Below, piece by piece: positions 1 through 64,000 of a stretch of DNA of 64,000 nucleotides. Source of the DNA: Streptomyces fradiae ATCC 10745 = DSM 40063. Its GTDB lineage: Bacteria > Actinomycetota > Actinomycetes > Streptomycetales > Streptomycetaceae. A program made the position numbers and the translations under genes. The DNA is taken from assembly GCF_008704425.1 (NCBI RefSeq), contig NZ_CP023696.1:916501-980500 (forward strand), given 5' to 3'. Under the pieces are notes generated by a model. It made no database searches and had not been told where the DNA came from. It saw nothing but the letters and a program-made list of their open reading frames with translations. How positions within the stretch are numbered: the stretch's first letter is position 1; the number at the start of each line of letters is the position of its first letter.

Positions 1-450
1 CGGCTCGGCGGGCGGCGGCGTCCCGTACGGCATGGCGGTGTGCTGGCCGGTCCCGGTGTCCCAGCCGCCTCCGTACCCCTGGCCGGGGGCCCCGGCGCCG
101 TACTCGTGGCCGTGGCCGCCGCCGTACTGCTGCTGCGGGTCGTGGGCCTGGGCGCCGTACTGCTGCCCGCCGGCGGCCTGGCCGCCGTATCCCTGGGCGG
201 GTCCCGTGCCGTACTCCTGGCCGGGGGTGCCGTAGTCGTGCCCGGCGGCCCCCGCGCCGTACTGCCCGCCCCCCGCGTCGCACTGCCGGCCGTCGTGACC
301 CTGCTGGTACGGGTCCTGGTGGCCGCCGCCGTACTGCGGCTGCTGCTGGTAGGCGCCCGCGGACTGCTCGCCTCCCCAGCCCTGGTCCCCGTACAGGGGG
401 TCCTCGGGGTGCCAGGGCTGGGAGCCGGGGCTCCGGCCATACTCAGTCAT
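1..450 (-). CDS. mltG: Endolytic transglycosylase MltG, N-terminal part only
   Basis: The reading frame starts at ATG 450 and runs off the left edge, giving about 150 residues with no stop. The N-terminus (MTEYGRSPGSQPWHPEDPLYG) is followed by a Gly/Gln/Tyr/Pro-rich cytoplasmic stretch, as in the long N-terminal extensions of Streptomyces MltG. MltG is a membrane-bound lytic transglycosylase that cleaves nascent peptidoglycan strands; its TM and catalytic (YceG) domains would lie outside the window. The neighbours ruvX and alaS, immediately upstream on the same strand, match the usual actinobacterial alaS-ruvX-mltG order. The identification rests on that context and the N-terminal style, not on a catalytic motif. 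Confidence 0.68.
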   Translation of the reverse strand, partial: MTEYGRSPGSQPWHPEDPLYGDQGWGGEQSAGAYQQQPQYGGGHQDPYQQGHDGRQCDAGGGQYGAGAAGHDYGTPGQEYGTGPAQGYGGQAAGGQQYGAQAHDPQQQYGGGHGHEYGAGAPGQGYGGGWDTGTGQHTAMPYGTPPPAEP

Positions 451-551
451 CGATCCCCAAACAGCCGTGAGGCTTCCGGGACGTCCGCCTCTACGTCGTA
501 CGGCGGCTGTTCGAACGCCACCGCATCGCGCGGAACGTTACCGTATCGCGA

Positions 552-1025
552 TCAGATGACCACTTCGACGCCCTCTCCGGGCGGATTACCCGATACCCGT
601 TCGGACTCAAGAGCGTTCTGAAGGATGATCACAGCGGCGGCCTGGTCGATGACGGACCGGCCCTTCTTCGCCTTCACCCCCGAGGCGCGCAGCCCGTGGG
701 TCGCGGAGACGGTGCTCATCCGCTCGTCGACCAGCCGGACCGGCACCGGGGCGATCCCGCGGGCCAGCTCCAGGGCGAAGCCGCGGACCTTGGCGGCGGC
801 CGGCCCCTCCCGCCCGTTGAGGGAGCGGGGGAGGCCGATGACCACCTCGATCGGCTCGTACTCCTCGACGAGCAGGCGCAGCCGCCGGTGGGCGGCCGGG
901 ACGTCGCGCCCCGGCACGGTCTCCACCGGCGTGGCGAGGACCCCGTCGGGGTCGCACGAGGCGACCCCGATCCGGGCGTCCCCGACGTCGACCGCCAGCC
1001 GGCGCCCGCGCCGCATCCCGCTCAT
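552..1025 (-). CDS. ruvX: Putative pre-16S rRNA nuclease / Holliday junction resolvase-like RuvX (YqgF)
   Basis: 157 residues, the usual YqgF length. The N-terminal RNase H-like strand (LAVDVGDARIGVASCDPDG) carries the first acidic residue; the GLPRSLNGREGPAA segment and the LVDERMST motif follow, as in YqgF/RuvX nucleases. In E. coli the family trims the 5' end of 16S rRNA; a Holliday-junction role was proposed earlier. The ATG at 1025 overlaps the alaS stop by one base (TGATG), so it is translationally coupled to alaS, and mltG follows after about 100 nt. Confidence 0.9.
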   Translation of the reverse strand: MSGMRRGRRLAVDVGDARIGVASCDPDGVLATPVETVPGRDVPAAHRRLRLLVEEYEPIEVVIGLPRSLNGREGPAAAKVRGFALELARGIAPVPVRLVDERMSTVSATHGLRASGVKAKKGRSVIDQAAAVIILQNALESERVSGNPPGEGVEVVI

Positions 1026-3694
1026 CAGGCGGTCTCGGCGACCAGGCGCTCGACGGCACCGATGGCGTCGCCCACGGCCTCGGGGTTCTGGCCGCCGCCC
1101 TGGGCGACGTCCGGCTTGCCGCCACCGCCGCCGCCGAGGGTCTTGGCGGCCGTGCGGACCAGGTCGCCGGCCTTGAGGCCGCGCTCGCGGGCCGCCTCGT
1201 TGGTGGCGATCACGGTCAGCGGCCGGCCGCCCGACGTGCTGAACAGGGCGACCACGGCGGGGCGGTCGCCGGGGATGCGGCCGCGTACGTCGAGGACCAG
1301 CTTGCGCAGGTCGTCGGCGCCCGTTCCGTCCGGCACCCGGCCGGTGACCAGGGCGACGCCGCGGACGTCCCGGGCGGACTCGGCGAGTCCGGCGGCGGCC
1401 TGGAGGACCTTCTCCGCGCGGAACCGCTCGATCTCCTTCTCGGCGTCCTTGAGCTTGGAGAGCATGCCGGAGATCTTCTCGGGCAGCTCCTCCGGACGGC
1501 CCTTGACCAGCTCCTGGAGCTGGGCGACGACCGTGTGCTCGCGGGCGAGGAAGTGGTAGGCGTCGACGCCGACGAGGGCCTCGATACGGCGCACGCCGGA
1601 GCCGATGGACGACTCGCCGAGGAGCTTCACCAGGCCGAGCTGGGCGGTGTTGTGGACGTGCGTGCCGCCGCACAGCTCCTTGGAGAAGTCGCCGATGGTC
1701 ACGACGCGGACCTTCTCGCCGTACTTCTCGCCGAACTCGGCGATGGCGCCCTGGCGCTTGGCCTCGTCGATCGGCATGACCTCGGCGTGCACGTCCAGCT
1801 CGCGGGCGAGGACCTCGTTGATCTTCTGCTCGACGTCCGTCATGACCGTCTGCGGCACGGCGGACGGGGAGCCGAAGTCGAAGCGGAAGCGGCCGGGCTG
1901 GTTCTCCGAGCCGGCCTGGGCGGCCGTCGGGCCGAGGGCGTCGCGCAGCGCCTGGTGGGTGAGGTGGGTGGCGCTGTGGGCGCGGGCGATGGCCCGGCGG
2001 CGCCGGACGTCGATGGCGGCGTAGGCGGTGGCGCCCACGGTCACCTCGCCGACCTGCACGGAGCCCTTGTGCACGGAGACACCGGGGACCGGCTGCTGCA
2101 CGTCGCGGACCTCGATGACGGCGCCGCTGTGCAGCCGGATGCGGCCGGTGTCGGCGATCTGGCCGCCGCCCTCGGCGTAGAACGGGGTGCGGTCGAGGAC
2201 GACCTCGACCTCGTCGCCCTCGGAGGCGGCCGGCGAGGAGACGCCGTTGACCAGCAGGCCGACGACGGTGGACTCGCCCTCGGTGTTGGTGTAGCCGGTG
2301 AACTCGGTGGCGCCGGAGGCGTCGGCGATCTCGCGGTACGCGGTGACGTCGGCGTGGCCGGTCTTCTTGGCGCGGGCGTCGGCCTTGGCGCGCTCCCGCT
2401 GCTCCTTCATCAGGCGGCGGAAGCCGTCCTCGTCCACGGTCAGGCCCTGCTCGGCGGCCATCTCCAGGGTGAGGTCGATGGGGAAGCCCCACGTGTCGTG
2501 GAGGAGGAACGCCTTGTCGCCGGGGAGGACCCTGCCGCCGGCGGCCTTGGTCTCGGTGACGGCGGTGTCGAGGATGTTGGTGCCGGCCTTCAGCGTCTTG
2601 AGGAAGGCGGCCTCCTCGGCGAGGGCGACCGTCTCGACGCGCTTGCGGTCGGTCTCCAGCTCCGGGTACTGCTCGCCCATGGTGCGGATGACCGTGTCGA
2701 CGAGCTGCCCGACGACCGGGCCGGTGGCGCCGAGGAGGCGCATGTTGCGGATGGCGCGGCGCATGATGCGGCGCAGGACGTAGCCGCGGCCCTCGTTGCC
2801 GGGGGTGACGCCGTCGCCGATCAGCATCACGGAGGTGCGCATGTGGTCGGCGACCACGCGCAGGGAGACGTCGCTCTCCTGGGCCTGGCCGTAGCGGACA
2901 CCGGTGAGCTCGGTGGCCTTGTCGATGACGACCTTGAGGGTGTCCGTCTCGTACATGTTCTGGACGCCCTGGAGGATCATCGCCAGGCGCTCCAGGCCGA
3001 GGCCGGTGTCGATGTTCTTGCTCGGCAGGTCGCCGAGGATCTCGAAGTCCTCCTTCGAGGTGCCCTCGCCGCGCTCGTACTGCATGAAGACGAGGTTCCA
3101 GATCTCCACGTACCGCTCGTCGTTGACGGCGGGGCCGCCCTCGGCGCCGAACTCGGGGCCGCGGTCGTAGTTGATCTCGGAGCAGGGCCCGCAGGGGCCG
3201 GGGACGCCCATGGACCAGAAGTTGTCCTTCTTGCCCAGGCGCTGGATGCGCTCGGCGGGGACTCCCACGACGTCGCGCCAGATCTTCTCGGCCTCGTCGT
3301 CGTCCTGGTAGACGGTGATCCAGAGCTTCTCGGGCTCCAGGCCGTAGCCGCCGTGCTCGACCGGGGTGGTGAGCAGCTCCCAGGCGAGCTTGATGGCGCC
3401 TTCCTTGAAGTAGTCGCCGAAGGAGAAGTTGCCGCACATCTGGAAGAACGTGCCGTGGCGGGTGGTCTTGCCGACCTCCTCGATGTCCGGCGTGCGCACG
3501 CACTTCTGGACGCTGGAGGCACGCGTGTAGGGCGGCTTCTCCTCGCCGAGGAAGAAGGGCTTGAAGGGCACCATGCCGGCGTTGACCAGGAGGAGAGTCG
3601 GGTCGTCCGCGATGAGCGACGCCGAAGGGACGACGGTGTGCCCGCGCTCCTCGAAGAAGCTCAGCCAGCGGCGGCGGATTTCAGCCGACTCCAT
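1025..3694 (-). CDS. alaS: Alanine--tRNA ligase
   Basis: 889 residues, full length for AlaRS. The N-terminal class II catalytic core begins [19 protein letters not shown]. The editing domain shows the HSATHLTHQ zinc motif near residue 578 and CGGTHVHNT near residue 676. The C-terminal DHHA1 domain ends in a Gly-rich segment ([15 protein letters not shown]) near residue 858. It charges tRNA-Ala and clears mischarged Ser and Gly. The start ATG overlaps the stop of the upstream DUF6167-type gene (TGATG), and its own stop overlaps ruvX, so the three genes form a tight operon. Confidence 0.97.
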
Positions 3695-4044
3695 CAGTGG
3701 TCCTCATTCCGGTTGTACGGGTGGGTGGGGTACGGGTGCGGGTGGGCGCGGTGCGCGGGGGCGGGGCCGCCCGGTCCGAGCGCCGTGCGCCGGGGTGCGG
3801 GAAGGGCCGGGTCGACCGGTGCCTCCAGCCCCAGCGCCTCCTCCAGCTCGGCCTCGCGCTGGAGCATTCCCGCGCGGACGTCGAGGGCGAACTCCTTGAG
3901 CCGGTGGCCCGTCTCGACCGCCTTGTCGGCGGCCTGCGCGGCGAGGCTCTCGGGGGTGAGCTGCTTGAGCTTGCGGTTGACCTTGGTGGTGGCCCACACG
4001 CCGGCTGCCGCGCCGGCGGTGAACCAGAATGCCCGGCGGAACAT
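3694..4044 (-). CDS. DUF6167-type small membrane-associated protein
   Basis: 116 residues. An N-terminal hydrophobic segment ([18 protein letters not shown]) is followed by a charged helix ([24 protein letters not shown]) and a Pro/His-rich tail. This is the small conserved protein found upstream of alaS in streptomycetes and related actinobacteria; its function is unknown. The TGATG overlap with alaS indicates coupled translation. A role in the cell envelope is only a guess from the membrane segment. Confidence 0.8.
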
Positions 4045-4052
4045 GTGTCGCG

Positions 4053-4493
4053 TCAGCCTTTCCGGTTCCGGCCGCCGCGCGCCCTGGGGACCGTGCGGCC
4101 GACGATGACGGTGCGCCGCGGCCCCTGCCGCTCGGCGGGCCGGTCGGTCTTGTCGCGGGTCAGCGCGCGGCGTACGCCGTAGCCGAAGGCCGCGACCTTG
4201 ACGAGGGGGCCTCCGAAGGTGGAGGCGACGGTGGTGGAGAGCGCGGACGCGTTGGAGGTGACCTCCTGGACGTCCGAGGCGATGGCGTCGACCCGGTCGA
4301 GCTGGGTCTGCGCGGAGCGCACGGTCGCGGAGGCGTCGGCCAGCAGCGGGACGGCCTGCTCGGTCACCTCCGCCACGAGCCGGGTGGTCGCCCTGAGCGT
4401 CTGGGCAAGCCTCACCAGCACCACGGCCAGGAAGGACACCAGGATCGCCCAGAAGACGGCCACCAGGATCCCGGCAACCTCTCCACCGGTCAC
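4053..4493 (-). CDS. DUF948 domain-containing membrane protein
   Basis: 146 residues. One N-terminal TM helix (VAGILVAVFWAILVSFLAVV) is followed by a long amphipathic helical region (about residues 30-95) rich in Ala, Thr, Val and Asp that resembles methyl-accepting or coiled-coil signalling helices, as is typical of DUF948. The tail is basic (Arg/Lys-rich). Only 8 bases separate it from the next gene, so it is probably co-transcribed with the DUF6167-like gene, alaS and ruvX. No enzymatic motif is visible. Confidence 0.85.
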   Translation of the reverse strand: MTGGEVAGILVAVFWAILVSFLAVVLVRLAQTLRATTRLVAEVTEQAVPLLADASATVRSAQTQLDRVDAIASDVQEVTSNASALSTTVASTFGGPLVKVAAFGYGVRRALTRDKTDRPAERQGPRRTVIVGRTVPRARGGRNRKG

Positions 4494-4767
4494 TGCGCAC
4501 CGCTCTCTGTTCGTCGTAGTCCGCCGGTCTCTCGCACCTGCGAAGTCGTCCTCCGAGCCTATCGCGCCCGTGGTGGCTCCCCGAACGGGTTTCGCCCACC
4601 GCGGGAGCCGGTCCCGGAGCCTGCCCGGGAGCCGATCCCGGGGCCGGTGCCGAAGCCGGTGCCGAAGCCGGTCCCGGGACGCGGAAGCCCGCCGGCTCCG
4701 CCACCGCGTGGGGTGGGGAGGCGGCGGGCTCGAGAACCGCTGCGGTGCTGTCCGTACCGCGCCCGGA
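4494..4767. other. Intergenic region between rpsD and the DUF948 gene
   Basis: No gene is supported in these 274 bases. The stretch 4600-4690 is built from short degenerate direct repeats of a gccggtgccgaa-like 12-mer. No clean rho-independent stem for rpsD was found by eye. The promoter of the DUF948-alaS operon probably lies here, but no convincing -10/-35 pair was seen. Confidence 0.4.
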
Positions 4768-5382
4768 TCAGCGGGCGTAGTACTCGACGACGAGCTGCTC
4801 GTCGCAGATGACCGGGATCTCCTTGCGGTTCGGCTCGCGGTCGAGGCGGAAGGCCAGGGCCTTCAGGTTGACCTGCAGGTAGCGCGGGATCTCGCCGTCG
4901 GGGGCGAAGCCGCCCTCGCGGGCCACCTGGAACAGGGCCTTGGCGCGGGAGCGCTCGCGGACCATCACGACGTCGTCGGGGCGGACGCGGAAGGACGGCT
5001 TGTCGACCTTCTGGCCGTTGACCTCGATGTGGCCGTGGACGACCATCTGACGGGCCTGGTAGATGGTGCGGGCGATGCCCGAACGCAGGACCAGGGCGTC
5101 GAGGCGGCGCTCGAGCTCGACGACCAGCGCCTCACCCGTCTTGCCCTCGGCCTTCTTGGCGCGGTCGTAGGCGCGGGCCATCTGGCGCTCGCTGATGTCG
5201 TACTGGGCGCGCAGACGCTGCTTCTCGAGCAGACGGACCTTGTAGTCCGAGTTCTGCTTGCGGCCACGGCCGTGCTCGCCCGGCGGGTAGGGGCGGGCCT
5301 CGAAGTACTTGACGGCCTTCGGCGTCAGCGCGATGCCGAGCGCACGGGACTTCTTGACCTTGGGACGCGACTGGTTAGGCAC
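4768..5382 (-). CDS. rpsD: 30S ribosomal protein S4
   Basis: 204 residues starting at GTG 5382 with a GGAG four bases upstream. It begins [20 protein letters not shown] and contains the S4 RNA-binding domain (about residues 93-155, ...[20 protein letters not shown]). It is a primary 16S rRNA binder in small-subunit assembly. Here it stands alone, away from the alpha operon, which is normal for streptomycetes. Its 5' region is shared with the divergent DUF2470 gene and contains an iron box. Confidence 0.97.
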
Positions 5383-5405
5383 GTTCTCCAGACCTCCGAA
5401 ATAGG

Positions 5406-5424
5406 TTAGGTTAGGCTCACCTTA
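5406..5424 (+). promoter_or_regulatory. Iron box (DmdR/DtxR-type operator)
   Basis: The 19-mer TTAGGTTAGGCTCACCTTA matches the Streptomyces DmdR1 iron-box consensus TTAGGTTAGGCTCACCTAA at 18 of 19 positions. It overlaps a TAGGCT -10-like hexamer (5412-5417) for the rightward gene and lies 15 bases before that gene's ATG and 23 bases before the rpsD start. Iron-loaded DmdR would be expected to block the rightward promoter. Confidence 0.85.
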
Positions 5425-5438
5425 CTCAAGGAGATCGC

Positions 5439-6278
5439 ATGTCTCGCCCTGGGAACACCACGCGCATCACAGACAGCAGCACAGAGAACGACGCCTCTCA
5501 ACAGGGCGTCGATGTGACGGAGGTCCGATCAGCTCATGGTCAGCCGCGTCCCAGCGGACTTGAAACCGCCCGGATGCCGTCAGCAGCCGAGCGCACACGA
5601 ACTCTCGTACAGGGTACATGCTCCGCGGCACTGCTGATCCCCGGAGCCGCCGCGGCCCATCCCGGGCACCTCGCCCCCGACCTGCGGGTCATCGGCCCCG
5701 ACGGCGAGATCCTGCTCCTCTACCCCTCCGGCTCCCCCGCCGTGCGCGCCGCCGCCCCCGCCCGCGGCGACGAGCTCCGGGCCGTCCTGGAGCTCACCGA
5801 CGTGGCCCCGGTCGCCGTGCCGCACCGCGTCCGGGGCCGCGCCTGGGTATCCGGCCGGCTCACCCTCTCCCCCGCCGCCGCCGAACCCGGCCGCGCCCTG
5901 CTCCGGCTGGAGGTCGGCGACCTCCACCTCGACGACCTGTGGGGCGCCGGGCCCGTCGACCCCGAGGACTTCGCGCGCGCCGAGCCGGACCCGCTGCGCG
6001 CCCACGAGGCCGAGCTGCTCCAGCACCTGGCCGCCGCCCACGACGACCGGATGCTCGCCCTCGCCGCGCTGCTCGGCCACCGCGCCGGGACGGGTCCCGC
6101 CGCCGTGCGCCGGGTGACGCCGCTGGCCCTGGACCGCTTCGGGCTCCGCGTGCGCTGCCGGGACGCCGAGGGCCGTACGTTCGACGCGCGCTTCGACTTC
6201 CCCGCGCCCGTACGCCACGTGCACGGGCTGCGGCGCGCCCTGCACGCCCTCTTCGAGGCGGCCGGCGAGGCCCCCTAG
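5439..6278 (+). CDS. DUF2470 domain-containing protein, probably iron regulated
   Basis: 279 residues from ATG 5439, which has a strong AAGGAG five bases upstream. A second candidate start, ATG 5574 ([15 protein letters not shown]), is where the conserved part begins; the first 45 codons are Ser/Thr/Asp-rich and use more A/T-ending codons than the rest. The C-terminal DUF2470 region (about residues 195-275; [18 protein letters not shown]) is the fold also found at the C-terminus of HugZ-type haem oxygenases. The iron box directly in front suggests derepression on iron starvation and a role in haem or iron handling; that role is inferred. Its TAG shares a CTAG with the rarA stop. Confidence 0.85.
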
Positions 6279-7645
6279 GAGGGCTGCCGCGGGGTGTCGC
6301 CGCCGCGCAGCCGCTCCCGCACCTTCTCCACCACGTCGGCGTACCGCGCCTCCGCGCCGTAGCGGGTCGGCTGGTAGTAGCGCCTGCCCCGCACGGCGTC
6401 CGGGGCGTACTGCTGGGCGGCGATCGCGCCGGGCACGTCGTGCGGGTAGACGTACCCCCGCGCGTGGCCCAGGTCGGCCGCGCCCTTGTAGTGCCCGTCG
6501 CGCAGGTGCGGCGGCACCGGTCCGGCCAGCCCCGCCCGCACGTCCGCCTGGGCGGCCTGGATGGCCAGCGTCGCCGCGTTCGACTTGGGGGCCAGGGCCA
6601 GGGCGATCACGGCGTGGCCGAGGGTCAGCGCCGCCTCGGGGAAGCCGATCATCGCGACCGCCTGGGCCGCCGCGACCGCCGTGGGCAGCGCCGTCGGGTC
6701 CGCGAGCCCGATGTCCTCGCTCGCGGAGATCATCAGCCGCCGGGCGATGAACCGCGGGTCCTCCCCCGCCTCGATCATCCGGGCCAGGTAGTGCAGCGCC
6801 GCGTCCACGTCCGAGCCCCGGATGGACTTGATCAGCGCGCTCGCCACGTCGTAGTGCTGGTCGCCGTCCCGGTCGTACGTGACGGCCGCCCGGTCGACCG
6901 TCTCCTCCAGCGTCGCGAGGGTGATCTCCGGCTCGCCCTTCGCGAGGGCCGCCCCGGCCGCCGCCTCCAGCGCCGTGAGCGCCCGCCGGGCGTCGCCGCC
7001 GGCCACCCGCAGCAGATGCGCCTCGGCGTCGCCGGTGAGCGCGACCGCCCCGGCCAGCCCGCGCTCCTCGGTCAGCGCCCTGCGCAGCAGGCCGCGCAGG
7101 TCGTCGTCGGTGAGCGGCTCCAGCGTCAGCAGCAGGGAGCGGGAGAGCAGCGGGGAGATCACCGAGAAGTACGGGTTCTCCGTCGTCGCCGCGATGAGCG
7201 TGACCCAGCGGTTCTCCACGGCCGGCAGCAGCGAGTCCTGCTGCGCCTTGCTGAAGCGGTGGATCTCGTCCAGGAACAGGACGGTCTCCTTGCCGAAGCC
7301 GCCGGCGGCGCGGCGGGCGCCCTCGATGACCGCGCGCACCTCCTTGACCCCGGCCGTGATCGCGGACAGCTCCACGAACCGCTTGTTCGTCGCCTTCGAG
7401 ACCACGTACGCCAGGGTCGTCTTGCCGATGCCGGGCGGGCCCCACAGGATCACCGACGACGCCCCGGCCGGGCCGCCGGCGCCGTCGCCGACCAGGCGGC
7501 GCAGCGGCGAACCGGGCTTCAGCAGATGCCGCTGGCCGACGACCTCGTCGAGCGTGCGCGGGCGCATCCGCACGGCGAGCGGGCTGCTCGCCGGGTCCTT
7601 CTCCTGGCGGTCTTCGGCTGCGGCGGTAAAGAGGTCGGGCTCCAC
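6275..7645 (-). CDS. rarA: Replication-associated recombination protein RarA (MgsA), AAA+ ATPase
   Basis: 456 residues. Walker [10 protein letters not shown] lies at about residues 69-77 and Walker [10 protein letters not shown] near 126, followed by the sensor I region AATTENPYF. The C-terminal MgsA-type oligomerisation domain contains RYVYPH-like elements ([19 protein letters not shown]). RarA acts at stalled replication forks with SSB and RecA. It converges on the DUF2470 gene, and the two stops share the palindrome CTAG. Confidence 0.95.
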
Positions 7646-7753
7646 GCCATGAAGCCTATGCCAGCCCGCTGACAGCGCCGCCGGGCCGCCGCGGCCCCCC
7701 GTCCGCCCGGCCCCGGCGCGGCGCGCCGGGCCCGGCGCAGGCGGGTGGTCCGG

Positions 7754-8374
7754 TCACCGGAACCAGAAGTCCCACCAGCGGGTCAGGATCAGCATGCCGA
7801 TGATGCCGATGTGCACGACCGGCAGGACCCAGGTGAACTCGTCGAGGAAGCGCTTCAGGCCGTCGGGCCCGGGGAGCATCCCGGCGCGGACGTTGTGCGA
7901 GGTGACGTACCAGAACATGACGATCGTCGCGACCCAGGCGAGGCAGCACCACAGGCACAGGGCGTTGATCTCGTACAGGGACTGGACCATCAGCCAGGTG
8001 CAGAAGCCCACGCCGAACAGCGTGCCGGCGTTGAAGCCGAGCCAGTACCAGCGGCGGTAGCGTGCGCCGGCGAGCAGGCCGACGCCGATGAGTATCACCA
8101 TGCCGTACGTCACGAGGCCGAGCATCGGGTTCGGGAAGCCGAACACCGTCGCCTGGTCGCTCTCCATGATGTTGCGGCACGCGACCACGGGGTTGAAGCT
8201 GCAGCCCGGGGTGAACGAGGGGTCCTCGAGGAGCTTGAACTTGTCGAGCGTGATGACCCACGCGGCGAGCAGCCCTGCGGCTCCGGTGACGATCAGCATC
8301 CAGGCGAAGGCCCGGCTCGCGCCGTGGGTGCGCGGGTCGGCGGACACGTCGTCAACTTCTGGGGTCGTCGTCAT
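7754..8374 (-). CDS. Vitamin K epoxide reductase (VKOR) family membrane protein
   Basis: 206 residues from ATG 8374 (MTTTPEVDDVS); a longer frame up to 8428 exists but adds a non-conserved N-terminus. Five TM helices are visible. The VKOR signature is present: a paired-Cys periplasmic loop (PGCSFNPVVAC), the conserved Ser/Asn region, and a CLWC redox motif in the fourth helix (EINALCLWCCLAWVAT). VKORs reoxidise DsbA-like thiol oxidases at the expense of quinone in actinobacteria. It stands alone between hisS and rarA. Confidence 0.9.
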   Translation of the reverse strand: MTTTPEVDDVSADPRTHGASRAFAWMLIVTGAAGLLAAWVITLDKFKLLEDPSFTPGCSFNPVVACRNIMESDQATVFGFPNPMLGLVTYGMVILIGVGLLAGARYRRWYWLGFNAGTLFGVGFCTWLMVQSLYEINALCLWCCLAWVATIVMFWYVTSHNVRAGMLPGPDGLKRFLDEFTWVLPVVHIGIIGMLILTRWWDFWFR

Positions 8375-8576
8375 AGCGGCCATTCCGTGGATGGGTCTGC
8401 TGCGGTGGCGTGGTGGAACCGTGGTCATTGTGCAGGAGAGGAGCCCGTGCGCGCCGTTCGTTCGGCATAAGGAAGGACCTTCGACCCGCGGGACGGGGCC
8501 GGTTTCGGGCCAGGCGGCCCCGTGCGGCGCCCCGCCCGCGGCCGGGGCCCGCCCGCCGGACGGCTCCCGGCCGCAC

Positions 8577-8618
8577 GTGAGGGGCGGGGCGTCCGCCGCG
8601 GCGGGCCCCGCCCCTCAC
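8577..8618 (-). terminator. Terminator-like hairpin after hisS
   Basis: Perfect 14-bp arms GTGAGGGGCGGGGC and GCCCCGCCCCTCAC with a 14-nt loop, 15 bases downstream of the hisS stop. There is no U-tract, as is usual in Streptomyces. Confidence 0.65.
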
Positions 8619-8632
8619 CGGGAGCGCGGGGA

Positions 8633-9895
8633 TCAGGCCAGTCTGGCCCGGAGGGTGCTCACCACCGCGTCGAGCGCGACGGGGACCTGCTCGCCGGACT
8701 CCATGTCCTTGAGCTGGGCGGTGCCCTCCGCGAGGTCCCGCTCCCCCGCGACGAGCGCGAAGCGGGCGCCGGAGCGGTTGGCGTTCTTCATCGCGCCCTT
8801 CAGCCCCTTGCCGCCGAAGGAGAAGTCGGCCGCCACGCCCGCGCGGCGCAGCTCGGTGACGACGCCGAACAGCACGCGCCGCGCCTCCTCGCCGAGCGGC
8901 ACGGCGTACACGCTGGTCGCGGCCGGGATGTCCAGGGTGACGCCCTCGGCCTGGAGCGCCAGGACCGTGCGGTCCACGCCGAGCGCCCAGCCGACGGACG
9001 GCAGCGCGGGGCCGCCGATCATCTCGGACAGGCCGTCGTAGCGCCCGCCGCCGCCCACCGCGGACTGCGAGCCCAGGCCGCCGTGGACGAACTCGAAGGT
9101 GGTGCGGGTGTAGTAGTCCAGGCCGCGCACGAGCTTCGGGTCGTCCTCGAAGGCGACCCCGGCGGCCGTGATCAGCTCGCGGACCTCCTCGTGGTACGCC
9201 TTGCACGCGTCGCACAGGTGGTCGCGCAGCAGCGGGGCGTCGGCGAGCTGCCGCTGGACCGCCTCCCGCTTGTCGTCCAGGACGCGCAGCGGGTTGATCT
9301 CGGCCCGGCGCAGGGTGTCCTCGTCCAGGTCGAGGCCGCGCAGGAAGTCCTGGAGCGCGGCCCGGTAGACGGGGCGGCACTCCTTGTCGCCGAGGCTGTT
9401 CAGCAGGATGCGGAAGTTGCGCAGGCCCAGCGAGCGGTACGCCTGGTCGGCCAGGATGATCAGCTCGGCGTCGAGCGCCGGGTCCTCGGCGCCGATCGCC
9501 TCGGCGCCCACCTGGGAGAAGTGGCGGTAGCGGCCCTTCTGGGGGCGCTCGTAGCGGTAGTACGAGCCGGAGTACCAGAGCTTGACGGGCAGGTTGCCCG
9601 CCTTGTGCAGGTTGGCCTCGAGCGCGGCGCGCAGCACGGAGGCGGTGCCCTCGGGCCGCAGGGCGAGCCGGTCGCCGCCCTTCGTCTCGAAGGCGTACAT
9701 CTCCTTGGTGACGATGTCGGTGGACTCGCCGACGCCGCGCGCGAACAGCTCGACGTCCTCGAAGCCGGGCGTCTCGATGTAGCCGTAGCCGGAGTTGCGC
9801 AGGGGCGCGGCGATGGCCTCGCGCACCGCCAGGTACGTCGCGGAGTCGGGCGGCAGCAGGTCGTACGTGCCCTTGGGGGCCTGGAAGGTACTCAC
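8633..9895 (-). CDS. hisS: Histidine--tRNA ligase
   Basis: 420 residues from GTG 9895. Class II motif 2 ([12 protein letters not shown]), the histidine-specific segments [13 protein letters not shown] and [12 protein letters not shown], and a C-terminal anticodon-binding domain ([14 protein letters not shown] onward) are all present. It lies 13 bases downstream of the MBL hydrolase gene and is probably co-transcribed with it, an arrangement conserved in actinobacteria. Confidence 0.97.
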
Positions 9896-9908
9896 GGGGA
9901 TTCTCTCG

Positions 9909-10616
9909 TCACATTCCTCGTCGGGGAGCCGCCTGGCTCCCGAGGCCGCCGGCCACCTGCCGCAGGTACGGGTTGGTGGCGCGCTCGCGGCCGATGGTCG
10001 TCTGGGGGCCGTGGCCGGACAGCACCACGGTCGAGTCGTCGAGCGGCAGGCACACGCGGGCCAGCGACGCGAGCATCTCGTCCATGTCGCCGCCCGGCAG
10101 GTCCGTGCGTCCGATGGAGCCGGCGAACAGCAGGTCGCCCGAGAAGAAGACCGGCGGGACGTCCGCGGCCTCGGGCATGCCGAAGGTCACCGACCCCTTG
10201 GTATGGCCGGGCGCGTGCGCGACGGTCAGCTCCAGCCCCGCGAGCTCCAGCCGCGCGCCGTCGGTCAGCTCGCGGACGTCGTCGGGCTCCCCGACGGTCA
10301 GCTCCCCCATGAGCGGCATGCCGATGGAGCGGCCGACGGCCTTCTCCGGGTCGCTCATCATGTACCGGTCCGACGGGTGGATCCACGCGGGCACGTCGTG
10401 GGCCCCGCAGACCGGGACGACGGACGCGACGTGGTCGATGTGACCGTGGGTGAGCACGACGGCCACGGGCTTGAGCCGGTGCTTCCTCAGCGTCTCCTCG
10501 ACGCCCTGGGCCGCCTGGTGGCCCGGGTCGATGATCACGCACTCCTCGCCCGCGGCGGGGGCGACCACGTAGCAGTTGGTCCCCCAGGCCCCGGCGGGGA
10601 ACCCGGCAATAAGCAC
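9909..10616 (-). CDS. MBL-fold (glyoxalase II-like) metallo-hydrolase
   Basis: 235 residues from GTG 10616, with a GAGG just upstream. The metal site THGHIDH, the later His and Asp ([10 protein letters not shown] and FSGDLLF) and the terminal His (LSGHGPQTT) are all intact, so it should be an active dinuclear-zinc hydrolase. Its length and order fit glyoxalase II-like proteins that hydrolyse thioesters such as S-lactoyl adducts; in actinobacteria the thiol would be mycothiol, but the substrate is not shown. It leads the hisS operon. Confidence 0.88.
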
Positions 10617-10791
10617 GATCGTCCTCGTTGTGTCGTCGGATGGCCGTCCGGCGGAGGGGTCCGGCGGAAGGAATGCAGCAGATCAGAGCCTACCGGCGCT
10701 GCTCATTCAGCAGCCAACCCGTATACGGTACGGGGCACACCAGCCCCGGACGGGACACGACGAGCACGACGAGCGACAAGGAGAAGACCCG

Positions 10792-11592
10792 GTGGTCAGC
10801 AGCGATCAGCGGCGGCGGCAGCTCGCCCGGGAGAAGTTCGAGCGCCAGCAGCGCAAGCGGGAGGAGTCGCGCAGGAAGGCCAAGCGGCGCAACGCCGTCG
10901 TGGCCGCGGCGCTCGCCGTGGTCCTCGCGGCCGGCGGCGCGGTGTACGCCTCCGTGCAGCTGACCGGGCCGGAGGAGGACCGCGTGGACACCTCCGACCC
11001 GGCCGCGGCGGCCTCCCCCGGCGCGTCGGACGCCCCCTCGCCGTCGCCGTCGCCCGAGCCGTCGATGGCGGTGGACGCGAAGAAGGCGTACACGATGGCG
11101 CTGTCGACGGACGCGGGCGAGCTGGCGATCGCCATGGACGCCGCGAAGACGCCCCGCACGGTCAACTCCTTCAAGCACCTGGCGGACCGGAAGTACTTCG
11201 ACGGCACGAAGTGCCACCGGCTGACCACGCAGGGCATCTTCGTCCTGCAGTGCGGCGACCCGCAGGGCGACGGCACGGGCGGCCCCGGCTACACCATCCC
11301 GGACGAGAACCTGGGCTCGCTCGGCAAGGCCGGGGCGAGCGGCAAGGTCGTGTACCGGGCGGGCACGGTGGCGATGGCGAACACCGGCTCGCCCGACAGC
11401 GGCGGCAGCCAGTTCTTCCTCGTGTACCGGGACAGCGAACTGCCTCCGCAGTACACGCCGTTCGGGACGCTCGACGCGGCGGGGCTGAAGGCGGTCCGGG
11501 AGGTGGCGAAGGCCGGCGTCGCGGACGGCACCGGCGACGGCGCCCCGAAGAAGGCCGTCACCGTCGAAAAGGCCACGGTCAGCGAGAGGTGA
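10792..11592 (+). CDS. Membrane-anchored cyclophilin-type peptidyl-prolyl isomerase
   Basis: 266 residues from GTG 10792 with AAGGAG upstream. A very basic cytoplasmic N-terminus (about 35 residues) leads into one TM helix (NAVVAAALAVVLAAGGAVYA), a Ser/Pro/Ala linker and an extracytoplasmic cyclophilin domain (about residues 100-266). The cyclophilin core shows YFDGTKCHRL, GGSQFFLVYRD and PFGTL, with Lys-Cys replacing the canonical Phe-His-Arg context, as is common in streptomycete homologues. It is likely a chaperone or isomerase for exported proteins. Confidence 0.92.
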   Translation: MVSSDQRRRQLAREKFERQQRKREESRRKAKRRNAVVAAALAVVLAAGGAVYASVQLTGPEEDRVDTSDPAAAASPGASDAPSPSPSPEPSMAVDAKKAYTMALSTDAGELAIAMDAAKTPRTVNSFKHLADRKYFDGTKCHRLTTQGIFVLQCGDPQGDGTGGPGYTIPDENLGSLGKAGASGKVVYRAGTVAMANTGSPDSGGSQFFLVYRDSELPPQYTPFGTLDAAGLKAVREVAKAGVADGTGDGAPKKAVTVEKATVSER

Positions 11593-11718
11593 ACCGCTGG
11601 ATTTCGGTCGCGCTGGGAGCGGACAGCCGGGCGGCCGTTCGCCTAGATTGGCGTTGTGCGGCGTGGACTGGATGCACGCCGTGAAGGGCGGGCGAGGCCT
11701 GTCCGGGAAACTGTGGAC

Positions 11719-11750
11719 GATGCCTGGGGGGACCCCCCTTCATCGGCATC
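11719..11750 (+). promoter_or_regulatory. Hairpin in the 5' region of the DUF349 gene
   Basis: GATGCC (11719-11724) can pair with GGCATC (11745-11750) around an internal G6-A-C6 block (11726-11738). The structure ends a few bases before the GGAGGA ribosome-binding site of the gene starting at 11767, so it could influence initiation. Function not shown. Confidence 0.45.
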
Positions 11751-11766
11751 ATGTGGAGGAGGCGCT

Positions 11767-12996
11767 GTGAGCAGCGACCCGTGGGGCCGCGTCGACGAGA
11801 CGGGCACCGTGTACGTGCGTACTGCCGATGGCGAGAAGGTCGTCGGATCGTGGCAGGCCGGCTCTCCCGAGGAGGCACTGGCCTACTTCGAGCGCAAGTA
11901 CGAGGGCCTGGTTGTCGAGATCGGCCTCCTCGAGCGGCGGGTGCGGACGACCGACCTGTCCGCGAAGGACGCGATGACCGCGATCGACCACCTGCGCCAG
12001 CAGGTCGACGAGCACCACGCGGTCGGTGATCTGGAAGCGCTGTCGAAGCGGCTGGACAAGCTGGTCGAGACGGTGGAGTCGCGCCGCGAGGAGCGCAAGG
12101 CCCAGAAGGCCAGGCAGGCCGACGAGGCGCGGCGCGCCAAGGAGGCGCTGGTCGCGGAGGCCGAGGAGCTGGCGCAGAGCGAGCAGTGGCGGTCGGCCGG
12201 GGAGCGGCTGCGGGCCCTGGTGGACACCTGGAAGGGCCTGCCGCGGCTCGACCGGAAGTCCGACGACGAGCTGTGGCACCGCTTCTCGCACGCCCGGTCG
12301 GCGTTCTCGAAGCGGCGCAAGGCGCACTTCGCGGCGCTCGACGCGCAGCGCGAGGAGGCCCGCAGGACGAAGGAGCGGCTGGCCGCCGAGGCCGAGGCGC
12401 TGGCGAACTCCACGGACTGGGGGGCGACGGCCGCGCGGTACCGGGAGCTGATGGCCGAGTGGAAGGCCGCGGGCCGGGCGCAGCGCGAGCACGAGGACGA
12501 GCTGTGGAACCGTTTCCGCGGGGCCCAGGACGTGTTCTTCGCCGCGCGTGGCTCGGTCTTCGCGGAGCGTGACGCGGAGCAGGCGGAGAACCTCAAGCTC
12601 AAGGAGGAGCTCGCCGGCGAGGCCGAGAAGCTGGTGCCGGTGAAGGACCTGAAGGCGGCGCGTGCCGCGTTCCGGGCCATCAACGAGCGCTGGGAGGCCG
12701 TCGGGCACGTGCCGCGGGACGCCCGGCCGAAGGTCGAGGGCCGGATGCACGCCGTGGAGCGGGCCATCCAGGAGGCCGAGGAGGCCGAGTGGCGCCGTAC
12801 GAACCCGGAGGCGCGGGCGCGCGCCGAGGGGCTGACGGGGCAGCTCCAGGACGCCGTGGACAAGCTGCGCCGGCAGATCGACGCGGCGCGCGCCGCGGGC
12901 AACGACGCCAAGGCGGAGAAGCTCGCGCGTGAGCTGGAGGGCCGGCAGGCGCTGCTGGACCAGGCGCTGAAGGGCCTGCAGGAGTTCGGCGGCTGA
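11767..12996 (+). CDS. DUF349 domain-containing helical protein
   Basis: 409 residues from GTG 11767 with GGAGG upstream. The protein is almost entirely charged alpha-helix. An N-terminal conserved part (WGRVDETGTVYVRTADGEK) and a coiled coil (residues about 60-130) lead into repeated DUF349 units with the W..L...WK pattern (near 140-160, 215-235 and 295-315), ending in another coiled coil. Function is unknown. It is convergent with relA across a long perfect hairpin. Confidence 0.9.
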   Translation: MSSDPWGRVDETGTVYVRTADGEKVVGSWQAGSPEEALAYFERKYEGLVVEIGLLERRVRTTDLSAKDAMTAIDHLRQQVDEHHAVGDLEALSKRLDKLVETVESRREERKAQKARQADEARRAKEALVAEAEELAQSEQWRSAGERLRALVDTWKGLPRLDRKSDDELWHRFSHARSAFSKRRKAHFAALDAQREEARRTKERLAAEAEALANSTDWGATAARYRELMAEWKAAGRAQREHEDELWNRFRGAQDVFFAARGSVFAERDAEQAENLKLKEELAGEAEKLVPVKDLKAARAAFRAINERWEAVGHVPRDARPKVEGRMHAVERAIQEAEEAEWRRTNPEARARAEGLTGQLQDAVDKLRRQIDAARAAGNDAKAEKLARELEGRQALLDQALKGLQEFGG

Positions 12997-13010
12997 GGCA
13001 CCGCCGCCCC

Positions 13011-13062
13011 GGCACGCCGAAGGGGCCGGTACGGAGATCCGTACCGGCCCCTTCGGCGTGCC
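13011..13062. terminator. Strong bidirectional terminator between the DUF349 gene and relA
   Basis: A perfect 25-bp inverted repeat (arms 13011-13035 and 13038-13062) separated by GA. The arms start GGCACGCCGAAGGGGCC. It sits between two convergent genes, 15 bases after the DUF349 stop. Confidence 0.9.
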
Positions 13063-13182
13063 GGTCTTTCGCCCGGCGTACCGGCCCGCTCGGCGGCGGG
13101 GCCGCGGGCCGCCGTCGACGGCCCGCGCGGGGCCGCCGGCCGGGTGCCCTCCGGTTGGGGGTGCCCGGTCGGCGGCGCCCGG

Positions 13183-15684
<2,502 letters not shown>

Positions 15685-15788
15685 GGGCGCTCCTCGTGCG
15701 GGTCCGGGTCCCCCGGTGAGTCCCGGACATCCCATGGTATCCACCTCGGGCGTCCCCCTCGCCCCGGGCGGTACGCGCTGCAACGGGG

Positions 15789-15802
15789 AACGGGTACCCG
15801 TT
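15789..15802. promoter_or_regulatory. Perfect palindrome upstream of relA
   Basis: AACGGGTACCCGTT is a 14-bp perfect palindrome, extended imperfectly as GGGGAACGGGTACCCGTTGTTCCC reads outward. It lies about 105 bases upstream of the relA TTG and could be an operator. No regulator is identified. Confidence 0.4.
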
Positions 15803-15934
15803 GTTCCCGGACGCCCCTCCCGTACGTTTTCGGCCGTTCGCGGGCCGCGGGGCGCGGGGCGGGGCCGGACGGGGGCGCGGATCGGCCCGGACCCGGGCGG
15901 GGACGGTGTCGCCGTACGCGGAGGGGACGGCGGG

Positions 15935-16005
15935 GCGGCATGCGGAGGGCGGGCGCCCTCGCGGCACGCGGCGGGGCGGCACGCGGCGGGGCGGCACGCG
16001 GCGGG
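15935..16005. repeat. 15-nt tandem repeat upstream of relA
   Basis: GCGGCACGCGGCGGG occurs three times head to tail (15961-15975, 15976-15990, 15991-16005). A diverged fourth copy (GCGGCATGCGGAGGG) starts at 15935. The surrounding 400 bases (15685-16085) hold no supported gene. Confidence 0.85.
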
Positions 16006-16085
16006 GCCCGGACCGGGTCCGGGCCCCTCCCTCACGGGTCAGCCGGCCGCCGCGCCCGCGCGGGCGGGGCGGCCGGCCGGCGCCG

Positions 16086-16535
16086 TCACTTCCAGTCGAA
16101 GAGGGCGGCGTTCTTGACCTTCATCTCCTTGGCCGCGAGGACGTTGCCCCACGGCACCTTGATGGCCCCGGACTTGCCGCAGCCCGCGTCGTACCACTTG
16201 TCCTTGCCGTTGACGAAGCCCCTGACCTTCACGCAGATGGCGCTGCCCTTGTAGACCTTCCAGGTGTAGCCCATCTTCAGGCCCGGCTTGCCGAAGTGGC
16301 CGCAGTTGTCGGAGACCTTGCTCCACTTCAGGGGGAGGCTGCCGGCCTTCTTCCAGCCGGTGCAGCTGCCGGAGGCGGCCATGGGGGCCATGACGACCTG
16401 CGCGGACCCGGCCTTGGCGGCCACGGCCTGCGGCGCGGCCGAGGGGGCCGCGCCGGCCGGAGCCGCGCCCGCGGCGAGCGCCGCGAGAGAGACGACGGAA
16501 ACCATCCCCGTGGTGATCTTGTTCGAGATCTTCAA
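16086..16535 (-). CDS. Small secreted protein of unknown function
   Basis: 149 residues from TTG 16535, with AAAGGA nine bases upstream. The short basic start (MKISNKITTG), a hydrophobic core (MVSVVSLAALAAGAA) and Ala-X-Ala sites (AGAAPSA) form a clear Sec signal peptide. The mature part of about 90 residues has four Cys (in SCTGW, DNCGHFG, AICVKV and AGCGKSG), which could make two disulfides, and is Lys/Trp/Gly-rich. I do not recognise the family. It interrupts the usually adjacent relA and apt, and is preceded by a relatively AT-rich 80 bases, so it may be lineage-specific. Confidence 0.7.
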   Translation of the reverse strand: MKISNKITTGMVSVVSLAALAAGAAPAGAAPSAAPQAVAAKAGSAQVVMAPMAASGSCTGWKKAGSLPLKWSKVSDNCGHFGKPGLKMGYTWKVYKGSAICVKVRGFVNGKDKWYDAGCGKSGAIKVPWGNVLAAKEMKVKNAALFDWK

Positions 16536-16652
16536 TTGGATTCCTTTGGATCGAGATGCCTGGTCAGTGGCATCGCCCAAGATCAAATCAGAGACGGCAC
16601 CGGGGCGGCACTCATTTGAGGATCTTCTGAGCCTGCCCGTCGCCGGGATACG

Positions 16653-16693
16653 GGAAGGGGGCGCCCGGCTCGTCGAGCCGGGCGCCCCCTTCC
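16653..16693 (-). terminator. Terminator downstream of apt
   Basis: Perfect 20-bp arms (GGAAGGGGGCGCCCGGCTCG and its complement) with a 1-nt centre, realistically a short CTCGTCGAG loop. It starts about 20 bases after the apt stop and separates apt from the secreted-protein gene. Confidence 0.88.
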
Positions 16694-16713
16694 GTGGCAC
16701 GGTGGGTGTCACC

Positions 16714-17259
16714 TCACAGGCGGATGACCGCCTCCAGCGGGGCGCCCTTCAGGGCGGACTCCAGCCGGGCGCGACCGCCCAGGAAGCCCAGCTCCATCAG
16801 GACGGCGACGCCGACGACCTCGGCGCCCGCCCGGCGGACGAGCTCCAGCGACGCCTCGGCCGTGCCGCCGGTGGCCAGGACGTCGTCGATGACGAGGACG
16901 CGGTCGCCGGCGGCCAGGTCCTCGGCGTGGACCTCGATCTCCGCCGTGCCGTACTCCAGCTCGTACGCCTGCCGCAGGGTGGCGCCGGGCAGCTTGCCCG
17001 CCTTGCGGACCGGGATGAAGCCGACGCCCGCGGAGACCGCGACGGGGGCGGCGAGGATGAAGCCGCGCGCCTCCAGTCCGACGATCTTCGTGGCTCCGAA
17101 GCGGACGCACAGCTCGGCGAAGGTGCCGGTGAGCGCGGTGAACGCCTCGGGGTCCGCCAGCAGCGGCGTGATGTCCTTGAAGACGATGCCGGGGCTGGGG
17201 TGGTCGACGACGTCCCGGATGCGGCTGAGCAGCAGGTCGCGGGTGGCGGTGGGGGTCAT
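16714..17259 (-). CDS. apt: Adenine phosphoribosyltransferase
   Basis: 181 residues. The PRPP-binding signature VLVIDDVLATGGTAEAS is complete, and the N-terminal IRDVVDHPSPGIVFKDITPLL is typical of APRT. It salvages adenine to AMP. The ATG overlaps the secF stop as ATGA, so it is the last gene of the yajC-secD-secF-apt cluster. The apt-relA neighbourhood is conserved in streptomycetes, here interrupted by the secreted-protein gene. Confidence 0.96.
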   Translation of the reverse strand: MTPTATRDLLLSRIRDVVDHPSPGIVFKDITPLLADPEAFTALTGTFAELCVRFGATKIVGLEARGFILAAPVAVSAGVGFIPVRKAGKLPGATLRQAYELEYGTAEIEVHAEDLAAGDRVLVIDDVLATGGTAEASLELVRRAGAEVVGVAVLMELGFLGGRARLESALKGAPLEAVIRL

Positions 17260-18344
17260 CGGCGGTTCTCCGTGGAACGCCCGCGGCGGCCGCGGGGACC
17301 GACGACGCCGGCGGTGGCGCCCTGCGGCACCCCGCCGAGCGGCTCGCCGTCCGGGTCGCCGTCCTCCTGCGACGACGCGGTCGCGGCGCGCTTGGCGAGG
17401 ACCCGCTTGCGCAGCGCCTTCATCTGCGGGTCGCGCTCCTTGAGGTCCGCGACGAGCGGCGTGGCGATGAAGATGGACGAGTACGCGCCGGCGGCGAGGC
17501 CGACGAACAGCGACAGCGAGATGTCGTTGAGCATGCCCGCGCCGAGGAAGCCGCCTCCGATGAAGAGCAGGCCGGCGACCGGCAGGAGCGCCACGACGGT
17601 GGTGTTGATCGAGCGGACCAGGGTGCCGTTGAGGCTGCGGTTGGCGATCTCGCTGTAGGTGTAGCGGGTCTGCTTGGTGATGTCCTTCGTGCTCTCCTTC
17701 AGGCCGTCGAAGACGACGACCGTGTCGTAGAGGGAGTAGCCGAGGATGGTGAGCAGGCCGATGACCGTGCCCGGCGTGACCTCGAAGCCGACGAGCGCGT
17801 ACACGCCGACGGTGATGGTGAGGTCGTGGATGAGGGCGATGAGCGCGGCGACCGCCATGCGCCACTCGAAGGCGATCGCCAGGTAGACGACGACCAGGAC
17901 CATGAAGACGCCGAGGCCGGTCCACGCCTTGTTGGCGATCTGCTCGCCCCAGCTCGGGCCGACCAGCTCGGCGGTGATGTCCTTCACCGGCACGTCGACG
18001 CCGGCGGCGATCTCGTCCTTGAGGGAGTTGGCCGCCTCCGTGTCCAGGCCGGAGACCTGGATGCGCAGGCCGCCCGTGCCGAGCTCCTGGACGATCGCGT
18101 CGTGGCCCGCGGCCTCCTCGGCGACCTTCTCCGCCTGGGAGGCGGACACCGTGGTGCTGGGCGTCGTGTAGACGGCGCCGCCCTTGAACTCGATGCCCAT
18201 GTTCAGGCCGCGCACACCGAGGCCCACGATGGCGGTGATCGTGATCAGGATGGAGACGCCGTACCAGAGCATCCGCTTGGCGACGAAGTCGTATCCGACC
18301 TCACCGCGGTAGAGACGGGCGCCGAGATTTCCGAGTCGCGACAT
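17256..18344 (-). CDS. secF: Protein translocase subunit SecF
   Basis: 362 residues with six TM helices. The first (LWYGVSILITITAIVGLGV) is followed by the periplasmic loop with the FKGG motif (GIEFKGGAVYTT), and the conserved TM4-TM5 region is YSLYDTVVVFDGLKE, including the D/R-type proton-path residues. The tail is Arg/Asp-rich. With SecD it uses the proton-motive force to pull exported proteins across the membrane. It starts one base after the secD stop. Confidence 0.96.
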   Translation of the reverse strand: MSRLGNLGARLYRGEVGYDFVAKRMLWYGVSILITITAIVGLGVRGLNMGIEFKGGAVYTTPSTTVSASQAEKVAEEAAGHDAIVQELGTGGLRIQVSGLDTEAANSLKDEIAAGVDVPVKDITAELVGPSWGEQIANKAWTGLGVFMVLVVVYLAIAFEWRMAVAALIALIHDLTITVGVYALVGFEVTPGTVIGLLTILGYSLYDTVVVFDGLKESTKDITKQTRYTYSEIANRSLNGTLVRSINTTVVALLPVAGLLFIGGGFLGAGMLNDISLSLFVGLAAGAYSSIFIATPLVADLKERDPQMKALRKRVLAKRAATASSQEDGDPDGEPLGGVPQGATAGVVGPRGRRGRSTENRR

Positions 18345-18345
18345 C

Positions 18346-20118
18346 TCACGCCTCCTTCGGTTCGGTCGGGACGGAGACGCGGCGGGTGCGGCGCAGCGGC
18401 GGCTGGGCGCCGAGCCGCTTCGGGTCCAGGCCGGACCAGGGGTGCTGGCCGCCGTAGAACCTGCCGCGGGCCAGGATCGTCATGAGCGGCTTGGTGAAGA
18501 AGAAGACCACGACGACGTCGAGGAGCGTGGTCAGGCCGAGTGTGAAGGCGAAGCCCTGCACCTTGCCGACGGTGACCACGAAGAGCACCGCGGCGGCGAG
18601 GAACGACACGAAGTCGGAGACCAGGATCGTGCGCCGGGCGCGCGGCCAGCCGCGCTCGACGGCCGGGCGCAGCGTGCGGCCCTCGCGGATCTCGTCGCGG
18701 ATGCGCTCGAAGTACACGATGAAGGAGTCCGCGGTGATGCCGATGGCGACGATGGCGCCGCAGACGGCGGGCAGGTTCAGCGCGAAGCCGATGGCCGGGC
18801 CGAGCAGCGACATGATCGTGTACGTGAGGACGGCGGAGACGCCGAGCGACAGGATCGCGATGAGCGACAGGCCGCGGTAGTACACCACCAGGTACAGCAC
18901 GACGAGGGCGAGGCCGATGGCGCCGGCGATGAGTCCGGCCCGGAGCTGCTCGCCGCCGAGGGCGGCGGTGACGGTGGTGACGGACTGCTCCTCGAAGGTG
19001 AGGGGCAGGGCGCCGTAGGAGAGCATGTTGCCCAGGTCCTGGGCGGACTTCTGGTCGAAGCTGCCGGTGATCTCGGCGCGGCCGCCGGGGATCGCGTTGC
19101 TCACGGAGGGGGCGGAGACGACCTCGCCGTCGAGGACGATGGCGAACTGGTTCATCGGCGGGGACTGCGAGGCGAGCCGCCCGGTGATCTCGGTGAACTT
19201 CTTCGCGCCCTTGTCGTTGAACTCGAGCTGCACCTTCCAGATGCCGCGCTCGGGGTCGAGCACGCCCGCCGCGTCGTCGACGTCCTTGCCGTCCACGTCG
19301 GCCGCGCCGAGCAGGTACTTCTCCCAGACGCCGCCGTTCATCCCGCAGGCGACGGTCGGCTCGGTGGGCTTGGCGCCCTTGATGGAGGCCCGCTGCTTGG
19401 GGTCGGCGCAGTTCAGCGCGGCGAACCTGCCCTGGAGGCCGGCGTCGGCGGTCGGGTCCGTGCTCGGCGAGAGCGCCGGGGCGGGCAGGGAGGGGCTGGG
19501 GGCCGCCGACGGGGCGCCGGACGGGCCGGGGCTGGGCGCCTCGCGCAGCCCGTCGGTGAGGGCGCGGCCCTGCGTGGTGGCGCTCGGCGAGGGCGCGGTG
19601 GCCTTCTCGCCCTCCCCGCCGTCCGCGGCGGGGGCGGAGGGCTTCGGCGACGCGCCCGCGGAGGGGGCGGCGGAGGGGCTGCCGGAGGCGGGCGGCGTCG
19701 CGGGCTCGCTGACCGCGATCTGCATGACCGGGCGGAAGTACAGCTGGGCGGTGGTGCCGACCTGCTGGCGCGCCTGCTCCTCGTCGGTCCCCTTGGGGAT
19801 GTTGACGATGATGTTCTCGGTGCCCTGCTTCTGGACCTCGGCCTCCTGGACGCCGAGACCGTTGACGCGGCGCTCGATGATGCCGATCGCCGTTTCCATG
19901 TTGGTCTCGTTGACGGCGCTTTCCTTGCCGGGCTCGGCCTTCGCCTTCAGCGTGATGGTCGTGCCACCCGCGAGGTCGATGCCGAGGCGCGGCGCGGTGT
20001 GACCGGACCAGAACATGCCGCCGGTGAGCGCGGCCATGGCGATCAGGATCAGGACCAGAGCGCGCCCCGGCCTTCCCTGGCCCCCCGACGGCCCTCTGCC
20101 CTTCTTCGGTGCTGCCAC
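18346..20118 (-). CDS. secD: Protein translocase subunit SecD
   Basis: 590 residues from GTG 20118 (read MAAPKKGRGPSGG) with GGGAG upstream; a longer frame to 20151 is less likely. It has six TM helices and the signature LGIDLAGGTTITL. The first extracytoplasmic domain carries a roughly 110-residue Ser/Pro/Ala/Gly-rich insertion (about residues 150-260), common in streptomycete SecD. The second half contains TADSFIVYFERIRDE, the conserved TM4 region. It partners with SecF and YajC. Confidence 0.96.
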   Translation of the reverse strand: MAAPKKGRGPSGGQGRPGRALVLILIAMAALTGGMFWSGHTAPRLGIDLAGGTTITLKAKAEPGKESAVNETNMETAIGIIERRVNGLGVQEAEVQKQGTENIIVNIPKGTDEEQARQQVGTTAQLYFRPVMQIAVSEPATPPASGSPSAAPSAGASPKPSAPAADGGEGEKATAPSPSATTQGRALTDGLREAPSPGPSGAPSAAPSPSLPAPALSPSTDPTADAGLQGRFAALNCADPKQRASIKGAKPTEPTVACGMNGGVWEKYLLGAADVDGKDVDDAAGVLDPERGIWKVQLEFNDKGAKKFTEITGRLASQSPPMNQFAIVLDGEVVSAPSVSNAIPGGRAEITGSFDQKSAQDLGNMLSYGALPLTFEEQSVTTVTAALGGEQLRAGLIAGAIGLALVVLYLVVYYRGLSLIAILSLGVSAVLTYTIMSLLGPAIGFALNLPAVCGAIVAIGITADSFIVYFERIRDEIREGRTLRPAVERGWPRARRTILVSDFVSFLAAAVLFVVTVGKVQGFAFTLGLTTLLDVVVVFFFTKPLMTILARGRFYGGQHPWSGLDPKRLGAQPPLRRTRRVSVPTEPKEA

Positions 20119-20218
20119 CTTGTCGTATCTCCCTGTCCAACCGCCCCGCACCGGGTGTGCGCGGGGCGGCCACGAAGTGTGTGTGGGGACCTGCCCCCGC
20201 AGATGTGACGCATCCAGT

Positions 20219-20250
20219 GACCGCCGGACACCCGTGGGCGTCCGGCGGTC
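20219..20250 (-). terminator. Hairpin between yajC and secD
   Basis: 11-bp arms GACCGCCGGAC and GTCCGGCGGTC around a 10-nt loop, 13 bases after the yajC stop. It may attenuate read-through into secD or mark the yajC end. Confidence 0.65.
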
Positions 20251-20262
20251 TCCTGTGACCGG

Positions 20263-20763
20263 CTACTTCGCGTCGGTCCCGCCGTCGGCCTTGCCATCGG
20301 CCTTGCCGCCGGTCTTGCCGTCGGCCTTGCCGTCCTCGGGCGCGTCGTCGGCGTCGGCCTTCTTGGTGAGGTCCGGCTTCGCGGCGCCGTCGGTGGCGTC
20401 GGTGTCGTCGCCCGCGACGAGCGAGGACGCGTCGTCCGGCACGACCGGGAGGTCGTCGGCCCCGGCGCCGGAGTGCGTGTCGCCGTGGACGATGCGGTTG
20501 TACTCGTCGTCGTCCAGGACGGCGCCGATCGCGTTCTTCGCGTAGACGGCGTGGACGCCGGGCGCGACCTCCAGGAGGACGGTGTCGTCACCGACCTCCT
20601 TGACCGTGGCGTACATCCCCCCGATCGTCCGCACGCCGGTGCCGGGCTGCATCTGGTTGCGCATTTCCATGGCCTGCTGCTGCTTTTTCTTCGCAGAGCG
20701 GGTCATCAGGAACATGGCCCCGATGAGCACGATGAAGGGGAGAAGCACGCCGATGTTATCCAC
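20263..20763 (-). CDS. yajC: Preprotein translocase subunit YajC
   Basis: 166 residues from GTG 20763 (VDNIGVLLPFIVL), with GAAGGAA upstream. A single TM helix, then the basic KKKQQQAMEMRNQMQPG motif and the conserved GVRTIGGMYATVKEV core, end in a long acidic and KADGK-type low-complexity tail. It is the accessory subunit of the SecDF-YajC complex. Located 5' of secD in the same orientation. Confidence 0.92.
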   Translation of the reverse strand: MDNIGVLLPFIVLIGAMFLMTRSAKKKQQQAMEMRNQMQPGTGVRTIGGMYATVKEVGDDTVLLEVAPGVHAVYAKNAIGAVLDDDEYNRIVHGDTHSGAGADDLPVVPDDASSLVAGDDTDATDGAAKPDLTKKADADDAPEDGKADGKTGGKADGKADGGTDAK

Positions 20764-20927
20764 GGGACGGAATTCCTTCGCACGACCGCGCTGGTGAGCG
20801 GCCTGATCTACGGGGGTGGGCACGCCGACCTGAAAGGGCGGCATCGGCGGAGTCTAGGCGAGTCCGCATCGATGGAACAACGCCCAGCATCGCACCGTGG
20901 TTCCGGGCGGGGCGAGTCTCCGCGCCG

Positions 20928-22022
20928 TCACGTGCCGAACAGCCCCGGCTGCCCGGCCGCCGGTCCGGCCCCCCTCGGCGGCACCATTCCGAGGTGGGCC
21001 CAGGCGGCCGGGGTGGCCACGCGGCCGCGCGGGGTGCGGGCGAGCAGCCCCTCCCGTACGAGGAAGGGTTCCGCGACCTCCTCGACGGTCTCCCGCTCCT
21101 CGCCGACGGCGACGGCGAGCGTCGACAGGCCGACGGGCCCGCCGCCGAACAGCTTCAGCAGCGCCTCCAGGACGGCGCGGTCCAGCCGGTCCAGGCCGCG
21201 GGCGTCCACCTCGTACACGCCGAGGGCGGTCGCGGCGATCTCGCGGGTGATGGTGCCGTCGGCCCTGACCTGGGCGTAGTCGCGGACGCGGCGCAGCAGC
21301 CGGTTGGCGATGCGGGGCGTGCCGCGGGAGCGGCCGGCGATCTCGGCGGCGCCCGCCGTGTCGATCTCCACGTCGAGCAGGCGGGCGGAGCGGTGGACGA
21401 CGCGCTCCAGCTCGGCGGGGGCGTAGAACTCCATGTGCGCGGTGAAGCCGAAGCGGTCGCGCAGCGGCGGCGGGAGGAGTCCGGCGCGGGTGGTGGCGCC
21501 GACGAGGGTGAAGGGGGGCAGCTCCAGCGGGATGGCGGTGGCTCCGGGGCCCTTGCCGACGATCACGTCGACGCGGAAGTCCTCCATGGCCATGTACAGC
21601 ATCTCCTCGGCGGGCCGGGACATGCGGTGGATCTCGTCGAGGAAGAGGACCTCCCCCTCCTGGAGGGAGGAGAGGATCGAGGCGAGGTCGCCGGCGTGCT
21701 GGATGGCGGGACCGGAGGTGATCCGGATGGGGGCGCCCATCTCGGCCGCGATGATCATGGACAGGGTGGTCTTGCCGAGGCCGGGGGCGCCGGAGAGCAG
21801 GACGTGGTCGGCGGTGGCCCCGCGGGCGCGGGCGGCCTTGAGGACGAGGTCGAGCTGCTCGCGGACCTTCTCCTGGCCGATGAACTCGTCCAGGTCCCTG
21901 GGGCGCAGCGCCGCTTCGACGGCCTGGTCGTCGCGGTCGGCGACGGACCCCACCAGCCGCTCCCCGGCGGGGTCGGCGAGCCGCTCGGGGGCGGTCGCGT
22001 CGCTCGTGTCGTCCCAGTTCAC
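20928..22022 (-). CDS. ruvB: Holliday junction branch migration ATPase RuvB
   Basis: 364 residues from GTG 22022 with GAGGAG eight bases upstream. Walker [10 protein letters not shown], Walker B LFLDEIHR, sensor [10 protein letters not shown] and the C-terminal winged-helix domain are present. It is the motor of the RuvAB branch-migration complex. Last gene of ruvC-ruvA-ruvB; 49 bases separate it from ruvA. Confidence 0.97.
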
Positions 22023-22071
22023 TGAACGTCTCCTCGCGGTGGTGGTGGGGGGGCGGCCGGGCGGGGCCGGG

Positions 22072-22677
22072 TCAGCGGGCGCGGTTGAGGGTCTGGAGGG
22101 CGGCCTTCAGCAGGGCGCCGATCTGCGGCTCGCCGCCGGCGGCCTCGGCCTGCGGGGCGACGGCGTCGACGGCGTCGTCGGCCTCGCGGGCGGCGTAGCC
22201 GAGCCCGACCAGGGCGGCGTGGAGCTGGTCGCGCCAGCCGGGGGCGCCGGCGGTGGCGGGGCGGGCCGTGCCGACGGGGGCGCCCAGCCGGTCCTTCAGC
22301 TCCAGCAGGAGCTTCTGCGCGCCCTTCTTGCCGATGCCGGGGACGGCCGTGAGGGCCTTCTCGTCGCCGGAGGCGACGGCGGCGCGCAGGGCGTCGGGGG
22401 TGTGGACGGCGAGCATGGCCTGGGCGAGGCGGGGGCCGACGCCGCTGGCGGTCTGGAGCAGTTCGAAGACCTGCCGCGCGTCGTCGTCGGCGAAGCCGTA
22501 GAGCGTGAGGGAATCCTCACGGACCACCAGGGAGGTGTGGAGGCGCGCCTCCTGACCGATCCTCAGCGTGGCGATGGTGTCGGGCGTGCACTGGACGGAC
22601 ATGCCGACGCCGCCGACTTCGACGACGGCGGTGGTGGGGGCGAGGGCGGCGACCGGGCCGGTGACGAAGGCGATCAT
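22072..22677 (-). CDS. ruvA: Holliday junction branch migration protein RuvA
   Basis: 201 residues. The OB-fold N-terminus begins [23 protein letters not shown]. Two helix-hairpin-helix motifs ([14 protein letters not shown] and [17 protein letters not shown]) and the C-terminal RuvB-contact domain follow. Its ATG overlaps the ruvC stop (ATGA). Confidence 0.96.
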
Positions 22678-23216
22678 GCGGTGCGGCCTTTCGGGGCGTT
22701 CTGGGCGTGCTGGGCGGCGACCGCCCGCTGGAGCCGGTTCTGCGCGGGGGCGCGCCAGATGTGGCAGATGGCGAGGGCGAGGGCGTCGGCGGCGTCGGCG
22801 GGCCTGGGCGGCGCGGCGAGCCGCAGGAGGCGGGTGACCATGGCGCCGACCTGGGCCTTGTCGGCGCGGCCGCTGCCGGTGACGGCGGCCTTGACCTCGC
22901 TGGGCGTGTGCAGGGCGACGGGGATGCCGCGGCGGGCGGCGCAGAGCATGGCGACGGCGCTGGCCTGGGCGGTGCCCATCACCGTACGGACGTTGTGCTG
23001 GCTGAACACCCGCTCGACGGCGACCAGTTCGGGCCGGTGGGTGTCGAGCCACTCCTCCAGGCCGCGCTCGATGGCGACGAGGCGGTGGCCGATGTCGGCG
23101 TCGGCGGGGGTGCGGACGACGCCCACGCCGAGCATGGTCAGCGGGCGTCCCGCGACCCCCTCGACGACGCCGACCCCGCACCGGGTCAGCCCCGGGTCCA
23201 CCCCTAGCACGCGCAC
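22674..23216 (-). CDS. ruvC: Crossover junction endodeoxyribonuclease RuvC
   Basis: 180 residues from GTG 23216 (read [14 protein letters not shown]) with AAGGAGG six bases upstream; an upstream extension is non-conserved. The acidic catalytic residues are in place: Asp in VDPGLT, Glu in AVERVF, and the C-terminal Asp pair in [15 protein letters not shown]. It resolves Holliday junctions processed by RuvAB. Confidence 0.96.
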
Positions 23217-23302
23217 GCGGCCCCTCCTTCGTCCCTGTGCCGGCTCCCGCCGGGCGGTGCCCTCGTGTTCCCGCAGGCTATCGGCTGGGTCCGACAACGC
23301 GG

Positions 23303-23330
23303 CGGGCCGACGGGGTGTCCCGTCGGCCCG
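23303..23330 (-). terminator. Terminator downstream of yebC
   Basis: 12-bp arms CGGGCCGACGGG and CCCGTCGGCCCG with a GTGT loop, between the yebC stop (23381) and the ruvC start. Confidence 0.8.
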
Positions 23331-23380
23331 TGGGCGCGGCTGTCAGGCGGTGCCGCCGCAGAAGTCCCGCACGCGGCGGA

Positions 23381-24133
23381 TCAGGCGTCGACCTTCGCCA
23401 TGACGTCGTCGGAGACGTCGAAGTTGGCGAAGACGTTCTGCACGTCGTCGCTGTCCTCCAGCGCGTCGATCAGCTTGAAGATCTTGCGGGCGCCCTCCTC
23501 GTCCAGCTCGACCTGCATGGTCGGGACGAAGCTGGCCTCGGCCGACTCGTAGTCGACGCCGGCCTCCTGGAGGGCGGTGCGGACCGCGACCAGGTCGGTG
23601 GCCTCGCTGATCACCTCGAAGGTCTCACCGAGGTCGTTGACCTCCTCGGCGCCCGCGTCGAGGACCGCGCCGAGCACGTCGTCCTCGGTCAGGTCGCCCT
23701 TGGGGACGATCACGACGCCCTTGCGGTTGAAGAGGTACGACACGGAGCCGGGGTCGGCCATGGAGCCGCCGTTGCGGGTCATGGCGACGCGGACGTCCGA
23801 GGCGGCGCGGTTGCGGTTGTCGGTGAGGCACTCGATGAGCACCGCGACACCGTTCGGGCCGTAGCCCTCGTACATGATCGTCTCGTAGTCGGCGCCGCCG
23901 GCCTCCTGGCCGGAACCGCGCTTGACCGCCGAGTCGATGTTCTTGTTCGGAACAGAGCTCTTCTTCGCCTTCTGAATGGCGTCGTAGAGCGTCGGGTTAC
24001 CGTCGGGGTCGCCGCCGCCGGTGCGGGCGGCGACCTCGATGTTCTTGATCAGCTTCGCGAAGAGCTTGCCGCGCTTGGCGTCGATCACGGCCTTCTTGTG
24101 CTTCGTCGTAGCCCATTTAGAGTGGCCGGACAT
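23381..24133 (-). CDS. yebC: YebC/PmpR family protein
   Basis: 250 residues with GAAGGAG upstream of ATG 24133. The family start [25 protein letters not shown] and the [20 protein letters not shown] segment are intact. Members have been called transcriptional regulators; recent work on the family points to a role in translation of difficult motifs. The gene precedes ruvC in many bacteria, as here. Confidence 0.95.
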
Positions 24134-24192
24134 CTGCCTGTCTCCTTCGCGTAACCAAATTCCGAGCGAACCCGAGAGATCCTACCGGGATC

Positions 24193-24786
24193 TCACACGC
24201 GGGCGGAGCGCACCATGTCGACGAAGAGGGCGTGCACCCGGTGGTCGCCGGTCAGTTCCGGATGGAACGAGGTGGCGATCGCGTTGCCCTGCCGTACGGC
24301 CACGATGTGGCCGTCGTACTCGGCGAGGACCTCGGCGGCGGCGCCGACCGACTCGACCCAGGGGGCGCGGATGAAGACGCCCTGCACGGGGCCGCCGTCG
24401 ATGCCGGCGACGTCGACGCGGGCCTCGAAGGACTCGTTCTGCCGCCCGAAGGCGTTGCGGCGGACGATCATGTCGATGCCGCCCCAGGTCTCCTGGCCGG
24501 ACCGGGGGTCGAGGATCTTGTCCGCGAGCATGATCAGGCCGGCGCAGGTGCCGTAGACCGGCAGGCCCTCGGCGATGCGCGCGCGCAGCGGCTCCGCCAT
24601 GCCGAACAGGTCCGCCAGCTTGGAGATGGTGGTGGACTCGCCGCCCGGTACGACCAGGCCGTCGACCTCGGCGAGCTCCTCGGGGCGCCGGACCGGCCTG
24701 GCCACGGCGTCCGCCGCGGCCAGGGCGATCAGGTGCTCCCGTACGTCGCCCTGGAGGGCCAGGACGCCGATGACGGGGGTGGTCAT
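24193..24786 (-). CDS. pdxT: Pyridoxal 5'-phosphate synthase glutaminase subunit PdxT
   Basis: 197 residues. A class I glutamine amidotransferase with the nucleophile in [10 protein letters not shown] (Cys) and the His/Glu pair in [13 protein letters not shown]; the GGESTT oxyanion motif is present. It supplies ammonia to PdxS for PLP synthesis. Four bases separate it from pdxS. Confidence 0.96.
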
Positions 24787-24790
24787 GCCG

Positions 24791-25705
24791 TTACCAGCCC
24801 CGGTTCGCGTAGCGCTCGGACTCGGGGAGGGTGTCGCAGTTGATGCCCACCATGGCCTCGCCCAGGTTGCGGGAGGCGTCCGCGACGATCTTCGGGTCGT
24901 CGTAGAAGGTGGTGGCCTTCACGATGGCGGCGGCGCGCTTGGCCGGGTCGCCGGACTTGAAGATGCCGGAGCCGACGAAGACGCCCTCGGCACCGAGCTG
25001 GCGCATCAGCGCGGCGTCGGCCGGGGTGGCGACACCGCCGGCGGAGAACAGCACGACCGGCAGCTTGCCGAGCTCGGCGACCTCCTTGACCAGCTCGTAC
25101 GGGGCGCGCAGCTCCTTGGCGGCGGCGTACAGCTCGTTGTTGTCGTAGCCGCGCAGCCGGGCGATCTCGTTCTTGATCTGGCGCAGGTGGCGGACGGCCT
25201 CGACCACGTTGCCGGTGCCGGCCTCGCCCTTGGAGCGGATCATGGCCGCGCCCTCGGCGATACGGCGCAGGGCCTCGCCCAGGTTGGTGGCGCCGCACAC
25301 GAAGGGGGTGGTGAACGCCCACTTGTCGGAGTGGTTCACCTCGTCGGCCGGGGTGAGGACCTCGGACTCGTCGATGTAGTCCACGCCGAGGGACTGCAGG
25401 ACCTGGGCCTCGACGAAGTGGCCGATGCGGGACTTGGCCATGACCGGGATCGAGACGGCGTCGATGATGCCCTCGATCATGTCCGGGTCGGACATGCGGG
25501 CCACGCCGCCGTCCTTGCGGATGTCGGCGGGGACGCGCTCGAGCGCCATGACGGCGACGGCGCCGGCGTCCTCGGCGATCTTGGCCTGCTCCGGCGTGAC
25601 GACGTCCATGATCACGCCGCCCTTGAGCTGCTCGGCCATGCCGCGCTTCACACGCGCGGTGCCGGTCTCGGGGGCCTGCGGGGTGGTGGTGGGCGTGGTG
25701 GACAC
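24791..25705 (-). CDS. pdxS: Pyridoxal 5'-phosphate synthase lyase subunit PdxS
   Basis: 304 residues from GTG 25705 ([15 protein letters not shown]) with GAGG seven bases upstream. Conserved blocks [17 protein letters not shown], the active-site Lys region [16 protein letters not shown] and [16 protein letters not shown] are present. It condenses ribose 5-phosphate, glyceraldehyde 3-phosphate and ammonia into PLP. It leads a two-gene operon with pdxT. The 276 bases upstream (25706-25981) contain no gene. Confidence 0.96.
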
Positions 25706-25981
25706 GTCAGACCTCACTCGGGGAAACGGGGCGGGTCGAAGGACCCGGGGGAAACGACATTGGTGAGGAAACACGTCCCGACCAGTCCACAGCAAGGGCC
25801 AATGAGGAGCCGGTGGCTCGTTTTCAGGTGGCCGGATCTCGCCCATGCAGCCGAGGCCGGGCGGTCGGGCCCCGCTCGCCCGTCCGTCCGCGCCGCCCAG
25901 ACCTGCCCCGCCCGCCCGTGCCCGCCCGCCCGTGCCCGTCGCTCAGGCCGGGCGGTCGAGCCGGGCGGTCAGGTCGGCGGC

Positions 25982-26524
25982 TCAGGCCGGGCGGTCCGCC
26001 AGCGCGGTCGGCGGCTCGTCGTCCATCTCGAACGCCATCGGGAACGGCGCGTGCCCGGCCAGCCGGAACCACCGCACCTTCCGGTGCCGCCGCAGCGCCC
26101 GCGCCGCCCGCACGGCGTCGTTGTGGAACCGCCGCGCCATCGGCACCCTGCGCACCGCCGCGGCCAGCTCGCCGAGCGCCTCCGCCCCGCCGGGCGCCTC
26201 CCGTACCGCCTCCGTCTGCTCCGGCTCGCCGAGCACCGCCCGCAGGGCCTGGCTCAGGTCGCTCTCGGCGACCTCCCGCTGCTCCTCCTCGGCCTGCCGC
26301 GCGGCGTGCGCGGCCTGGTAGAGCACGATGGACGCCGCCGGGTCGAGCACCCCCGACGTGGCCAGCTCCTGGGCGACCGAGGCGCGCCGCAGGAGCTGGG
26401 CGTCCAGCGCGGCGCGCGCGGCGTCGATGCGGGCGTGCAGCCGGTCGAGCCGCCCCGCGGTCCAGCTCAGGTACAGGCCGACGGCGACGAGGGCGACGGC
26501 GATCCAGATCAACGTTTCGGTCAC
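25982..26524 (-). CDS. Conserved single-pass membrane protein
   Basis: 180 residues from GTG 26524. One N-terminal TM helix (LIWIAVALVAVGLYLSW) is followed by a long helix (RLDRLHARIDAARAALDAQLLRRASVAQELA) whose heptad-like pattern recalls the LemA family, then a region ending in FRLAGHAPFPMAFEMDDEPP. It is conserved in this position in streptomycetes as far as I recall. Function unknown. Confidence 0.75.
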   Translation of the reverse strand: MTETLIWIAVALVAVGLYLSWTAGRLDRLHARIDAARAALDAQLLRRASVAQELATSGVLDPAASIVLYQAAHAARQAEEEQREVAESDLSQALRAVLGEPEQTEAVREAPGGAEALGELAAAVRRVPMARRFHNDAVRAARALRRHRKVRWFRLAGHAPFPMAFEMDDEPPTALADRPA

Positions 26525-26535
26525 GGGCGGCAAGG

Positions 26536-27291
26536 CTACCGGGGCGCCCCCGAGGTTCCTCCGCCCACCGGCATGGCGCCCTCCCACACCGACCGGTCGT
26601 GCGCGAACACCACGCGGCCGGCCCCCAGGGCGGCCAGCCGGTCCAGCCACGGCCGGTACGGGACGGGCCCGAGGCGGCCTCCCGCACCGTCCGGATCGTC
26701 GAGCACCGCCCGGCGGGCCATCTCGTCCGACGCGAACCCGGACGCGAGGTCGAACGCCTGCCCCGCCAGCACGGTCACCCCCGCGGGCCCCGCCACGGCC
26801 AGCGACTGGTGCCCGTCCGTGTGGCCGGGCGTGGGCAGCACGTGGACGCCCGGCCAGACCTCCGCCTCACCGTCCAGCTCCTCGTACCGCGCCCCGGGGA
26901 AGTCCACCAGCGCGTCGATGGTGTACCCGCCCGCCCGGGCCGCCGCCAGCTCCCGCCGCTGTACGAGTACGGGCCGCCCCGCCAGCAGCGGGTTGCCGCC
27001 GCAGTGGTCGAAGTGCAGATGGCAGTTGACGACCAGGTCGAGATCACCGGGCGCCACCCCGGCCTCCGCCAGCGCCCCCCGCAGATCGCGGCGCCTGGGC
27101 CGGTAGTGGTCCTCCGCCGCGGGGTCACCGCTCCCGACGCCCGTGTCGAACAGCAGCAGACCCGCCTCGTGCCGCACCAGGTACGCCAGCACCGGCTCCA
27201 CGCGCGGCCACGGCGTACCGGCCTCGTCGGCGGGCCGTGTGAAGTACCCCAGGTCCAGCCTGCGCACCGACGCGCCGTTCCCCCGCCCCAT
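26536..27291 (-). CDS. MBL-fold hydrolase, N-acyl-homoserine lactonase-like
   Basis: 251 residues. The metal site is complete: HLHFDHCGG near residue 90, HTDGHQSL, and a late His in VVFAHDRSVW. The overall order resembles the AHL-lactonase (AiiA-like) branch of MBL enzymes. The substrate is unknown; a gamma-butyrolactone or other lactone would be a reasonable test given streptomycete signalling, but that is speculation. It lies 16 bases downstream of pimA. Confidence 0.82.
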   Translation of the reverse strand: MGRGNGASVRRLDLGYFTRPADEAGTPWPRVEPVLAYLVRHEAGLLLFDTGVGSGDPAAEDHYRPRRRDLRGALAEAGVAPGDLDLVVNCHLHFDHCGGNPLLAGRPVLVQRRELAAARAGGYTIDALVDFPGARYEELDGEAEVWPGVHVLPTPGHTDGHQSLAVAGPAGVTVLAGQAFDLASGFASDEMARRAVLDDPDGAGGRLGPVPYRPWLDRLAALGAGRVVFAHDRSVWEGAMPVGGGTSGAPR

Positions 27292-27307
27292 GGGCGCCCC
27301 CTCCCGT

Positions 27308-28519
27308 CTAGTCGCGCCCCAGCCCCCACCGGGCCAGCAGCCCCGTCGTCCGCTCGTCCGTCGCCACCGACGCAGCGCCGTCCGTCACCGTCTCGTACAC
27401 CGCCAGGATGTCCGCGCCGACCGTCGACCAGTCGAACCGGCACACATGGGCGCTGCCCCGCGCGCGCAGCTCCTCCCGCCGCCGCGGGTCGCCCAGCAGC
27501 CGGATCGCGGCGTCCGCGAGGGCGTCGGCGTCCTCGTTGGCGAACAGCTCGCCCGCCTCGCCCTGGTCCAGCACCTGCGCGAACGCGTCCAGGTCGCTGG
27601 CGAGCACCGGGGCGCCCGCCGACAGCGCCTCGACCAGGATGATCCCGAAGCTCTCACCGCCCGTGTTGGGCGCCACGTACACGTCCACGCTGCGCAGCAG
27701 CCGCGCCTTGTCCTCGTCGCTGACCATCCCGAGGAACTCGACGTGCCGCCGCATGGAGGCCGGCAGCGACGCCACGGCCTCCTGCTCGTCGCCGCGCCCC
27801 GCGACCAGCAGCCTCGTGCCGGGGCGGGCCTCGAGGATCTTCGGCAGGGCCCGCATGAGCACCGGCAGGCCCTTGCGCGGCTCGTCGATCCGGCCGATGA
27901 AGCCGAGCGTCCCGCCCTCGGGTCTCCCGGCCCCGCCCCCGGAGGCGCCGCCCGCCCCCTCCGTCTGCCAGGCCGCCTTCGGCTCGGCCCGTGCGAAGAA
28001 GTCCACGTCGACGCCGTTGGGGATGACGACCGCGTCGCCGCCCAGGTGCTCCACGAGCGTCCGCCGCGCGTACTCGCTCACCGCGATGCGCGCGCTGATC
28101 TTCTCCAGCGCCGGCTGGAGGATCGGGTACGCCGCGATCATCGCCCGCGACCGGGGGTTGGAGGTGTGGAACGTCGCCACGATCGGGCCCTGCGCCGCCC
28201 AGCACGCCAGCAGCCCCAGCGACGGCGAGGCCGGCTCGTGGATGTGGATCACGTCGAACGTGCCGTCGTGCAGCCAGCGCCGCACCCGCGCCGCCGACAG
28301 GAACCCGAAGTTCAGCCGCGCCACCGACCCGTTGTAGGGGACCGGGACCGCCCGGCCCGCCGACACGACGTACGGCGGCAGCGGCGTCCCGTCGTCCGCC
28401 GGGGCCAGCACGGACACGTGGTGGCCGAGCCGGATGAGGTGCTCCGCGAGGTCGCGGATGTGGAACTGGACGCCGCCCGGCACGTCCCACGAGTACGGGC
28501 AGACGATGCCGATCCTCAC
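27308..28519 (-). CDS. pimA: GT4 glycosyltransferase, PimA-type phosphatidylinositol mannosyltransferase
   Basis: 403 residues from GTG 28519, overlapping the patA stop by four bases (GTGA). The GT-B start VRIGIVCPYSWDVPGGVQFH is PimA-like. The C-terminal nucleotide-sugar site carries FIGRIDEPRKGLPVLMRAL and the E-x7-E motif in GGESFGIILVEALSAG. A Gly/Ala/Glu-rich loop (about residues 175-195) interrupts the interdomain region. It transfers mannose to phosphatidyl-myo-inositol in mycobacteria; the synteny with patA and pgsA supports the same here. Confidence 0.9.
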   Translation of the reverse strand: MRIGIVCPYSWDVPGGVQFHIRDLAEHLIRLGHHVSVLAPADDGTPLPPYVVSAGRAVPVPYNGSVARLNFGFLSAARVRRWLHDGTFDVIHIHEPASPSLGLLACWAAQGPIVATFHTSNPRSRAMIAAYPILQPALEKISARIAVSEYARRTLVEHLGGDAVVIPNGVDVDFFARAEPKAAWQTEGAGGASGGGAGRPEGGTLGFIGRIDEPRKGLPVLMRALPKILEARPGTRLLVAGRGDEQEAVASLPASMRRHVEFLGMVSDEDKARLLRSVDVYVAPNTGGESFGIILVEALSAGAPVLASDLDAFAQVLDQGEAGELFANEDADALADAAIRLLGDPRRREELRARGSAHVCRFDWSTVGADILAVYETVTDGAASVATDERTTGLLARWGLGRD

Positions 28520-29427
28520 TTCGGTCCCTTCGCGGGGTCCAGGTCGGCGAGCCACAGCCGCTGGAGCATGTGCCAGTCCTCCGGGTGGTCGGCGATCCCG
28601 CCGGCGAAGGCGTCCGCCAGCGCCTGGGTCATCACGGCCGTCTTCTGCGCGCGGGTACCCGTTTCCGGCGGATCGACCGGCGGGTGCACCCGCCCGCGCA
28701 TCGTCGCCGTGTCGTCGTACCAGAGCGTGACCGGCAGCAGCAGCGCCCCGGTGTGCTGCGCGAGCAGCGCCGGGCCGGCGGGCATCCGCGCCCGCTCGCC
28801 GAAGAAGTCCACCTCCACGCCGGAGGAGGACAGGTCCCGGTCGGCGACCAGGCAGACCAGCCCGCCCGCCCGCAGCCGCCGCGCCAGCGCGCCGAAGGCG
28901 GAGCCGCCCGTGTGCGGCAGCACCTCCATGCCCAGCGACTCGCGGTACGCCACGAACCGGTCGTACAGCGACTCCGGCTTCAGCCGCTCCGCGACCGTGG
29001 TGAACGGCACGCCCAGCGACCGGGTCGCCCACACCCCGGCCAGGTCCCAGTTGGCCAGGTGCGGCAGCGCCAGCACCACGCCCCGCCCGGAGGCGAGGCC
29101 TTCCGTCAACAGGTGCACGTCCTTCACCTCGACGGAGCGGCCCACCCGCTCGGCGCTCCACGACGGCAGCCGGAAGGACTCCATCCAGTACCGCATGTAC
29201 GAGCGCATCCCGGCCCGCGACAGCTCCGCCAGCCGCTGCGGCGAGGCGTCCGGCACGACCCGCGCCAGGTTCGCCTCCAGCCGCAGCACGCCCTGCCCGC
29301 GCCGCCTCCACGCCGTGTCCGCGATCCGCCGGCCCAGGCCCGCGGCCACCGGCTCCGGCAGCTTGCGGACCGTCGCCCAGCCCAGCCCGTACAGGGCGTC
29401 CGTCAACCACTCCCCCACCGCGCTCAC
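28516..29427 (-). CDS. patA: Lysophospholipid-type acyltransferase (PatA/HtrB family)
   Basis: 303 residues. The acyltransferase motif H-x4-D is present as ALPHLANWDLAG, and ERLKPESLYDRFVAYRESLG is the HtrB/LpxL-like second block. In mycobacteria PatA acylates the mannose of PIMs. Its GTG start overlaps the pgsA stop (GTGA) and its stop overlaps pimA, so three genes are coupled. Confidence 0.88.
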   Translation of the reverse strand: MSAVGEWLTDALYGLGWATVRKLPEPVAAGLGRRIADTAWRRRGQGVLRLEANLARVVPDASPQRLAELSRAGMRSYMRYWMESFRLPSWSAERVGRSVEVKDVHLLTEGLASGRGVVLALPHLANWDLAGVWATRSLGVPFTTVAERLKPESLYDRFVAYRESLGMEVLPHTGGSAFGALARRLRAGGLVCLVADRDLSSSGVEVDFFGERARMPAGPALLAQHTGALLLPVTLWYDDTATMRGRVHPPVDPPETGTRAQKTAVMTQALADAFAGGIADHPEDWHMLQRLWLADLDPAKGPK

Positions 29428-30095
29428 GACGTGGCCCCGCTCCCCGTGGCCGCGCCGCCGGCCGCCGCGTCCGCCTCCGCCGCCTCACGCCGTACCGTCA
29501 CCACGCGCTGCCCCAGCGTCACCGCGCTGCCCACGGCCACCAGCCACAGCGCCACCGGCAGCAGCACCTGCACCCACGGCACGCCGAACGCGTGCAGCCC
29601 GGCCAGGCCCGCCGCGACCAGCGACACCACCAGCCGCTCGGCCCGCTCCACCAGGCCGTTCACCGCGACCGGCAGCCCGATGGACTCGCCCCGCGCCTTG
29701 GTGTACGACACGACCTGGCCACTCGCCAGGCAGAAGATCGACACCGCGCAGAGCACGTTGTCGTCACCGCCGCCCGCGTACCACAGCGCGAAGCCGCCGA
29801 AGATCGCCCCGTCGGCGACCCGGTCCAGCGTGGAGTCCAGGAAGGCCCCCCACCGGCTGGAGACCCCGGCCTGACGTGCCATGTTGCCGTCGACGAGGTC
29901 CGAGAACACGAACAGCGTGATCACGATCGTGCCCCAGAAGAACTCCCCGCGCGGGAAGAAGACCAGCGCACCCGCCACGACCCCCGCGGTCCCGACGAGC
30001 GTCACCGCGTCGGGGCTCACCCCGCGGCGGAGCAGAAACGCGGCGAACGGTGTGAGAACACGCGTGAAGAAAGCACGCGCGTACTTGTTCAGCAT
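29424..30095 (-). CDS. pgsA: Phosphatidylinositol phosphate synthase (CDP-alcohol phosphatidyltransferase)
   Basis: 223 residues from ATG 30095 (MLNKYARAFFTRV). The complete CDP-alcohol motif D-x2-DG-x2-AR-x8-G-x3-D-x3-D is visible across DLVDGNMARQAGV and GAFLDSTLDRVAD, and there are about six TM helices. It makes phosphatidylinositol phosphate from CDP-diacylglycerol and inositol phosphate, the precursor of PIM-type lipids made with patA and pimA. Confidence 0.92.
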   Translation of the reverse strand: MLNKYARAFFTRVLTPFAAFLLRRGVSPDAVTLVGTAGVVAGALVFFPRGEFFWGTIVITLFVFSDLVDGNMARQAGVSSRWGAFLDSTLDRVADGAIFGGFALWYAGGGDDNVLCAVSIFCLASGQVVSYTKARGESIGLPVAVNGLVERAERLVVSLVAAGLAGLHAFGVPWVQVLLPVALWLVAVGSAVTLGQRVVTVRREAAEADAAAGGAATGSGATS

Positions 30096-30372
30096 GGCCT
30101 TCCCGAGGGGTAGGTGTGCCGGGCGGCCCCGTCGGCCACCGGCTGGCCCATCGTAGCCACGCACCGCCCCGCCCCACCCCCGGGCACCCGCCGCACCCCC
30201 TCCGACGTCGGCGGACGGGCGCCGTATGGACGCGGCACCGGCGGAGTGGAAAGCTCGAAGGGACGACCGCGGGCACCACCGGAGCCCATCCCCAGGGGCC
30301 GCCCCGCCCACCCGCTCCCCCGCGCGCCCGCGCCCCCCACCTCACCGTTTCAGCCGATCGGGAGGAAGAACC
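30096..30372. other. Divergent intergenic region between pgsA and the EF-G-like gene
   Basis: 277 bases without a supported gene. It should contain divergent promoters; no convincing -35/-10 pair was identified. A GGAGGAAG ribosome-binding site precedes the rightward ATG at 30373. Confidence 0.4.
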
Positions 30373-32562
30373 ATGGGCGACAAGGCGAACACCCACGTCG
30401 GAGCCGCCGGCAGGGCCGTGACGGCCGACCGGCCCTCATCCGTCAGGAACGTCGTGCTGGTCGGCCACAGCGGGTCCGGCAAGACCACCCTGGTCGAGGC
30501 CCTGGCCCTGACCGCGGGCGCCGTCAACCGCGCCGGACGCGTGGAGGACGGCACCACCCTCTCCGACCACGACGAGATCGAGCACCGCACACAGCGGTCC
30601 GTACAGCTCTCCCTCGTCCCCCTCGAATGGGCCGGCTGCAAGATCAACCTGCTGGACGCCCCCGGCTACGCCGACTTCGTCGGCGAGCTGCGCGCCGGGC
30701 TGCGCGCCGCGGACGCCGCCCTCTTCGTCGTCTCCGCCGCGCAGGAGGCCGACGCCGTCCCCGGCTCCACCCGCCTGCTCTGGGAGGAGTGCGCCGCCGT
30801 CGGGATGCCCCGCGCGATCGTCGTCACCCACCTCGACACCGCCCGCACCGACTACGACCGGCTCACCCGCGTCTGCGGCGAGGTCCTCGGCGGTGACGAC
30901 CCCGACGCCGTGCTCCCCCTCTACCTGCCCGTCCTCGGCCCCGAGGCGCCCGACGGGCACGCCCCCGCCACCGGCCTCGTCGGGCTCCTCACCCGCGAGG
31001 TCCTCGACTACTCCACCGGCGCGCGCAGGGAGAACCCCCCGGACGACACCCAGCTCCCCCTCATCGAGGAGGCCCGCAACCGCCTGATCGAGGGCATCAT
31101 CGCGGAGAGCGAGGACGAGACCCTCATGGACCGCTACCTGGGCGGCGAGGAGATCGACCTCAAGAGCCTCGTCGCGGACCTGGAGAAGGCCGTCGCCCGC
31201 GGCACCTTCCACCCCGTGCTCGCCGCCGCCCCCGCCGCGCCCGGCGGCACCCAGGGCCTGGGCACCGTGGAACTCCTCGACCTGATCACCCGCGGCTTCC
31301 CCACGCCCCTGGAGCGCCCCGCGCCCGAGGTCACCACCCCGCGGGGCGACCCCCGGCCCGCCCTGACCTGCGACCCCGAGGGCCCCCTCGCCGCCGAGGT
31401 CGTCAAGACCTCCTCCGACCCGTACGTCGGGCGGATCTCCCTCGTACGGGTCTTCTCCGGCACCCTCCGCCCCGACGACACCGTCCACGTCTCGGGCCAC
31501 GGCCTCGCCGACCGCGGCCACGAGGACCACGACGTCGACGAACGCGTCGGCGCCCTCTTCGCCCCCTTCGGCAAGCAGCAGCGCCCGATGGCCCACTGCG
31601 TCGCCGGCGACCTCGCCTGCGTCGCCAGGCTCTCCCGCGCCGAGACCGGCGACACCCTCTCCGCCAAGGACGACCCGCTCCTCATGGCCCCCTGGACCAT
31701 GCCCGAGCCGCTGCTCCCCCTCGCCATCGAGGCCCGCGGCAAGGCCGACGAGGACAAGCTCTCGCAGGGCCTGGCCCGGCTCGCCGCCGAGGACCCCACC
31801 ATGCGCCTGGAGCAGAACCAGGACACCCACCAGGTCGTCCTGTGGTGCCTCGGCGAGGCCCACCAGGACGTCGCCCTCGAACGCCTGCGCACCCGCTACG
31901 GCGTCCAGGTCGACGCCGTGCCGCACCGCGTCGCCCTCCGCGAGACCTTCGCCGCCCCCGCCGCCGCGCGCGGCCGGCACGTCAAGCAGTCCGGCGGCCA
32001 CGGCCAGTTCGCCATCTGCGACATCGAGGTCGAGCCCCTCCCGCCCGGCTCCGGCGTCGAGTTCGTCGACAAGGTCGTCGGCGGCGCCGTCCCCCGCCAG
32101 TTCATCCCCTCCGTCGAGAAGGGGCTGCGCGCCCAGGCCGCCCGCGGCGTCGCCACCGGGCACCCCCTGGTGGACATCCGCGTCACCCTGGTCGACGGCA
32201 AGGCCCACTCGGTGGACTCCTCCGACGCCGCCTTCCAGACGGCCGGGGCCCTCGCCCTGCGCGAGGCCGCCGCCGACACCCCGGTCGACCTGCTGGAACC
32301 CGTCGCCGAGGTCCAGGTCCTCGTCCCCGACGAGTACGTCGGCCCCGTCATGAGCGACCTCTCCGGCCGCCGCGGCCGCGTCGTCGGCACCGACCAGGCG
32401 GGGCCCGGACGCACCGTCGTCCGTGCGGACGTCCCCGAACTGGAGATCGGCCGGTACGCCGTCGACCTCCGCTCCCTCACCCACGGCACCGGCCGCTTCA
32501 GCCGCGCGTACGTACGGCACGAGCCCATGCCGGCGCACATCGCGCAGAAGGTCCGCGCCTGA
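30373..32562 (+). CDS. EF-G-like translational GTPase (EF-G2 type) with degenerate G motifs
   Basis: 729 residues from ATG 30373, with GGAGGAAG upstream. It has the full EF-G domain order: a G domain with P-loop VGHSGSGKTTLVEAL (near residue 33) and G3 LLDAPGYADF, domain II (about 330-420), domain III, domain IV with GRHVKQSGGHGQFAICDIEV, and domain V ending SRAYVRHEPMPAHIAQKV. The G4 motif NKxD is replaced by THLD, and the switch I motif RGITI is replaced by RTQRSVQ. This paralogue may bind nucleotide poorly or act without normal ribosomal GTPase activity, as reported for mycobacterial EF-G2. Housekeeping fusA should be elsewhere. Confidence 0.9.
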   Translation: MGDKANTHVGAAGRAVTADRPSSVRNVVLVGHSGSGKTTLVEALALTAGAVNRAGRVEDGTTLSDHDEIEHRTQRSVQLSLVPLEWAGCKINLLDAPGYADFVGELRAGLRAADAALFVVSAAQEADAVPGSTRLLWEECAAVGMPRAIVVTHLDTARTDYDRLTRVCGEVLGGDDPDAVLPLYLPVLGPEAPDGHAPATGLVGLLTREVLDYSTGARRENPPDDTQLPLIEEARNRLIEGIIAESEDETLMDRYLGGEEIDLKSLVADLEKAVARGTFHPVLAAAPAAPGGTQGLGTVELLDLITRGFPTPLERPAPEVTTPRGDPRPALTCDPEGPLAAEVVKTSSDPYVGRISLVRVFSGTLRPDDTVHVSGHGLADRGHEDHDVDERVGALFAPFGKQQRPMAHCVAGDLACVARLSRAETGDTLSAKDDPLLMAPWTMPEPLLPLAIEARGKADEDKLSQGLARLAAEDPTMRLEQNQDTHQVVLWCLGEAHQDVALERLRTRYGVQVDAVPHRVALRETFAAPAAARGRHVKQSGGHGQFAICDIEVEPLPPGSGVEFVDKVVGGAVPRQFIPSVEKGLRAQAARGVATGHPLVDIRVTLVDGKAHSVDSSDAAFQTAGALALREAAADTPVDLLEPVAEVQVLVPDEYVGPVMSDLSGRRGRVVGTDQAGPGRTVVRADVPELEIGRYAVDLRSLTHGTGRFSRAYVRHEPMPAHIAQKVRA

Positions 32563-32653
32563 GGACCACCGGCCCCCGGCCGCACGCCGGCCTCAAGTCC
32601 CCGGCCGCGACGGCGCGGCCCGCCCCTCGACGCCGCGCCGCCCGGAGGCCGCG

Positions 32654-32680
32654 CCGCCCGCCGGTCACCCCGGCGGGCGG
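32654..32680 (+). terminator. Terminator after the EF-G-like gene
   Basis: 11-bp arms CCGCCCGCCGG and CCGGCGGGCGG with a TCACC loop, about 90 bases downstream of the stop. Confidence 0.6.
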
Positions 32681-32835
32681 CCCGCGGCGGCTTCCCCGTC
32701 GTCCTGACGCGCCGCCCCGCTCCCCGATAGGCTGGTGAGCCCGAGTCAGCAGGTGTGCGCCCGCACCCGGTGGGGAAAGGCCGCAGTGCGGGGACAACGG
32801 CTGCGGCACATGCGTCGATGGGGGCGGAAGACACG

Positions 32836-34458
32836 ATGGACAGTTTCGGTCCCGGGGCACAGGTCCCGCTCCAGGGCTCGTCGGGGCAGTCGGTGGCCAC
32901 GAACGCGCTGGCCTCCGCCGCGTACCGCGACAGCCCGCTCGAGGACATCCTCAAGGCCAACAACGACTGGTACCAATCCACGGTCAAGAAGGGGAAGTTC
33001 TCCCTCTTCGAGCCCAATCTGGGCGAGGCGTTCTCCCGCGCCGTCGTCGTCCGCATGCTCGGCGGCGGGCGCTCGGCCGTCATCCAGTCCTTCGGCACCG
33101 ACCCCCAGCCGGTCGTCGAGCACTGCCTCTCCGCCAACCGCATCCGCAAGCAGCGCGACCTGCGCCTCACGCTCATCACCCTGCTGTGCGGCGTGGTGTT
33201 CCTGCCCGGACTGCTCCTGTGGCTGGTCCTCTTCCAGATCCGCCGCACCCTCGCGGGGGCCGCCAACAAGCGCGCCGGGGCCGCCGGCACGGCCCTCCTC
33301 GCGGGCTTCGCCATCCTCGCCGTGCTCGTCATGGTCAAGCTGCCGTTCGACGGCTTCCTGTCCCTCTACCTGCGCGCCATGATCATCGCTCCGGTGGTCG
33401 GCTGGTTCCTCGCCAAGCACGTCTGCGAGACCACCGCCCGCGACCTGCGCGCCCGCTGGGAGGCGCTGCTCAGCGGAGGCGGGGTCGCCGCCAAGATCCC
33501 CGAGGCGGTCCCGCAGAGCCCCGGCGAGACCGCCGCCGAGGAGCTGCGCCAGTCCCTGGAGAAGCTCACCGCCGAGCAGCGCTCCAACGTCGTCTTCTAC
33601 GCCGGGCCGCGCGGCATACTCGGCATGGGCACCCGCTGGGGCGGCTGGCACCTCGCCGAGGAGCTGAAGCCCCGCGACGGCAAGGAGATCCACGCCTTCC
33701 GCACCTGGGACGTGGTGCGCCCCATCCACGACCAGCTGAAACTGCTGGAGCGGGGCTCGCTCAAGAGCGGTTTCCCCACCCCGTCGGTCAACCACTGGAT
33801 CGTCGTGCCCGTCGGCGACGGCGCCAAGGAGGTCTCGCGCCCCGACGGCGAGGACGTCGTCCACTTCCAGGTCAAGCCGCACGAGATCCAGCGCGTCTGC
33901 AACGAGAACCAGTTCGGCAAGGGCAACCGCCACTACCTCGGCGTGCAGTTCGTCCTCTGGGACGGCCAGCTCGTCCTCACCATGCTCGTCACCGTCACGG
34001 CGCTGCTGCACACCCTGCGCATCGAGGTCTCCGGGCACGCGCTCGGCCCGGTGCACTCCCTCTTCACGAGCAAGCCCGCCGCGAAGACGAAGACGGTCTC
34101 CAAGACCATACGGTTCTGGGAGACCCGCGACATCAAGCTGCCCCTGGTGGAGACCAACGAGGTCGTCCGCCTCGCCGTCCGGGCCCCGCTCACCTGGTTC
34201 CCGCCGGTCCTCGACTTCCTCGGCGGCAAGCTCGTGCTGCCCGAGCCGTTCGGCCTGCGCCACGCCTGGGCGGAGGCCCCGTGGAAGCACCGCTTCATGG
34301 CCGACGACGTGATCCGCGCCTCCACGCCCGTGATGCGCGCCGTGCACGCCGCGACCGTCAAGATGCTGGACGAGCACGGCGTGGACACGACCTCGCTGGC
34401 GGGCAGCAACTTCACCGCCGACCCGGCGCCGAAGAAGGCCGACGTGTACGACGCCTGA
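32836..34458 (+). CDS. Unknown multi-pass membrane protein
   Basis: 540 residues from ATG 32836 (MDSFGPGAQVPLQG); an in-frame extension to 32755 is possible. Three TM segments are visible: LITLLCGVVFLPGLLLWLVL, AGTALLAGFAILAVLVMVKL with the following region, and LRAMIIAPVVGWFLAKHV. A large cytoplasmic or exported C-terminal part follows, with another hydrophobic stretch near VLTMLVTVTALLHTL. I recognise no domain. It sits between the EF-G-like gene and the HIT gene, as in related streptomycetes. Its TGA abuts the HIT-gene TCA as TGATCA. Confidence 0.85.
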   Translation: MDSFGPGAQVPLQGSSGQSVATNALASAAYRDSPLEDILKANNDWYQSTVKKGKFSLFEPNLGEAFSRAVVVRMLGGGRSAVIQSFGTDPQPVVEHCLSANRIRKQRDLRLTLITLLCGVVFLPGLLLWLVLFQIRRTLAGAANKRAGAAGTALLAGFAILAVLVMVKLPFDGFLSLYLRAMIIAPVVGWFLAKHVCETTARDLRARWEALLSGGGVAAKIPEAVPQSPGETAAEELRQSLEKLTAEQRSNVVFYAGPRGILGMGTRWGGWHLAEELKPRDGKEIHAFRTWDVVRPIHDQLKLLERGSLKSGFPTPSVNHWIVVPVGDGAKEVSRPDGEDVVHFQVKPHEIQRVCNENQFGKGNRHYLGVQFVLWDGQLVLTMLVTVTALLHTLRIEVSGHALGPVHSLFTSKPAAKTKTVSKTIRFWETRDIKLPLVETNEVVRLAVRAPLTWFPPVLDFLGGKLVLPEPFGLRHAWAEAPWKHRFMADDVIRASTPVMRAVHAATVKMLDEHGVDTTSLAGSNFTADPAPKKADVYDA

Positions 34459-35019
34459 TCAGGCGGCCGGCCAGGCGTCGGCGAGCATGCGGCGCGTGTC
34501 GGCCAGCAGCTGCGGGAGCACCTTGGTGTGGGCGGTGACCGGCATGAAGTTGGTGTCGCCGCCCCACCTCGGCACGATGTGCTGGTGCAGGTGGGCGGCG
34601 ATCCCGGCGCCCGCGGCGGCCCCCTGGTTCATGCCCAGGTTGAAGCCGTGCGCCCCCGACGCCGTACGCAGCGCGGTCATCGCCCGCTTGGTGAAGGCGG
34701 CCAGCTCGGCGGTCTCCGCCTCGTCCAGCTCCGTGTAGTCGGCGACGTGCCGGAACGGGACGATCATCAGATGGCCGCCGTTGTACGGGTAGAGGTTCAG
34801 CACGGCGTAGACGCTCTCGCCGCGCGCGACGACGAGTCCGTCCTCGTCCGACTTCGCCGGGATCGAGCAGAAGGGGCAGCCGTCGCCGGCCCCCGAATCG
34901 GTGGGCTTGTTCTCGCCCTGGATGTACGCCATCCGGTGGGGCGTCCACAGACGCTGGAACGCGTCCGGCGTCCCCACTCCGATCTGCTGTTCCGGCTCAT
35001 TCGTCATGCGGTTCAGCAT
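34459..35019 (-). CDS. HIT-family nucleotide phosphorylase/hydrolase
   Basis: 186 residues. The histidine triad is HLHQHIVPRW (near residue 140), with GDGCPFCSIPAKSDEDG, a Cys-X2-Cys zinc element, near residue 45. The homologue next to thrS in M. tuberculosis (Rv2613c) is an Ap4A phosphorylase, and the order thrS-HIT is kept here, so the same activity is likely. An alternative start is ATG 35007 (MTNEPEQQIGVG). Confidence 0.9.
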   Translation of the reverse strand: MLNRMTNEPEQQIGVGTPDAFQRLWTPHRMAYIQGENKPTDSGAGDGCPFCSIPAKSDEDGLVVARGESVYAVLNLYPYNGGHLMIVPFRHVADYTELDEAETAELAAFTKRAMTALRTASGAHGFNLGMNQGAAAGAGIAAHLHQHIVPRWGGDTNFMPVTAHTKVLPQLLADTRRMLADAWPAA

Positions 35020-35046
35020 ATGGCCCGCCCCTGCCCGGGTGCGCCG

Positions 35047-35076
35047 AGGGGCGGTACCCGGCCGGGTACCGCCCCT
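35047..35076 (-). terminator. Perfect palindromic hairpin downstream of thrS
   Basis: Two 15-bp complementary arms without a spacer (AGGGGCGGTACCCGG and its complement), 28 bases after the thrS stop and before the HIT-gene start. A terminator or attenuator between the two genes is likely. Confidence 0.75.
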
Positions 35077-35104
35077 GGTGTCCTCGTCACGCCCGCACGC
35101 GGCG

Positions 35105-37084
35105 CTACACCTGTACGCGGCGCTCCACCACGTCGACCAGCTCGGCGAGCGCGAGGTCCCGGGGGATCCCGTTCTTCTGCGAGCCGTCGCGGTAGCGGAA
35201 GGAGACCGTGCCCGCGCTCATGTCGTCGTCCCCCACGATGATCATGAAGGGGACCTTCAGCTTCTGGTGGTTCCTGATCTTCTTCTGCATCCGGTCCGAG
35301 GACGCGTCCACCTCGACCCGCAGGCCCTTGCGCTTCGCCTCGGCGGCGAACTCGTGGAGGTACTCGACGTGGGCGTCCCCGACCGGGATGCCGACCGCCT
35401 GGAGCGGGGCGAGCCAGGCCGGGAAGGCACCGGCGTAGTGCTCCAGCAGCACGCCGAAGAAGCGCTCGATGGAGCCGAAGAGCGCACGGTGGATCATGAC
35501 GGGCTGCCGGCGCGAGCCGTCCGCCGCCGTGTACTCCAGGTTGAAGCGCTTCGGCTGGTTGAAGTCGACCTGGATGGTGGACATCTGCCAGGAACGGCCG
35601 ATGGCGTCCTTGGCCTGCACCGAGATCTTCGGGCCGTAGTACGCCGCGCCGCCCGGGTCCGGGACCAGCGGCAGGCCCTGCTTCTCGGCGGCCTGGCGGA
35701 GCGCCTCGGTGGCCTCCTCCCAGTCCTCGTCCGAGCCGATGAACTTGTCCGAGTCGTCGCGGGTGGAGAGCTCCAGCTCGAACTCGGTCAGGCCGTAGTC
35801 GCGCAGGAGGTCCAGGACGAAGGTGAGGAGCGCGTCGAGCTCCTGCGGCATCTGCTCCCGGGTGCAGTAGATGTGCGAGTCGTCCTGGGTGAAGCCGCGC
35901 GAACGGGTCAGACCGTGCACGACGCCCGACTTCTCGTACCGGTAGACGGTGCCGAACTCGAACAGCCGCAGCGGCAGCTCCCGGTAGGAGCGCCCGCGGG
36001 CCTTGAAGACCAGGTTGTGCATCGGGCAGTTCATCGCCTTGAGGCGGTAGTTCTGCTCGTCGAACTCTATGGCGGGGAACATGCCCTCCGCGTAGTGCGG
36101 CAGGTGCCCGGAGATCTCGAAGAGGCGCTCCTTCGAGATGTGCGGGGTGTTGACGAACTCGTAGCCGGAGGCCTCGTGGCGCCGGCGCGAGTAGTCCTCC
36201 ATCACCTTGCGGATCACGCCGCCCCGGGGGTGGAACACCGCCAGGCCCGGACCGAGCTCGTCCGGGAAGGAGAACAGGTCGAGCTCGGCGCCCAGCTTGC
36301 GGTGGTCGCGCTTCTCGGCCTCGGCGAGGAAGTCCAGGTGCGCCTTCAGCTCGTCCTTGGACGGCCAGGCGGTGCCGTAGATCCGCTGGAGCTGCGGGTT
36401 CTTCTCGCTGCCCCGCCAGTACGCGGCGGCCGAGCGCATCAGCTTGAACGCCGGGATGGCGCGGGTGGTCGGCAGGTGCGGGCCGCGGCAGAGGTCCTTC
36501 CAGCACAGCTCGCCGGTCTTGGCGTCGAGGTTGTCGTAGATGGTCAGCTCGCCGCCGCCGACCTCGGCGTCCGCGCCCTCGGCGGCCTGCGCGGCGTTGC
36601 CCTTGAGGCCGATCAGCTCCAGCTTGTACGGCTCGCCCGCCAGCTCCTCGCGGGCGGCCTCGTCGGTGGTGACCCGGCGCGCGAACCGCTGGCCGCGCTT
36701 CTGGATCTCCTGCATCTTCTTCTCGACGGCCTTGAGGTCCTCGGGCGTGAACGGCTTCTCGACGTCGAAGTCGTAGTAGAAGCCGTCCTTGATGGGCGGG
36801 CCGATGCCGAGCTTGGCCTCGGGGAACAGCTCCTGGACGGCCTGGGCCATGACGTGCGCGGTGGAGTGGCGCAGGATGGCGAGACCGTCCTCGGAGGAGA
36901 TCTCGACGCCCTCGACGGCCTCGCCGTCCCTGAGCTCGTACGCGAGGTCCCTCAGCTCGCCGTCCACGCGGGCCGCGACGATGGCGCGCTCGCCGGCGAA
37001 GAGGTCGGCGGCCGTAGTGCCCGTCGTCACCACGCGCTCTTCCCGCTCGGAATCGCGTTGGATGATCACACGGACGTCTGACAC
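35105..37084 (-). CDS. thrS: Threonine--tRNA ligase
   Basis: 659 residues from GTG 37084 ([13 protein letters not shown]) with AGGAG upstream. TGS domain (1-60), editing domain with the [11 protein letters not shown] motif near residue 72, the zinc-site Cys in [13 protein letters not shown], class II motif 2 [21 protein letters not shown], and the C-terminal anticodon-binding domain are all present. No T-box was recognised upstream. Confidence 0.97.
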
Positions 37085-37230
37085 CGGTCTCTCCTGACTG
37101 AAGGGGTGAGCGCCCCGGGGGGCGCGCGCGTAGGAGGGAATGGTACCGAGCCGTCCCGGCCCCTCGCGAAACGGTTCACGGCCGGGCCGGCGCTCCCCTG
37201 CCCGCCGGTCGCCCTCGCCGGTCGTCCTCG

Positions 37231-38484
37231 TCAGCCGTCCTCGTCCAGGGTCTTCGTCAGCCGGTCGCGTTCGGCGTCGTCGACGTGGACCGCCGCCACG
37301 TCGTGGGTGCCGGTGAGGTGGTGGCGGCCCCCGCGGACCTCCAGGCGGCCGTGGACGCGCAGCGGCACTCCGGCGAGGTGGGCGTGGACGGCGGTGCGGT
37401 AGCCGTCCTCGTCGAGGGTGGCGCGCAGGTGGGTGGTGCCGGCCCCGGCGAGGACGCGGAGCCGGACGGTGCCGGGCCCGCGGGAGCCCGTGCGGCACAG
37501 GCGTACGACGGTGCCGGTGACACGGGCGGGCGCGGAGGACCGGGCGCGCCGGTAGCGGGCGCCGGCCTCGCGGAGTGCGGGGAGGTCGCCGGGGGTGAAC
37601 TCGACGGGTTCCGGGCGGGCGGCGCAGCCGGCGGGGGCCCCGGTCGCGGGGGCCCAGGCGAGGGTGACGGCGGCGCCTTCGGTGCCGTGGACGAGGGCGA
37701 CGAGGGCTTCGGTCAGTTCGCGGCCGACGCCCGCGGCGACGGCGGTGTCGAACGCGTCGGGGCGGCCGGTGGCGCGCTGGTAGTCGACGGCCTCGCGGGT
37801 GGCGTGCAGCGCGTGGTGGAGGCGTTCGGTGACGGGGCGGCCGGGGTCGACGGGGAGGTACGCCGTGAGGGCCGGGGCGTCGCCGGGCGGGGTGGTGAGG
37901 AGGACGTGGTCGAGGAGGGAGGGGCCGGGCAGGGCTTGGCCGGGGAGGGTCTCGGCGAGGTTTCGGCCGGGGGGCGCGCCGGGCGTCTCGGCGCGGTCCC
38001 GGTCGGGGAGGTCCGGGTCGGGGAGGTCCCGGTCGGAGAGGGCTGCGGGGCGTCGGGGGCCGGTGCGGCCGTGGGCGGCGCGGGCGGCGGCGAGGAGGGT
38101 CCTGCGGGCCGCGGTGCGCAGGCGGTCCTGGGCGGCCCAGGGGGCGGGGCCGGCGGTGGCGGGTGCGGCGCGGTGCCAGTGGATCTCGTCGCTGGGGGTG
38201 GCGAGGGCCGTGAGGACGGCGCGGGCGGAGGGGGCCGTGGTGCGGGCGAGGGCGGTGAGCGCTTCGGCGAGGAGGTCGTGGCTGTCGGCGAGGTCGAGGC
38301 CGGTGGGGACGAGGAGGCTGGGGGCGGCCGCGGGGCCGGGCGGGGTCCAGCGGGTGTAGGGGCCGCTGCCGCCTCCGGTGCGGTGCCAGCCGTGGCGGCC
38401 GAGGAGCGCGGTGAGGACGCGCGGGTCGACGCGGGGAGCGCCGGGCGGGTCGGTGGGGGCGTGCTCGCCGGTCGGTCGGCGCAT
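37231..38484 (-). CDS. Unknown protein paired with a DUF4365 nuclease-like gene; OB-like C-terminus
   Basis: 417 residues from ATG 38484, which overlaps the stop of the upstream DUF4365 gene (TGATG). The N-terminal 100 residues are conserved-looking ([40 protein letters not shown]). The middle has a short degenerate Asp-Leu-Pro repeat ([17 protein letters not shown]) and a [13 protein letters not shown] segment. The C-terminal 110 residues ([14 protein letters not shown] to DDAERDRL) show the strand pattern of an OB-like nucleic-acid-binding fold. No catalytic motif is evident. The tight coupling suggests a complex with its partner. Function unknown. Confidence 0.75.
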
Positions 38485-39044
38485 CAGGGGGTGCCTCCCG
38501 CTCCTACTCGGCCCATGATCGCGCAGAGCGCGCGGTCGTCGAAGACGCGCGTGGTCGGTATGCGGACGGTCGTGCGGCGGCGGCCGGTGACGGGGTGGCC
38601 GGCGAGGTTGGTCCAGTAGCAGCAGTGGCGGAGGTCGAGGCCGTCGTGGCGGGCGCGGAGCCAGTCGTCGCGGGCGCGCGGGACGAGCATGACGACGAGG
38701 ATCCTGTGCACGGCGACGGGGGTGCGGGCGAGTTTGACGAGGTGGGCGTTGTCCAGGGTGAACGGGAAGGCGGGGCCGGGAGGTCGCGGGGGGATCTGGT
38801 AGGTGGCCTTGAGCTGGACCTTGATGGTGACCTCGTCGTCGACGGTGTGGCCGGGGGCGCTGTGGCTGACGTGCCAGTCGATGCCGTTGTCGGGGAAGGG
38901 CTGGGAGAGGGTGCAGCCTGCGGCGGCCGCGACCGCGTGGAGGTAGCCGACCTGGAGGGTCTCCATGCAGGCGGTGGTGGCGAGTGCGCCGCGCGGGGAC
39001 GGAGCCGGGTGGGTGCCGGGATCGGGCTGGGCGGCGAGCGCCAT
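38484..39044 (-). CDS. DUF4365 domain-containing protein (PD-(D/E)xK-like)
   Basis: 186 residues. The core reads [18 protein letters not shown], then [15 protein letters not shown]: the Asp of GID followed by Q-x-K matches the DUF4365 arrangement, related to restriction-like PD-(D/E)xK nucleases. The C-terminal half ([32 protein letters not shown]) is typical of the family. It is the first gene of a two-gene unit and is divergent from the exonuclease gene. Possible nucleic-acid processing or defence role; not shown. The start is uncertain; ATG 38966 ([12 protein letters not shown]) is an alternative. Confidence 0.82.
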
Positions 39045-39194
39045 GCTCCTGGTGCCTTCCGGGCTGGTGGTGTGTCAATCATGTCGCCGTATATGCCTGT
39101 TGTCACCGTGCGGCGTACGGGGCAAACGGTCCGGGTATCACCGTTGCGGGCAGGGGGCGGTCCATCTGCCGTGGAGCTGCGAGGAGTTCGGGCT

Positions 39195-39923
39195 ATGGCG
39201 CGCTGGTTCGAGGGTCCCCTGGCCGCGTTCGACACGGAGACGACGGGGATCGACGTCGAGCGGGACAGGATCGTCTCCGCGGCGCTGGTGGTGCAGGACA
39301 CGGAGGGCGGGCGGCCGCGGACGACGCGGTGGCTGGTCAATCCGGGGGTGCCCGTGCCGCCGGGGGCGACGGAGGTGCACGGCCTGACCGACGAGCACCT
39401 GCGGCACAACGGGCGCTGGCCGGCGCCGGTGGTGGACGAGATAGCCCGGCTGCTGGCGGAGCAGTGCGCGGTGGGCCGGCCGCTGGTGGTGATGAACGCC
39501 CCCTTCGACCTGACGCTGCTGGACCGGGAGTTGCGACGGCACCGGGCGTCGACGCTGGCCCGGTACCTGCAGAACGTGCCGCTGTGCGTGCTGGACCCGC
39601 GGGTGCTGGACCGGCATCTGGACCGGTACCGCAAGGGCCGCCGGACGCTGACGGACCTGTGCGCGCAGTACGGGGTGGCGCTGGAGGGGGCGCACGACGC
39701 CGCGGCGGACGCGACGGCGGCGCTGGAGGTCGTACGGGCGGTGGGGCGGCGGTTCGCGGCGCGGCTGGAGGAGCTGTCCGCGGCGGAGTTGCACGCCCGG
39801 CAGGCGGTGTGGCACGCGGCGCAGGCGCGGGGGCTGCAGGAGTGGTTCGCGCGGAACGGGTCGGACGAGGCGGTGGATCCGGCGTGGCCGCTGCGCCCGG
39901 AGCAGTCGGCGGCGGCGGCCTGA
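39195..39923 (+). CDS. DEDDh 3'-5' exonuclease (DnaQ/RNase T family)
   Basis: 242 residues from ATG 39195 (MARWFEGPLAAFDTETTG) with GAGGAG upstream. The four acidic residues of the DEDDh family are visible: FDTETTG, NAPFDLTLL, and the His-Asp pair in GAHDAAADATAAL. It resembles the epsilon proofreading subunit but lacks a polymerase-binding extension, so it is a stand-alone exonuclease. It diverges from the DUF4365 pair. Confidence 0.9.
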   Translation: MARWFEGPLAAFDTETTGIDVERDRIVSAALVVQDTEGGRPRTTRWLVNPGVPVPPGATEVHGLTDEHLRHNGRWPAPVVDEIARLLAEQCAVGRPLVVMNAPFDLTLLDRELRRHRASTLARYLQNVPLCVLDPRVLDRHLDRYRKGRRTLTDLCAQYGVALEGAHDAAADATAALEVVRAVGRRFAARLEELSAAELHARQAVWHAAQARGLQEWFARNGSDEAVDPAWPLRPEQSAAAA

Positions 39924-39997
39924 GCGGGTCTCGGGGCCGGGGCGCGGGTGGGGAGCGCGGCCGGAGGGCGCGGTGCGGACGGCCGGGCAAAGCGCGC

Positions 39998-40028
39998 GAA
40001 GGCCGGTCCGCTGTCGGGACCGGCCTTC
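39998..40028 (-). terminator. Terminator of the first tRNA-Val(CAC)
   Basis: 12-bp arms GAAGGCCGGTCC and GGACCGGCCTTC with a 7-nt loop, starting three bases after the tRNA 3' end. Confidence 0.85.
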
Positions 40029-40031
40029 TGC

Positions 40032-40106
40032 TGGTGGGCGATACTGGGTTCGAACCAGTGACCTCTTCGGTGTGAACGAAGCGCTCTCCCGCTGAGCTAA
40101 TCGCCC
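40032..40106 (-). tRNA. tRNA-Val (anticodon CAC), copy 1
   Basis: 75 bases with a complete cloverleaf. The acceptor GGGCGAT pairs with ATCGCCC, the anticodon stem CTTCG/CGAAG encloses TTCACAC, and the T-loop is GGTTCGAACC. The CCA end is encoded. A near-identical copy lies 784 bases away at 40816-40890. Confidence 0.97.
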
Positions 40107-40119
40107 GGGAACGCACTGA

Positions 40120-40149
40120 ACCATACAGGCCCCGCGGGGCTCCGTTCAA
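40120..40149 (-). promoter_or_regulatory. Promoter of tRNA-Val(CAC) copy 1
   Basis: On the minus strand, -35 TTGAAC (40149-40144), an 18-nt spacer and -10 TATGGT (40125-40120), placing the start about 7 bases before the tRNA. The -35 overlaps the end of the SRPBCC gene. Confidence 0.6.
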
Positions 40150-40739
40150 ACCGCTCGGAGGTGCTCGGCCAGTGCGCGCCGGCCGGCCCGCATCATCAGG
40201 GCGTGGTTGGCGCGCAGCAGGGGCCGGGCGGGCAGGGCGAGCCGGCGCAGGAGGGGCGCGCGGGCGTGGACGTCCTGCTCGTACACGGCGAGGGTGCGGC
40301 GCGGGCCGTCGGGGGTGAGCGTCCAGCGGGCCCAGCCCTCCACGTCCCCGGTGAGGGCGGCTTCGAGGACGCGGGCGGCGGGGTCGCGGCGGCGCGCGGC
40401 GAGCGTGACGGTGAGGGTGTAGGGGACCGCCGAGCGGACGCGGGTGGTGACGGTGCCGTCGCCGGCGCGGCGGGCGGCGCGGACCTGCGGCCACCACCGG
40501 GGGTAGTGCTCGGGGTGCTCGAGGACGGCGTAGACGGCGGCGGGCGGCGCCGGCAGCGGCCAGCGGCTGCGGAAGCGGTAGTGGTGCCGCTCCGCGCCGG
40601 CCGTCCGGCGGGGGCTCTCGGCGCGGGTGCCTGTGCGCGTGCCTGCCGCGCGGAAGGCGCGGGCGGGGCGGCGGGGGCGGCCGGCGGGGGCGCCACGGCT
40701 TTCGCGGCCCTCTCCGTGCTCGCGGTCCTGTCCGTCCAT
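40146..40739 (-). CDS. SRPBCC-fold protein (polyketide cyclase/START-like)
   Basis: 197 residues to ATG 40739. The SRPBCC core runs from HHYRFRSRWPLPAPPAAVYAVL (about residue 51) to the end, with the typical HPEHYPRWWPQVRAARR segment after the first helix. The first 50 residues are Arg/Gly/Ala-rich without homology features, and no clear ribosome-binding site supports ATG 40739, so the true start could be downstream. It may bind a hydrophobic ligand. It sits exactly between the two tRNA-Val(CAC) genes. Confidence 0.72.
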   Translation of the reverse strand: MDGQDREHGEGRESRGAPAGRPRRPARAFRAAGTRTGTRAESPRRTAGAERHHYRFRSRWPLPAPPAAVYAVLEHPEHYPRWWPQVRAARRAGDGTVTTRVRSAVPYTLTVTLAARRRDPAARVLEAALTGDVEGWARWTLTPDGPRRTLAVYEQDVHARAPLLRRLALPARPLLRANHALMMRAGRRALAEHLRAV

Positions 40740-40772
40740 GGGGGACGTCTGCCGCGTACGCGGCCGGGTATG

Positions 40773-40809
40773 CCGAAGGCCCCGGAGATCATCTCTCCGG
40801 GGCCTTCGG
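40773..40809 (-). terminator. Terminator of the second tRNA-Val(CAC)
   Basis: 16-bp arms (CCGAAGGCCCCGGAGA and its complement) with a 5-nt loop, six bases downstream of the tRNA 3' end. Confidence 0.88.
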
Positions 40810-40815
40810 GCCGGG

Positions 40816-40890
40816 TGGTGGGCGATACTGGGTTCGAACCAGTGACCTCTTCGGTGTGAACGAAGCGCTCTCCCACTGAGCTAATCGCCC
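40816..40890 (-). tRNA. tRNA-Val (anticodon CAC), copy 2
   Basis: 75 bases with the CCA end encoded. It differs from copy 1 only in the D arm (GCTCAGTGGGAGAGC instead of GCTCAGCGGGAGAGC). A TAATGT -10-like hexamer lies at 40909-40904 on the minus strand. Confidence 0.97.
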
Positions 40891-40953
40891 GGGCGCACCG
40901 CAAACATTACCCCATGTCAGCGGGTGCCCTGACCAGGGACGGGAGCCCCGCCG

Positions 40954-41421
40954 TCAGACCGCGACCCTCCACGGCATCGCCAGGCCGAACTTCCACACGT
41001 AGACGGCGATCAAGGCGCCGGCGATGACGAGGCCGACGGCGGTGAGGATCATGTTGCGGCGGCGCACGCGCGGGTCGAGGGCGCGCTGCGCGGCTTCGGT
41101 GACCTTGCGCTTCGTCCAGCGCAGGACCAGCTGCGCCCAGACGAACTCGGTCGCCCAGATGGCCATCCCGGCGAAGATGACGAGCCAGCCCGGGCCCGGC
41201 AGCACGAGCATGAGCACGCCGACCACGACGACCGCGAGGCCGATGAGGAAGACCCCGGCCTGCCAGCCCATGTGCAGGGTGCGCCGGGCCTTGACGAAGG
41301 CGGGCGCCCGCGACCCGAGCGGCCGCTCCTCTCCGTTCGGGTAGTGCTCCACGTCCCCCGCCGCGGGCGCTCCGGTCGCCACCTGGGCGACCTTGCCCCG
41401 CTCGTCACTCTCCGCGCTCAT
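40954..41421 (-). CDS. PGPGW-family (TIGR02611) membrane protein
   Basis: 155 residues with about three TM helices. The first TM pair contains the diagnostic PGPGWLVIFAGMAI motif; a last TM (MILTAVGLVIAGALIAVYVW) follows. Function unknown; conserved upstream of ssgB in streptomycetes. A TAAGTT hexamer ends 7 bases before the ATG, which suggests a leaderless or near-leaderless message. Confidence 0.88.
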   Translation of the reverse strand: MSAESDERGKVAQVATGAPAAGDVEHYPNGEERPLGSRAPAFVKARRTLHMGWQAGVFLIGLAVVVVGVLMLVLPGPGWLVIFAGMAIWATEFVWAQLVLRWTKRKVTEAAQRALDPRVRRRNMILTAVGLVIAGALIAVYVWKFGLAMPWRVAV

Positions 41422-41534
41422 AAGGCCAAACTTACCCGACGGGCCGCCCGGCCGCCTTTGCTGAAAAAGGTCGGTTACCTGAGGTTACGCACCGCCGTTC
41501 GAGGTACCCAAGACACCGTAAAACGGTCAGAGGG

Positions 41535-41561
41535 GTTTACAACGGCACCGAAGGTGGGATG
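41535..41561 (+). promoter_or_regulatory. Candidate stress-sigma (SigH/SigB-type) promoter of ssgB
   Basis: GTTTAC, a 15-nt spacer, then GGGATG, close to the SigB/SigH-family consensus (GNNT, 14-16 nt, GGGTA). The predicted start is about 50 bases before the ssgB ATG. S. coelicolor ssgB has been reported to depend on sigma-H, which fits. Confidence 0.58.
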
Positions 41562-41619
41562 TCGATTTGGCCGACGTGCGAATCCCCGAGCGCACACTGA
41601 GCGAAAGGCCATGGCGCTT

Positions 41620-42033
41620 ATGAACACCACGGTCAGCTGCGAGCTGCACCTGCGCCTCGTTGTATCGAGCGAGTCCTCACTGCCTGTTCCGGCGGGCCTG
41701 CGGTATGACACGGCCGATCCCTATGCCGTGCACGCCACCTTCCACACCGGAGCCGAGGAGACGGTCGAGTGGGTCTTCGCCCGCGATCTTCTCGCCGAGG
41801 GGCTGCACCGCCCCACCGGAACCGGCGACGTCAGGGTCTGGCCGTCCCGCAGCCACGGTCAGGGCGTCGTCTGCATCGCCCTCAGCTCCCCGGAGGGCGA
41901 GGCGCTGCTGGAGGCCCCCGCGCGGGCCCTGGAGTCCTTCCTCAAGCGCACCGACGCGGCCGTGCCGCCCGGTACCGAGCACCGACACTTCGACCTGGAC
42001 ACGGAGCTCTCGCACATCCTCGCGGAGAGCTGA
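41620..42033 (+). CDS. ssgB: Sporulation-specific cell-division activator SsgB
   Basis: 137 residues from ATG 41620 (MNTTVSCELHLRLVVSSESS), the exact length I recall for SsgB; ATG 41611 would add three residues. The protein is a near-match to SsgB throughout, e.g. GLRYDTADPYAVHATFHTG and HRPTGTGDVRVWPSRSHGQG. SsgB recruits FtsZ to future septum sites in aerial hyphae together with SsgA. Its presence marks the genome as that of a sporulating actinomycete. Confidence 0.96.
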   Translation: MNTTVSCELHLRLVVSSESSLPVPAGLRYDTADPYAVHATFHTGAEETVEWVFARDLLAEGLHRPTGTGDVRVWPSRSHGQGVVCIALSSPEGEALLEAPARALESFLKRTDAAVPPGTEHRHFDLDTELSHILAES

Positions 42034-42051
42034 ACGGGACACAGGAGCCAT

Positions 42052-42084
42052 CCGGCGCCGTCCGACTCGGGGCGACGGCGCCGG
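42052..42084 (+). terminator. Terminator after ssgB
   Basis: 11-bp arms CCGGCGCCGTC and GACGGCGCCGG with an 11-nt loop, 18 bases after the ssgB stop. The remaining gap to 42411 holds only short repeats (acgtgccgggcggg twice near 42222) and a TAGAGT -10-like site at 42354. Confidence 0.72.
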
Positions 42085-42411
42085 GACACCCTTCCGCGGC
42101 CTTCGCACGGTGTGCGGGCGGCGGTCCGGTGGACAGGGTGGACGGGTACGCCGTCATCGCGCGTCGTCGCGGTGGCGGCGTACCCGTGTGCGCGGTCGCG
42201 GTCGGCGGGCGGGCGCCGGGTACGTGCCGGGCGGGAACGTGCCGGGCGGGGACGGACGGGCGGGCCGCGACAGGCGGGGCGGGCAGGGATGACGGGACCG
42301 GGAGGACCGGCCGGCGGCGGCGGGCGTCCGGCGGGGCCCCGAGGCGGAGCCGCTAGAGTCGACGGAATCCGTCGGGCGCCCGCCCGCGGCAGGCCAGGGA
42401 GCGGAAGAAGC

Positions 42412-42972
42412 GTGCTGATCCCCCACGACACCCGGATCGCCCTCGACACCGTCGTCGACCTGATGAACACCGCGCCGGAGGGCGGCCGCGGCGAGACCCT
42501 CGGGGACGTGCCGTCGCTGTACGCGTTCGTGGAGGGCCACCAGGTGAGCGGCGTCGGCGAGCTCGGGCCGCGCGACCTGCGGGCCGTGCAGGAGGTGCGG
42601 GACCGGTTCGCGGAGGTGTTCGCCGCGCCGGACGCCCGTACGGCCGCCGGGCTGATCAACCAGCTGGTCGCCGCCGCCGGCACCACGCCGCAGCTCACCG
42701 ACCACGACGGCTACGACTGGCACGTCCACTACTTCGCCCCCGGCGCCTCGGTCGCCGACCACCTCGCGGCCGACTGCGGCATGGCGCTGGCGTTCATCCT
42801 GGTGGCGGGCGAACGGGAGCGGCTGCGCCGCTGCGAGGCCCCCGACTGCCGCCGGGCCTTCGTGGACCTGTCCCGCAACCGCTCGCGCCGCTACTGCGAC
42901 AGCCGCACCTGCGGCAACCGGCTGCACGTGGCCGCCTACCGGGCGCGGCGCAAGGACGCGGCGGCCGGCTGA
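42412..42972 (+). CDS. CGNR zinc-finger protein (ABATE domain)
   Basis: 186 residues from GTG 42412. The N-terminal ABATE-like region (ALDTVVDLMNTAP onward) precedes the C-terminal CGNR zinc finger: CEAPDCRRAFVDLSRNRSRR, then YCDSRTCGNRLHVAAYRARR. The four Cys and the CGNR box are complete. Family members are thought to be stress-linked transcription regulators; the target is unknown. Confidence 0.92.
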   Translation: MLIPHDTRIALDTVVDLMNTAPEGGRGETLGDVPSLYAFVEGHQVSGVGELGPRDLRAVQEVRDRFAEVFAAPDARTAAGLINQLVAAAGTTPQLTDHDGYDWHVHYFAPGASVADHLAADCGMALAFILVAGERERLRRCEAPDCRRAFVDLSRNRSRRYCDSRTCGNRLHVAAYRARRKDAAAG

Positions 42973-43008
42973 CCGGACGCGCGGCGGGCGGCCTTCCGGC
43001 GAGCGGCC

Positions 43009-43176
43009 TCACAGCAGGAAGAGGTCGTGCAGCGACGCCATCAGGAGGAGCACGCCGATCACCGTCAGGAAGATCATGAGCGGTGGCTGGGAGAGCGCGA
43101 ACAGGCAGCCGCGCGCTTCTTCGGTGGGGGCGGGGTCCTGCCCCCGCGAGGTATCGAGCATCTCGGGGCCGATCAT
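43009..43176 (-). CDS. Small hydrophobic-tailed membrane protein (55 aa)
   Basis: 55 residues from ATG 43176 (MIGPEMLDTSRGQDPAPTEE) ending in one TM helix (LMIFLTVIGVLLLMASLHDL). A longer frame reaches 43419 but crosses repeats, so the short form is preferred. I do not recognise a family; the TM tail and position support a real gene only moderately. Confidence 0.5.
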   Translation of the reverse strand: MIGPEMLDTSRGQDPAPTEEARGCLFALSQPPLMIFLTVIGVLLLMASLHDLFLL

Positions 43177-43356
43177 GGCGCAGCCGATCGGCCGCCCCGG
43201 ACGCAACGGCCCCGGCAAACAGGGGCAGTTCACCGCAAACCCCGATCGAGCGCTGCCGCTCCGCCTCCCACCGCCACCCCTCGCGCCACCCTCGGGCCCC
43301 CTGGACCGCGCGTGGAGCCGAAGGGGCGCGCGGGTGCCGAGACGACATCCGCGCGC

Positions 43357-43428
43357 AGCGCCCGACGAAGGAGGGCCGAGCACGGAGGGCGGAGCGCCCG
43401 ACGAAGGAGGGCCGAGCACGGAGGGCGG
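43357..43428. repeat. Perfect 36-nt tandem duplication
   Basis: Two exact head-to-tail copies (43357-43392 and 43393-43428) of a unit starting AGCGCCCGACGAAGGAGGGC. There is no spacer, so it is not a CRISPR. Confidence 0.92.
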
Positions 43429-43526
43429 CTCGGCACCCGCTCACAGCGCCCCGGAGGCGCAACGCGCCGAACGAGGGGGGTCGGCTCGGCACCCGCCCAC
43501 CAGCCCCCGGAGGCGCAACGCGCCGA
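43426..43526. repeat. Imperfect ~44-nt direct repeat
   Basis: Two copies (43426-43470 and 43483-43526) begin GGCTCGGCACCCGC and end GGAGGCGCAACGCGCCGA. With the adjacent 36-nt duplication they fill the 43177-43543 gap, which holds no supported gene. Confidence 0.8.
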
Positions 43527-43543
43527 GAGAAGAGAGGGCCGGG

Positions 43544-43987
43544 TCAGATGCCGTGCTTCTTGAGGATGGCCTCGATCTCGCTGAAGTCGTCGGCGGGCGC
43601 GCCCGGGCCCGTGTCCGCGGCCTTGCGGCGCTTGCCGGGGTCCAGCGGCGGTCGAGCGGCTCCGGGCGCGGCCGCCGCCGGCCCCCCGGACCCGGCCGCG
43701 GCCGCACGGCGCTCCCGGCCCCCGGCGCCGCCCCGGCGCCGCTCGACCGCCCGCGTACCGGCGAACATCAGCCAGGACGCGCCGAGCAGGCCGAACCCGG
43801 CCCACGCCACCGGGCTGAAGGCCGTGCGGGCCAGCCATTCGACCGCCCCCGTCAGCACCAGGCCGAGCGGCACCAGCGCGTAGGCGGCGACGCGGACCGC
43901 GGCGAGGAACCGCCTGCGGTACGCGGTGATCGCCGCGATGCCCAGCCCCGCGGCGGCCACCGCGGAGCAGATCGTTTCGGCAAGCAT
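43544..43987 (-). CDS. Conserved two-to-three TM membrane protein
   Basis: 147 residues from ATG 43987 (MLAETICSAVAAAGLG), chosen because GGAGG lies five bases upstream; a further ATG at 44026 is less likely. Hydrophobic helices are visible at AETICSAVAAAGLGIAAITA, VRVAAYALVPLGLVLTGAV and PVAWAGFGLLGASWLMFAG. The C-terminal half is Ala/Gly/Arg/Pro-rich and ends in an amphipathic FSEIEAILKKHGI helix. Function unknown. Confidence 0.75.
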   Translation of the reverse strand: MLAETICSAVAAAGLGIAAITAYRRRFLAAVRVAAYALVPLGLVLTGAVEWLARTAFSPVAWAGFGLLGASWLMFAGTRAVERRRGGAGGRERRAAAAGSGGPAAAAPGAARPPLDPGKRRKAADTGPGAPADDFSEIEAILKKHGI

Positions 43988-44277
43988 CGGGTCCTCCACC
44001 GGCCCTGGACGCCATGTCTCTTCCATCCTGCATCGTCCGGGCGCCCTCGGGCCACGGCCGGAGGCGGGCCGCGCCCGATCTCCGGGAGATCTCCGGGACT
44101 TCCCTGGTACTCCCCCAGGGATTCGCCAGGGGGACTCGCCCGGGTGGCCGCGGGTGTGCGAGGGGCGCGCCGGGCGGTGTGCGGGCTTTCGGGGCGCTTG
44201 CGGAGGCGCCTCGCGGGCGGCGCCGGTGCCCCCGGCCGGGTTGGGGCGGCGGTGGCGGGGCTGGGAGACTGGCCCCC
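43988..44277. other. Intergenic region before the DsbA-like gene
   Basis: 290 bases with no gene. It contains the palindrome GATCTCCGGGAGATC and the overlapping GGAGATCTCC near 44077-44095. A GAGACT hexamer (44265-44270) sits at a -10 distance for a leaderless start at ATG 44278. Confidence 0.4.
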
Positions 44278-44799
44278 ATGAACGACTCCACCACCGACCC
44301 CACCGCCCGCCCCGTCGTCCTCGACGTCTGGTGCGAGCTGCAGTGCCCCGACTGCCGGACCGCGCTGGAGGACCTGCGCGCCCTGCGGGACCGCTACGGC
44401 GACCGGCTGGAGGTGCGGCTGCGCCACTTCCCGCTGGAGAAGCACAAGCACGCGTACGCCGCCGCGCAGGCCGCCGAGGAGGCCCTGGCGCAGGGCGCGG
44501 GCTGGCCGTATGTGGAGCGGGTCCTCGGGGGCGTGGCGGAGCTGGACGCGCGGGGCGAGGCGTACCTGCTCCAGGTGGCGCGGGAACTGGGTCTGGACGA
44601 CGAGGAGTTCGACACCGCGCTCATCGACGGGCGGCACCTGCTGGCGGTCGACGCCGACCAGGCCGAGGGCAAGGCCATCGGCGTGACCGGCACCCCGACC
44701 TACGTGATCGGCGGCGAGCGGCTGGACGGCGGCAAGAGCCAGGAGGGCCTGCGCGCCCGCGTCGAGGAGATCGCCGACCGGCTGCTGGCCGGCGGCTGA
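44278..44799 (+). CDS. DsbA-family thioredoxin-fold protein, cytoplasmic
   Basis: 173 residues. The redox motif is CPDC in VWCELQCPDCRTALEDLRAL, followed by the all-helical insertion and the cis-Pro loop in GVTGTPTYVIGGERLDG, as in DsbA/FrnE-like proteins. There is no signal peptide, so it acts in the cytoplasm, perhaps with mycothiol. It is convergent with the double-GNAT gene. Confidence 0.88.
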   Translation: MNDSTTDPTARPVVLDVWCELQCPDCRTALEDLRALRDRYGDRLEVRLRHFPLEKHKHAYAAAQAAEEALAQGAGWPYVERVLGGVAELDARGEAYLLQVARELGLDDEEFDTALIDGRHLLAVDADQAEGKAIGVTGTPTYVIGGERLDGGKSQEGLRARVEEIADRLLAGG

Positions 44800-44804
44800 C
44801 CCGC

Positions 44805-44854
44805 CGCGCCGGGGGGCGGGCCCCGGGACTCGCGGGGCCGCGCACCCCGGCGCG
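44805..44854. terminator. Probable bidirectional terminator
   Basis: Outer 10-bp arms CGCGCCGGGG (44805-44814) and CCCCGGCGCG (44845-44854) enclose further G/C-rich pairing. It lies between the convergent DsbA-like gene and the GNAT gene. Confidence 0.5.
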
Positions 44855-45661
44855 TCAGTACAGGGTCTTCTCGAGGTCCGTGAGCAGCGGCCGGTAGCCG
44901 AGCGACGCGTAGAGCGCGCGGGCCGGGGCGTTGCCCGGGTCCACCCGCAGGACGAGCCGGCCGCCGCCCGCGTCGCGTACGACGCGCTCGGCGAAGCGCA
45001 TCAGCCGGCGGCCGTGGCCCCGGCCGCGCTCGGACGCGGCGACGGCGACCTCCCACACGTACGGCACCCGCTCCCCCGTCGGCAGGTCGCGCCATCCGGT
45101 CCACAGGTGGCCGATCCGGGTGCCGTCGCGCACCGCGACGTGGAGCCGGGTGCCGTCGGTGGCGGGGCCGTCGGGGAGCAGCGCGGCGCGGCCCGGTTCG
45201 GCGGCGATCCAGGCGGCGGCCTCCGCGTCCGTCATGGCCCGGATCCCCACCCCGCCGGGCACGGGCCCCTCCGGATCGGCCGGATCGGCCGGATCGGCGC
45301 CGTCCACCGGGCCGAGGTCCTTGGCGAGGACGTGGCCCGTCTCGACGTACCCGAGGGCGCCGGCGAGGCGGCGGGCGGCGTGGGCGCCGGCGGGCACGCT
45401 GACCCGTATCCGCTCGCAGCGCCAGCCGCGCAGCACCTCCTCGGCGGCGAGCGCGGCGACGGTGCCCCGGCCGCGCCCGCGGTCCGCCTCGTCCACCCGC
45501 AGGTCGCTGATGGTGCCGAGGGGGCGGCCGGGCGCGGGGAGCGTGGCGACGCGGACGGCGCCGACGGGACGGCTGTTGACGCACACCTCGTAGGAGCGCG
45601 CCAGGGTGCCGTCGTCGGCCTGCTGGAGCGGCCCGGACGGCCGCAGGGTGGTGGTCATCAC
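44855..45661 (-). CDS. Tandem-GNAT N-acetyltransferase
   Basis: 268 residues from GTG 45661 (ATG 45658 equally possible). Two GNAT domains are fused: the first has acetyl-CoA motif A as DLRVDEADRGRGRGTVAALA, the second as VAVAASERGRGHGRRLMRFA, with NAPARALYASLGYRP near the end. A GADPADPADPEGP linker, encoded by a 9-nt repeat (ggatcggcc, near 45271-45298), joins them. The substrate is not predictable. Confidence 0.86.
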   Translation of the reverse strand: MMTTTLRPSGPLQQADDGTLARSYEVCVNSRPVGAVRVATLPAPGRPLGTISDLRVDEADRGRGRGTVAALAAEEVLRGWRCERIRVSVPAGAHAARRLAGALGYVETGHVLAKDLGPVDGADPADPADPEGPVPGGVGIRAMTDAEAAAWIAAEPGRAALLPDGPATDGTRLHVAVRDGTRIGHLWTGWRDLPTGERVPYVWEVAVAASERGRGHGRRLMRFAERVVRDAGGGRLVLRVDPGNAPARALYASLGYRPLLTDLEKTLY

Positions 45662-45701
45662 CGGTTACCTACCCACCGCGCGGCCCCGGACCATCACCGC
45701 T

Positions 45702-46514
45702 TCACATCGCGGCGGCCCGCTCGGCGAAGAGCCGCATGGCCTTGGTGGTGACCGGGCCGGGCGCGGTGCCCAGCTCGCGGCCGTCCACCCGGTGGACGGC
45801 CTGGACGTCGCGCAGCGTGGAGGTCAGGAAGACCTCGTCGGCCGTGCGCAGCACGTCCATGGGGAGGTCGGTCTCCTGGGCGCCGGTCCACTCGACGGCG
45901 AGGTGCCGGGTGATCCCGGCGAGGCAGCCGGAGGACAGCGGCGGGGTGTGGATCCGGCCGTCGACGACGACGAAGACGTTGGAGCCGGTCCCCTCGCAGA
46001 GCCGGCCGACCGTGTTGGCGAACAGCGCCTCGGACGCCCCCTGGCGGTGGGCGTGGGCGAGGGCGACGACGTTCTCCGCGTACGAGGTGGTCTTCAGGCC
46101 CGTGAGGGCGCCGCGCTCGTTGCGGGTCCAGGGGACGGTGACGACCGCGGTCGTGTCGGGGCGGGGGGCGGTCTCGCCGAGGGCGACGAAGAGGCTGGGG
46201 CCCGCGTCGCCCCGGTCGGAGCCGAGCGGGGAGAGCCCGCCGGTGTACGTGACGCGCAGCCGGCCGAGCCGGACCGGGTTGGCCTCCACGACGGCGGCGC
46301 ACGCGCGGCGCACCTCGTCCAGGTCCGGGTCGGGCAGGCCGAGCCCGCGCGCGGAGCGGACGAGCCGGTCGAGGTGGAGGTCGAGGGCGAAGGGCCGGCC
46401 GTCGACGGTCTTGAGCGTCTCGAAGACGCCGTCGCCCACGGTCAGGCCGTGGTCCAGGACGGAGATCGTCGCAGCGTCCGCGTCCCGCAGTTCGCCGTTG
46501 ACCCACAGCTTCAT
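45702..46514 (-). CDS. pabC: Aminodeoxychorismate lyase-type class IV aminotransferase (PabC)
   Basis: 270 residues. The PLP fold-type IV features are TVGDGVFETLKTVDGRPFAL and the Lys in LTGLKTTSYAENV; ANTVGRLCEGTGSNVFVVVDG is the typical second block. Two bases downstream of pabB, so the pair should convert chorismate to p-aminobenzoate. A D-amino-acid or branched-chain transaminase role is the alternative. Confidence 0.86.
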   Translation of the reverse strand: MKLWVNGELRDADAATISVLDHGLTVGDGVFETLKTVDGRPFALDLHLDRLVRSARGLGLPDPDLDEVRRACAAVVEANPVRLGRLRVTYTGGLSPLGSDRGDAGPSLFVALGETAPRPDTTAVVTVPWTRNERGALTGLKTTSYAENVVALAHAHRQGASEALFANTVGRLCEGTGSNVFVVVDGRIHTPPLSSGCLAGITRHLAVEWTGAQETDLPMDVLRTADEVFLTSTLRDVQAVHRVDGRELGTAPGPVTTKAMRLFAERAAAM

Positions 46515-46516
46515 CG

Positions 46517-47572
46517 TCAGATGGTCCTTCCGCTCCCGCTCGCCTCGTACAGGCCCGACGCTACCGCGAGGAGGCGCGCCGCCTTCAGCTCGGTCTCCTC
46601 CCACTCCCGCTCCGGGTCCGAGCCCCAGGTGATGCCCGCGCCGGTGCCGAACCGCAGGACGCCCCGGTGCTCGCGCCGGTCGATCCAGAAGGTGCGGATG
46701 CCGACGGCCAGCTCGCCGGTGCGCCGGTCGGCGTCGACCCAGCCGATGCCGCCGCAGTACGGGCCGCGGGGCGCCGTCTCCAGTTCGCCGATGATCCGAA
46801 GGGCGCTGGACTTGGGGGCCCCGGTGACGGAGCCGGGCGGGAAGGTGGCGGCCAGCAGGCCGGGCCAGCCCTCCCCGGGGCCCAGCTCGCCGCGCACGGT
46901 GGAGACGAGGTGGACGAGGCCGGGGTGGGGTTCGACGGCGCAGAGCCTCGGGACGGTGACGCTGCCGGTGGCGCAGACGCGGCCGAGGTCGTTGCGGACC
47001 AGGTCGACGATCATGACGTTCTCGGCGTGGTCCTTCTCCAGCAGGTCCTCGGGGGTCCTGCCGGTGCCCTTGATGGGACCGGACTCGACGGTGGCGCCGT
47101 CGCGGCGCAGGTACAGCTCGGGGGAGGCGGTGGCGATCTCCACGCCGTGCGCGGGGAGGCGGATCGTTCCTGCATAGGGGGCGGGGTTGCCGCGGGCCAG
47201 CAGGGCGGTGAGGGCGTCCACGTCGGCGGTGCCGGCCGGGAGCGGCGCGGACAGGACGCGGCAGAGGTTCGCCTGGTACACCTCGCCGGCCGCGATGTAC
47301 GCGCGGATGCGGCGGACGCCCGCGGTGTACGCCTCGCGGTCGAGCGACGACGTCCAGTCGCCGGCGGCGGGCCCGCGCCAGCGGCCGGGCACCGGCGCGG
47401 GCACCGGGTCGGGGCGGACGTCTCCGAAGCGGGCGCAGGTGAGGCGGCCCTCGAAGTCGGCGGCGACGGCCCAGAACCCGGAGGACTCCAGGGCCTCCGG
47501 ATCGCTGGTGACGTCCCGCAGGTCGGTGGCGAGGAGCCCGCCGAAGCGGGCCAGAGGAGCGAGGTCGTACAC
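46517..47572 (-). CDS. pabB: Chorismate-binding enzyme, aminodeoxychorismate synthase component I
   Basis: 351 residues from GTG 47572; no strong ribosome-binding site is visible. The chorismate-binding domain carries VESGPIKGTGRTPEDLL (the PIKGT motif of PabB), LVRNDLGRVC, and FPPGSVTGAPKSSALRII. The N-terminal domain is short, which fits PabB more than TrpE. The glutaminase subunit is not here. Operon with pabC. Confidence 0.9.
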   Translation of the reverse strand: MYDLAPLARFGGLLATDLRDVTSDPEALESSGFWAVAADFEGRLTCARFGDVRPDPVPAPVPGRWRGPAAGDWTSSLDREAYTAGVRRIRAYIAAGEVYQANLCRVLSAPLPAGTADVDALTALLARGNPAPYAGTIRLPAHGVEIATASPELYLRRDGATVESGPIKGTGRTPEDLLEKDHAENVMIVDLVRNDLGRVCATGSVTVPRLCAVEPHPGLVHLVSTVRGELGPGEGWPGLLAATFPPGSVTGAPKSSALRIIGELETAPRGPYCGGIGWVDADRRTGELAVGIRTFWIDRREHRGVLRFGTGAGITWGSDPEREWEETELKAARLLAVASGLYEASGSGRTI

Positions 47573-47832
47573 GCTGCGAGTGTAGGGCGGCCGGGGCGGC
47601 CCGACCGCCGGGCGGGGGCGCCGGGCCGCGTGGGCCGCCCCCGCCCGCTCCCGCCCGTGACCGTGCGGGGGCGGTATGGCGCGGGGCGGCTCGGGGCGGA
47701 CCCGCGGTGGGGGCCGGTTCGGCGGCACGGGGGCCGCGGACGCGCCGCGTGAGGGCCACGGGCGGGGGCGCCGCGGGGGGCGGGGGCGGGGCCTGCGGGA
47801 CGGCGGGTGCAGCACGCTGCGGAAACGCGTTT

Positions 47833-47860
47833 TTGTGCTGGCCCGGGAATCCGCTAGAGT
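47833..47860 (+). promoter_or_regulatory. Promoter of the tRNA Gly-Cys-Val operon
   Basis: -35 TTGTGC, a 16-nt spacer and -10 TAGAGT, ending 42 bases before tRNA-Gly. The 330-nt gap 47573-47902 otherwise contains no gene. Confidence 0.65.
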
Positions 47861-47902
47861 TCAACACGTCGCCGGGACGCGCAAGCGGACCGGAAACGAC
47901 AG

Positions 47903-47975
47903 GCGGACGTGGCTCAGTTGGTAGAGCATCACCTTGCCAAGGTGAGGGTCGCGAGTTCGAATCTCGTCGTCCGCT
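47903..47975 (+). tRNA. tRNA-Gly (anticodon GCC)
   Basis: 73 bases; acceptor GCGGACG/CGTCCGC, anticodon loop TTGCCAA in a TCACC/GGTGA stem, T-loop GTTCGAATC. CCA is not encoded. Confidence 0.97.
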
Positions 47976-48010
47976 CGAACGTGGGGGATCTTCCCGACCC
48001 CCGCACTCCT

Positions 48011-48084
48011 GGTGGAGTGGCCGAGAGGCGAGGCAACGGCCTGCAAAGCCGTCTACACGGGTTCAAATCCCGTCTCCACCTCCA
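48011..48084 (+). tRNA. tRNA-Cys (anticodon GCA)
   Basis: Acceptor GGTGGAG/CTCCACC, anticodon stem ACGGC/GCCGT enclosing CTGCAAA, T-loop GGTTCAAATCC. The CCA end is encoded. Confidence 0.97.
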
Positions 48085-48085
48085 A

Positions 48086-48157
48086 GGACGATTAGCTCAG
48101 CGGGAGAGCGCTTCCCTGACACGGAAGAGGTCACTGGTTCAATCCCAGTATCGTCCA
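48086..48157 (+). tRNA. tRNA-Val (anticodon GAC), copy 1
   Basis: 72 bases; acceptor GGACGAT/ATCGTCC, anticodon loop CTGACAC in a CTTCC/GGAAG stem. It starts one base after the tRNA-Cys CCA end. Confidence 0.97.
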
Positions 48158-48186
48158 CTGAAACCGCTGGTAGCAGCGGCTTCCCC

Positions 48187-48258
48187 GCGCGATTAGCTCA
48201 GCGGGAGAGCGCTTCCCTGACACGGAAGAGGTCACTGGTTCAATCCCAGTATCGCGCA
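48187..48258 (+). tRNA. tRNA-Val (anticodon GAC), copy 2
   Basis: Identical to copies 1 and 3 except for the acceptor stem, GCGCGAT/ATCGCGC. Both changes (pairs 2-71 and 3-70) are compensated. Confidence 0.96.
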
Positions 48259-48306
48259 CGCAGTGCCCACGGATCCGTACGCACCGTCACGGATCGGTGG
48301 TCCCGA

Positions 48307-48378
48307 GGACGATTAGCTCAGCGGGAGAGCGCTTCCCTGACACGGAAGAGGTCACTGGTTCAATCCCAGTATCGTCCA
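48307..48378 (+). tRNA. tRNA-Val (anticodon GAC), copy 3
   Basis: 72 bases identical to copy 1 over the whole cloverleaf. Last tRNA of the operon. Confidence 0.97.
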
Positions 48379-48386
48379 CAGACGAG

Positions 48387-48421
48387 GGAGCCCCCGTCCG
48401 CCCGCCGCGGACGGGGGCTCC
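48387..48421 (+). terminator. Terminator of the tRNA operon
   Basis: 14-bp arms GGAGCCCCCGTCCG and CGGACGGGGGCTCC with a 7-nt loop, nine bases after the last tRNA. Confidence 0.9.
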
Positions 48422-48568
48422 TTCGTCGTGGGCGCGGGCGGGCAGAGAAGTGGCGGCGGGCCGGCTCCCCAGCCGTCCCGCCGCCACTGCCGTCCGCCGC
48501 ACCCCCGTCCCCACGGGGTTGGCCGGATGTCCCGGTCCGGGCCGCTCTCCCGGACCCGGGGCGCCCGC

Positions 48569-48775
48569 TCAGCGCCCCAGCATCACGCCCACGGACGACG
48601 CCTGTGTCATGACCGCCTCCCAGCCGCCGAACGCGACGACCAGGAGAGCGGCCAGCGGGAGGACCATCGCCGTCGCCACCAGGGGGTGGCGACGGCCCGG
48701 ACGGCCGCTGAACGAGGCGATGAACGCCTTCCGTCCCCGCGTACGGACCACCGTCCGCGCTGCCGTGTCCGCCAT
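48569..48775 (-). CDS. Small single-TM membrane protein (68 aa)
   Basis: 68 residues from ATG 48775 with GAGAGGAG upstream. A basic N-terminus (MADTAARTVVRTRGRKAF) precedes one TM helix (LVATAMVLPLAALLVVAFGG). No family recognised; the good ribosome-binding site supports it. Confidence 0.6.
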   Translation of the reverse strand: MADTAARTVVRTRGRKAFIASFSGRPGRRHPLVATAMVLPLAALLVVAFGGWEAVMTQASSVGVMLGR

Positions 48776-49404
48776 GGCTCCTCTCCCATCTGTCTGCGGC
48801 GGCGGGTGTCGGTTCCTCGGGGGACGAGTGCTGCACCCGCCGCACGAGGACAACCCTAGGAAACGGGGCGCGGCCGGGCGTCATGCCCGCGTACCGATTG
48901 GCGGGCCTCCTCCAGGAGGAGGGCCCCGCCCGCGGCGTACTCCCCTGGTTGGAGACGGCGGCTCCGCCGTACGGGTCTTCCCGGAGGGGTCCCGGTCGAC
49001 GAGCGGGCAGGAGGAGGAGGAGGCGGGGCGGGCGGGGCGGAGTGGAGCGGCGGGGGCGGTGGGGGGCACCGAACCGCGTCCGGGTGACTTCCCTCACGTG
49101 CCCGTCCGGGCCGGGGCCGCTCCCCCGCCGGGCCCGTCGAGGGGGTGTGCCGGGCCGTCCGCCGGGCAGGCGGGGGCGGGGCGCCAAAGCCCTTGCGGGG
49201 AAAGGAGCTTGATCGCCCGCGGGGCCCGCGGGAGTGGCGGACGCCGCTGAGGCGGGGTCAGTTGCCGCCGCCGCGGCCGAGAATCGACCGTGACGTGAGG
49301 GCGCGGCCTATGAGCGCACCCGGTTGCGGGTACGTAAGCTGGGCGGCGTCAGAAGGACCGCGACGGCGGGGTGGGGAGCTCCCCACGGCAGGTAGGGGAC
49401 GGAC
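48776..49404. other. 629-base gap upstream of the kinase gene
   Basis: No gene is supported. A CCTCCTCC/GGAGGAGG hairpin lies at 48906-48922, and 49000-49070 is a G/A-rich run. Promoters for the two divergent genes must lie here but none is convincing. Confidence 0.4.
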
Positions 49405-50664
49405 ATGGCGATGATGCGGCTCCGGCGCGAGGACCCGCGTGTCGTCGGCTCGTTCCGGTTGCACCGGCGGCTCGGCGCGGGCGGCATGGGCGTCGTGTAC
49501 CTCGGCTCCGACCGGCGCGGGCAGCGGGTGGCGCTGAAGGTGATCCGCCCCGACCTGGCGGAGGACCAGGAGTTCCGGTCCCGCTTCGCGCGCGAGGTGT
49601 CGGCCGCCCGGCGCATCCGCGGCGGCTGCACGGCCCGGCTCGTGGCGGCCGACCTGGAGGCCGAACGCCCCTGGTTCGCCACCCAGTACGTGCCCGGCCC
49701 CTCCCTCCACGACAAGATCGCCGAGGAGGGGCCGCTGCCCGCGGTCGACGTCGCCGCGATCGGCGCCGCGCTGTCGGAGGGCCTCGTCGCCGTCCACGAG
49801 GCGGGGGTCGTGCACCGTGACCTGAAACCGTCGAACATCCTGCTCTCCCCCAAGGGGCCGCGGATCATCGACTTCGGCATCGCCTGGGCGACCGGCGCCT
49901 CCACGCTCACCCACGTCGGCACGGCCGTCGGCTCCCCCGGCTTCCTCGCGCCCGAGCAGGTGCGCGGGGCGGCCGTCACCCCGGCGACGGACGTCTTCGC
50001 GCTGGGCGCGACCCTGGCGTACGCGGCGATGGGCGACTCCCCCTTCGGGCAGGGCAGCTCCGAGGTGATGCTGTACCGCGTCGTCCACGAGGAGCCGCAG
50101 CTGCACGGCGTCCCCGACGCGCTGGCCCCTCTCGTACGGGCGTGCCTGGCGAAGGAGCCCGAGGAGCGGCCCAGCACCCTGCAGCTGTCGCTGCGGCTGA
50201 AGGAGATCGCCGCACGCGAGGCGCAGGGGCTCGGCATGACCGCCCCGCCCGCGGAGGCCCGGCCCGTCGCCCCGCGCTCCGGGCGGGCGGAGCGGCCGGA
50301 GCGCGCCGACCGGGCCACGGGCGGGCGGCGGGCCGGCCGCCCGGCGCCCCGGCCCACGGAGCGGTACACCGAGCGCACCGCGCAGGGCCGGGCGCAGCGC
50401 ACCCCGGCGCCCCGCGGGCGCGGTCCGCAGTCCCTGCCGTCGTCCCGGACCGGCGGGGGGCGGGCGCAGGGCCACCCCTCGCAGGCGGGCGCCAGGACCG
50501 GCCCCCGCACCGGGCCCCGTCGGCCGGGCGGGGGCACCGGCACCTCACCGGGCCTGCGGCGGCCCGCCAACCCGCGGCTGCTGCGTCAGCGATTGTTCGT
50601 GTTCGTCGTCGTGACGCTGGTCGTCCTCGCGGGCATCGCCGGAGCGCAGGCCCTTCAGGGCTGA
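49405..50664 (+). CDS. Serine/threonine protein kinase, tail-anchored
   Basis: 419 residues. A Hanks-type kinase domain (about 1-265) with the Gly loop LGAGGMGVVYLG, catalytic Lys in VALKVI, HRDLKPSNIL, DFGIA and FLAPEQV is complete and should be active. A basic Arg/Pro/Thr/Gly-rich linker of about 135 residues leads to a single C-terminal TM helix (RLFVFVVVTLVVLAGIAGAQ) with only about 5 residues outside. There is no PASTA or other extracytoplasmic sensor. It converges on the TrmH-like gene with a 10-base overlap. Confidence 0.93.
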   Translation: MAMMRLRREDPRVVGSFRLHRRLGAGGMGVVYLGSDRRGQRVALKVIRPDLAEDQEFRSRFAREVSAARRIRGGCTARLVAADLEAERPWFATQYVPGPSLHDKIAEEGPLPAVDVAAIGAALSEGLVAVHEAGVVHRDLKPSNILLSPKGPRIIDFGIAWATGASTLTHVGTAVGSPGFLAPEQVRGAAVTPATDVFALGATLAYAAMGDSPFGQGSSEVMLYRVVHEEPQLHGVPDALAPLVRACLAKEPEERPSTLQLSLRLKEIAAREAQGLGMTAPPAEARPVAPRSGRAERPERADRATGGRRAGRPAPRPTERYTERTAQGRAQRTPAPRGRGPQSLPSSRTGGGRAQGHPSQAGARTGPRTGPRRPGGGTGTSPGLRRPANPRLLRQRLFVFVVVTLVVLAGIAGAQALQG

Positions 50665-51473
50665 GGGCGCCCCGAGGTGACGGCGTAGAACGCCACCGCC
50701 GCCGCGGCCCCGACGTTCAGTGAGTCGACGCCGTGCGCCATGGGGATGCGCACCCGTGTGTCGGCCGCCCGCAGCGCGCGGGCCGACAGGCCCTCGCCCT
50801 CGGCGCCCAGCATCAGCGCCACCCGCTCCAGCCGGTGGGGGGCGGCCTCGTCCAGCGGGACCGCGTCCTCGCCGGGCGTCAGCGCCAGCAGGCGGAACCC
50901 CGCCTCCCGCACCGTCCGAAGGTCACGCGGCCAGTCGCCGAGCCGGGCGTACGGGACGGAGAACACCGCGCCCATCGACACCTTCACCGAACGCCGGTAC
51001 AGCGGGTCGGCGCAGTCCGGGGAGAGCAGGACCGCGTCCATGCCGAGCGCGGCGGCGCTGCGGAAGATGGCCCCGATGTTGGTGTGGTCGTTGACGGACT
51101 CCATGACGGCCACGCGGCGGGCCGCCGCCAGGAGGTCGCCCGCGGCGGGCAGCGGCTCGCGGCGCATGGAGGCGAGCGCGCCCCGGTGCACGTGGTAGCC
51201 GGTGACCCGCTCGGCGAGGGCCGGATCCACCACGTAGACGGGGGCCGGGGCCTCGTCGATGACGTCCCGCATCACGTCGACCCACTTCGCGGAGAGCAGC
51301 ATCGACCGCATCCCGTACCCCGCGTTCAGCGCGCGGCGGATGACCTTCTCGCCCTCGGCGATGAACAGTCCCTCCTCCGGCTCGCGGCGGCGCCGCAACT
51401 CCACGTCGGTGAGGCCCGTGTAGTCGTGGAGGCGCGGGTCGTCGGGGTCGTCGACGGTGAGGAGTTCTGCCAC
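50655..51473 (-). CDS. TrmH/SpoU-family RNA 2'-O-methyltransferase
   Basis: 272 residues. An N-terminal substrate-binding-like region (EEGLFIAEGEKVIRRAL) precedes the SPOUT domain with the knot motifs NDHTNIGAIFRSAAALG, VALMLGAEGEGLS and IPMAHGVDSLNVGAAAAV. It methylates rRNA or tRNA; in Streptomyces some relatives give thiopeptide or other antibiotic resistance, but this one looks generic. Its 3' end overlaps the kinase gene. Confidence 0.9.
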   Translation of the reverse strand: MAELLTVDDPDDPRLHDYTGLTDVELRRRREPEEGLFIAEGEKVIRRALNAGYGMRSMLLSAKWVDVMRDVIDEAPAPVYVVDPALAERVTGYHVHRGALASMRREPLPAAGDLLAAARRVAVMESVNDHTNIGAIFRSAAALGMDAVLLSPDCADPLYRRSVKVSMGAVFSVPYARLGDWPRDLRTVREAGFRLLALTPGEDAVPLDEAAPHRLERVALMLGAEGEGLSARALRAADTRVRIPMAHGVDSLNVGAAAAVAFYAVTSGRPQP

Positions 51474-51566
51474 GGGAGCTGCTGCCTTGTCGGAGGGGGC
51501 CTGGTGGAGGGGCCTGGTGGAGGGACGGGGGCGGGGGCGGGGCCGGGGGGAACGGGCGGGGCCGGG

Positions 51567-52799
51567 TCAGCCGGCGTGCTTGTCGGGGGCCTCGCGGACG
51601 ACCTCGCCGATGACGATGACCGCGGGCGGGCGCACGTCCTGGGCCCGTACCGTCTCCGCCACCGTGGCGAGCGTCGCGTCGACCCGGCGCTGCGCCGCCG
51701 TGGTGCCCTCCTGGACGAGGGCGAGCGGGGTCGCCGGGTCCTTGCCGTGCGCGATCAGCGCCTCGGCGATCTTGCCGATCTTGTCGACGCCCATGAGGAT
51801 CACCAGCGTGCCCCGCAGCCTCGCCAGGGACGCCCAGTCCACCAGGGAGCGCGGATCGTCCGGGGCGACATGGCCGCTGACCACGGTGAACTCATGGGCG
51901 ACCCCCCGGTGCGTGACCGGGATGCCGGCGGCGCCCGGCACGGAGATCGAGCTGGAGATGCCCGGCACGACCGTGCAGGCGATGCCCGCCTCGGCGAGCG
52001 CCTGCGCCTCCTCCATGCCCCGGCCGAAGACGAAGGGGTCACCGCCCTTCAGGCGGACCACGGACCTGCCCCGCTTGGCGTGGTCGATCAGCGCGTTGTT
52101 GATGGCCTCCTGGGCCATGAACCGGCCGTACGGGATCTTCGCCGCGTCGATCACCTCGACGTGCGGCGGCAGTTCGTCCAGCAGGTCGCGCGGGCCGAGC
52201 CGGTCGGCGATCACCACGTCCGCCTCGGCGAGCAGCCGGCGGCCGCGCACGGTGATGAGGTCGGGGTCGCCGGGGCCCCCGCCGACCAGGGCGACGAACG
52301 GCGCGCGGGCGCGGTGCTGGGGCGCCGCCAGCGTGCCGTCGCGCAGGCCCTCCACGATCGCGTCCCGCACGGCCGCCGAGCGGCGCGGGTCGGTGCCGGT
52401 GAGGACGGCGACGGTGACGCCTTCGATCCTGCCGGTCGCCGGGGTCCAGGCGGTGGCCGCCTCGGCGTCGTCGGCGCGTACGCACCACGTCCTGGTCCGC
52501 TCGGCCTCGGCGGACGCGCGGGCGTTGGCCTCCCGGTCGGTCGTCGCGACGAGCGCGTACCAGGTGTCGGCGAGGTCGCCCTCCTCGTAGCGGCGGCGCT
52601 CCCAGCGGATCTCGCCCGCCTCGGCCATCGCCTCCACGGACGGGGTGGCGGACGGCGAGACGAGGGTGATGTCGGCGCCCGCGGCGATCAGCGCCGGGAG
52701 GCGGCGCTGCGCCACCTGGCCGCCGCCGATGACGACGACACGGCGCCCGGCAAGGCGGAGTCCGACGGGGTAGGCGGGCTGCTCGGCGTTCTCGACCAT
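51567..52799 (-). CDS. cobA: Uroporphyrinogen-III C-methyltransferase with N-terminal precorrin-2 dehydrogenase domain
   Basis: 410 residues from ATG 52799 (MVENAEQPAYPVGLRLAG). N-terminal NAD domain (about 1-150) with VVVIGGGQVAQRRLPALI, as in CysG/SirC; C-terminal SUMT domain with VGGGPGDPDLITVRG, VIDAAKIPYGRFM and the LKGGDPFVFGRG block. It makes precorrin-2 and perhaps sirohydrochlorin for cobalamin and siroheme. It is the downstream gene of the cobalamin set, separated from the BluB-CobT fusion by about 550 bases without a gene. Confidence 0.93.
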   Translation of the reverse strand: MVENAEQPAYPVGLRLAGRRVVVIGGGQVAQRRLPALIAAGADITLVSPSATPSVEAMAEAGEIRWERRRYEEGDLADTWYALVATTDREANARASAEAERTRTWCVRADDAEAATAWTPATGRIEGVTVAVLTGTDPRRSAAVRDAIVEGLRDGTLAAPQHRARAPFVALVGGGPGDPDLITVRGRRLLAEADVVIADRLGPRDLLDELPPHVEVIDAAKIPYGRFMAQEAINNALIDHAKRGRSVVRLKGGDPFVFGRGMEEAQALAEAGIACTVVPGISSSISVPGAAGIPVTHRGVAHEFTVVSGHVAPDDPRSLVDWASLARLRGTLVILMGVDKIGKIAEALIAHGKDPATPLALVQEGTTAAQRRVDATLATVAETVRAQDVRPPAVIVIGEVVREAPDKHAG

Positions 52800-53354
52800 G
52801 GCGGTGTGGTCTCCTCGGCGGATGATGCGGGGTGCGGGGCCACTGCGACGGTGAAGTGGCTGGTGAGGCGGGCGTGCGGTGCGCTGGCGACCACGATACG
52901 GGGCGGGGGCGCCGCTGTTCCGGGGCGTCCGCGTTGCGGTCGTCACGCTGCGGGGGGCGGATGGGCGGGACGGTGGGGGCTGTTCGGGAGCCGGGGCGCG
53001 GGGCGGGGTGCGGTGGGGGTTCGCCCGGTGCCACCCGGTGCGCCGGTTCGGAGGCGTGCGCGGGGCCGCCGGGCCCTCCCGGGGCCTCCCGGGGCGGTGG
53101 CGGGGTGTGCGGGGTGTGCGGGGTGCCGGGACGTGCTGTCGTGGCCGACGGGTGGGCGTGGTGTGGCGGCCGGGGGTACGGGTGGGGGCGCCGCCGGCGG
53201 GTCCGGCCCCGCCGGGCTGCCCCTGGGGGGCGGCTCGGACCGGGGGGTGGCTCAGGCGGCCGGGAGGCCCAGAGCCGGGCGGAGGTCGTGGGCGGCGGGG
53301 CGGGGTGGTGGGGTCCGGCCCCGGCGGGCCGGGGGCTGCCGGGGCCGGACACCG
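52800..53354. other. G-rich 555-base gap between cobA and the BluB-CobT gene
   Basis: No gene is supported. The plus strand is strongly G-biased (long runs such as ggcgggggcg), and no cobalamin riboswitch features were seen. Confidence 0.4.
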
Positions 53355-56300
53355 CTACTTCTCGGTGACGCCCGCCGAGTCGAACGTCGCCACCTCGTGC
53401 ATCGCCCGTGCGGCGCTCTGGACCAGCGGCAGGGCCAGCAGGGCGCCGGTGCCCTCGCCGAGGCGGAGGTCCAGGTCGACCAGGGGACGCAGGCCCAGCT
53501 TGTTGAGCGCCGCCATGTGACCCGGCTCGGCGCTGCGGTGGCCCGCGATGCACGCGGCCAGCGACTCGGGCGCCACGGCCCGCGCGACGAGCGCCGCGGC
53601 CCCCGCGCTGACCCCGTCCAGGATCACCGGCGTACGGAGCGACGCGCCGCCCAGGATGAACCCGACCATGGCCGCGTGCTCCAGGCCGCCGACCGCGCCC
53701 AGCACGCCGATCGGGTCGGCCGGGTCCGGCTGGTGCAGTTCGAGGGCGCGGCGCACCACGTCGACCTTGCGGGCGTGCATCTCGTCGTTGATGCCGGTGC
53801 CCCGGCCCGTCACCTCGGCCGGGTCGGCGCCCGTGTAGACGGAGATCAGCGCGGCGGACGCCGTGGTGTTGGCGATGCCCATCTCTCCCGTCAGGATCGC
53901 CTTGTTGCCGGCGGCGACGAGGTCGCGGGCCGTCTCGACGCCGACCTCGATCGCGGCGAGCACCTCGTCGCGGGTGAGGGCCGGGCCGGTCATGAAGTCC
54001 GCCGTGCCGGCGCGCACCTTGCGGGGCAGCAGGCCCGGTGTGGCGGGCAGCTCGGCGGCGACCCCGACGTCCACCACGCACACCTCGGCGCCCACCTGGT
54101 TGGCGAAGGCGTTGCAGACGGCGCCCCCGCCGAGGAAGTTGGCGACCATCTGCGCCGTCACCTCCTGCGGCCAGGCGGTGACGCCCTGGGCGTGCACCCC
54201 GTGGTCACCGGCGAAGATCGCCACGGCGGCCGGCTCGGGGATGGGCGGGGGGCACGTCCGGGACAGGCCGCAGAGCTGCGCGGAGATGATCTCCAGCATG
54301 CCGAGCGCGCCGGACGGCTTCGTCATGCGCTTCTGCCGCTCCCACGCCTCGCCGAGCGCCTTGGCGTCCAGCGGGCGGATGCCGGCGACGGTCTCCTGGA
54401 GCAGGTCGTGCGGCTCCTCGCCGGGCAGGGCGCGCCGCCCGTACGTCTCCTCGTGGACGACCCACGACAGGGGACGCCGCCTGGACCAGCCCGCCTGCAT
54501 CAGCTCCGGCTCCTCGGGGAACTCGTCGACGTAGCCGACGCACAGGTACGCGACGACTTCGAGGTGCTCGGGCAGCCCGAGGGCGCGGACCATCTCCCGC
54601 TCGTCGAAGAAGCTGACCCAGCCGACGCCGAGCCCCTCGGCGCGGGCCGCCAGCCAGAGGTTCTCCACCGCGAGCGCGGACGAGTACGGCGCCATCTGCG
54701 GCTGCGTGTGGCGGCCCAGCGTGTGGCGCCCGCCCCGCGTCGGGTCGGCGGTGACCACGATGTTCACCGGGGTGTCGAGGATGGCCTCGATCTTCAGTTC
54801 CTTGAACTGCTTGGCCCGCCCCTTGGGCAGCGACCTGGCGTACGCCTCGCGCTGGCGCTGCGCCAGCTCGTGCATCGCGCGGCGCGTCTCGGCGGACCGG
54901 ATGACGACGAAGTCCCACGGCTGGGAGTGCCCGACGGACGGTGCCGTGTGCGCGGCCTCCAGGACCCGGAGCAGCACCTCGTGCGGGATGGGGTCGCTCC
55001 GGAAGCCGTTGCGGATGTCGCGCCGCTCGCGCATCACGCGCAGGATCGCCTCCCGCTCGTCGTCGGCGTAGCCGGGCGCGGGCGGGCCGGCCGGGGCGGG
55101 CGCGGCGACGGGGGTGGCCTCCGGGGCCGGGGCGTCCGGGGCGGGGGTGGTCTCCGGGGCGGTGGCCTCCGGGGCGGGGGTGGTCTCCGGGGCGGTGGCC
55201 TCCGGGGCGGTGGCCTCCGGGGCGGGGGTGGTCTCCGGGGCGGTGGCCTCCGGGCCGGGGGTGGTCTCCGGAGCCGGGGTGGTCTCCGGGGCGTTGGCCT
55301 CCGGAGTGGGGACCTCCGGGGCGGGCGTGGGGTCCGCCTCGGGCGCGGCTTCGGGGGCCGTCTCGGGCGCGGGTTCCGGTGCCGCCTCGGGAGCCGGTGC
55401 GGCCGCGGGCGCGGTGTCGGCGGGCTGTGCGTCCAGGGCGGTGGCCGGGGCCGCCGTCTCGGGTGACCCGGTCTCGGTGGGCGCGGCCGGGGCGGGCGGC
55501 TCGACGGTGCTCTCCGGCGCGGTGGCGGGCACGGCGCCCGCGTCGGCCGTCTGCGGCTGCGGCTCCTGCCGCGGCTGCCCGGCGGGGGCGGCCGGCGCCC
55601 CGGGCTCGGCCTGCTCGGTGCCCGGCAGCTGGGTGGGGGCCTGCTCGGTGGCAGCGGGCTCCACCGGGGCGGCCACCGCGTCGGCGGGCACCTCGGCGGC
55701 GGGCACCTCGGTGGCGGGCACCTCGGCGGCGGGGGCCGGGGACTCCTCCTCCGGGGTCGCCACCGGGGCGGGCACGGTCTCGGCCCGGGGCTCGGCGGGG
55801 GTCTCGGCGGGCGGTGCGGTTTCCGCGACCGGTTCCGCGACGGGTGCCGCCTCGGGCGCGGGCGGGGCCGCGGGGGCCTCCTGCGCCGGGGCTTCGGCGG
55901 GCGCCTCGGCCTCCTGGGCCGCCTCGGGCGCGCCCTCGGCCGGAGCGGGTACGGCCGTCGGCTCGGCGGACTCCGGCTCCGCCGCGGGCTCCACCCGGGC
56001 GGGCGCCTCGTCCGCGGGGGCGGTGGCGGTGGCCGGGTCGGCGGGCGCCGCGTCGGCGGCCGGGGCCTCGGGGGCCTCCGGGGCGTTCGGCTCCGCGGGG
56101 GCCGGGTCGACGGCAGCCTGGGCCTCGTCCTCCGGGGCCGGGGCGGGGGCGGCGGGGGGCTCGGTCTGGGCGGCGGCCGGTCCGGGCCGCGCCTCGGTCA
56201 CCGGTTCGGGCTGCGGCTGGGGGGCCACCGTCTCGGGGGCCGGGGCCTCGGTGGGAGCGCCGGCGGGTGCCTCGGCCGGTGCGTCAGCGGCGGGTGCCGC

Positions 56301-57332
56301 CTCCGCGGGCTCCGTCGGCTGCGCGGGCTGGGCCGGGGCCTCGGGCGTCGCCTCGGCCGGAGCGGGGGCCGTCTGGGCGGCCTCCGGCTCGGGCTGGGCC
56401 GCCGTCGCCGCCTCGACGGGCTGGGACGGCTCGACGGGCTGGGACGGCTCGACGGGCTGCGCCTCGGCCGCTTCGGCGGGCGGGGCGTCGACCGGCTGGG
56501 CCTCGACCGGCTGCGTGTCGGTGGGCGCCTCGGCGGCGGGCTCCTGGGCCGGGGCCTGCTCCGCCGCCTGGGGCGGGATCGGGGCGTGCTGCGCCGGGAC
56601 ACCGGTGGCCGGGGCCTCGGGCGCGGGGTGCTGCGCCGGAGCGGCATGACGGGGCGCCGGAACGGTCGGCGCGGGCGGCGCGAGCTGCGCGGCCGGCGCG
56701 GCGGCCTCGGCCGGCGCGTAAGGGCCGGTCGCCGTCGCGTCGGGGGCGGCCGTCTCCGCAGGGCCGGGGGCCTGGGCCCACGGCTGCGCCTCCGGCGCGG
56801 CCGGGACGGCCGCGGTCTGCTGCTCGGGGCCGGGCGCCGGGACGCTCACGGCCGGCATGGGCGCGGGTGCCGGGGCCGGGGCGGCGGGGGCCACGGGGGC
56901 CGGGCCGCGGTCGGCCAGGGAGCGGACGACGCCGCCCGTGTCCGGCATGGGCGGGCCCATGTGCAGAGGACGCCGCGGGGCCTGCTGCGGCGGCTGGGCG
57001 GGGTGGGGCTGCTGGGGGGTGTGGGCGATGCCGTGGCCGTCCGTCGCCGGGCCCTGGGCGGTCGGGTCCTGCGGGGTGTGCTCGTACGGCGTCTGCTCAC
57101 CGGGCGGGGCCTGCGGCAGCGGCACGGTGACGGGCGGGGCCGGGGCGACACCGGGCTGCGGCTCCGTCCAGGCGCCCTGGGCGCCCGGCATCAGGAGCAG
57201 GTCGTCGTCTTCGGTCGCGGGGGCGGAGGGGTCGAGGTAGGTGTACGCGTCCGGGGCGGGCGTGCCCGGCTGCTCCACCGTGCCTGCGTGCTCCGGCTGC
57301 CCCTCGCCCGGGACCTGGCCGGTGTCGGTCAT
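53355..57332 (-). CDS. cobT: BluB-CobT fusion with a very long disordered N-terminus
   Basis: 1325 residues. Residues 1 to about 750 are low complexity (Pro, Ala, Glu, Thr), including repeats of APETTPAPEA type near 690-745. A BluB-like nitroreductase domain follows (about 753-970): RERRDIRNGFRSDPIPHEVL, HSQPWDFVVIR, GVGWVSFFDERE. The last 345 residues are CobT: AIFAGDHGVHAQGVTAWPQ, TGEMGIANTTASA, and the catalytic Glu in LRLGEGTGALLALPLV. BluB makes 5,6-dimethylbenzimidazole and CobT attaches ribose phosphate to it, so one chain would perform consecutive steps of the lower-ligand pathway. The role of the disordered half is unknown. Confidence 0.93.
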   Translation of the reverse strand: MTDTGQVPGEGQPEHAGTVEQPGTPAPDAYTYLDPSAPATEDDDLLLMPGAQGAWTEPQPGVAPAPPVTVPLPQAPPGEQTPYEHTPQDPTAQGPATDGHGIAHTPQQPHPAQPPQQAPRRPLHMGPPMPDTGGVVRSLADRGPAPVAPAAPAPAPAPMPAVSVPAPGPEQQTAAVPAAPEAQPWAQAPGPAETAAPDATATGPYAPAEAAAPAAQLAPPAPTVPAPRHAAPAQHPAPEAPATGVPAQHAPIPPQAAEQAPAQEPAAEAPTDTQPVEAQPVDAPPAEAAEAQPVEPSQPVEPSQPVEAATAAQPEPEAAQTAPAPAEATPEAPAQPAQPTEPAEAAPAADAPAEAPAGAPTEAPAPETVAPQPQPEPVTEARPGPAAAQTEPPAAPAPAPEDEAQAAVDPAPAEPNAPEAPEAPAADAAPADPATATAPADEAPARVEPAAEPESAEPTAVPAPAEGAPEAAQEAEAPAEAPAQEAPAAPPAPEAAPVAEPVAETAPPAETPAEPRAETVPAPVATPEEESPAPAAEVPATEVPAAEVPADAVAAPVEPAATEQAPTQLPGTEQAEPGAPAAPAGQPRQEPQPQTADAGAVPATAPESTVEPPAPAAPTETGSPETAAPATALDAQPADTAPAAAPAPEAAPEPAPETAPEAAPEADPTPAPEVPTPEANAPETTPAPETTPGPEATAPETTPAPEATAPEATAPETTPAPEATAPETTPAPDAPAPEATPVAAPAPAGPPAPGYADDEREAILRVMRERRDIRNGFRSDPIPHEVLLRVLEAAHTAPSVGHSQPWDFVVIRSAETRRAMHELAQRQREAYARSLPKGRAKQFKELKIEAILDTPVNIVVTADPTRGGRHTLGRHTQPQMAPYSSALAVENLWLAARAEGLGVGWVSFFDEREMVRALGLPEHLEVVAYLCVGYVDEFPEEPELMQAGWSRRRPLSWVVHEETYGRRALPGEEPHDLLQETVAGIRPLDAKALGEAWERQKRMTKPSGALGMLEIISAQLCGLSRTCPPPIPEPAAVAIFAGDHGVHAQGVTAWPQEVTAQMVANFLGGGAVCNAFANQVGAEVCVVDVGVAAELPATPGLLPRKVRAGTADFMTGPALTRDEVLAAIEVGVETARDLVAAGNKAILTGEMGIANTTASAALISVYTGADPAEVTGRGTGINDEMHARKVDVVRRALELHQPDPADPIGVLGAVGGLEHAAMVGFILGGASLRTPVILDGVSAGAAALVARAVAPESLAACIAGHRSAEPGHMAALNKLGLRPLVDLDLRLGEGTGALLALPLVQSAARAMHEVATFDSAGVTEK

Positions 57333-57349
57333 GCGTACCCCTCGCCCAT
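57329..57349 (-). CDS. Candidate six-codon leader ORF overlapping the cobT start
   Basis: ATG 57349 encodes MGEGYA, and its TGA overlaps the cobT ATG as ATGA. It is preceded by GAAGGAG at a good distance, better than the GAGGGG available for cobT itself. It could couple translation to cobT or be a coincidence of initiation sequences. Confidence 0.4.
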   Translation of the reverse strand: MGEGYA

Positions 57350-57448
57350 CGGTTGTGCTCCTTCACTTCCGCCCGCATCGACAACGAGCGTGCGCGCCGC
57401 GCGGCACGAACGCGTGCGGACATCAGCATTCTCGCCGCGTTCGGGCCC

Positions 57449-57476
57449 CGTGGCAGTGGCTTTCGCCACGGGCGGC
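57449..57476 (-). promoter_or_regulatory. Alternative hairpins in the cobT 5' region
   Basis: On the minus strand CCGTGGC can pair either with the near GCCAC (GTGGC-GAAA-GCCAC, a GNRA-capped stem) or with the far GCCACGG (7 bp). The two pairings exclude each other. The 299-nt region 57333-57631 also holds a probable cobL terminator stem (57523-57543). No B12 box was found. Confidence 0.35.
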
Positions 57477-57631
57477 TGTGGACTGCGCCACGTCGCGCGT
57501 CCCCCCTGTGGTGTCCGCCCACGGGTGCCCCTGCGGGGCGCCCTCCGGCGGGTAGGGGGCGAACACATCGCCGATTACCCGCCTGTGGTCGAACGGTCGG
57601 CCAGCCTACCTGCCCTTCCGTAGCGGGGGGA

Positions 57632-58930
57632 TCACGGGGCGGGCCTGCGCCCGGCGATGAGGAAGGCCAGCGAGCGGTCGCGTTCGGCCCAGCCGGCGGG
57701 GTCGAGGTCGACGGACTGGAGGAGGGCGCACTCGACGGCGTAGCCGCCGGCGGCGAGCGCCGCGCAGGCGGCTTCGGCCTCGTCGCGGGTGTCCGCGTGG
57801 GTGACGATCCGTTCGGGGCGCCGGTCGGCGCAGGCGGCCACGACCTCCGCTCCCCCGCCGCCGACCCGCACCACGTCCGGCTCCGGGAGGCGTTCCAGTA
57901 CGTACGGGGCGCGGCCGGCGACGGCTTGGAGCTGCACACCGAGACGGCGGGCCGCGGCCTCGGCGCGGGCGCAGGCGGCCGGGTCGGCGTCGACGGCGAT
58001 GACGGCGGCGCCGAAGTGGGCGGCCTCGGCGGCGAACGCCCCGGACCCGGTGCCGATGTCCCAGACGAGGTCGCCGACGCGGGGCCCGAGGCGGGCCAGT
58101 TGGGCGGCGCGCAGGGCGGGCGACTCGCCGGTTCCGGGGTGGGGGGCGGAGGGCGGGGCGGGGTGGCCGGCCGTGTGCGGCGCGGGGTGCTGCCCCGGGT
58201 GGGGGACGGGCCCCGTGTTCGGGGCCGGGGCGGGGGCCTCGTCGTACGTCTCCGGGGTGAGCCCCCAGCCGCGCACGGGTCCGGGGTCGGGGCCCAGCAG
58301 CCAGCCGCCGCCCGTGGGGGCGGGAAGGGCGCCGCCGATGGCGATGACGACGTTCGGGTCGCGCCAGGTGAGGTCGGCGGCCTTGTCGGAGGTGAGGACG
58401 GTGACCTGTTCGCGTTCGGTGCCGAGGGCCTCGCAGATGACGAAGGTGCGGTGCACTCCGTCGAGCATGAGGGCGAGTTCGGCGGGGCCCGCCCCCGGCG
58501 AGGTGAGGACGGCGACCTTCGGGTGGGCGCGGCAGACGTTGACGGCGCGGCGCAGGGTGCGCGTGTGGGCGACGACCACGCGCGCGTCGTCCCAGGGCAT
58601 GCCGGCGCGGGCGAAGGCGGCGGCGACGGAGGAGACGGCCGGGACGACCTCGACCTCCAGGCCGTGCCGGGGGTCGCGGAGGGTGCGGACGACACCGAAG
58701 AAGCCGGGGTCGCCGTCGGCGAGGACGACGGCCGTGCCGCGGTGCCCGGCGATGCGGCGGGCGGCCAGCTCGACGCTGCCCAGGCGGATGCGCTCGGCGG
58801 CCTCCGGGACTTCGGGGAGGGCCAGATGGTGGGCGGCGCCCGCGACGAGGGTGGCGGCCGAGAGGGCGGAGCGCGCCGCGGCGGTGAGGGGTGAGCCGTC
58901 CCATCCGATCACCGTGACCCGGTCGGCCAT
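57632..58930 (-). CDS. cobL: Precorrin-6Y C5,15-methyltransferase (decarboxylating), CbiE-CbiT fusion
   Basis: 432 residues. The N-terminal CbiE half begins VTVIGWDGSPLTAAARSAL and contains VLADGDPGFFGVVRTL. A Pro/Gly/His-rich linker (about 230-275) leads to the CbiT half with the SAM site DLVWDIGTGSGAFAAEAA. It methylates C-5 and C-15 and removes the acetate carboxyl of precorrin-6Y. Upstream member of the cobalamin gene group. Confidence 0.94.
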   Translation of the reverse strand: MADRVTVIGWDGSPLTAAARSALSAATLVAGAAHHLALPEVPEAAERIRLGSVELAARRIAGHRGTAVVLADGDPGFFGVVRTLRDPRHGLEVEVVPAVSSVAAAFARAGMPWDDARVVVAHTRTLRRAVNVCRAHPKVAVLTSPGAGPAELALMLDGVHRTFVICEALGTEREQVTVLTSDKAADLTWRDPNVVIAIGGALPAPTGGGWLLGPDPGPVRGWGLTPETYDEAPAPAPNTGPVPHPGQHPAPHTAGHPAPPSAPHPGTGESPALRAAQLARLGPRVGDLVWDIGTGSGAFAAEAAHFGAAVIAVDADPAACARAEAAARRLGVQLQAVAGRAPYVLERLPEPDVVRVGGGGAEVVAACADRRPERIVTHADTRDEAEAACAALAAGGYAVECALLQSVDLDPAGWAERDRSLAFLIAGRRPAP

Positions 58931-59417
58931 CTTCGTCTGTCTCCCTGGGGGTGTCGGTGCGGCTCGGGGCTCTGCGAGCGTACCCGGAAGCGGGGTGTCC
59001 GGGCGGGCGGCGCGGGCGGCAGGTGCCGGAGCGCTGCGGGGCGGACGGCAGGTTCCGGAGCGCTGCGCGGCTGGGGCGGGGCGGGGCGGTGCGGGGGTGG
59101 GGCGGGGCGGTGCGGGGGTGGGGCGGGGCGGTGCGGTGATGTGCGTGTGGGGGGTGCGGAGGTGGCGGGGCGGGGGTGCGGCGGTGGCGGGGCGGGGGTG
59201 GGGCGGTGGCGGGGTGGGGGTGGGGCGGTGCGGGGGGCGAGGGCGGAGGCCGGTACCGGTGCGGGGGGCGAGGGCGGAGGCCCGTGGCGGGGGGACCGGG
59301 CGCCGTCGGGCGGGGCGGCCCCGCGGTGCGGGCGTGCGGTCAGGGCGCGGGGCGGCGGGCGGGGCGGGGCCGGGTGCCGGCGTCGTGTGTGCGGGTGGGG
59401 GCGTGCGGGCGCGGTGG
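58931..59417. repeat. G-rich tandem-repeat region
   Basis: A 21-nt unit starting GCGGGGCGGTGCGGGGGTGG repeats head to tail from 59081 to 59136 (2.7 copies). Nearby a block starting GTGCGGGGGGCGAGGGCGGA occurs twice (near 59228 and 59260). The plus strand has many G-runs able to form quadruplexes. No gene is supported in these 487 bases. Confidence 0.7.
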
Positions 59418-60128
59418 TCAGGGGCGGTTGCCGGTGTGCCGGCGGAACGCGGTGTACGAGCCGTACTCGGTGTGCCGGCCGGACCGGCCGTACCGCCCGT
59501 ACGCGGCCTGTCCGGCGTCGGCGTAGCGGCCCTCTTGGTCCTCGGTGCCTTCGAGGTCCTCCGGGAGCAGGCTCCAGACGATCAGGTCGGTGCGGGTGTC
59601 GGTCCACGCCCCGTCCTCCGTCTGGGTGCGGGCTATCCAGGCGTTGCGCAGGACGCCCTCGCTGACGCAGCCGATCTTCTGGGCGACCTGCTGGGAGGCG
59701 GTGTTGCCGGCGGCGGTGCGCAGTTCGAGCCGCTCGAAGCGCTGGGTGCCGAACAGCCAGCGGGCTACGGCGAAGACGGACTCGGTGGCGTAGCCCTCGC
59801 CACGGGCCCAGGGGGCGGTGATGTAGGCGATCTCGGTGGAGCGGGCCCGCCAGTCGGTGTGGCGCAGGCGCACGGCGCCGACGAGGCGCTGGGTGAGGAA
59901 CTCGGTGACGGCGAGGGCGAGTCCGCGCCCGCCGGTGCGTTCGGCGGGCGCGGTGCGGTGGACCCACTGCGCGGCGTGGGCGGCGGTGTAGGGGTGGGGG
60001 GCGGAGGTCCAGGCGACGACGAGCTCGTCGTTCATCATCTCGGTGTGGGCGGGGATGTCCGTCTCGTCGTAGGGGCGCAGCACCAACCGTTCCGTGCTGA
60101 TGGAGACGTCCGGAAAGGTGGTAGTCAT
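59418..60128 (-). CDS. GNAT (RimJ/RimL-type) N-acetyltransferase
   Basis: 236 residues from ATG 60128 (MTTTFPDVSISTERLVLRPY), with GGAG six bases upstream. The RimJ/L pattern is present: ERLVLRPYDETDIP, EIAYITAPWARGEGYATESV, and the NTASQQVAQKIGCVSEGVLR block. The C-terminal 45 residues are Tyr/Gly/Arg-rich (DAGQAAYGRYGRSGRHTEY) and not part of the fold. The substrate is unknown. Confidence 0.85.
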   Translation of the reverse strand: MTTTFPDVSISTERLVLRPYDETDIPAHTEMMNDELVVAWTSAPHPYTAAHAAQWVHRTAPAERTGGRGLALAVTEFLTQRLVGAVRLRHTDWRARSTEIAYITAPWARGEGYATESVFAVARWLFGTQRFERLELRTAAGNTASQQVAQKIGCVSEGVLRNAWIARTQTEDGAWTDTRTDLIVWSLLPEDLEGTEDQEGRYADAGQAAYGRYGRSGRHTEYGSYTAFRRHTGNRP

Positions 60129-60225
60129 GCGCAACTCCATGCCGGTGGCCGGGGACTGGGTGTGAGTGGGCCGTGAACGCACAGCATGCAGCATGAGGAG
60201 CCGGGCGTGCATGGCGGGACGGGAA

Positions 60226-60257
60226 GGGCCCCGCGCACCGGGTGGTGCGCGGGGCCC
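60226..60257 (-). terminator. Terminator of the met operon
   Basis: 14-bp arms GGGCCCCGCGCACC and GGTGCGCGGGGCCC with a 4-nt loop, 24 bases after the metQ stop. Confidence 0.88.
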
Positions 60258-60281
60258 TCGCCGGGGCGGGTGCGGCGGGGG

Positions 60282-61139
60282 TTACCCGGCGGCGCCGAAG
60301 GCCGGGATCACGGAGCCCTGGTAGGTGTCCTCGATGTACTTCTTGACCTCGGGCGAGTTGAGGAGGCCGGCGAGCTTCTTCACGCGCGGGTCGTCCTCGT
60401 TGCCGTCCTTGACGGCCAGGAAGTTGGCGTACGGGTTGCCCTCGGACTTCTCCAGGGCCAGGGCGTCCTCGGCGGGGGTGAGCTTGGCCTCGATCGCGTA
60501 GTTGCCGTTGATGACGGCGGCGTCGACGTCGCTCAGGGCGCGCGGGACGGTGGCGGCCTCCAGCTCCTTGAACTCCAGGCCCTTCTTGTCGGTGATGTCG
60601 GAGAGCGTGGCGCCGGCCCCGACGCCGGGCTTGAGGGCGATCAGGCCGTTGTCGGCGAGGAGCTTGAGGGCGCGGCCCCCGTTGGTGGTGTCGTTGGGGA
60701 CGGCGACGGTCTGGCCGGGCTTGATGTCCTTCAGGGACTTCAGCTTCTGGGAGTAGAGGCCGAGCGGCTCCAGGTGGACGTCGACCACGGGGACGATGGT
60801 GGTCTTGTTCTTCTTGTTGAAGTCGTCCAGGTACGGCTTGTGCTGGAAGTAGTTGGCGTCGACCTGGCCGTCCTGCGTGGCGGTGTTGGGCAGGACGTAG
60901 TCGGTGAACTCCTTGACCTCCAGCTTGAGGCCGGCCTTCTCGGCCAGGTTGTCCTTGACGTAGGTGAGGATGTCGGCGTGCGGCGTGGGCGACGCGGCGA
61001 CGACGAGGGGCTTGGACGCGGCGTCGCCGGAGCCCGAGCCGGAGGCGGCCGGGTCGGAGGCGGTGCCGCAGGCGGTCAGGCCGGCGGCGAGGGCGGTGAT
61101 ACCGGTGAAGGCGGCGAGGGCCTTGAGGTTGCTGCGCAC
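60282..61139 (-). CDS. metQ: MetQ/NlpA-family substrate-binding lipoprotein
   Basis: 285 residues from GTG 61139. The lipoprotein signal with lipobox LTAC (AAGLTACGTAS) is followed by the NlpA fold: VVAASPTPHADILTYVKDN, VDANYFQHKPYLDDFN, VAVPNDTTNGGRALKLL and DAAVINGNYAIEAKL. It should deliver methionine (or a methionine derivative) to MetNI. Third gene of metN-metI-metQ. Confidence 0.94.
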   Translation of the reverse strand: MRSNLKALAAFTGITALAAGLTACGTASDPAASGSGSGDAASKPLVVAASPTPHADILTYVKDNLAEKAGLKLEVKEFTDYVLPNTATQDGQVDANYFQHKPYLDDFNKKNKTTIVPVVDVHLEPLGLYSQKLKSLKDIKPGQTVAVPNDTTNGGRALKLLADNGLIALKPGVGAGATLSDITDKKGLEFKELEAATVPRALSDVDAAVINGNYAIEAKLTPAEDALALEKSEGNPYANFLAVKDGNEDDPRVKKLAGLLNSPEVKKYIEDTYQGSVIPAFGAAG

Positions 61140-61243
61140 GAAGAGTGCCTCTTTCTGGTGGTGCGGATGACGCCCGGACAAGGAGTGCGGGCTCTTTTCT
61201 CCGGTGGCGAGCGTGAGGTCGCCCGAAGCTGTGGGTGCGCCGG

Positions 61244-61915
61244 TCAGGACGCGGTGCGGCCCCGGCGGGCGAGGAGCCGTACGGCTCCGTCGCCGATGAG
61301 CTGCACGGCGGAGACGACGACGATCAGGATCGCGACGGTGACGAGCATGAAGGTCGTGTCGAACCGCTGGTAGCCGTAGGTGATCGCCTTGGAGCCGAGT
61401 CCCTCGCCGCCGACCGCGCCGGCCATGGCGGAGTAGCCGATGAGGACGATCACCGTGGTGGTGACGGCGGAGACGAGGGAGGGCAGGGCCTGGGGCAGGA
61501 GCACCTTGCGGACGATGGTGGGGATGGAGCCGCCCATGGACTGGACGGCTTCCACCAGGCCGTGGTCGACCTCGCGGACGGCGGTCTCGACGAGGCGCGC
61601 GAAGAAGGGGATCGCGCCGATGGCGAGGGGCACGATCATCGCGGTGGGGCCGATGAAGGTGCCGACGACGAGCTTGGTGAACGGGATCAGCGCGATCAGC
61701 AGGATGATGAACGGCAGTGAGCGGCCGATGTTCACCACGACGCCGACGGCCTTGTTGACGGGTGTGTTCTGGAGGAGGCCGCCCTTGTCGGTGAGGACGA
61801 GGAGGAGGCCGAGGGGGAGCCCGCCGAGTACGGAGACGACGGTGGCCCACAGGACCATGTAGAGGGTGTCGAGGGTGCCCTGGACGAGCAGGGGCTGCAT
61901 CTCCGGCCAGGTCAC
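61244..61915 (-). CDS. metI: Methionine ABC transporter permease
   Basis: 223 residues from GTG 61915, overlapping the metN stop (GTGA). About five TM helices, with the EAA-loop motif EAVQSMGGSIPTIVRKVLLP and the MetI-typical VGGEGLGSKAITYGYQRF. Membrane channel of the MetNIQ importer. Confidence 0.94.
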   Translation of the reverse strand: MTWPEMQPLLVQGTLDTLYMVLWATVVSVLGGLPLGLLLVLTDKGGLLQNTPVNKAVGVVVNIGRSLPFIILLIALIPFTKLVVGTFIGPTAMIVPLAIGAIPFFARLVETAVREVDHGLVEAVQSMGGSIPTIVRKVLLPQALPSLVSAVTTTVIVLIGYSAMAGAVGGEGLGSKAITYGYQRFDTTFMLVTVAILIVVVSAVQLIGDGAVRLLARRGRTAS

Positions 61916-63081
61916 TTCGCGGCCTCCTCGGCGAGCGGGGTTGCGGTGGGGGCGGGGCTCCCGGTGGTGCCGGGGCCGTCGGCGGTGCCGGGGCCGTCGG
62001 TGGTGGCGGGACCGTGGGTGGTGGCGGTCGGCGCGTCGGCGCGGGTGGCGGGGGCGGGCGCGTCCGGGTCCACGACGGCGACCTGGAGGCCCTGTTCGCG
62101 CAGGAAGCCGACGGGGACGACGTTCTCGTCGTAGCGTCCGGGCAGCTCGATGCGCATGCGGCCGATCTGCCGGCCGCCGACGGTGTCCATGGCGGCACCG
62201 AGGATCGATATGTCGATGTTGTACGTACGGGCGAGCTGGGAGATCACCGGCTGGGTCGCGGCCTCCCCGTGGAAGGTGACGTCCACGACCGTGCGGTCGG
62301 GGCCGGTGGCGTGGCCGCTGACCGGGAAGAGCTCGCCGGCGAGCTCGGAGCCGGGGGTGGCCAGGAGCCCGGCGACGGTGCCGGACTCGACGACCCGGCC
62401 CTTGCGCATCAGGGCGGCCGAGTCGCAGACCGTCTTGACGACGTCCATCTCGTGGGTGATGAGCAGGACGGTCAGGCCGAGCTGCCGGTTGAGGTCGCGC
62501 AGCAGCTGGAGGATGGAGCGGGTGGTCTCCGGGTCCAGCGCGCTGGTCGCCTCGTCGGAGAGGAGGACCTTGGGGTTGCCCGCGAGGGCGCGGGCGATGC
62601 CGACGCGCTGCTTCTGGCCGCCGGAGAGCTGGCCGGGGTAGGCCCTGGCCTTGTCGGCGAGGCCCACGAGGTCGAGGAGTTCCAGGGCGCGGCGGGCGCG
62701 TTCGGCGCCGGAGACGCCGAGGATCTCCAGGGGCAGCTCGACGTTGTCCTGGACGGTGCGCGACGACAGCAGGTTGAAGTGCTGGAAGACCATGCCGATG
62801 CGGCTGCGGGCGCGGCGCAGCTCCTTGCCGGCGCGGTGGCCCCGGCCCGCGAGGGCGGTGAGGTCGGTGCCGTCGACCGTCACGGTGCCGGAGGTGGGGC
62901 GCTCCAGGAGGTTGACGCAGCGGATGAGGGAGGACTTGCCGGCGCCGCTCTGGCCGATGACGCCGAACACCTCGCCTTCGCGGACGTGCAGGTCGACGCC
63001 GTCCAGGGCGGTGACCTGGCGGCCGCGCGACTCGTAGACCTTGGTCAGGCCCTTGGTGGTGATCACAGGGGTATCCGTCAC
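61912..63081 (-). CDS. metN: Methionine ABC transporter ATP-binding protein
   Basis: 389 residues from GTG 63081; the GTG at 63066 (ITTKGLTKVY) may be the true start, because no good ribosome-binding site favours either. Walker A GQSGAGKSS, signature LSGGQKQRVGIARAL and Walker B VLLSDEATSALD are intact. The C-terminal NIL domain (about 270-345) is the amino-acid-sensing domain of MetN. A Thr/Pro/Ala-rich tail follows. First gene of the operon. Confidence 0.93.
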   Translation of the reverse strand: MTDTPVITTKGLTKVYESRGRQVTALDGVDLHVREGEVFGVIGQSGAGKSSLIRCVNLLERPTSGTVTVDGTDLTALAGRGHRAGKELRRARSRIGMVFQHFNLLSSRTVQDNVELPLEILGVSGAERARRALELLDLVGLADKARAYPGQLSGGQKQRVGIARALAGNPKVLLSDEATSALDPETTRSILQLLRDLNRQLGLTVLLITHEMDVVKTVCDSAALMRKGRVVESGTVAGLLATPGSELAGELFPVSGHATGPDRTVVDVTFHGEAATQPVISQLARTYNIDISILGAAMDTVGGRQIGRMRIELPGRYDENVVPVGFLREQGLQVAVVDPDAPAPATRADAPTATTHGPATTDGPGTADGPGTTGSPAPTATPLAEEAAK

Positions 63082-63306
63082 TGTCGGGTGCGCGGCGCGG
63101 TGTCCGCCGGGCACGGGGCATTCGTCGTTCCGACACGGGGGCGTCGAGGGGCGCCGACGGGGGCGTCGCGGCGCCGGGCGCGGCGGCCGCGGGGGCGGGG
63201 TGCGCGCGGGGGCGACGCGGTCCTTGACCGGCCGGGCGCGTACCGCCCCGGCTCCGGTGCTCCGCCGTCGGTCTCGCTTCGGGGCGCGAGGCTCGTCAGG
63301 GGCCCT

Positions 63307-63393
63307 CTAGAAGGCGCACATTCGACACATACAACGAGCACCGGGCGTCGTCATCGCCTCGGTCGCGGATACGCGGATGCTCGTCGTGGTCAT
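63307..63393 (-). CDS. Cys-rich leader peptide upstream of metNIQ
   Basis: 28 residues (MTTTSIRVSATEAMTTPG, then ARCMCRMCAF), ATG 63393 to TAG 63307. Three Cys and two Met codons lie in the last eight residues, as in Cys-responsive attenuator peptides described in mycobacteria. There is no ribosome-binding site; TTTACT at -12 to -7 suggests a leaderless message. It lies 226 bases upstream of metN on the same strand. Confidence 0.6.
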   Translation of the reverse strand: MTTTSIRVSATEAMTTPGARCMCRMCAF

Positions 63394-63667
63394 GGCGCCA
63401 GTAAAGCAGACGGGTCGGCGCGCCGATCCGAGCTGTCCGAATAGCGGACACGATGTGCACGGTATGCGGACTCCCGGACGGGTGCGCGGGAGGCCGCCCG
63501 CTGCCCGCCGACCCGCTGCGGCCTGCGGGAACGCGGGCCGGCCGCGACGGCGGGCGGAGGGCGCGCCCGAGCCGCGGCCGGCGCGGCCTGTGGTCAAGAC
63601 CACGCGGGCTCCCCGGTCGGGACCACGTGGGTGCGGGGGCGGCCACGGCCGGGGTTTTCGTCCGTAA

Positions 63668-63673
63668 TAGTCT
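63668..63673 (+). promoter_or_regulatory. -10 element of a probably leaderless gene
   Basis: TAGTCT (TANNNT) sits at -12 to -7 relative to ATG 63680, the spacing expected when transcription starts at the A of the start codon. No ribosome-binding site precedes the ATG. Confidence 0.5.
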
Positions 63674-63679
63674 CGCCCC

Positions 63680-64000
63680 ATGCTCAACGCCCTGACCCTC
63701 ACGGTGTCCCTCGCCGCGCTGGCCCTCGCCGCGTGGTGCGGTCTCGCCGCGTACCGGGACCAGCCGACGAAGGACTGGCACTTCATCGGCATGGCCGTGG
63801 TGACCCTGCTCGCGCTGGCCCAGCTCGTGGTGGGCGTGGTGCGGCTGGCGGGGGGCGGGGAGGCCGACGAGGGCACGGCCATCTTCGTGGCGTACCTGCT
63901 GGGCGCCCTCTTCGCGGTGCCCGCGGCGGGGTTCATGTCCCTGGTCGAGCGGAGCCGGTGGGGCTCGGCGACGGTCGCGGCCGGCGCGCTGGTGCTGGCC
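63680..64000 (+). CDS. Membrane protein, N-terminal part only
   Basis: 107 codons visible, open at the right edge. MLNALTLTVSLAALALAAWCGLAAYRD and TM helices at MAVVTLLALAQLVVGVVRL and IFVAYLLGALFAVPAAGFMS point to a small integral membrane protein of about four TM. Conserved next to metNIQ in streptomycetes as far as I recall. Function unknown. Confidence 0.8.
   Translation, partial: MLNALTLTVSLAALALAAWCGLAAYRDQPTKDWHFIGMAVVTLLALAQLVVGVVRLAGGGEADEGTAIFVAYLLGALFAVPAAGFMSLVERSRWGSATVAAGALVLA

Follow-up and report, generated by a model that had tools for sequence, protein, structure and literature searches.

A conserved leader ORF upstream of metNIQ in Streptomyces, probably responsive to cysteine

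The metNIQ locus and its leader

The metNIQ genes and the leader described below are located on the minus strand of the window, i.e. of the whole 64,000-nt stretch of DNA that was analysed. The features of the locus are as follows.

63435 to 63449, minus strand: palindrome GTCCGCTATTCGGAC, spanning −56 to −42 relative to the leader ATG and similar to NdgR sites
63400 to 63405, minus strand: −10 hexamer TTTACT, 6 nt ahead of the leader ATG
63307 to 63393, minus strand: leader ORF metL, 28 codons, MTTTSIRVSATEAMTTPGARCMCRMCAF plus stop (ATG 63393-63391, stop TAG 63309-63307)
63331 to 63387, minus strand: proposed fold within the ORF
63316 to 63333, minus strand: regulatory codons TGT ATG TGT CGA ATG TGC
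63273 to 63307, minus strand: post-stop element GAGGGCCCC (63307-63299) and hairpin CTCGC-GCCCCGAA-GCGAG (63290-63273), also present in three genomes of family f19
63088 to 63114, minus strand: hairpin GTGC...GCAC, just 5′ of the metN start
61912 to 63066, minus strand: metN, methionine ABC transporter ATPase, start GTG 63066, followed by metI and metQ

The three genes were named by their best model matches, the NCBIfam models scoring below their curated cut-offs and the Pfam domains above theirs. MetN matches TIGR02314 (E-value 3.2e-112, 374.9 bits, curated cut-off 499.7) and contains ABC_tran and NIL domains, MetI matches NF008049 with a score of 203.6 (cut-off 212), and MetQ has the domain Lipoprotein_9. 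The more likely metN start is GTG 63066 (VITTKGL...), with the SD-like GACGGA at 63079-63074, and not GTG 63081, because the latter is absent in several relatives and indels occur in the interval from it to GTGATC. With this start, 240 nt separate the leader stop codon from metN, instead of the 226 nt of the initial annotation, which implied a start at 63081. Directly before metN, a block, GCACTCGACAGTGACGGA (GCACCCGACAGTGACGGA in the window, 63074-63091), is strongly conserved in the genus. A divergent ORF on the plus strand (63680-64000), which starts with MLNALTLTVSLAALALAAWCGLAAYRDQPTKDWHF and apparently encodes a membrane protein, has the intergenic region in common with the leader.

The initial annotation had described a 28-codon ORF ending in ARCMCRMCAF, with no SD motif and a −10 element at a spacing typical of leaderless transcripts. 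The ORF is present on the minus strand at 63393 to 63307, the ATG follows TTTACT (63405-63400) after 6 nt, and a SD motif is absent; a consensus scan called no sigma-70-type promoter at the −10 site. The 97 distinct same-genus leaders (see below) have TTTACT, TTTAAT or TTAACT 6–7 nt ahead of the ATG, a uniformity that is partly built in, because leaders were chosen with a −10 filter; one leader missed by this filter (L117) has TTCACT.

In S. lividans TK24, a leader named metL (SLIV_29928; MSTTSDRTPATEATTTPGARCMCRRMCAF plus stop) is located upstream of metNIQ and was found to be leaderless by RNA-seq, according to the accessible sections of PMC8079986. There it is labelled methionine-dependent, a typical Rho-independent terminator is reported to be lacking, and the mode of termination is described as unclear. 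It is the same element, and one of our leaders (L097) encodes an identical peptide. The RNA-seq start published in these sections, which applies to that strain, also agrees with the earlier proposal that transcription starts at the leader and not downstream of it. The accessible sections deal with one strain and contain no conservation, CGA, Cys or operator analysis, all of which are analysed here; judging by titles and abstract openings, we found no further publication on this leader. The leader ORF of the window is real, and it is predicted to form the start of a leaderless mRNA.

Distribution of the leader, its upstream palindrome and related leaders

The first sample comprised the genome of the window (G000) and 60 genomes of the same genus, for 55 of which DNA upstream of the metN orthologue was obtained. 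The leader is present at all 56 loci. The other five genomes either had no ranked metN orthologue (G001, G022 and G044) or had the gene at a contig end (G008 and G050); G001 later yielded a leader adjoining metN (L093). A covariance model built on the 56 sequences (R1, threshold E≤0.01) matches 286 of 295 genomes of the genus, with a best E-value of 4.8e-31, so that the ORF is not due to chance, and the conservation upstream of metN that the initial annotation had named as a check extends throughout the genus. Seven of the nine genomes without a match show no metN at E≤1e-90, and the two others, again G008 and G050, have metN at a contig end. Adjoining metN genes are found at 48 of the 49 loci fetched for R1 matches (L074-L122); there is none within the short stretch of L110. 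G000 has one good copy, its other R1 matches having E-values of 0.6 or worse. A second genomic copy of TGYCGAATGTGY (L069) lies inside an apparent ftsH gene (named by eye) and was taken as chance.

In a class-wide draw, R1 matches 29 of 296 genomes, i.e. 28 of the genus and G534 of family f19. A second model (R2), which covers the last codons and the post-stop hairpin, was built from 51 of 96 distinct sequences, including L122 of G534. It yielded 42 strong matches (E-value 7.4e-12 or better) in 394 genomes of the class; the genus accounts for 39 and f19 for three (G534, 5.3e-13; G647, 9.3e-13; G670, 1.3e-15), and at least seven further f19 genomes in this draw have a weak match or none. G799, which belongs to another genus of the same family as Streptomyces, matches R2 with an E-value of 2.0e-16, and R2 found nothing in G772, G822, G846 and G857, from other genera of that family. 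The three f19 places and that of G799 all lie upstream of metN, with 65–84% identity; in the three f19 genomes the first part of the ORF differs and the Cys-rich tail is in frame. Weak R2 matches have E-values of 1.9e-5 or worse and are included in the count of 87 of 394 genomes at E≤0.05; for one of them (G413), the fetched stretch has neither a metN match nor the core motif. In family f3, all seven metN loci, from 14 genomes, carry a diverged leader (e.g. MIANTSSRMPAAAMAPGMMCCRFACRMCGC, −10 TATAGT), and R2 gives only two weak matches there. By the same criteria, the leader is absent at two metN-like loci in G077 and at one in G093.

A GTCC..GGAC palindrome is found 41–43 nt ahead of the ATG at 49 of the 56 same-genus loci; by pattern it is missing at four and out of register at three. 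None of the seven f3 leaders has it. These leaders (L058-L064) have a common upstream block, GTCTCAC...TGGAC plus GGTAA, unlike the genus palindrome. The palindrome of the window has the same form as GTCCGCCATGCGGAC, which the accessible part of an NdgR ChIP-seq study in S. coelicolor lists for one of 19 regions (PMC4340878); metN goes unnamed in the main text of that study. By hand count, 12 of the 15 positions agree with the published NdgR consensus. GTCCGCTATTCGGAC can be regarded as a candidate NdgR site.

Four leaders of the cis_reg_atten model NF042934 are above its cut-off in G000 (L132-L135). Their neighbours, named by eye, are an apparent cysteine synthase, sulfite reductase, thiosulfate sulfurtransferase and flavin reductase, i.e. 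three of the four leaders adjoin apparent sulfur genes and the other one the flavin reductase. They resemble metL in being short and in carrying TGT near the stop, this rare triplet being the final Cys codon in four of four; in contrast, metL is devoid of the VDLxR core found in all four. Of the four, the sulfite reductase leader alone is preceded by a full palindrome, GTCCGCGATGCGGAC, whose distance (−56) equals that of metL. Comparison of metL with NF042934 (a 19-position model, 27 bits) gave no match at E≤1, and a whole-genome listing for this model at E≤10 has 16 places, none of them at metL.

Conservation of the RNA and of the tail codons

For the 45 ungapped leaders among the first 56, the identities at the first, second and third codon positions are 88.4%, 84.4% and 91.0%. 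The values for metN, from the 22 stretches long enough to compare, are 95.8%, 95.5% and 74.0%. The third codon positions are thus the most conserved ones in the leader, so that it is the RNA, more than the peptide, which is under selection. Third positions are 94.0% identical in paired regions, with values of 82.9% for the loops and 91.4% for the tail.

In the proposed fold, 63387-63379 (ACGACGAGC) pairs with 63339-63331 (GCTCGTTGT), and this stem encloses hairpins at 63375-63364 and 63363-63340. In 78 distinct sequences, 94.4% of the cells of its 21 pairs are paired, vs at most 44.5% when the fold is slid along the alignment, and the covariation score is 0.087, vs at most 0.059 for the slid controls. 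Changes on both sides occur in eight pairs (27 cells); shuffles average 2.7, and none of 500 reaches eight. The control slid by −2, though, likewise gives eight such pairs (21 cells), and the window's leader transcript, taken as a whole, has ordinary stability (z −1.25, 12 of 100 shuffles being as good); we counted both results against the cysteine reading below. The number of further pair types is equalled by 60 of 500 shuffles, and four rows with codon insertions (L014, L018, L026 and L032) were kept, misaligned, in the test. RNAalifold returns the full fold for the 56 sequences alone and just nine pairs for the wider alignment, two of them in conflict with the named fold, which we likewise counted against that reading. 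Single-sequence folds of f3 leaders show a similar stem in the ORF, closed there by another sequence; L059 and L061 are the clearest cases. With these caveats, the predicted fold through the leader ORF is supported.

Downstream of the ORF, GAGGG is kept with either TGA or TAG as stop codon, followed by the hairpin with its nearly invariant loop GCCCCGAA. A GGGC:GCCC pseudoknot, both sides of which are nearly invariant, may possibly form. The Rfam search of the window, which included SAM riboswitches, the Streptomyces-metH and -metK RNAs and others, returned nothing but tRNA at the gathering threshold. The tRNA genes form a cluster of five on the plus strand (47903-48378), and two are on the minus strand (40035-40106 and 40819-40890).

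To describe the codon usage, 109 leader rows were reduced to 104 distinct leaders (97 of the genus and seven of f3), identity being defined as the same ORF plus 60 nt. L117 and L122, which failed the −10 filter, and L110, for lack of metN, were left out. The set leans towards divergent leaders, because the 30 added genomes were mostly picked for low model scores. The tail, i.e. the part after the PGA (or equivalent) stretch, contains two Cys codons in 32 leaders, three in 48, four in 19 and five in five. The corresponding numbers for Met are none in one leader, one in 17, two in 78, three in six and four in two; the leader without any Met (L053) has the tail RCRCCTCAR. Of the 309 Cys codons in the leader tails, 212 are TGT, vs 3 of 178 in the relatives' metN genes.

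CGA occupies codon −6 in 101 of the 104 distinct leaders; L112 has CGC there, L053 has TGC, and L055, whose block is displaced by one codon, has TGT. Codon −5 is ATG in 102 leaders, plus the shifted one. The metN genes of the relatives use CGA rarely, for 35 of 2060 Arg codons. CGA ATG is found at the same place in all seven f3 leaders, and the arrangement of CGA six triplets from the end, followed by ATG, recurs in two families besides that of the genus. Single Cys positions vary (RMRAF and RRMC variants) and one Met is almost fixed, which we counted against a role of cysteine. The frame, start, stop and Cys codons are kept while the length of the ORF shifts by whole codons.

Cysteine sensing, the output step and alternative readings

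On the basis of the sequence comparisons, metL is probably a Cys-responsive leader ORF on a leaderless mRNA, which controls metNIQ via ribosome stalling; its most likely benefit is increased sulfur uptake by cells that lack cysteine. When Cys-tRNA is short, ribosomes would stall at the TGT codons. The stalled ribosome would keep the ORF stem open and alter the folding around the stop codon, so that metNIQ is expressed. When cysteine is plentiful, the ribosome would finish, the ORF stem and the post-stop hairpin could form, and the output of metNIQ would fall. Methionine is convertible to cysteine, and therefore its import under cysteine shortage makes sense. We counted in favour of cysteine the two to five tail Cys codons in every leader, the TGT bias, the Met-free tail of L053, TGT in the NF042934 leaders and the palindrome at one of them, the codon-position identities, the spread of R1 matches, the leaderless start in S. 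lividans and the C-rich spacer after the leader.

The signal could reach metN through control of translation or through transcription that ends early in the C-rich spacer, possibly by way of Rho. A trp-type attenuator has an intrinsic terminator between leader and gene, and a consensus scan found no terminator-like site in 63000-63520. The spacer contains 0.46 C and 0.29 G; C is the more frequent of the two in 101 of 102 rows, duplicates included. For comparison, the values are 0.39 and 0.36 upstream (64 of 102) and 0.39 and 0.32 in metN (102 of 102), and the mean differences between C and G are 0.17 in the spacer, 0.07 in metN and 0.03 upstream. The C bias of the spacer is thus a matter of degree, because C exceeds G inside metN as well; it suits Rho without demonstrating it.

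In polycysteine leaderless attenuators, a stalled ribosome unmasks the ribosome-binding site of the next gene. The initial annotation had likened the leader to these mycobacterial systems, and the likeness holds for the layout; for the unmasking, modelling gives no support in the genus. Sections of PMC9031893 and PMC13236596 describe leaderless short ORFs with Cys codons upstream of sulfur-related genes, and the −10 spacing and the published S. lividans start place metL among leaderless short ORFs. In contrast to the mycobacterial ORFs, the Cys codons here are mostly interleaved with Met and Arg, and the ORF is under selection at the RNA level; the window (CMCRMC) has no contiguous run of Cys codons, and two adjacent ones occur in a few relatives.

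Unmasking was modelled thermodynamically with the Cys codons masked in silico, identical transcripts being collapsed and L113, in which no start was recognised, being dropped. In the genus, access to the metN ribosome site changed by −0.005 on average (n=96; up in 20, down in 23), and in f3 it rose slightly, by 0.030 (n=7; up in three, down in none). The same masking made the metN start codon less open, by −0.024 in the genus and −0.066 in f3. With an in silico ribosome at the leader stop, the region behind it becomes more open in 82 of 96 cases, as the overlap predicts. The Cys codons (TGTCGAATGTGCG) might pair over a long distance with the block at the metN ribosome site (CGCACTCGACA), an idea that looked attractive in the genus and was rejected for lack of covariation: by eye, one side changes and the other does not follow in L016, L029, L049, L051, L054, L055 and L056, and f3 keeps the Cys codons without the CGCACTCGACA partner. 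As the scan found no terminator and modelling did not support unmasking in the genus, we commit ourselves to Cys-responsive stalling as the probable reading and leave the output step aside.

The systems described in the accessible part of PMC1262725 (acnes; cbs in B. longum) are similar in that Cys codons lie near the stop and a terminator is not evident, and Rho was suggested there; the genes and peptides differ from those at metNIQ. According to the same part of that source, methionine operons are not preceded by a conserved RNA structure.

More speculatively, the leader may be a sulfur-sensing arrest element of a new type that combines rare TGT codons, the fixed CGA-ATG, the ORF fold, the post-stop GAGGG/GCCCCGAA hairpin and an NdgR-type operator; we hold this to be rather unlikely. 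CGA-ATG would then act at a set distance from the stop, the post-stop hairpin would possibly be part of a pseudoknot, and pausing on rare codons, not amino-acid starvation alone, would set the switch. One or more of the genome's other cysteine leaders would share the NdgR-type operator. A role of CGA as a sensor of 2-thiocytidine in tRNA was rejected: a search of this genome with NF007972 gave nothing at E≤0.001, and 11 of 14 control genomes match, including E. coli, with one above the cut-off.

Methionine is a less probable signal still. In a Met-responsive leader, as labelled for S. lividans in the accessible sections on metL, ribosomes would stall at ATG codons when Met-tRNA is short, in keeping with the position upstream of a methionine importer and with the nearly constant ATG at codon −5. 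However, the tail is down to a single Met in 17 of 104 leaders and to none in one, while Cys never falls below two. Moreover, the fixed Met lies in the CGAATG block together with the rare synonymous codon CGA, which is equally fixed, so that this Met may not be kept for methionine.

About the same low probability applies to a dual sensor, in which a shortage of either amino acid would stall ribosomes on the interleaved codons. The initial annotation had taken the interleaved Met codons to mean that Cys and Met supply could be read together, and the tails of 103 of 104 distinct leaders do contain one or more Met codons together with two or more Cys codons, both being kept in the seven f3 leaders as well. 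The Cys-only leader L053 and the single-Met tails stand against it, as does the fact that the most constant Met is the one within the CGAATG block. Dual sensing is possible and is not favoured here.

A ligand- or protein-binding RNA with an incidental ORF would agree with the conserved third positions, the pairing and both-side changes above shuffles and the nearly invariant loop, but is very improbable given the persistence of frame, start, stop and Cys codons through whole-codon length changes, the in-frame Cys-rich tail of the three f19 genomes despite their different ORF starts, and the lack of any Rfam family but tRNA at threshold in the window.

With Cys-responsive stalling as the preferred reading, what was already known is metL of S. 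lividans, and what is new is the spread in the genus, the selection on the RNA, the analysis of Cys and CGA codons, and the palindrome. The results raise the question of why the rare CGA stays at a fixed distance from the leader stop in three families. Labelled methionine-dependent in a single strain, this leader looks, across the genus, like a sensor of cysteine that has its own conserved RNA. Together with the four NF042934 leaders in the same genome, metL suggests a cysteine regulon in Streptomyces that is read by ribosomes.
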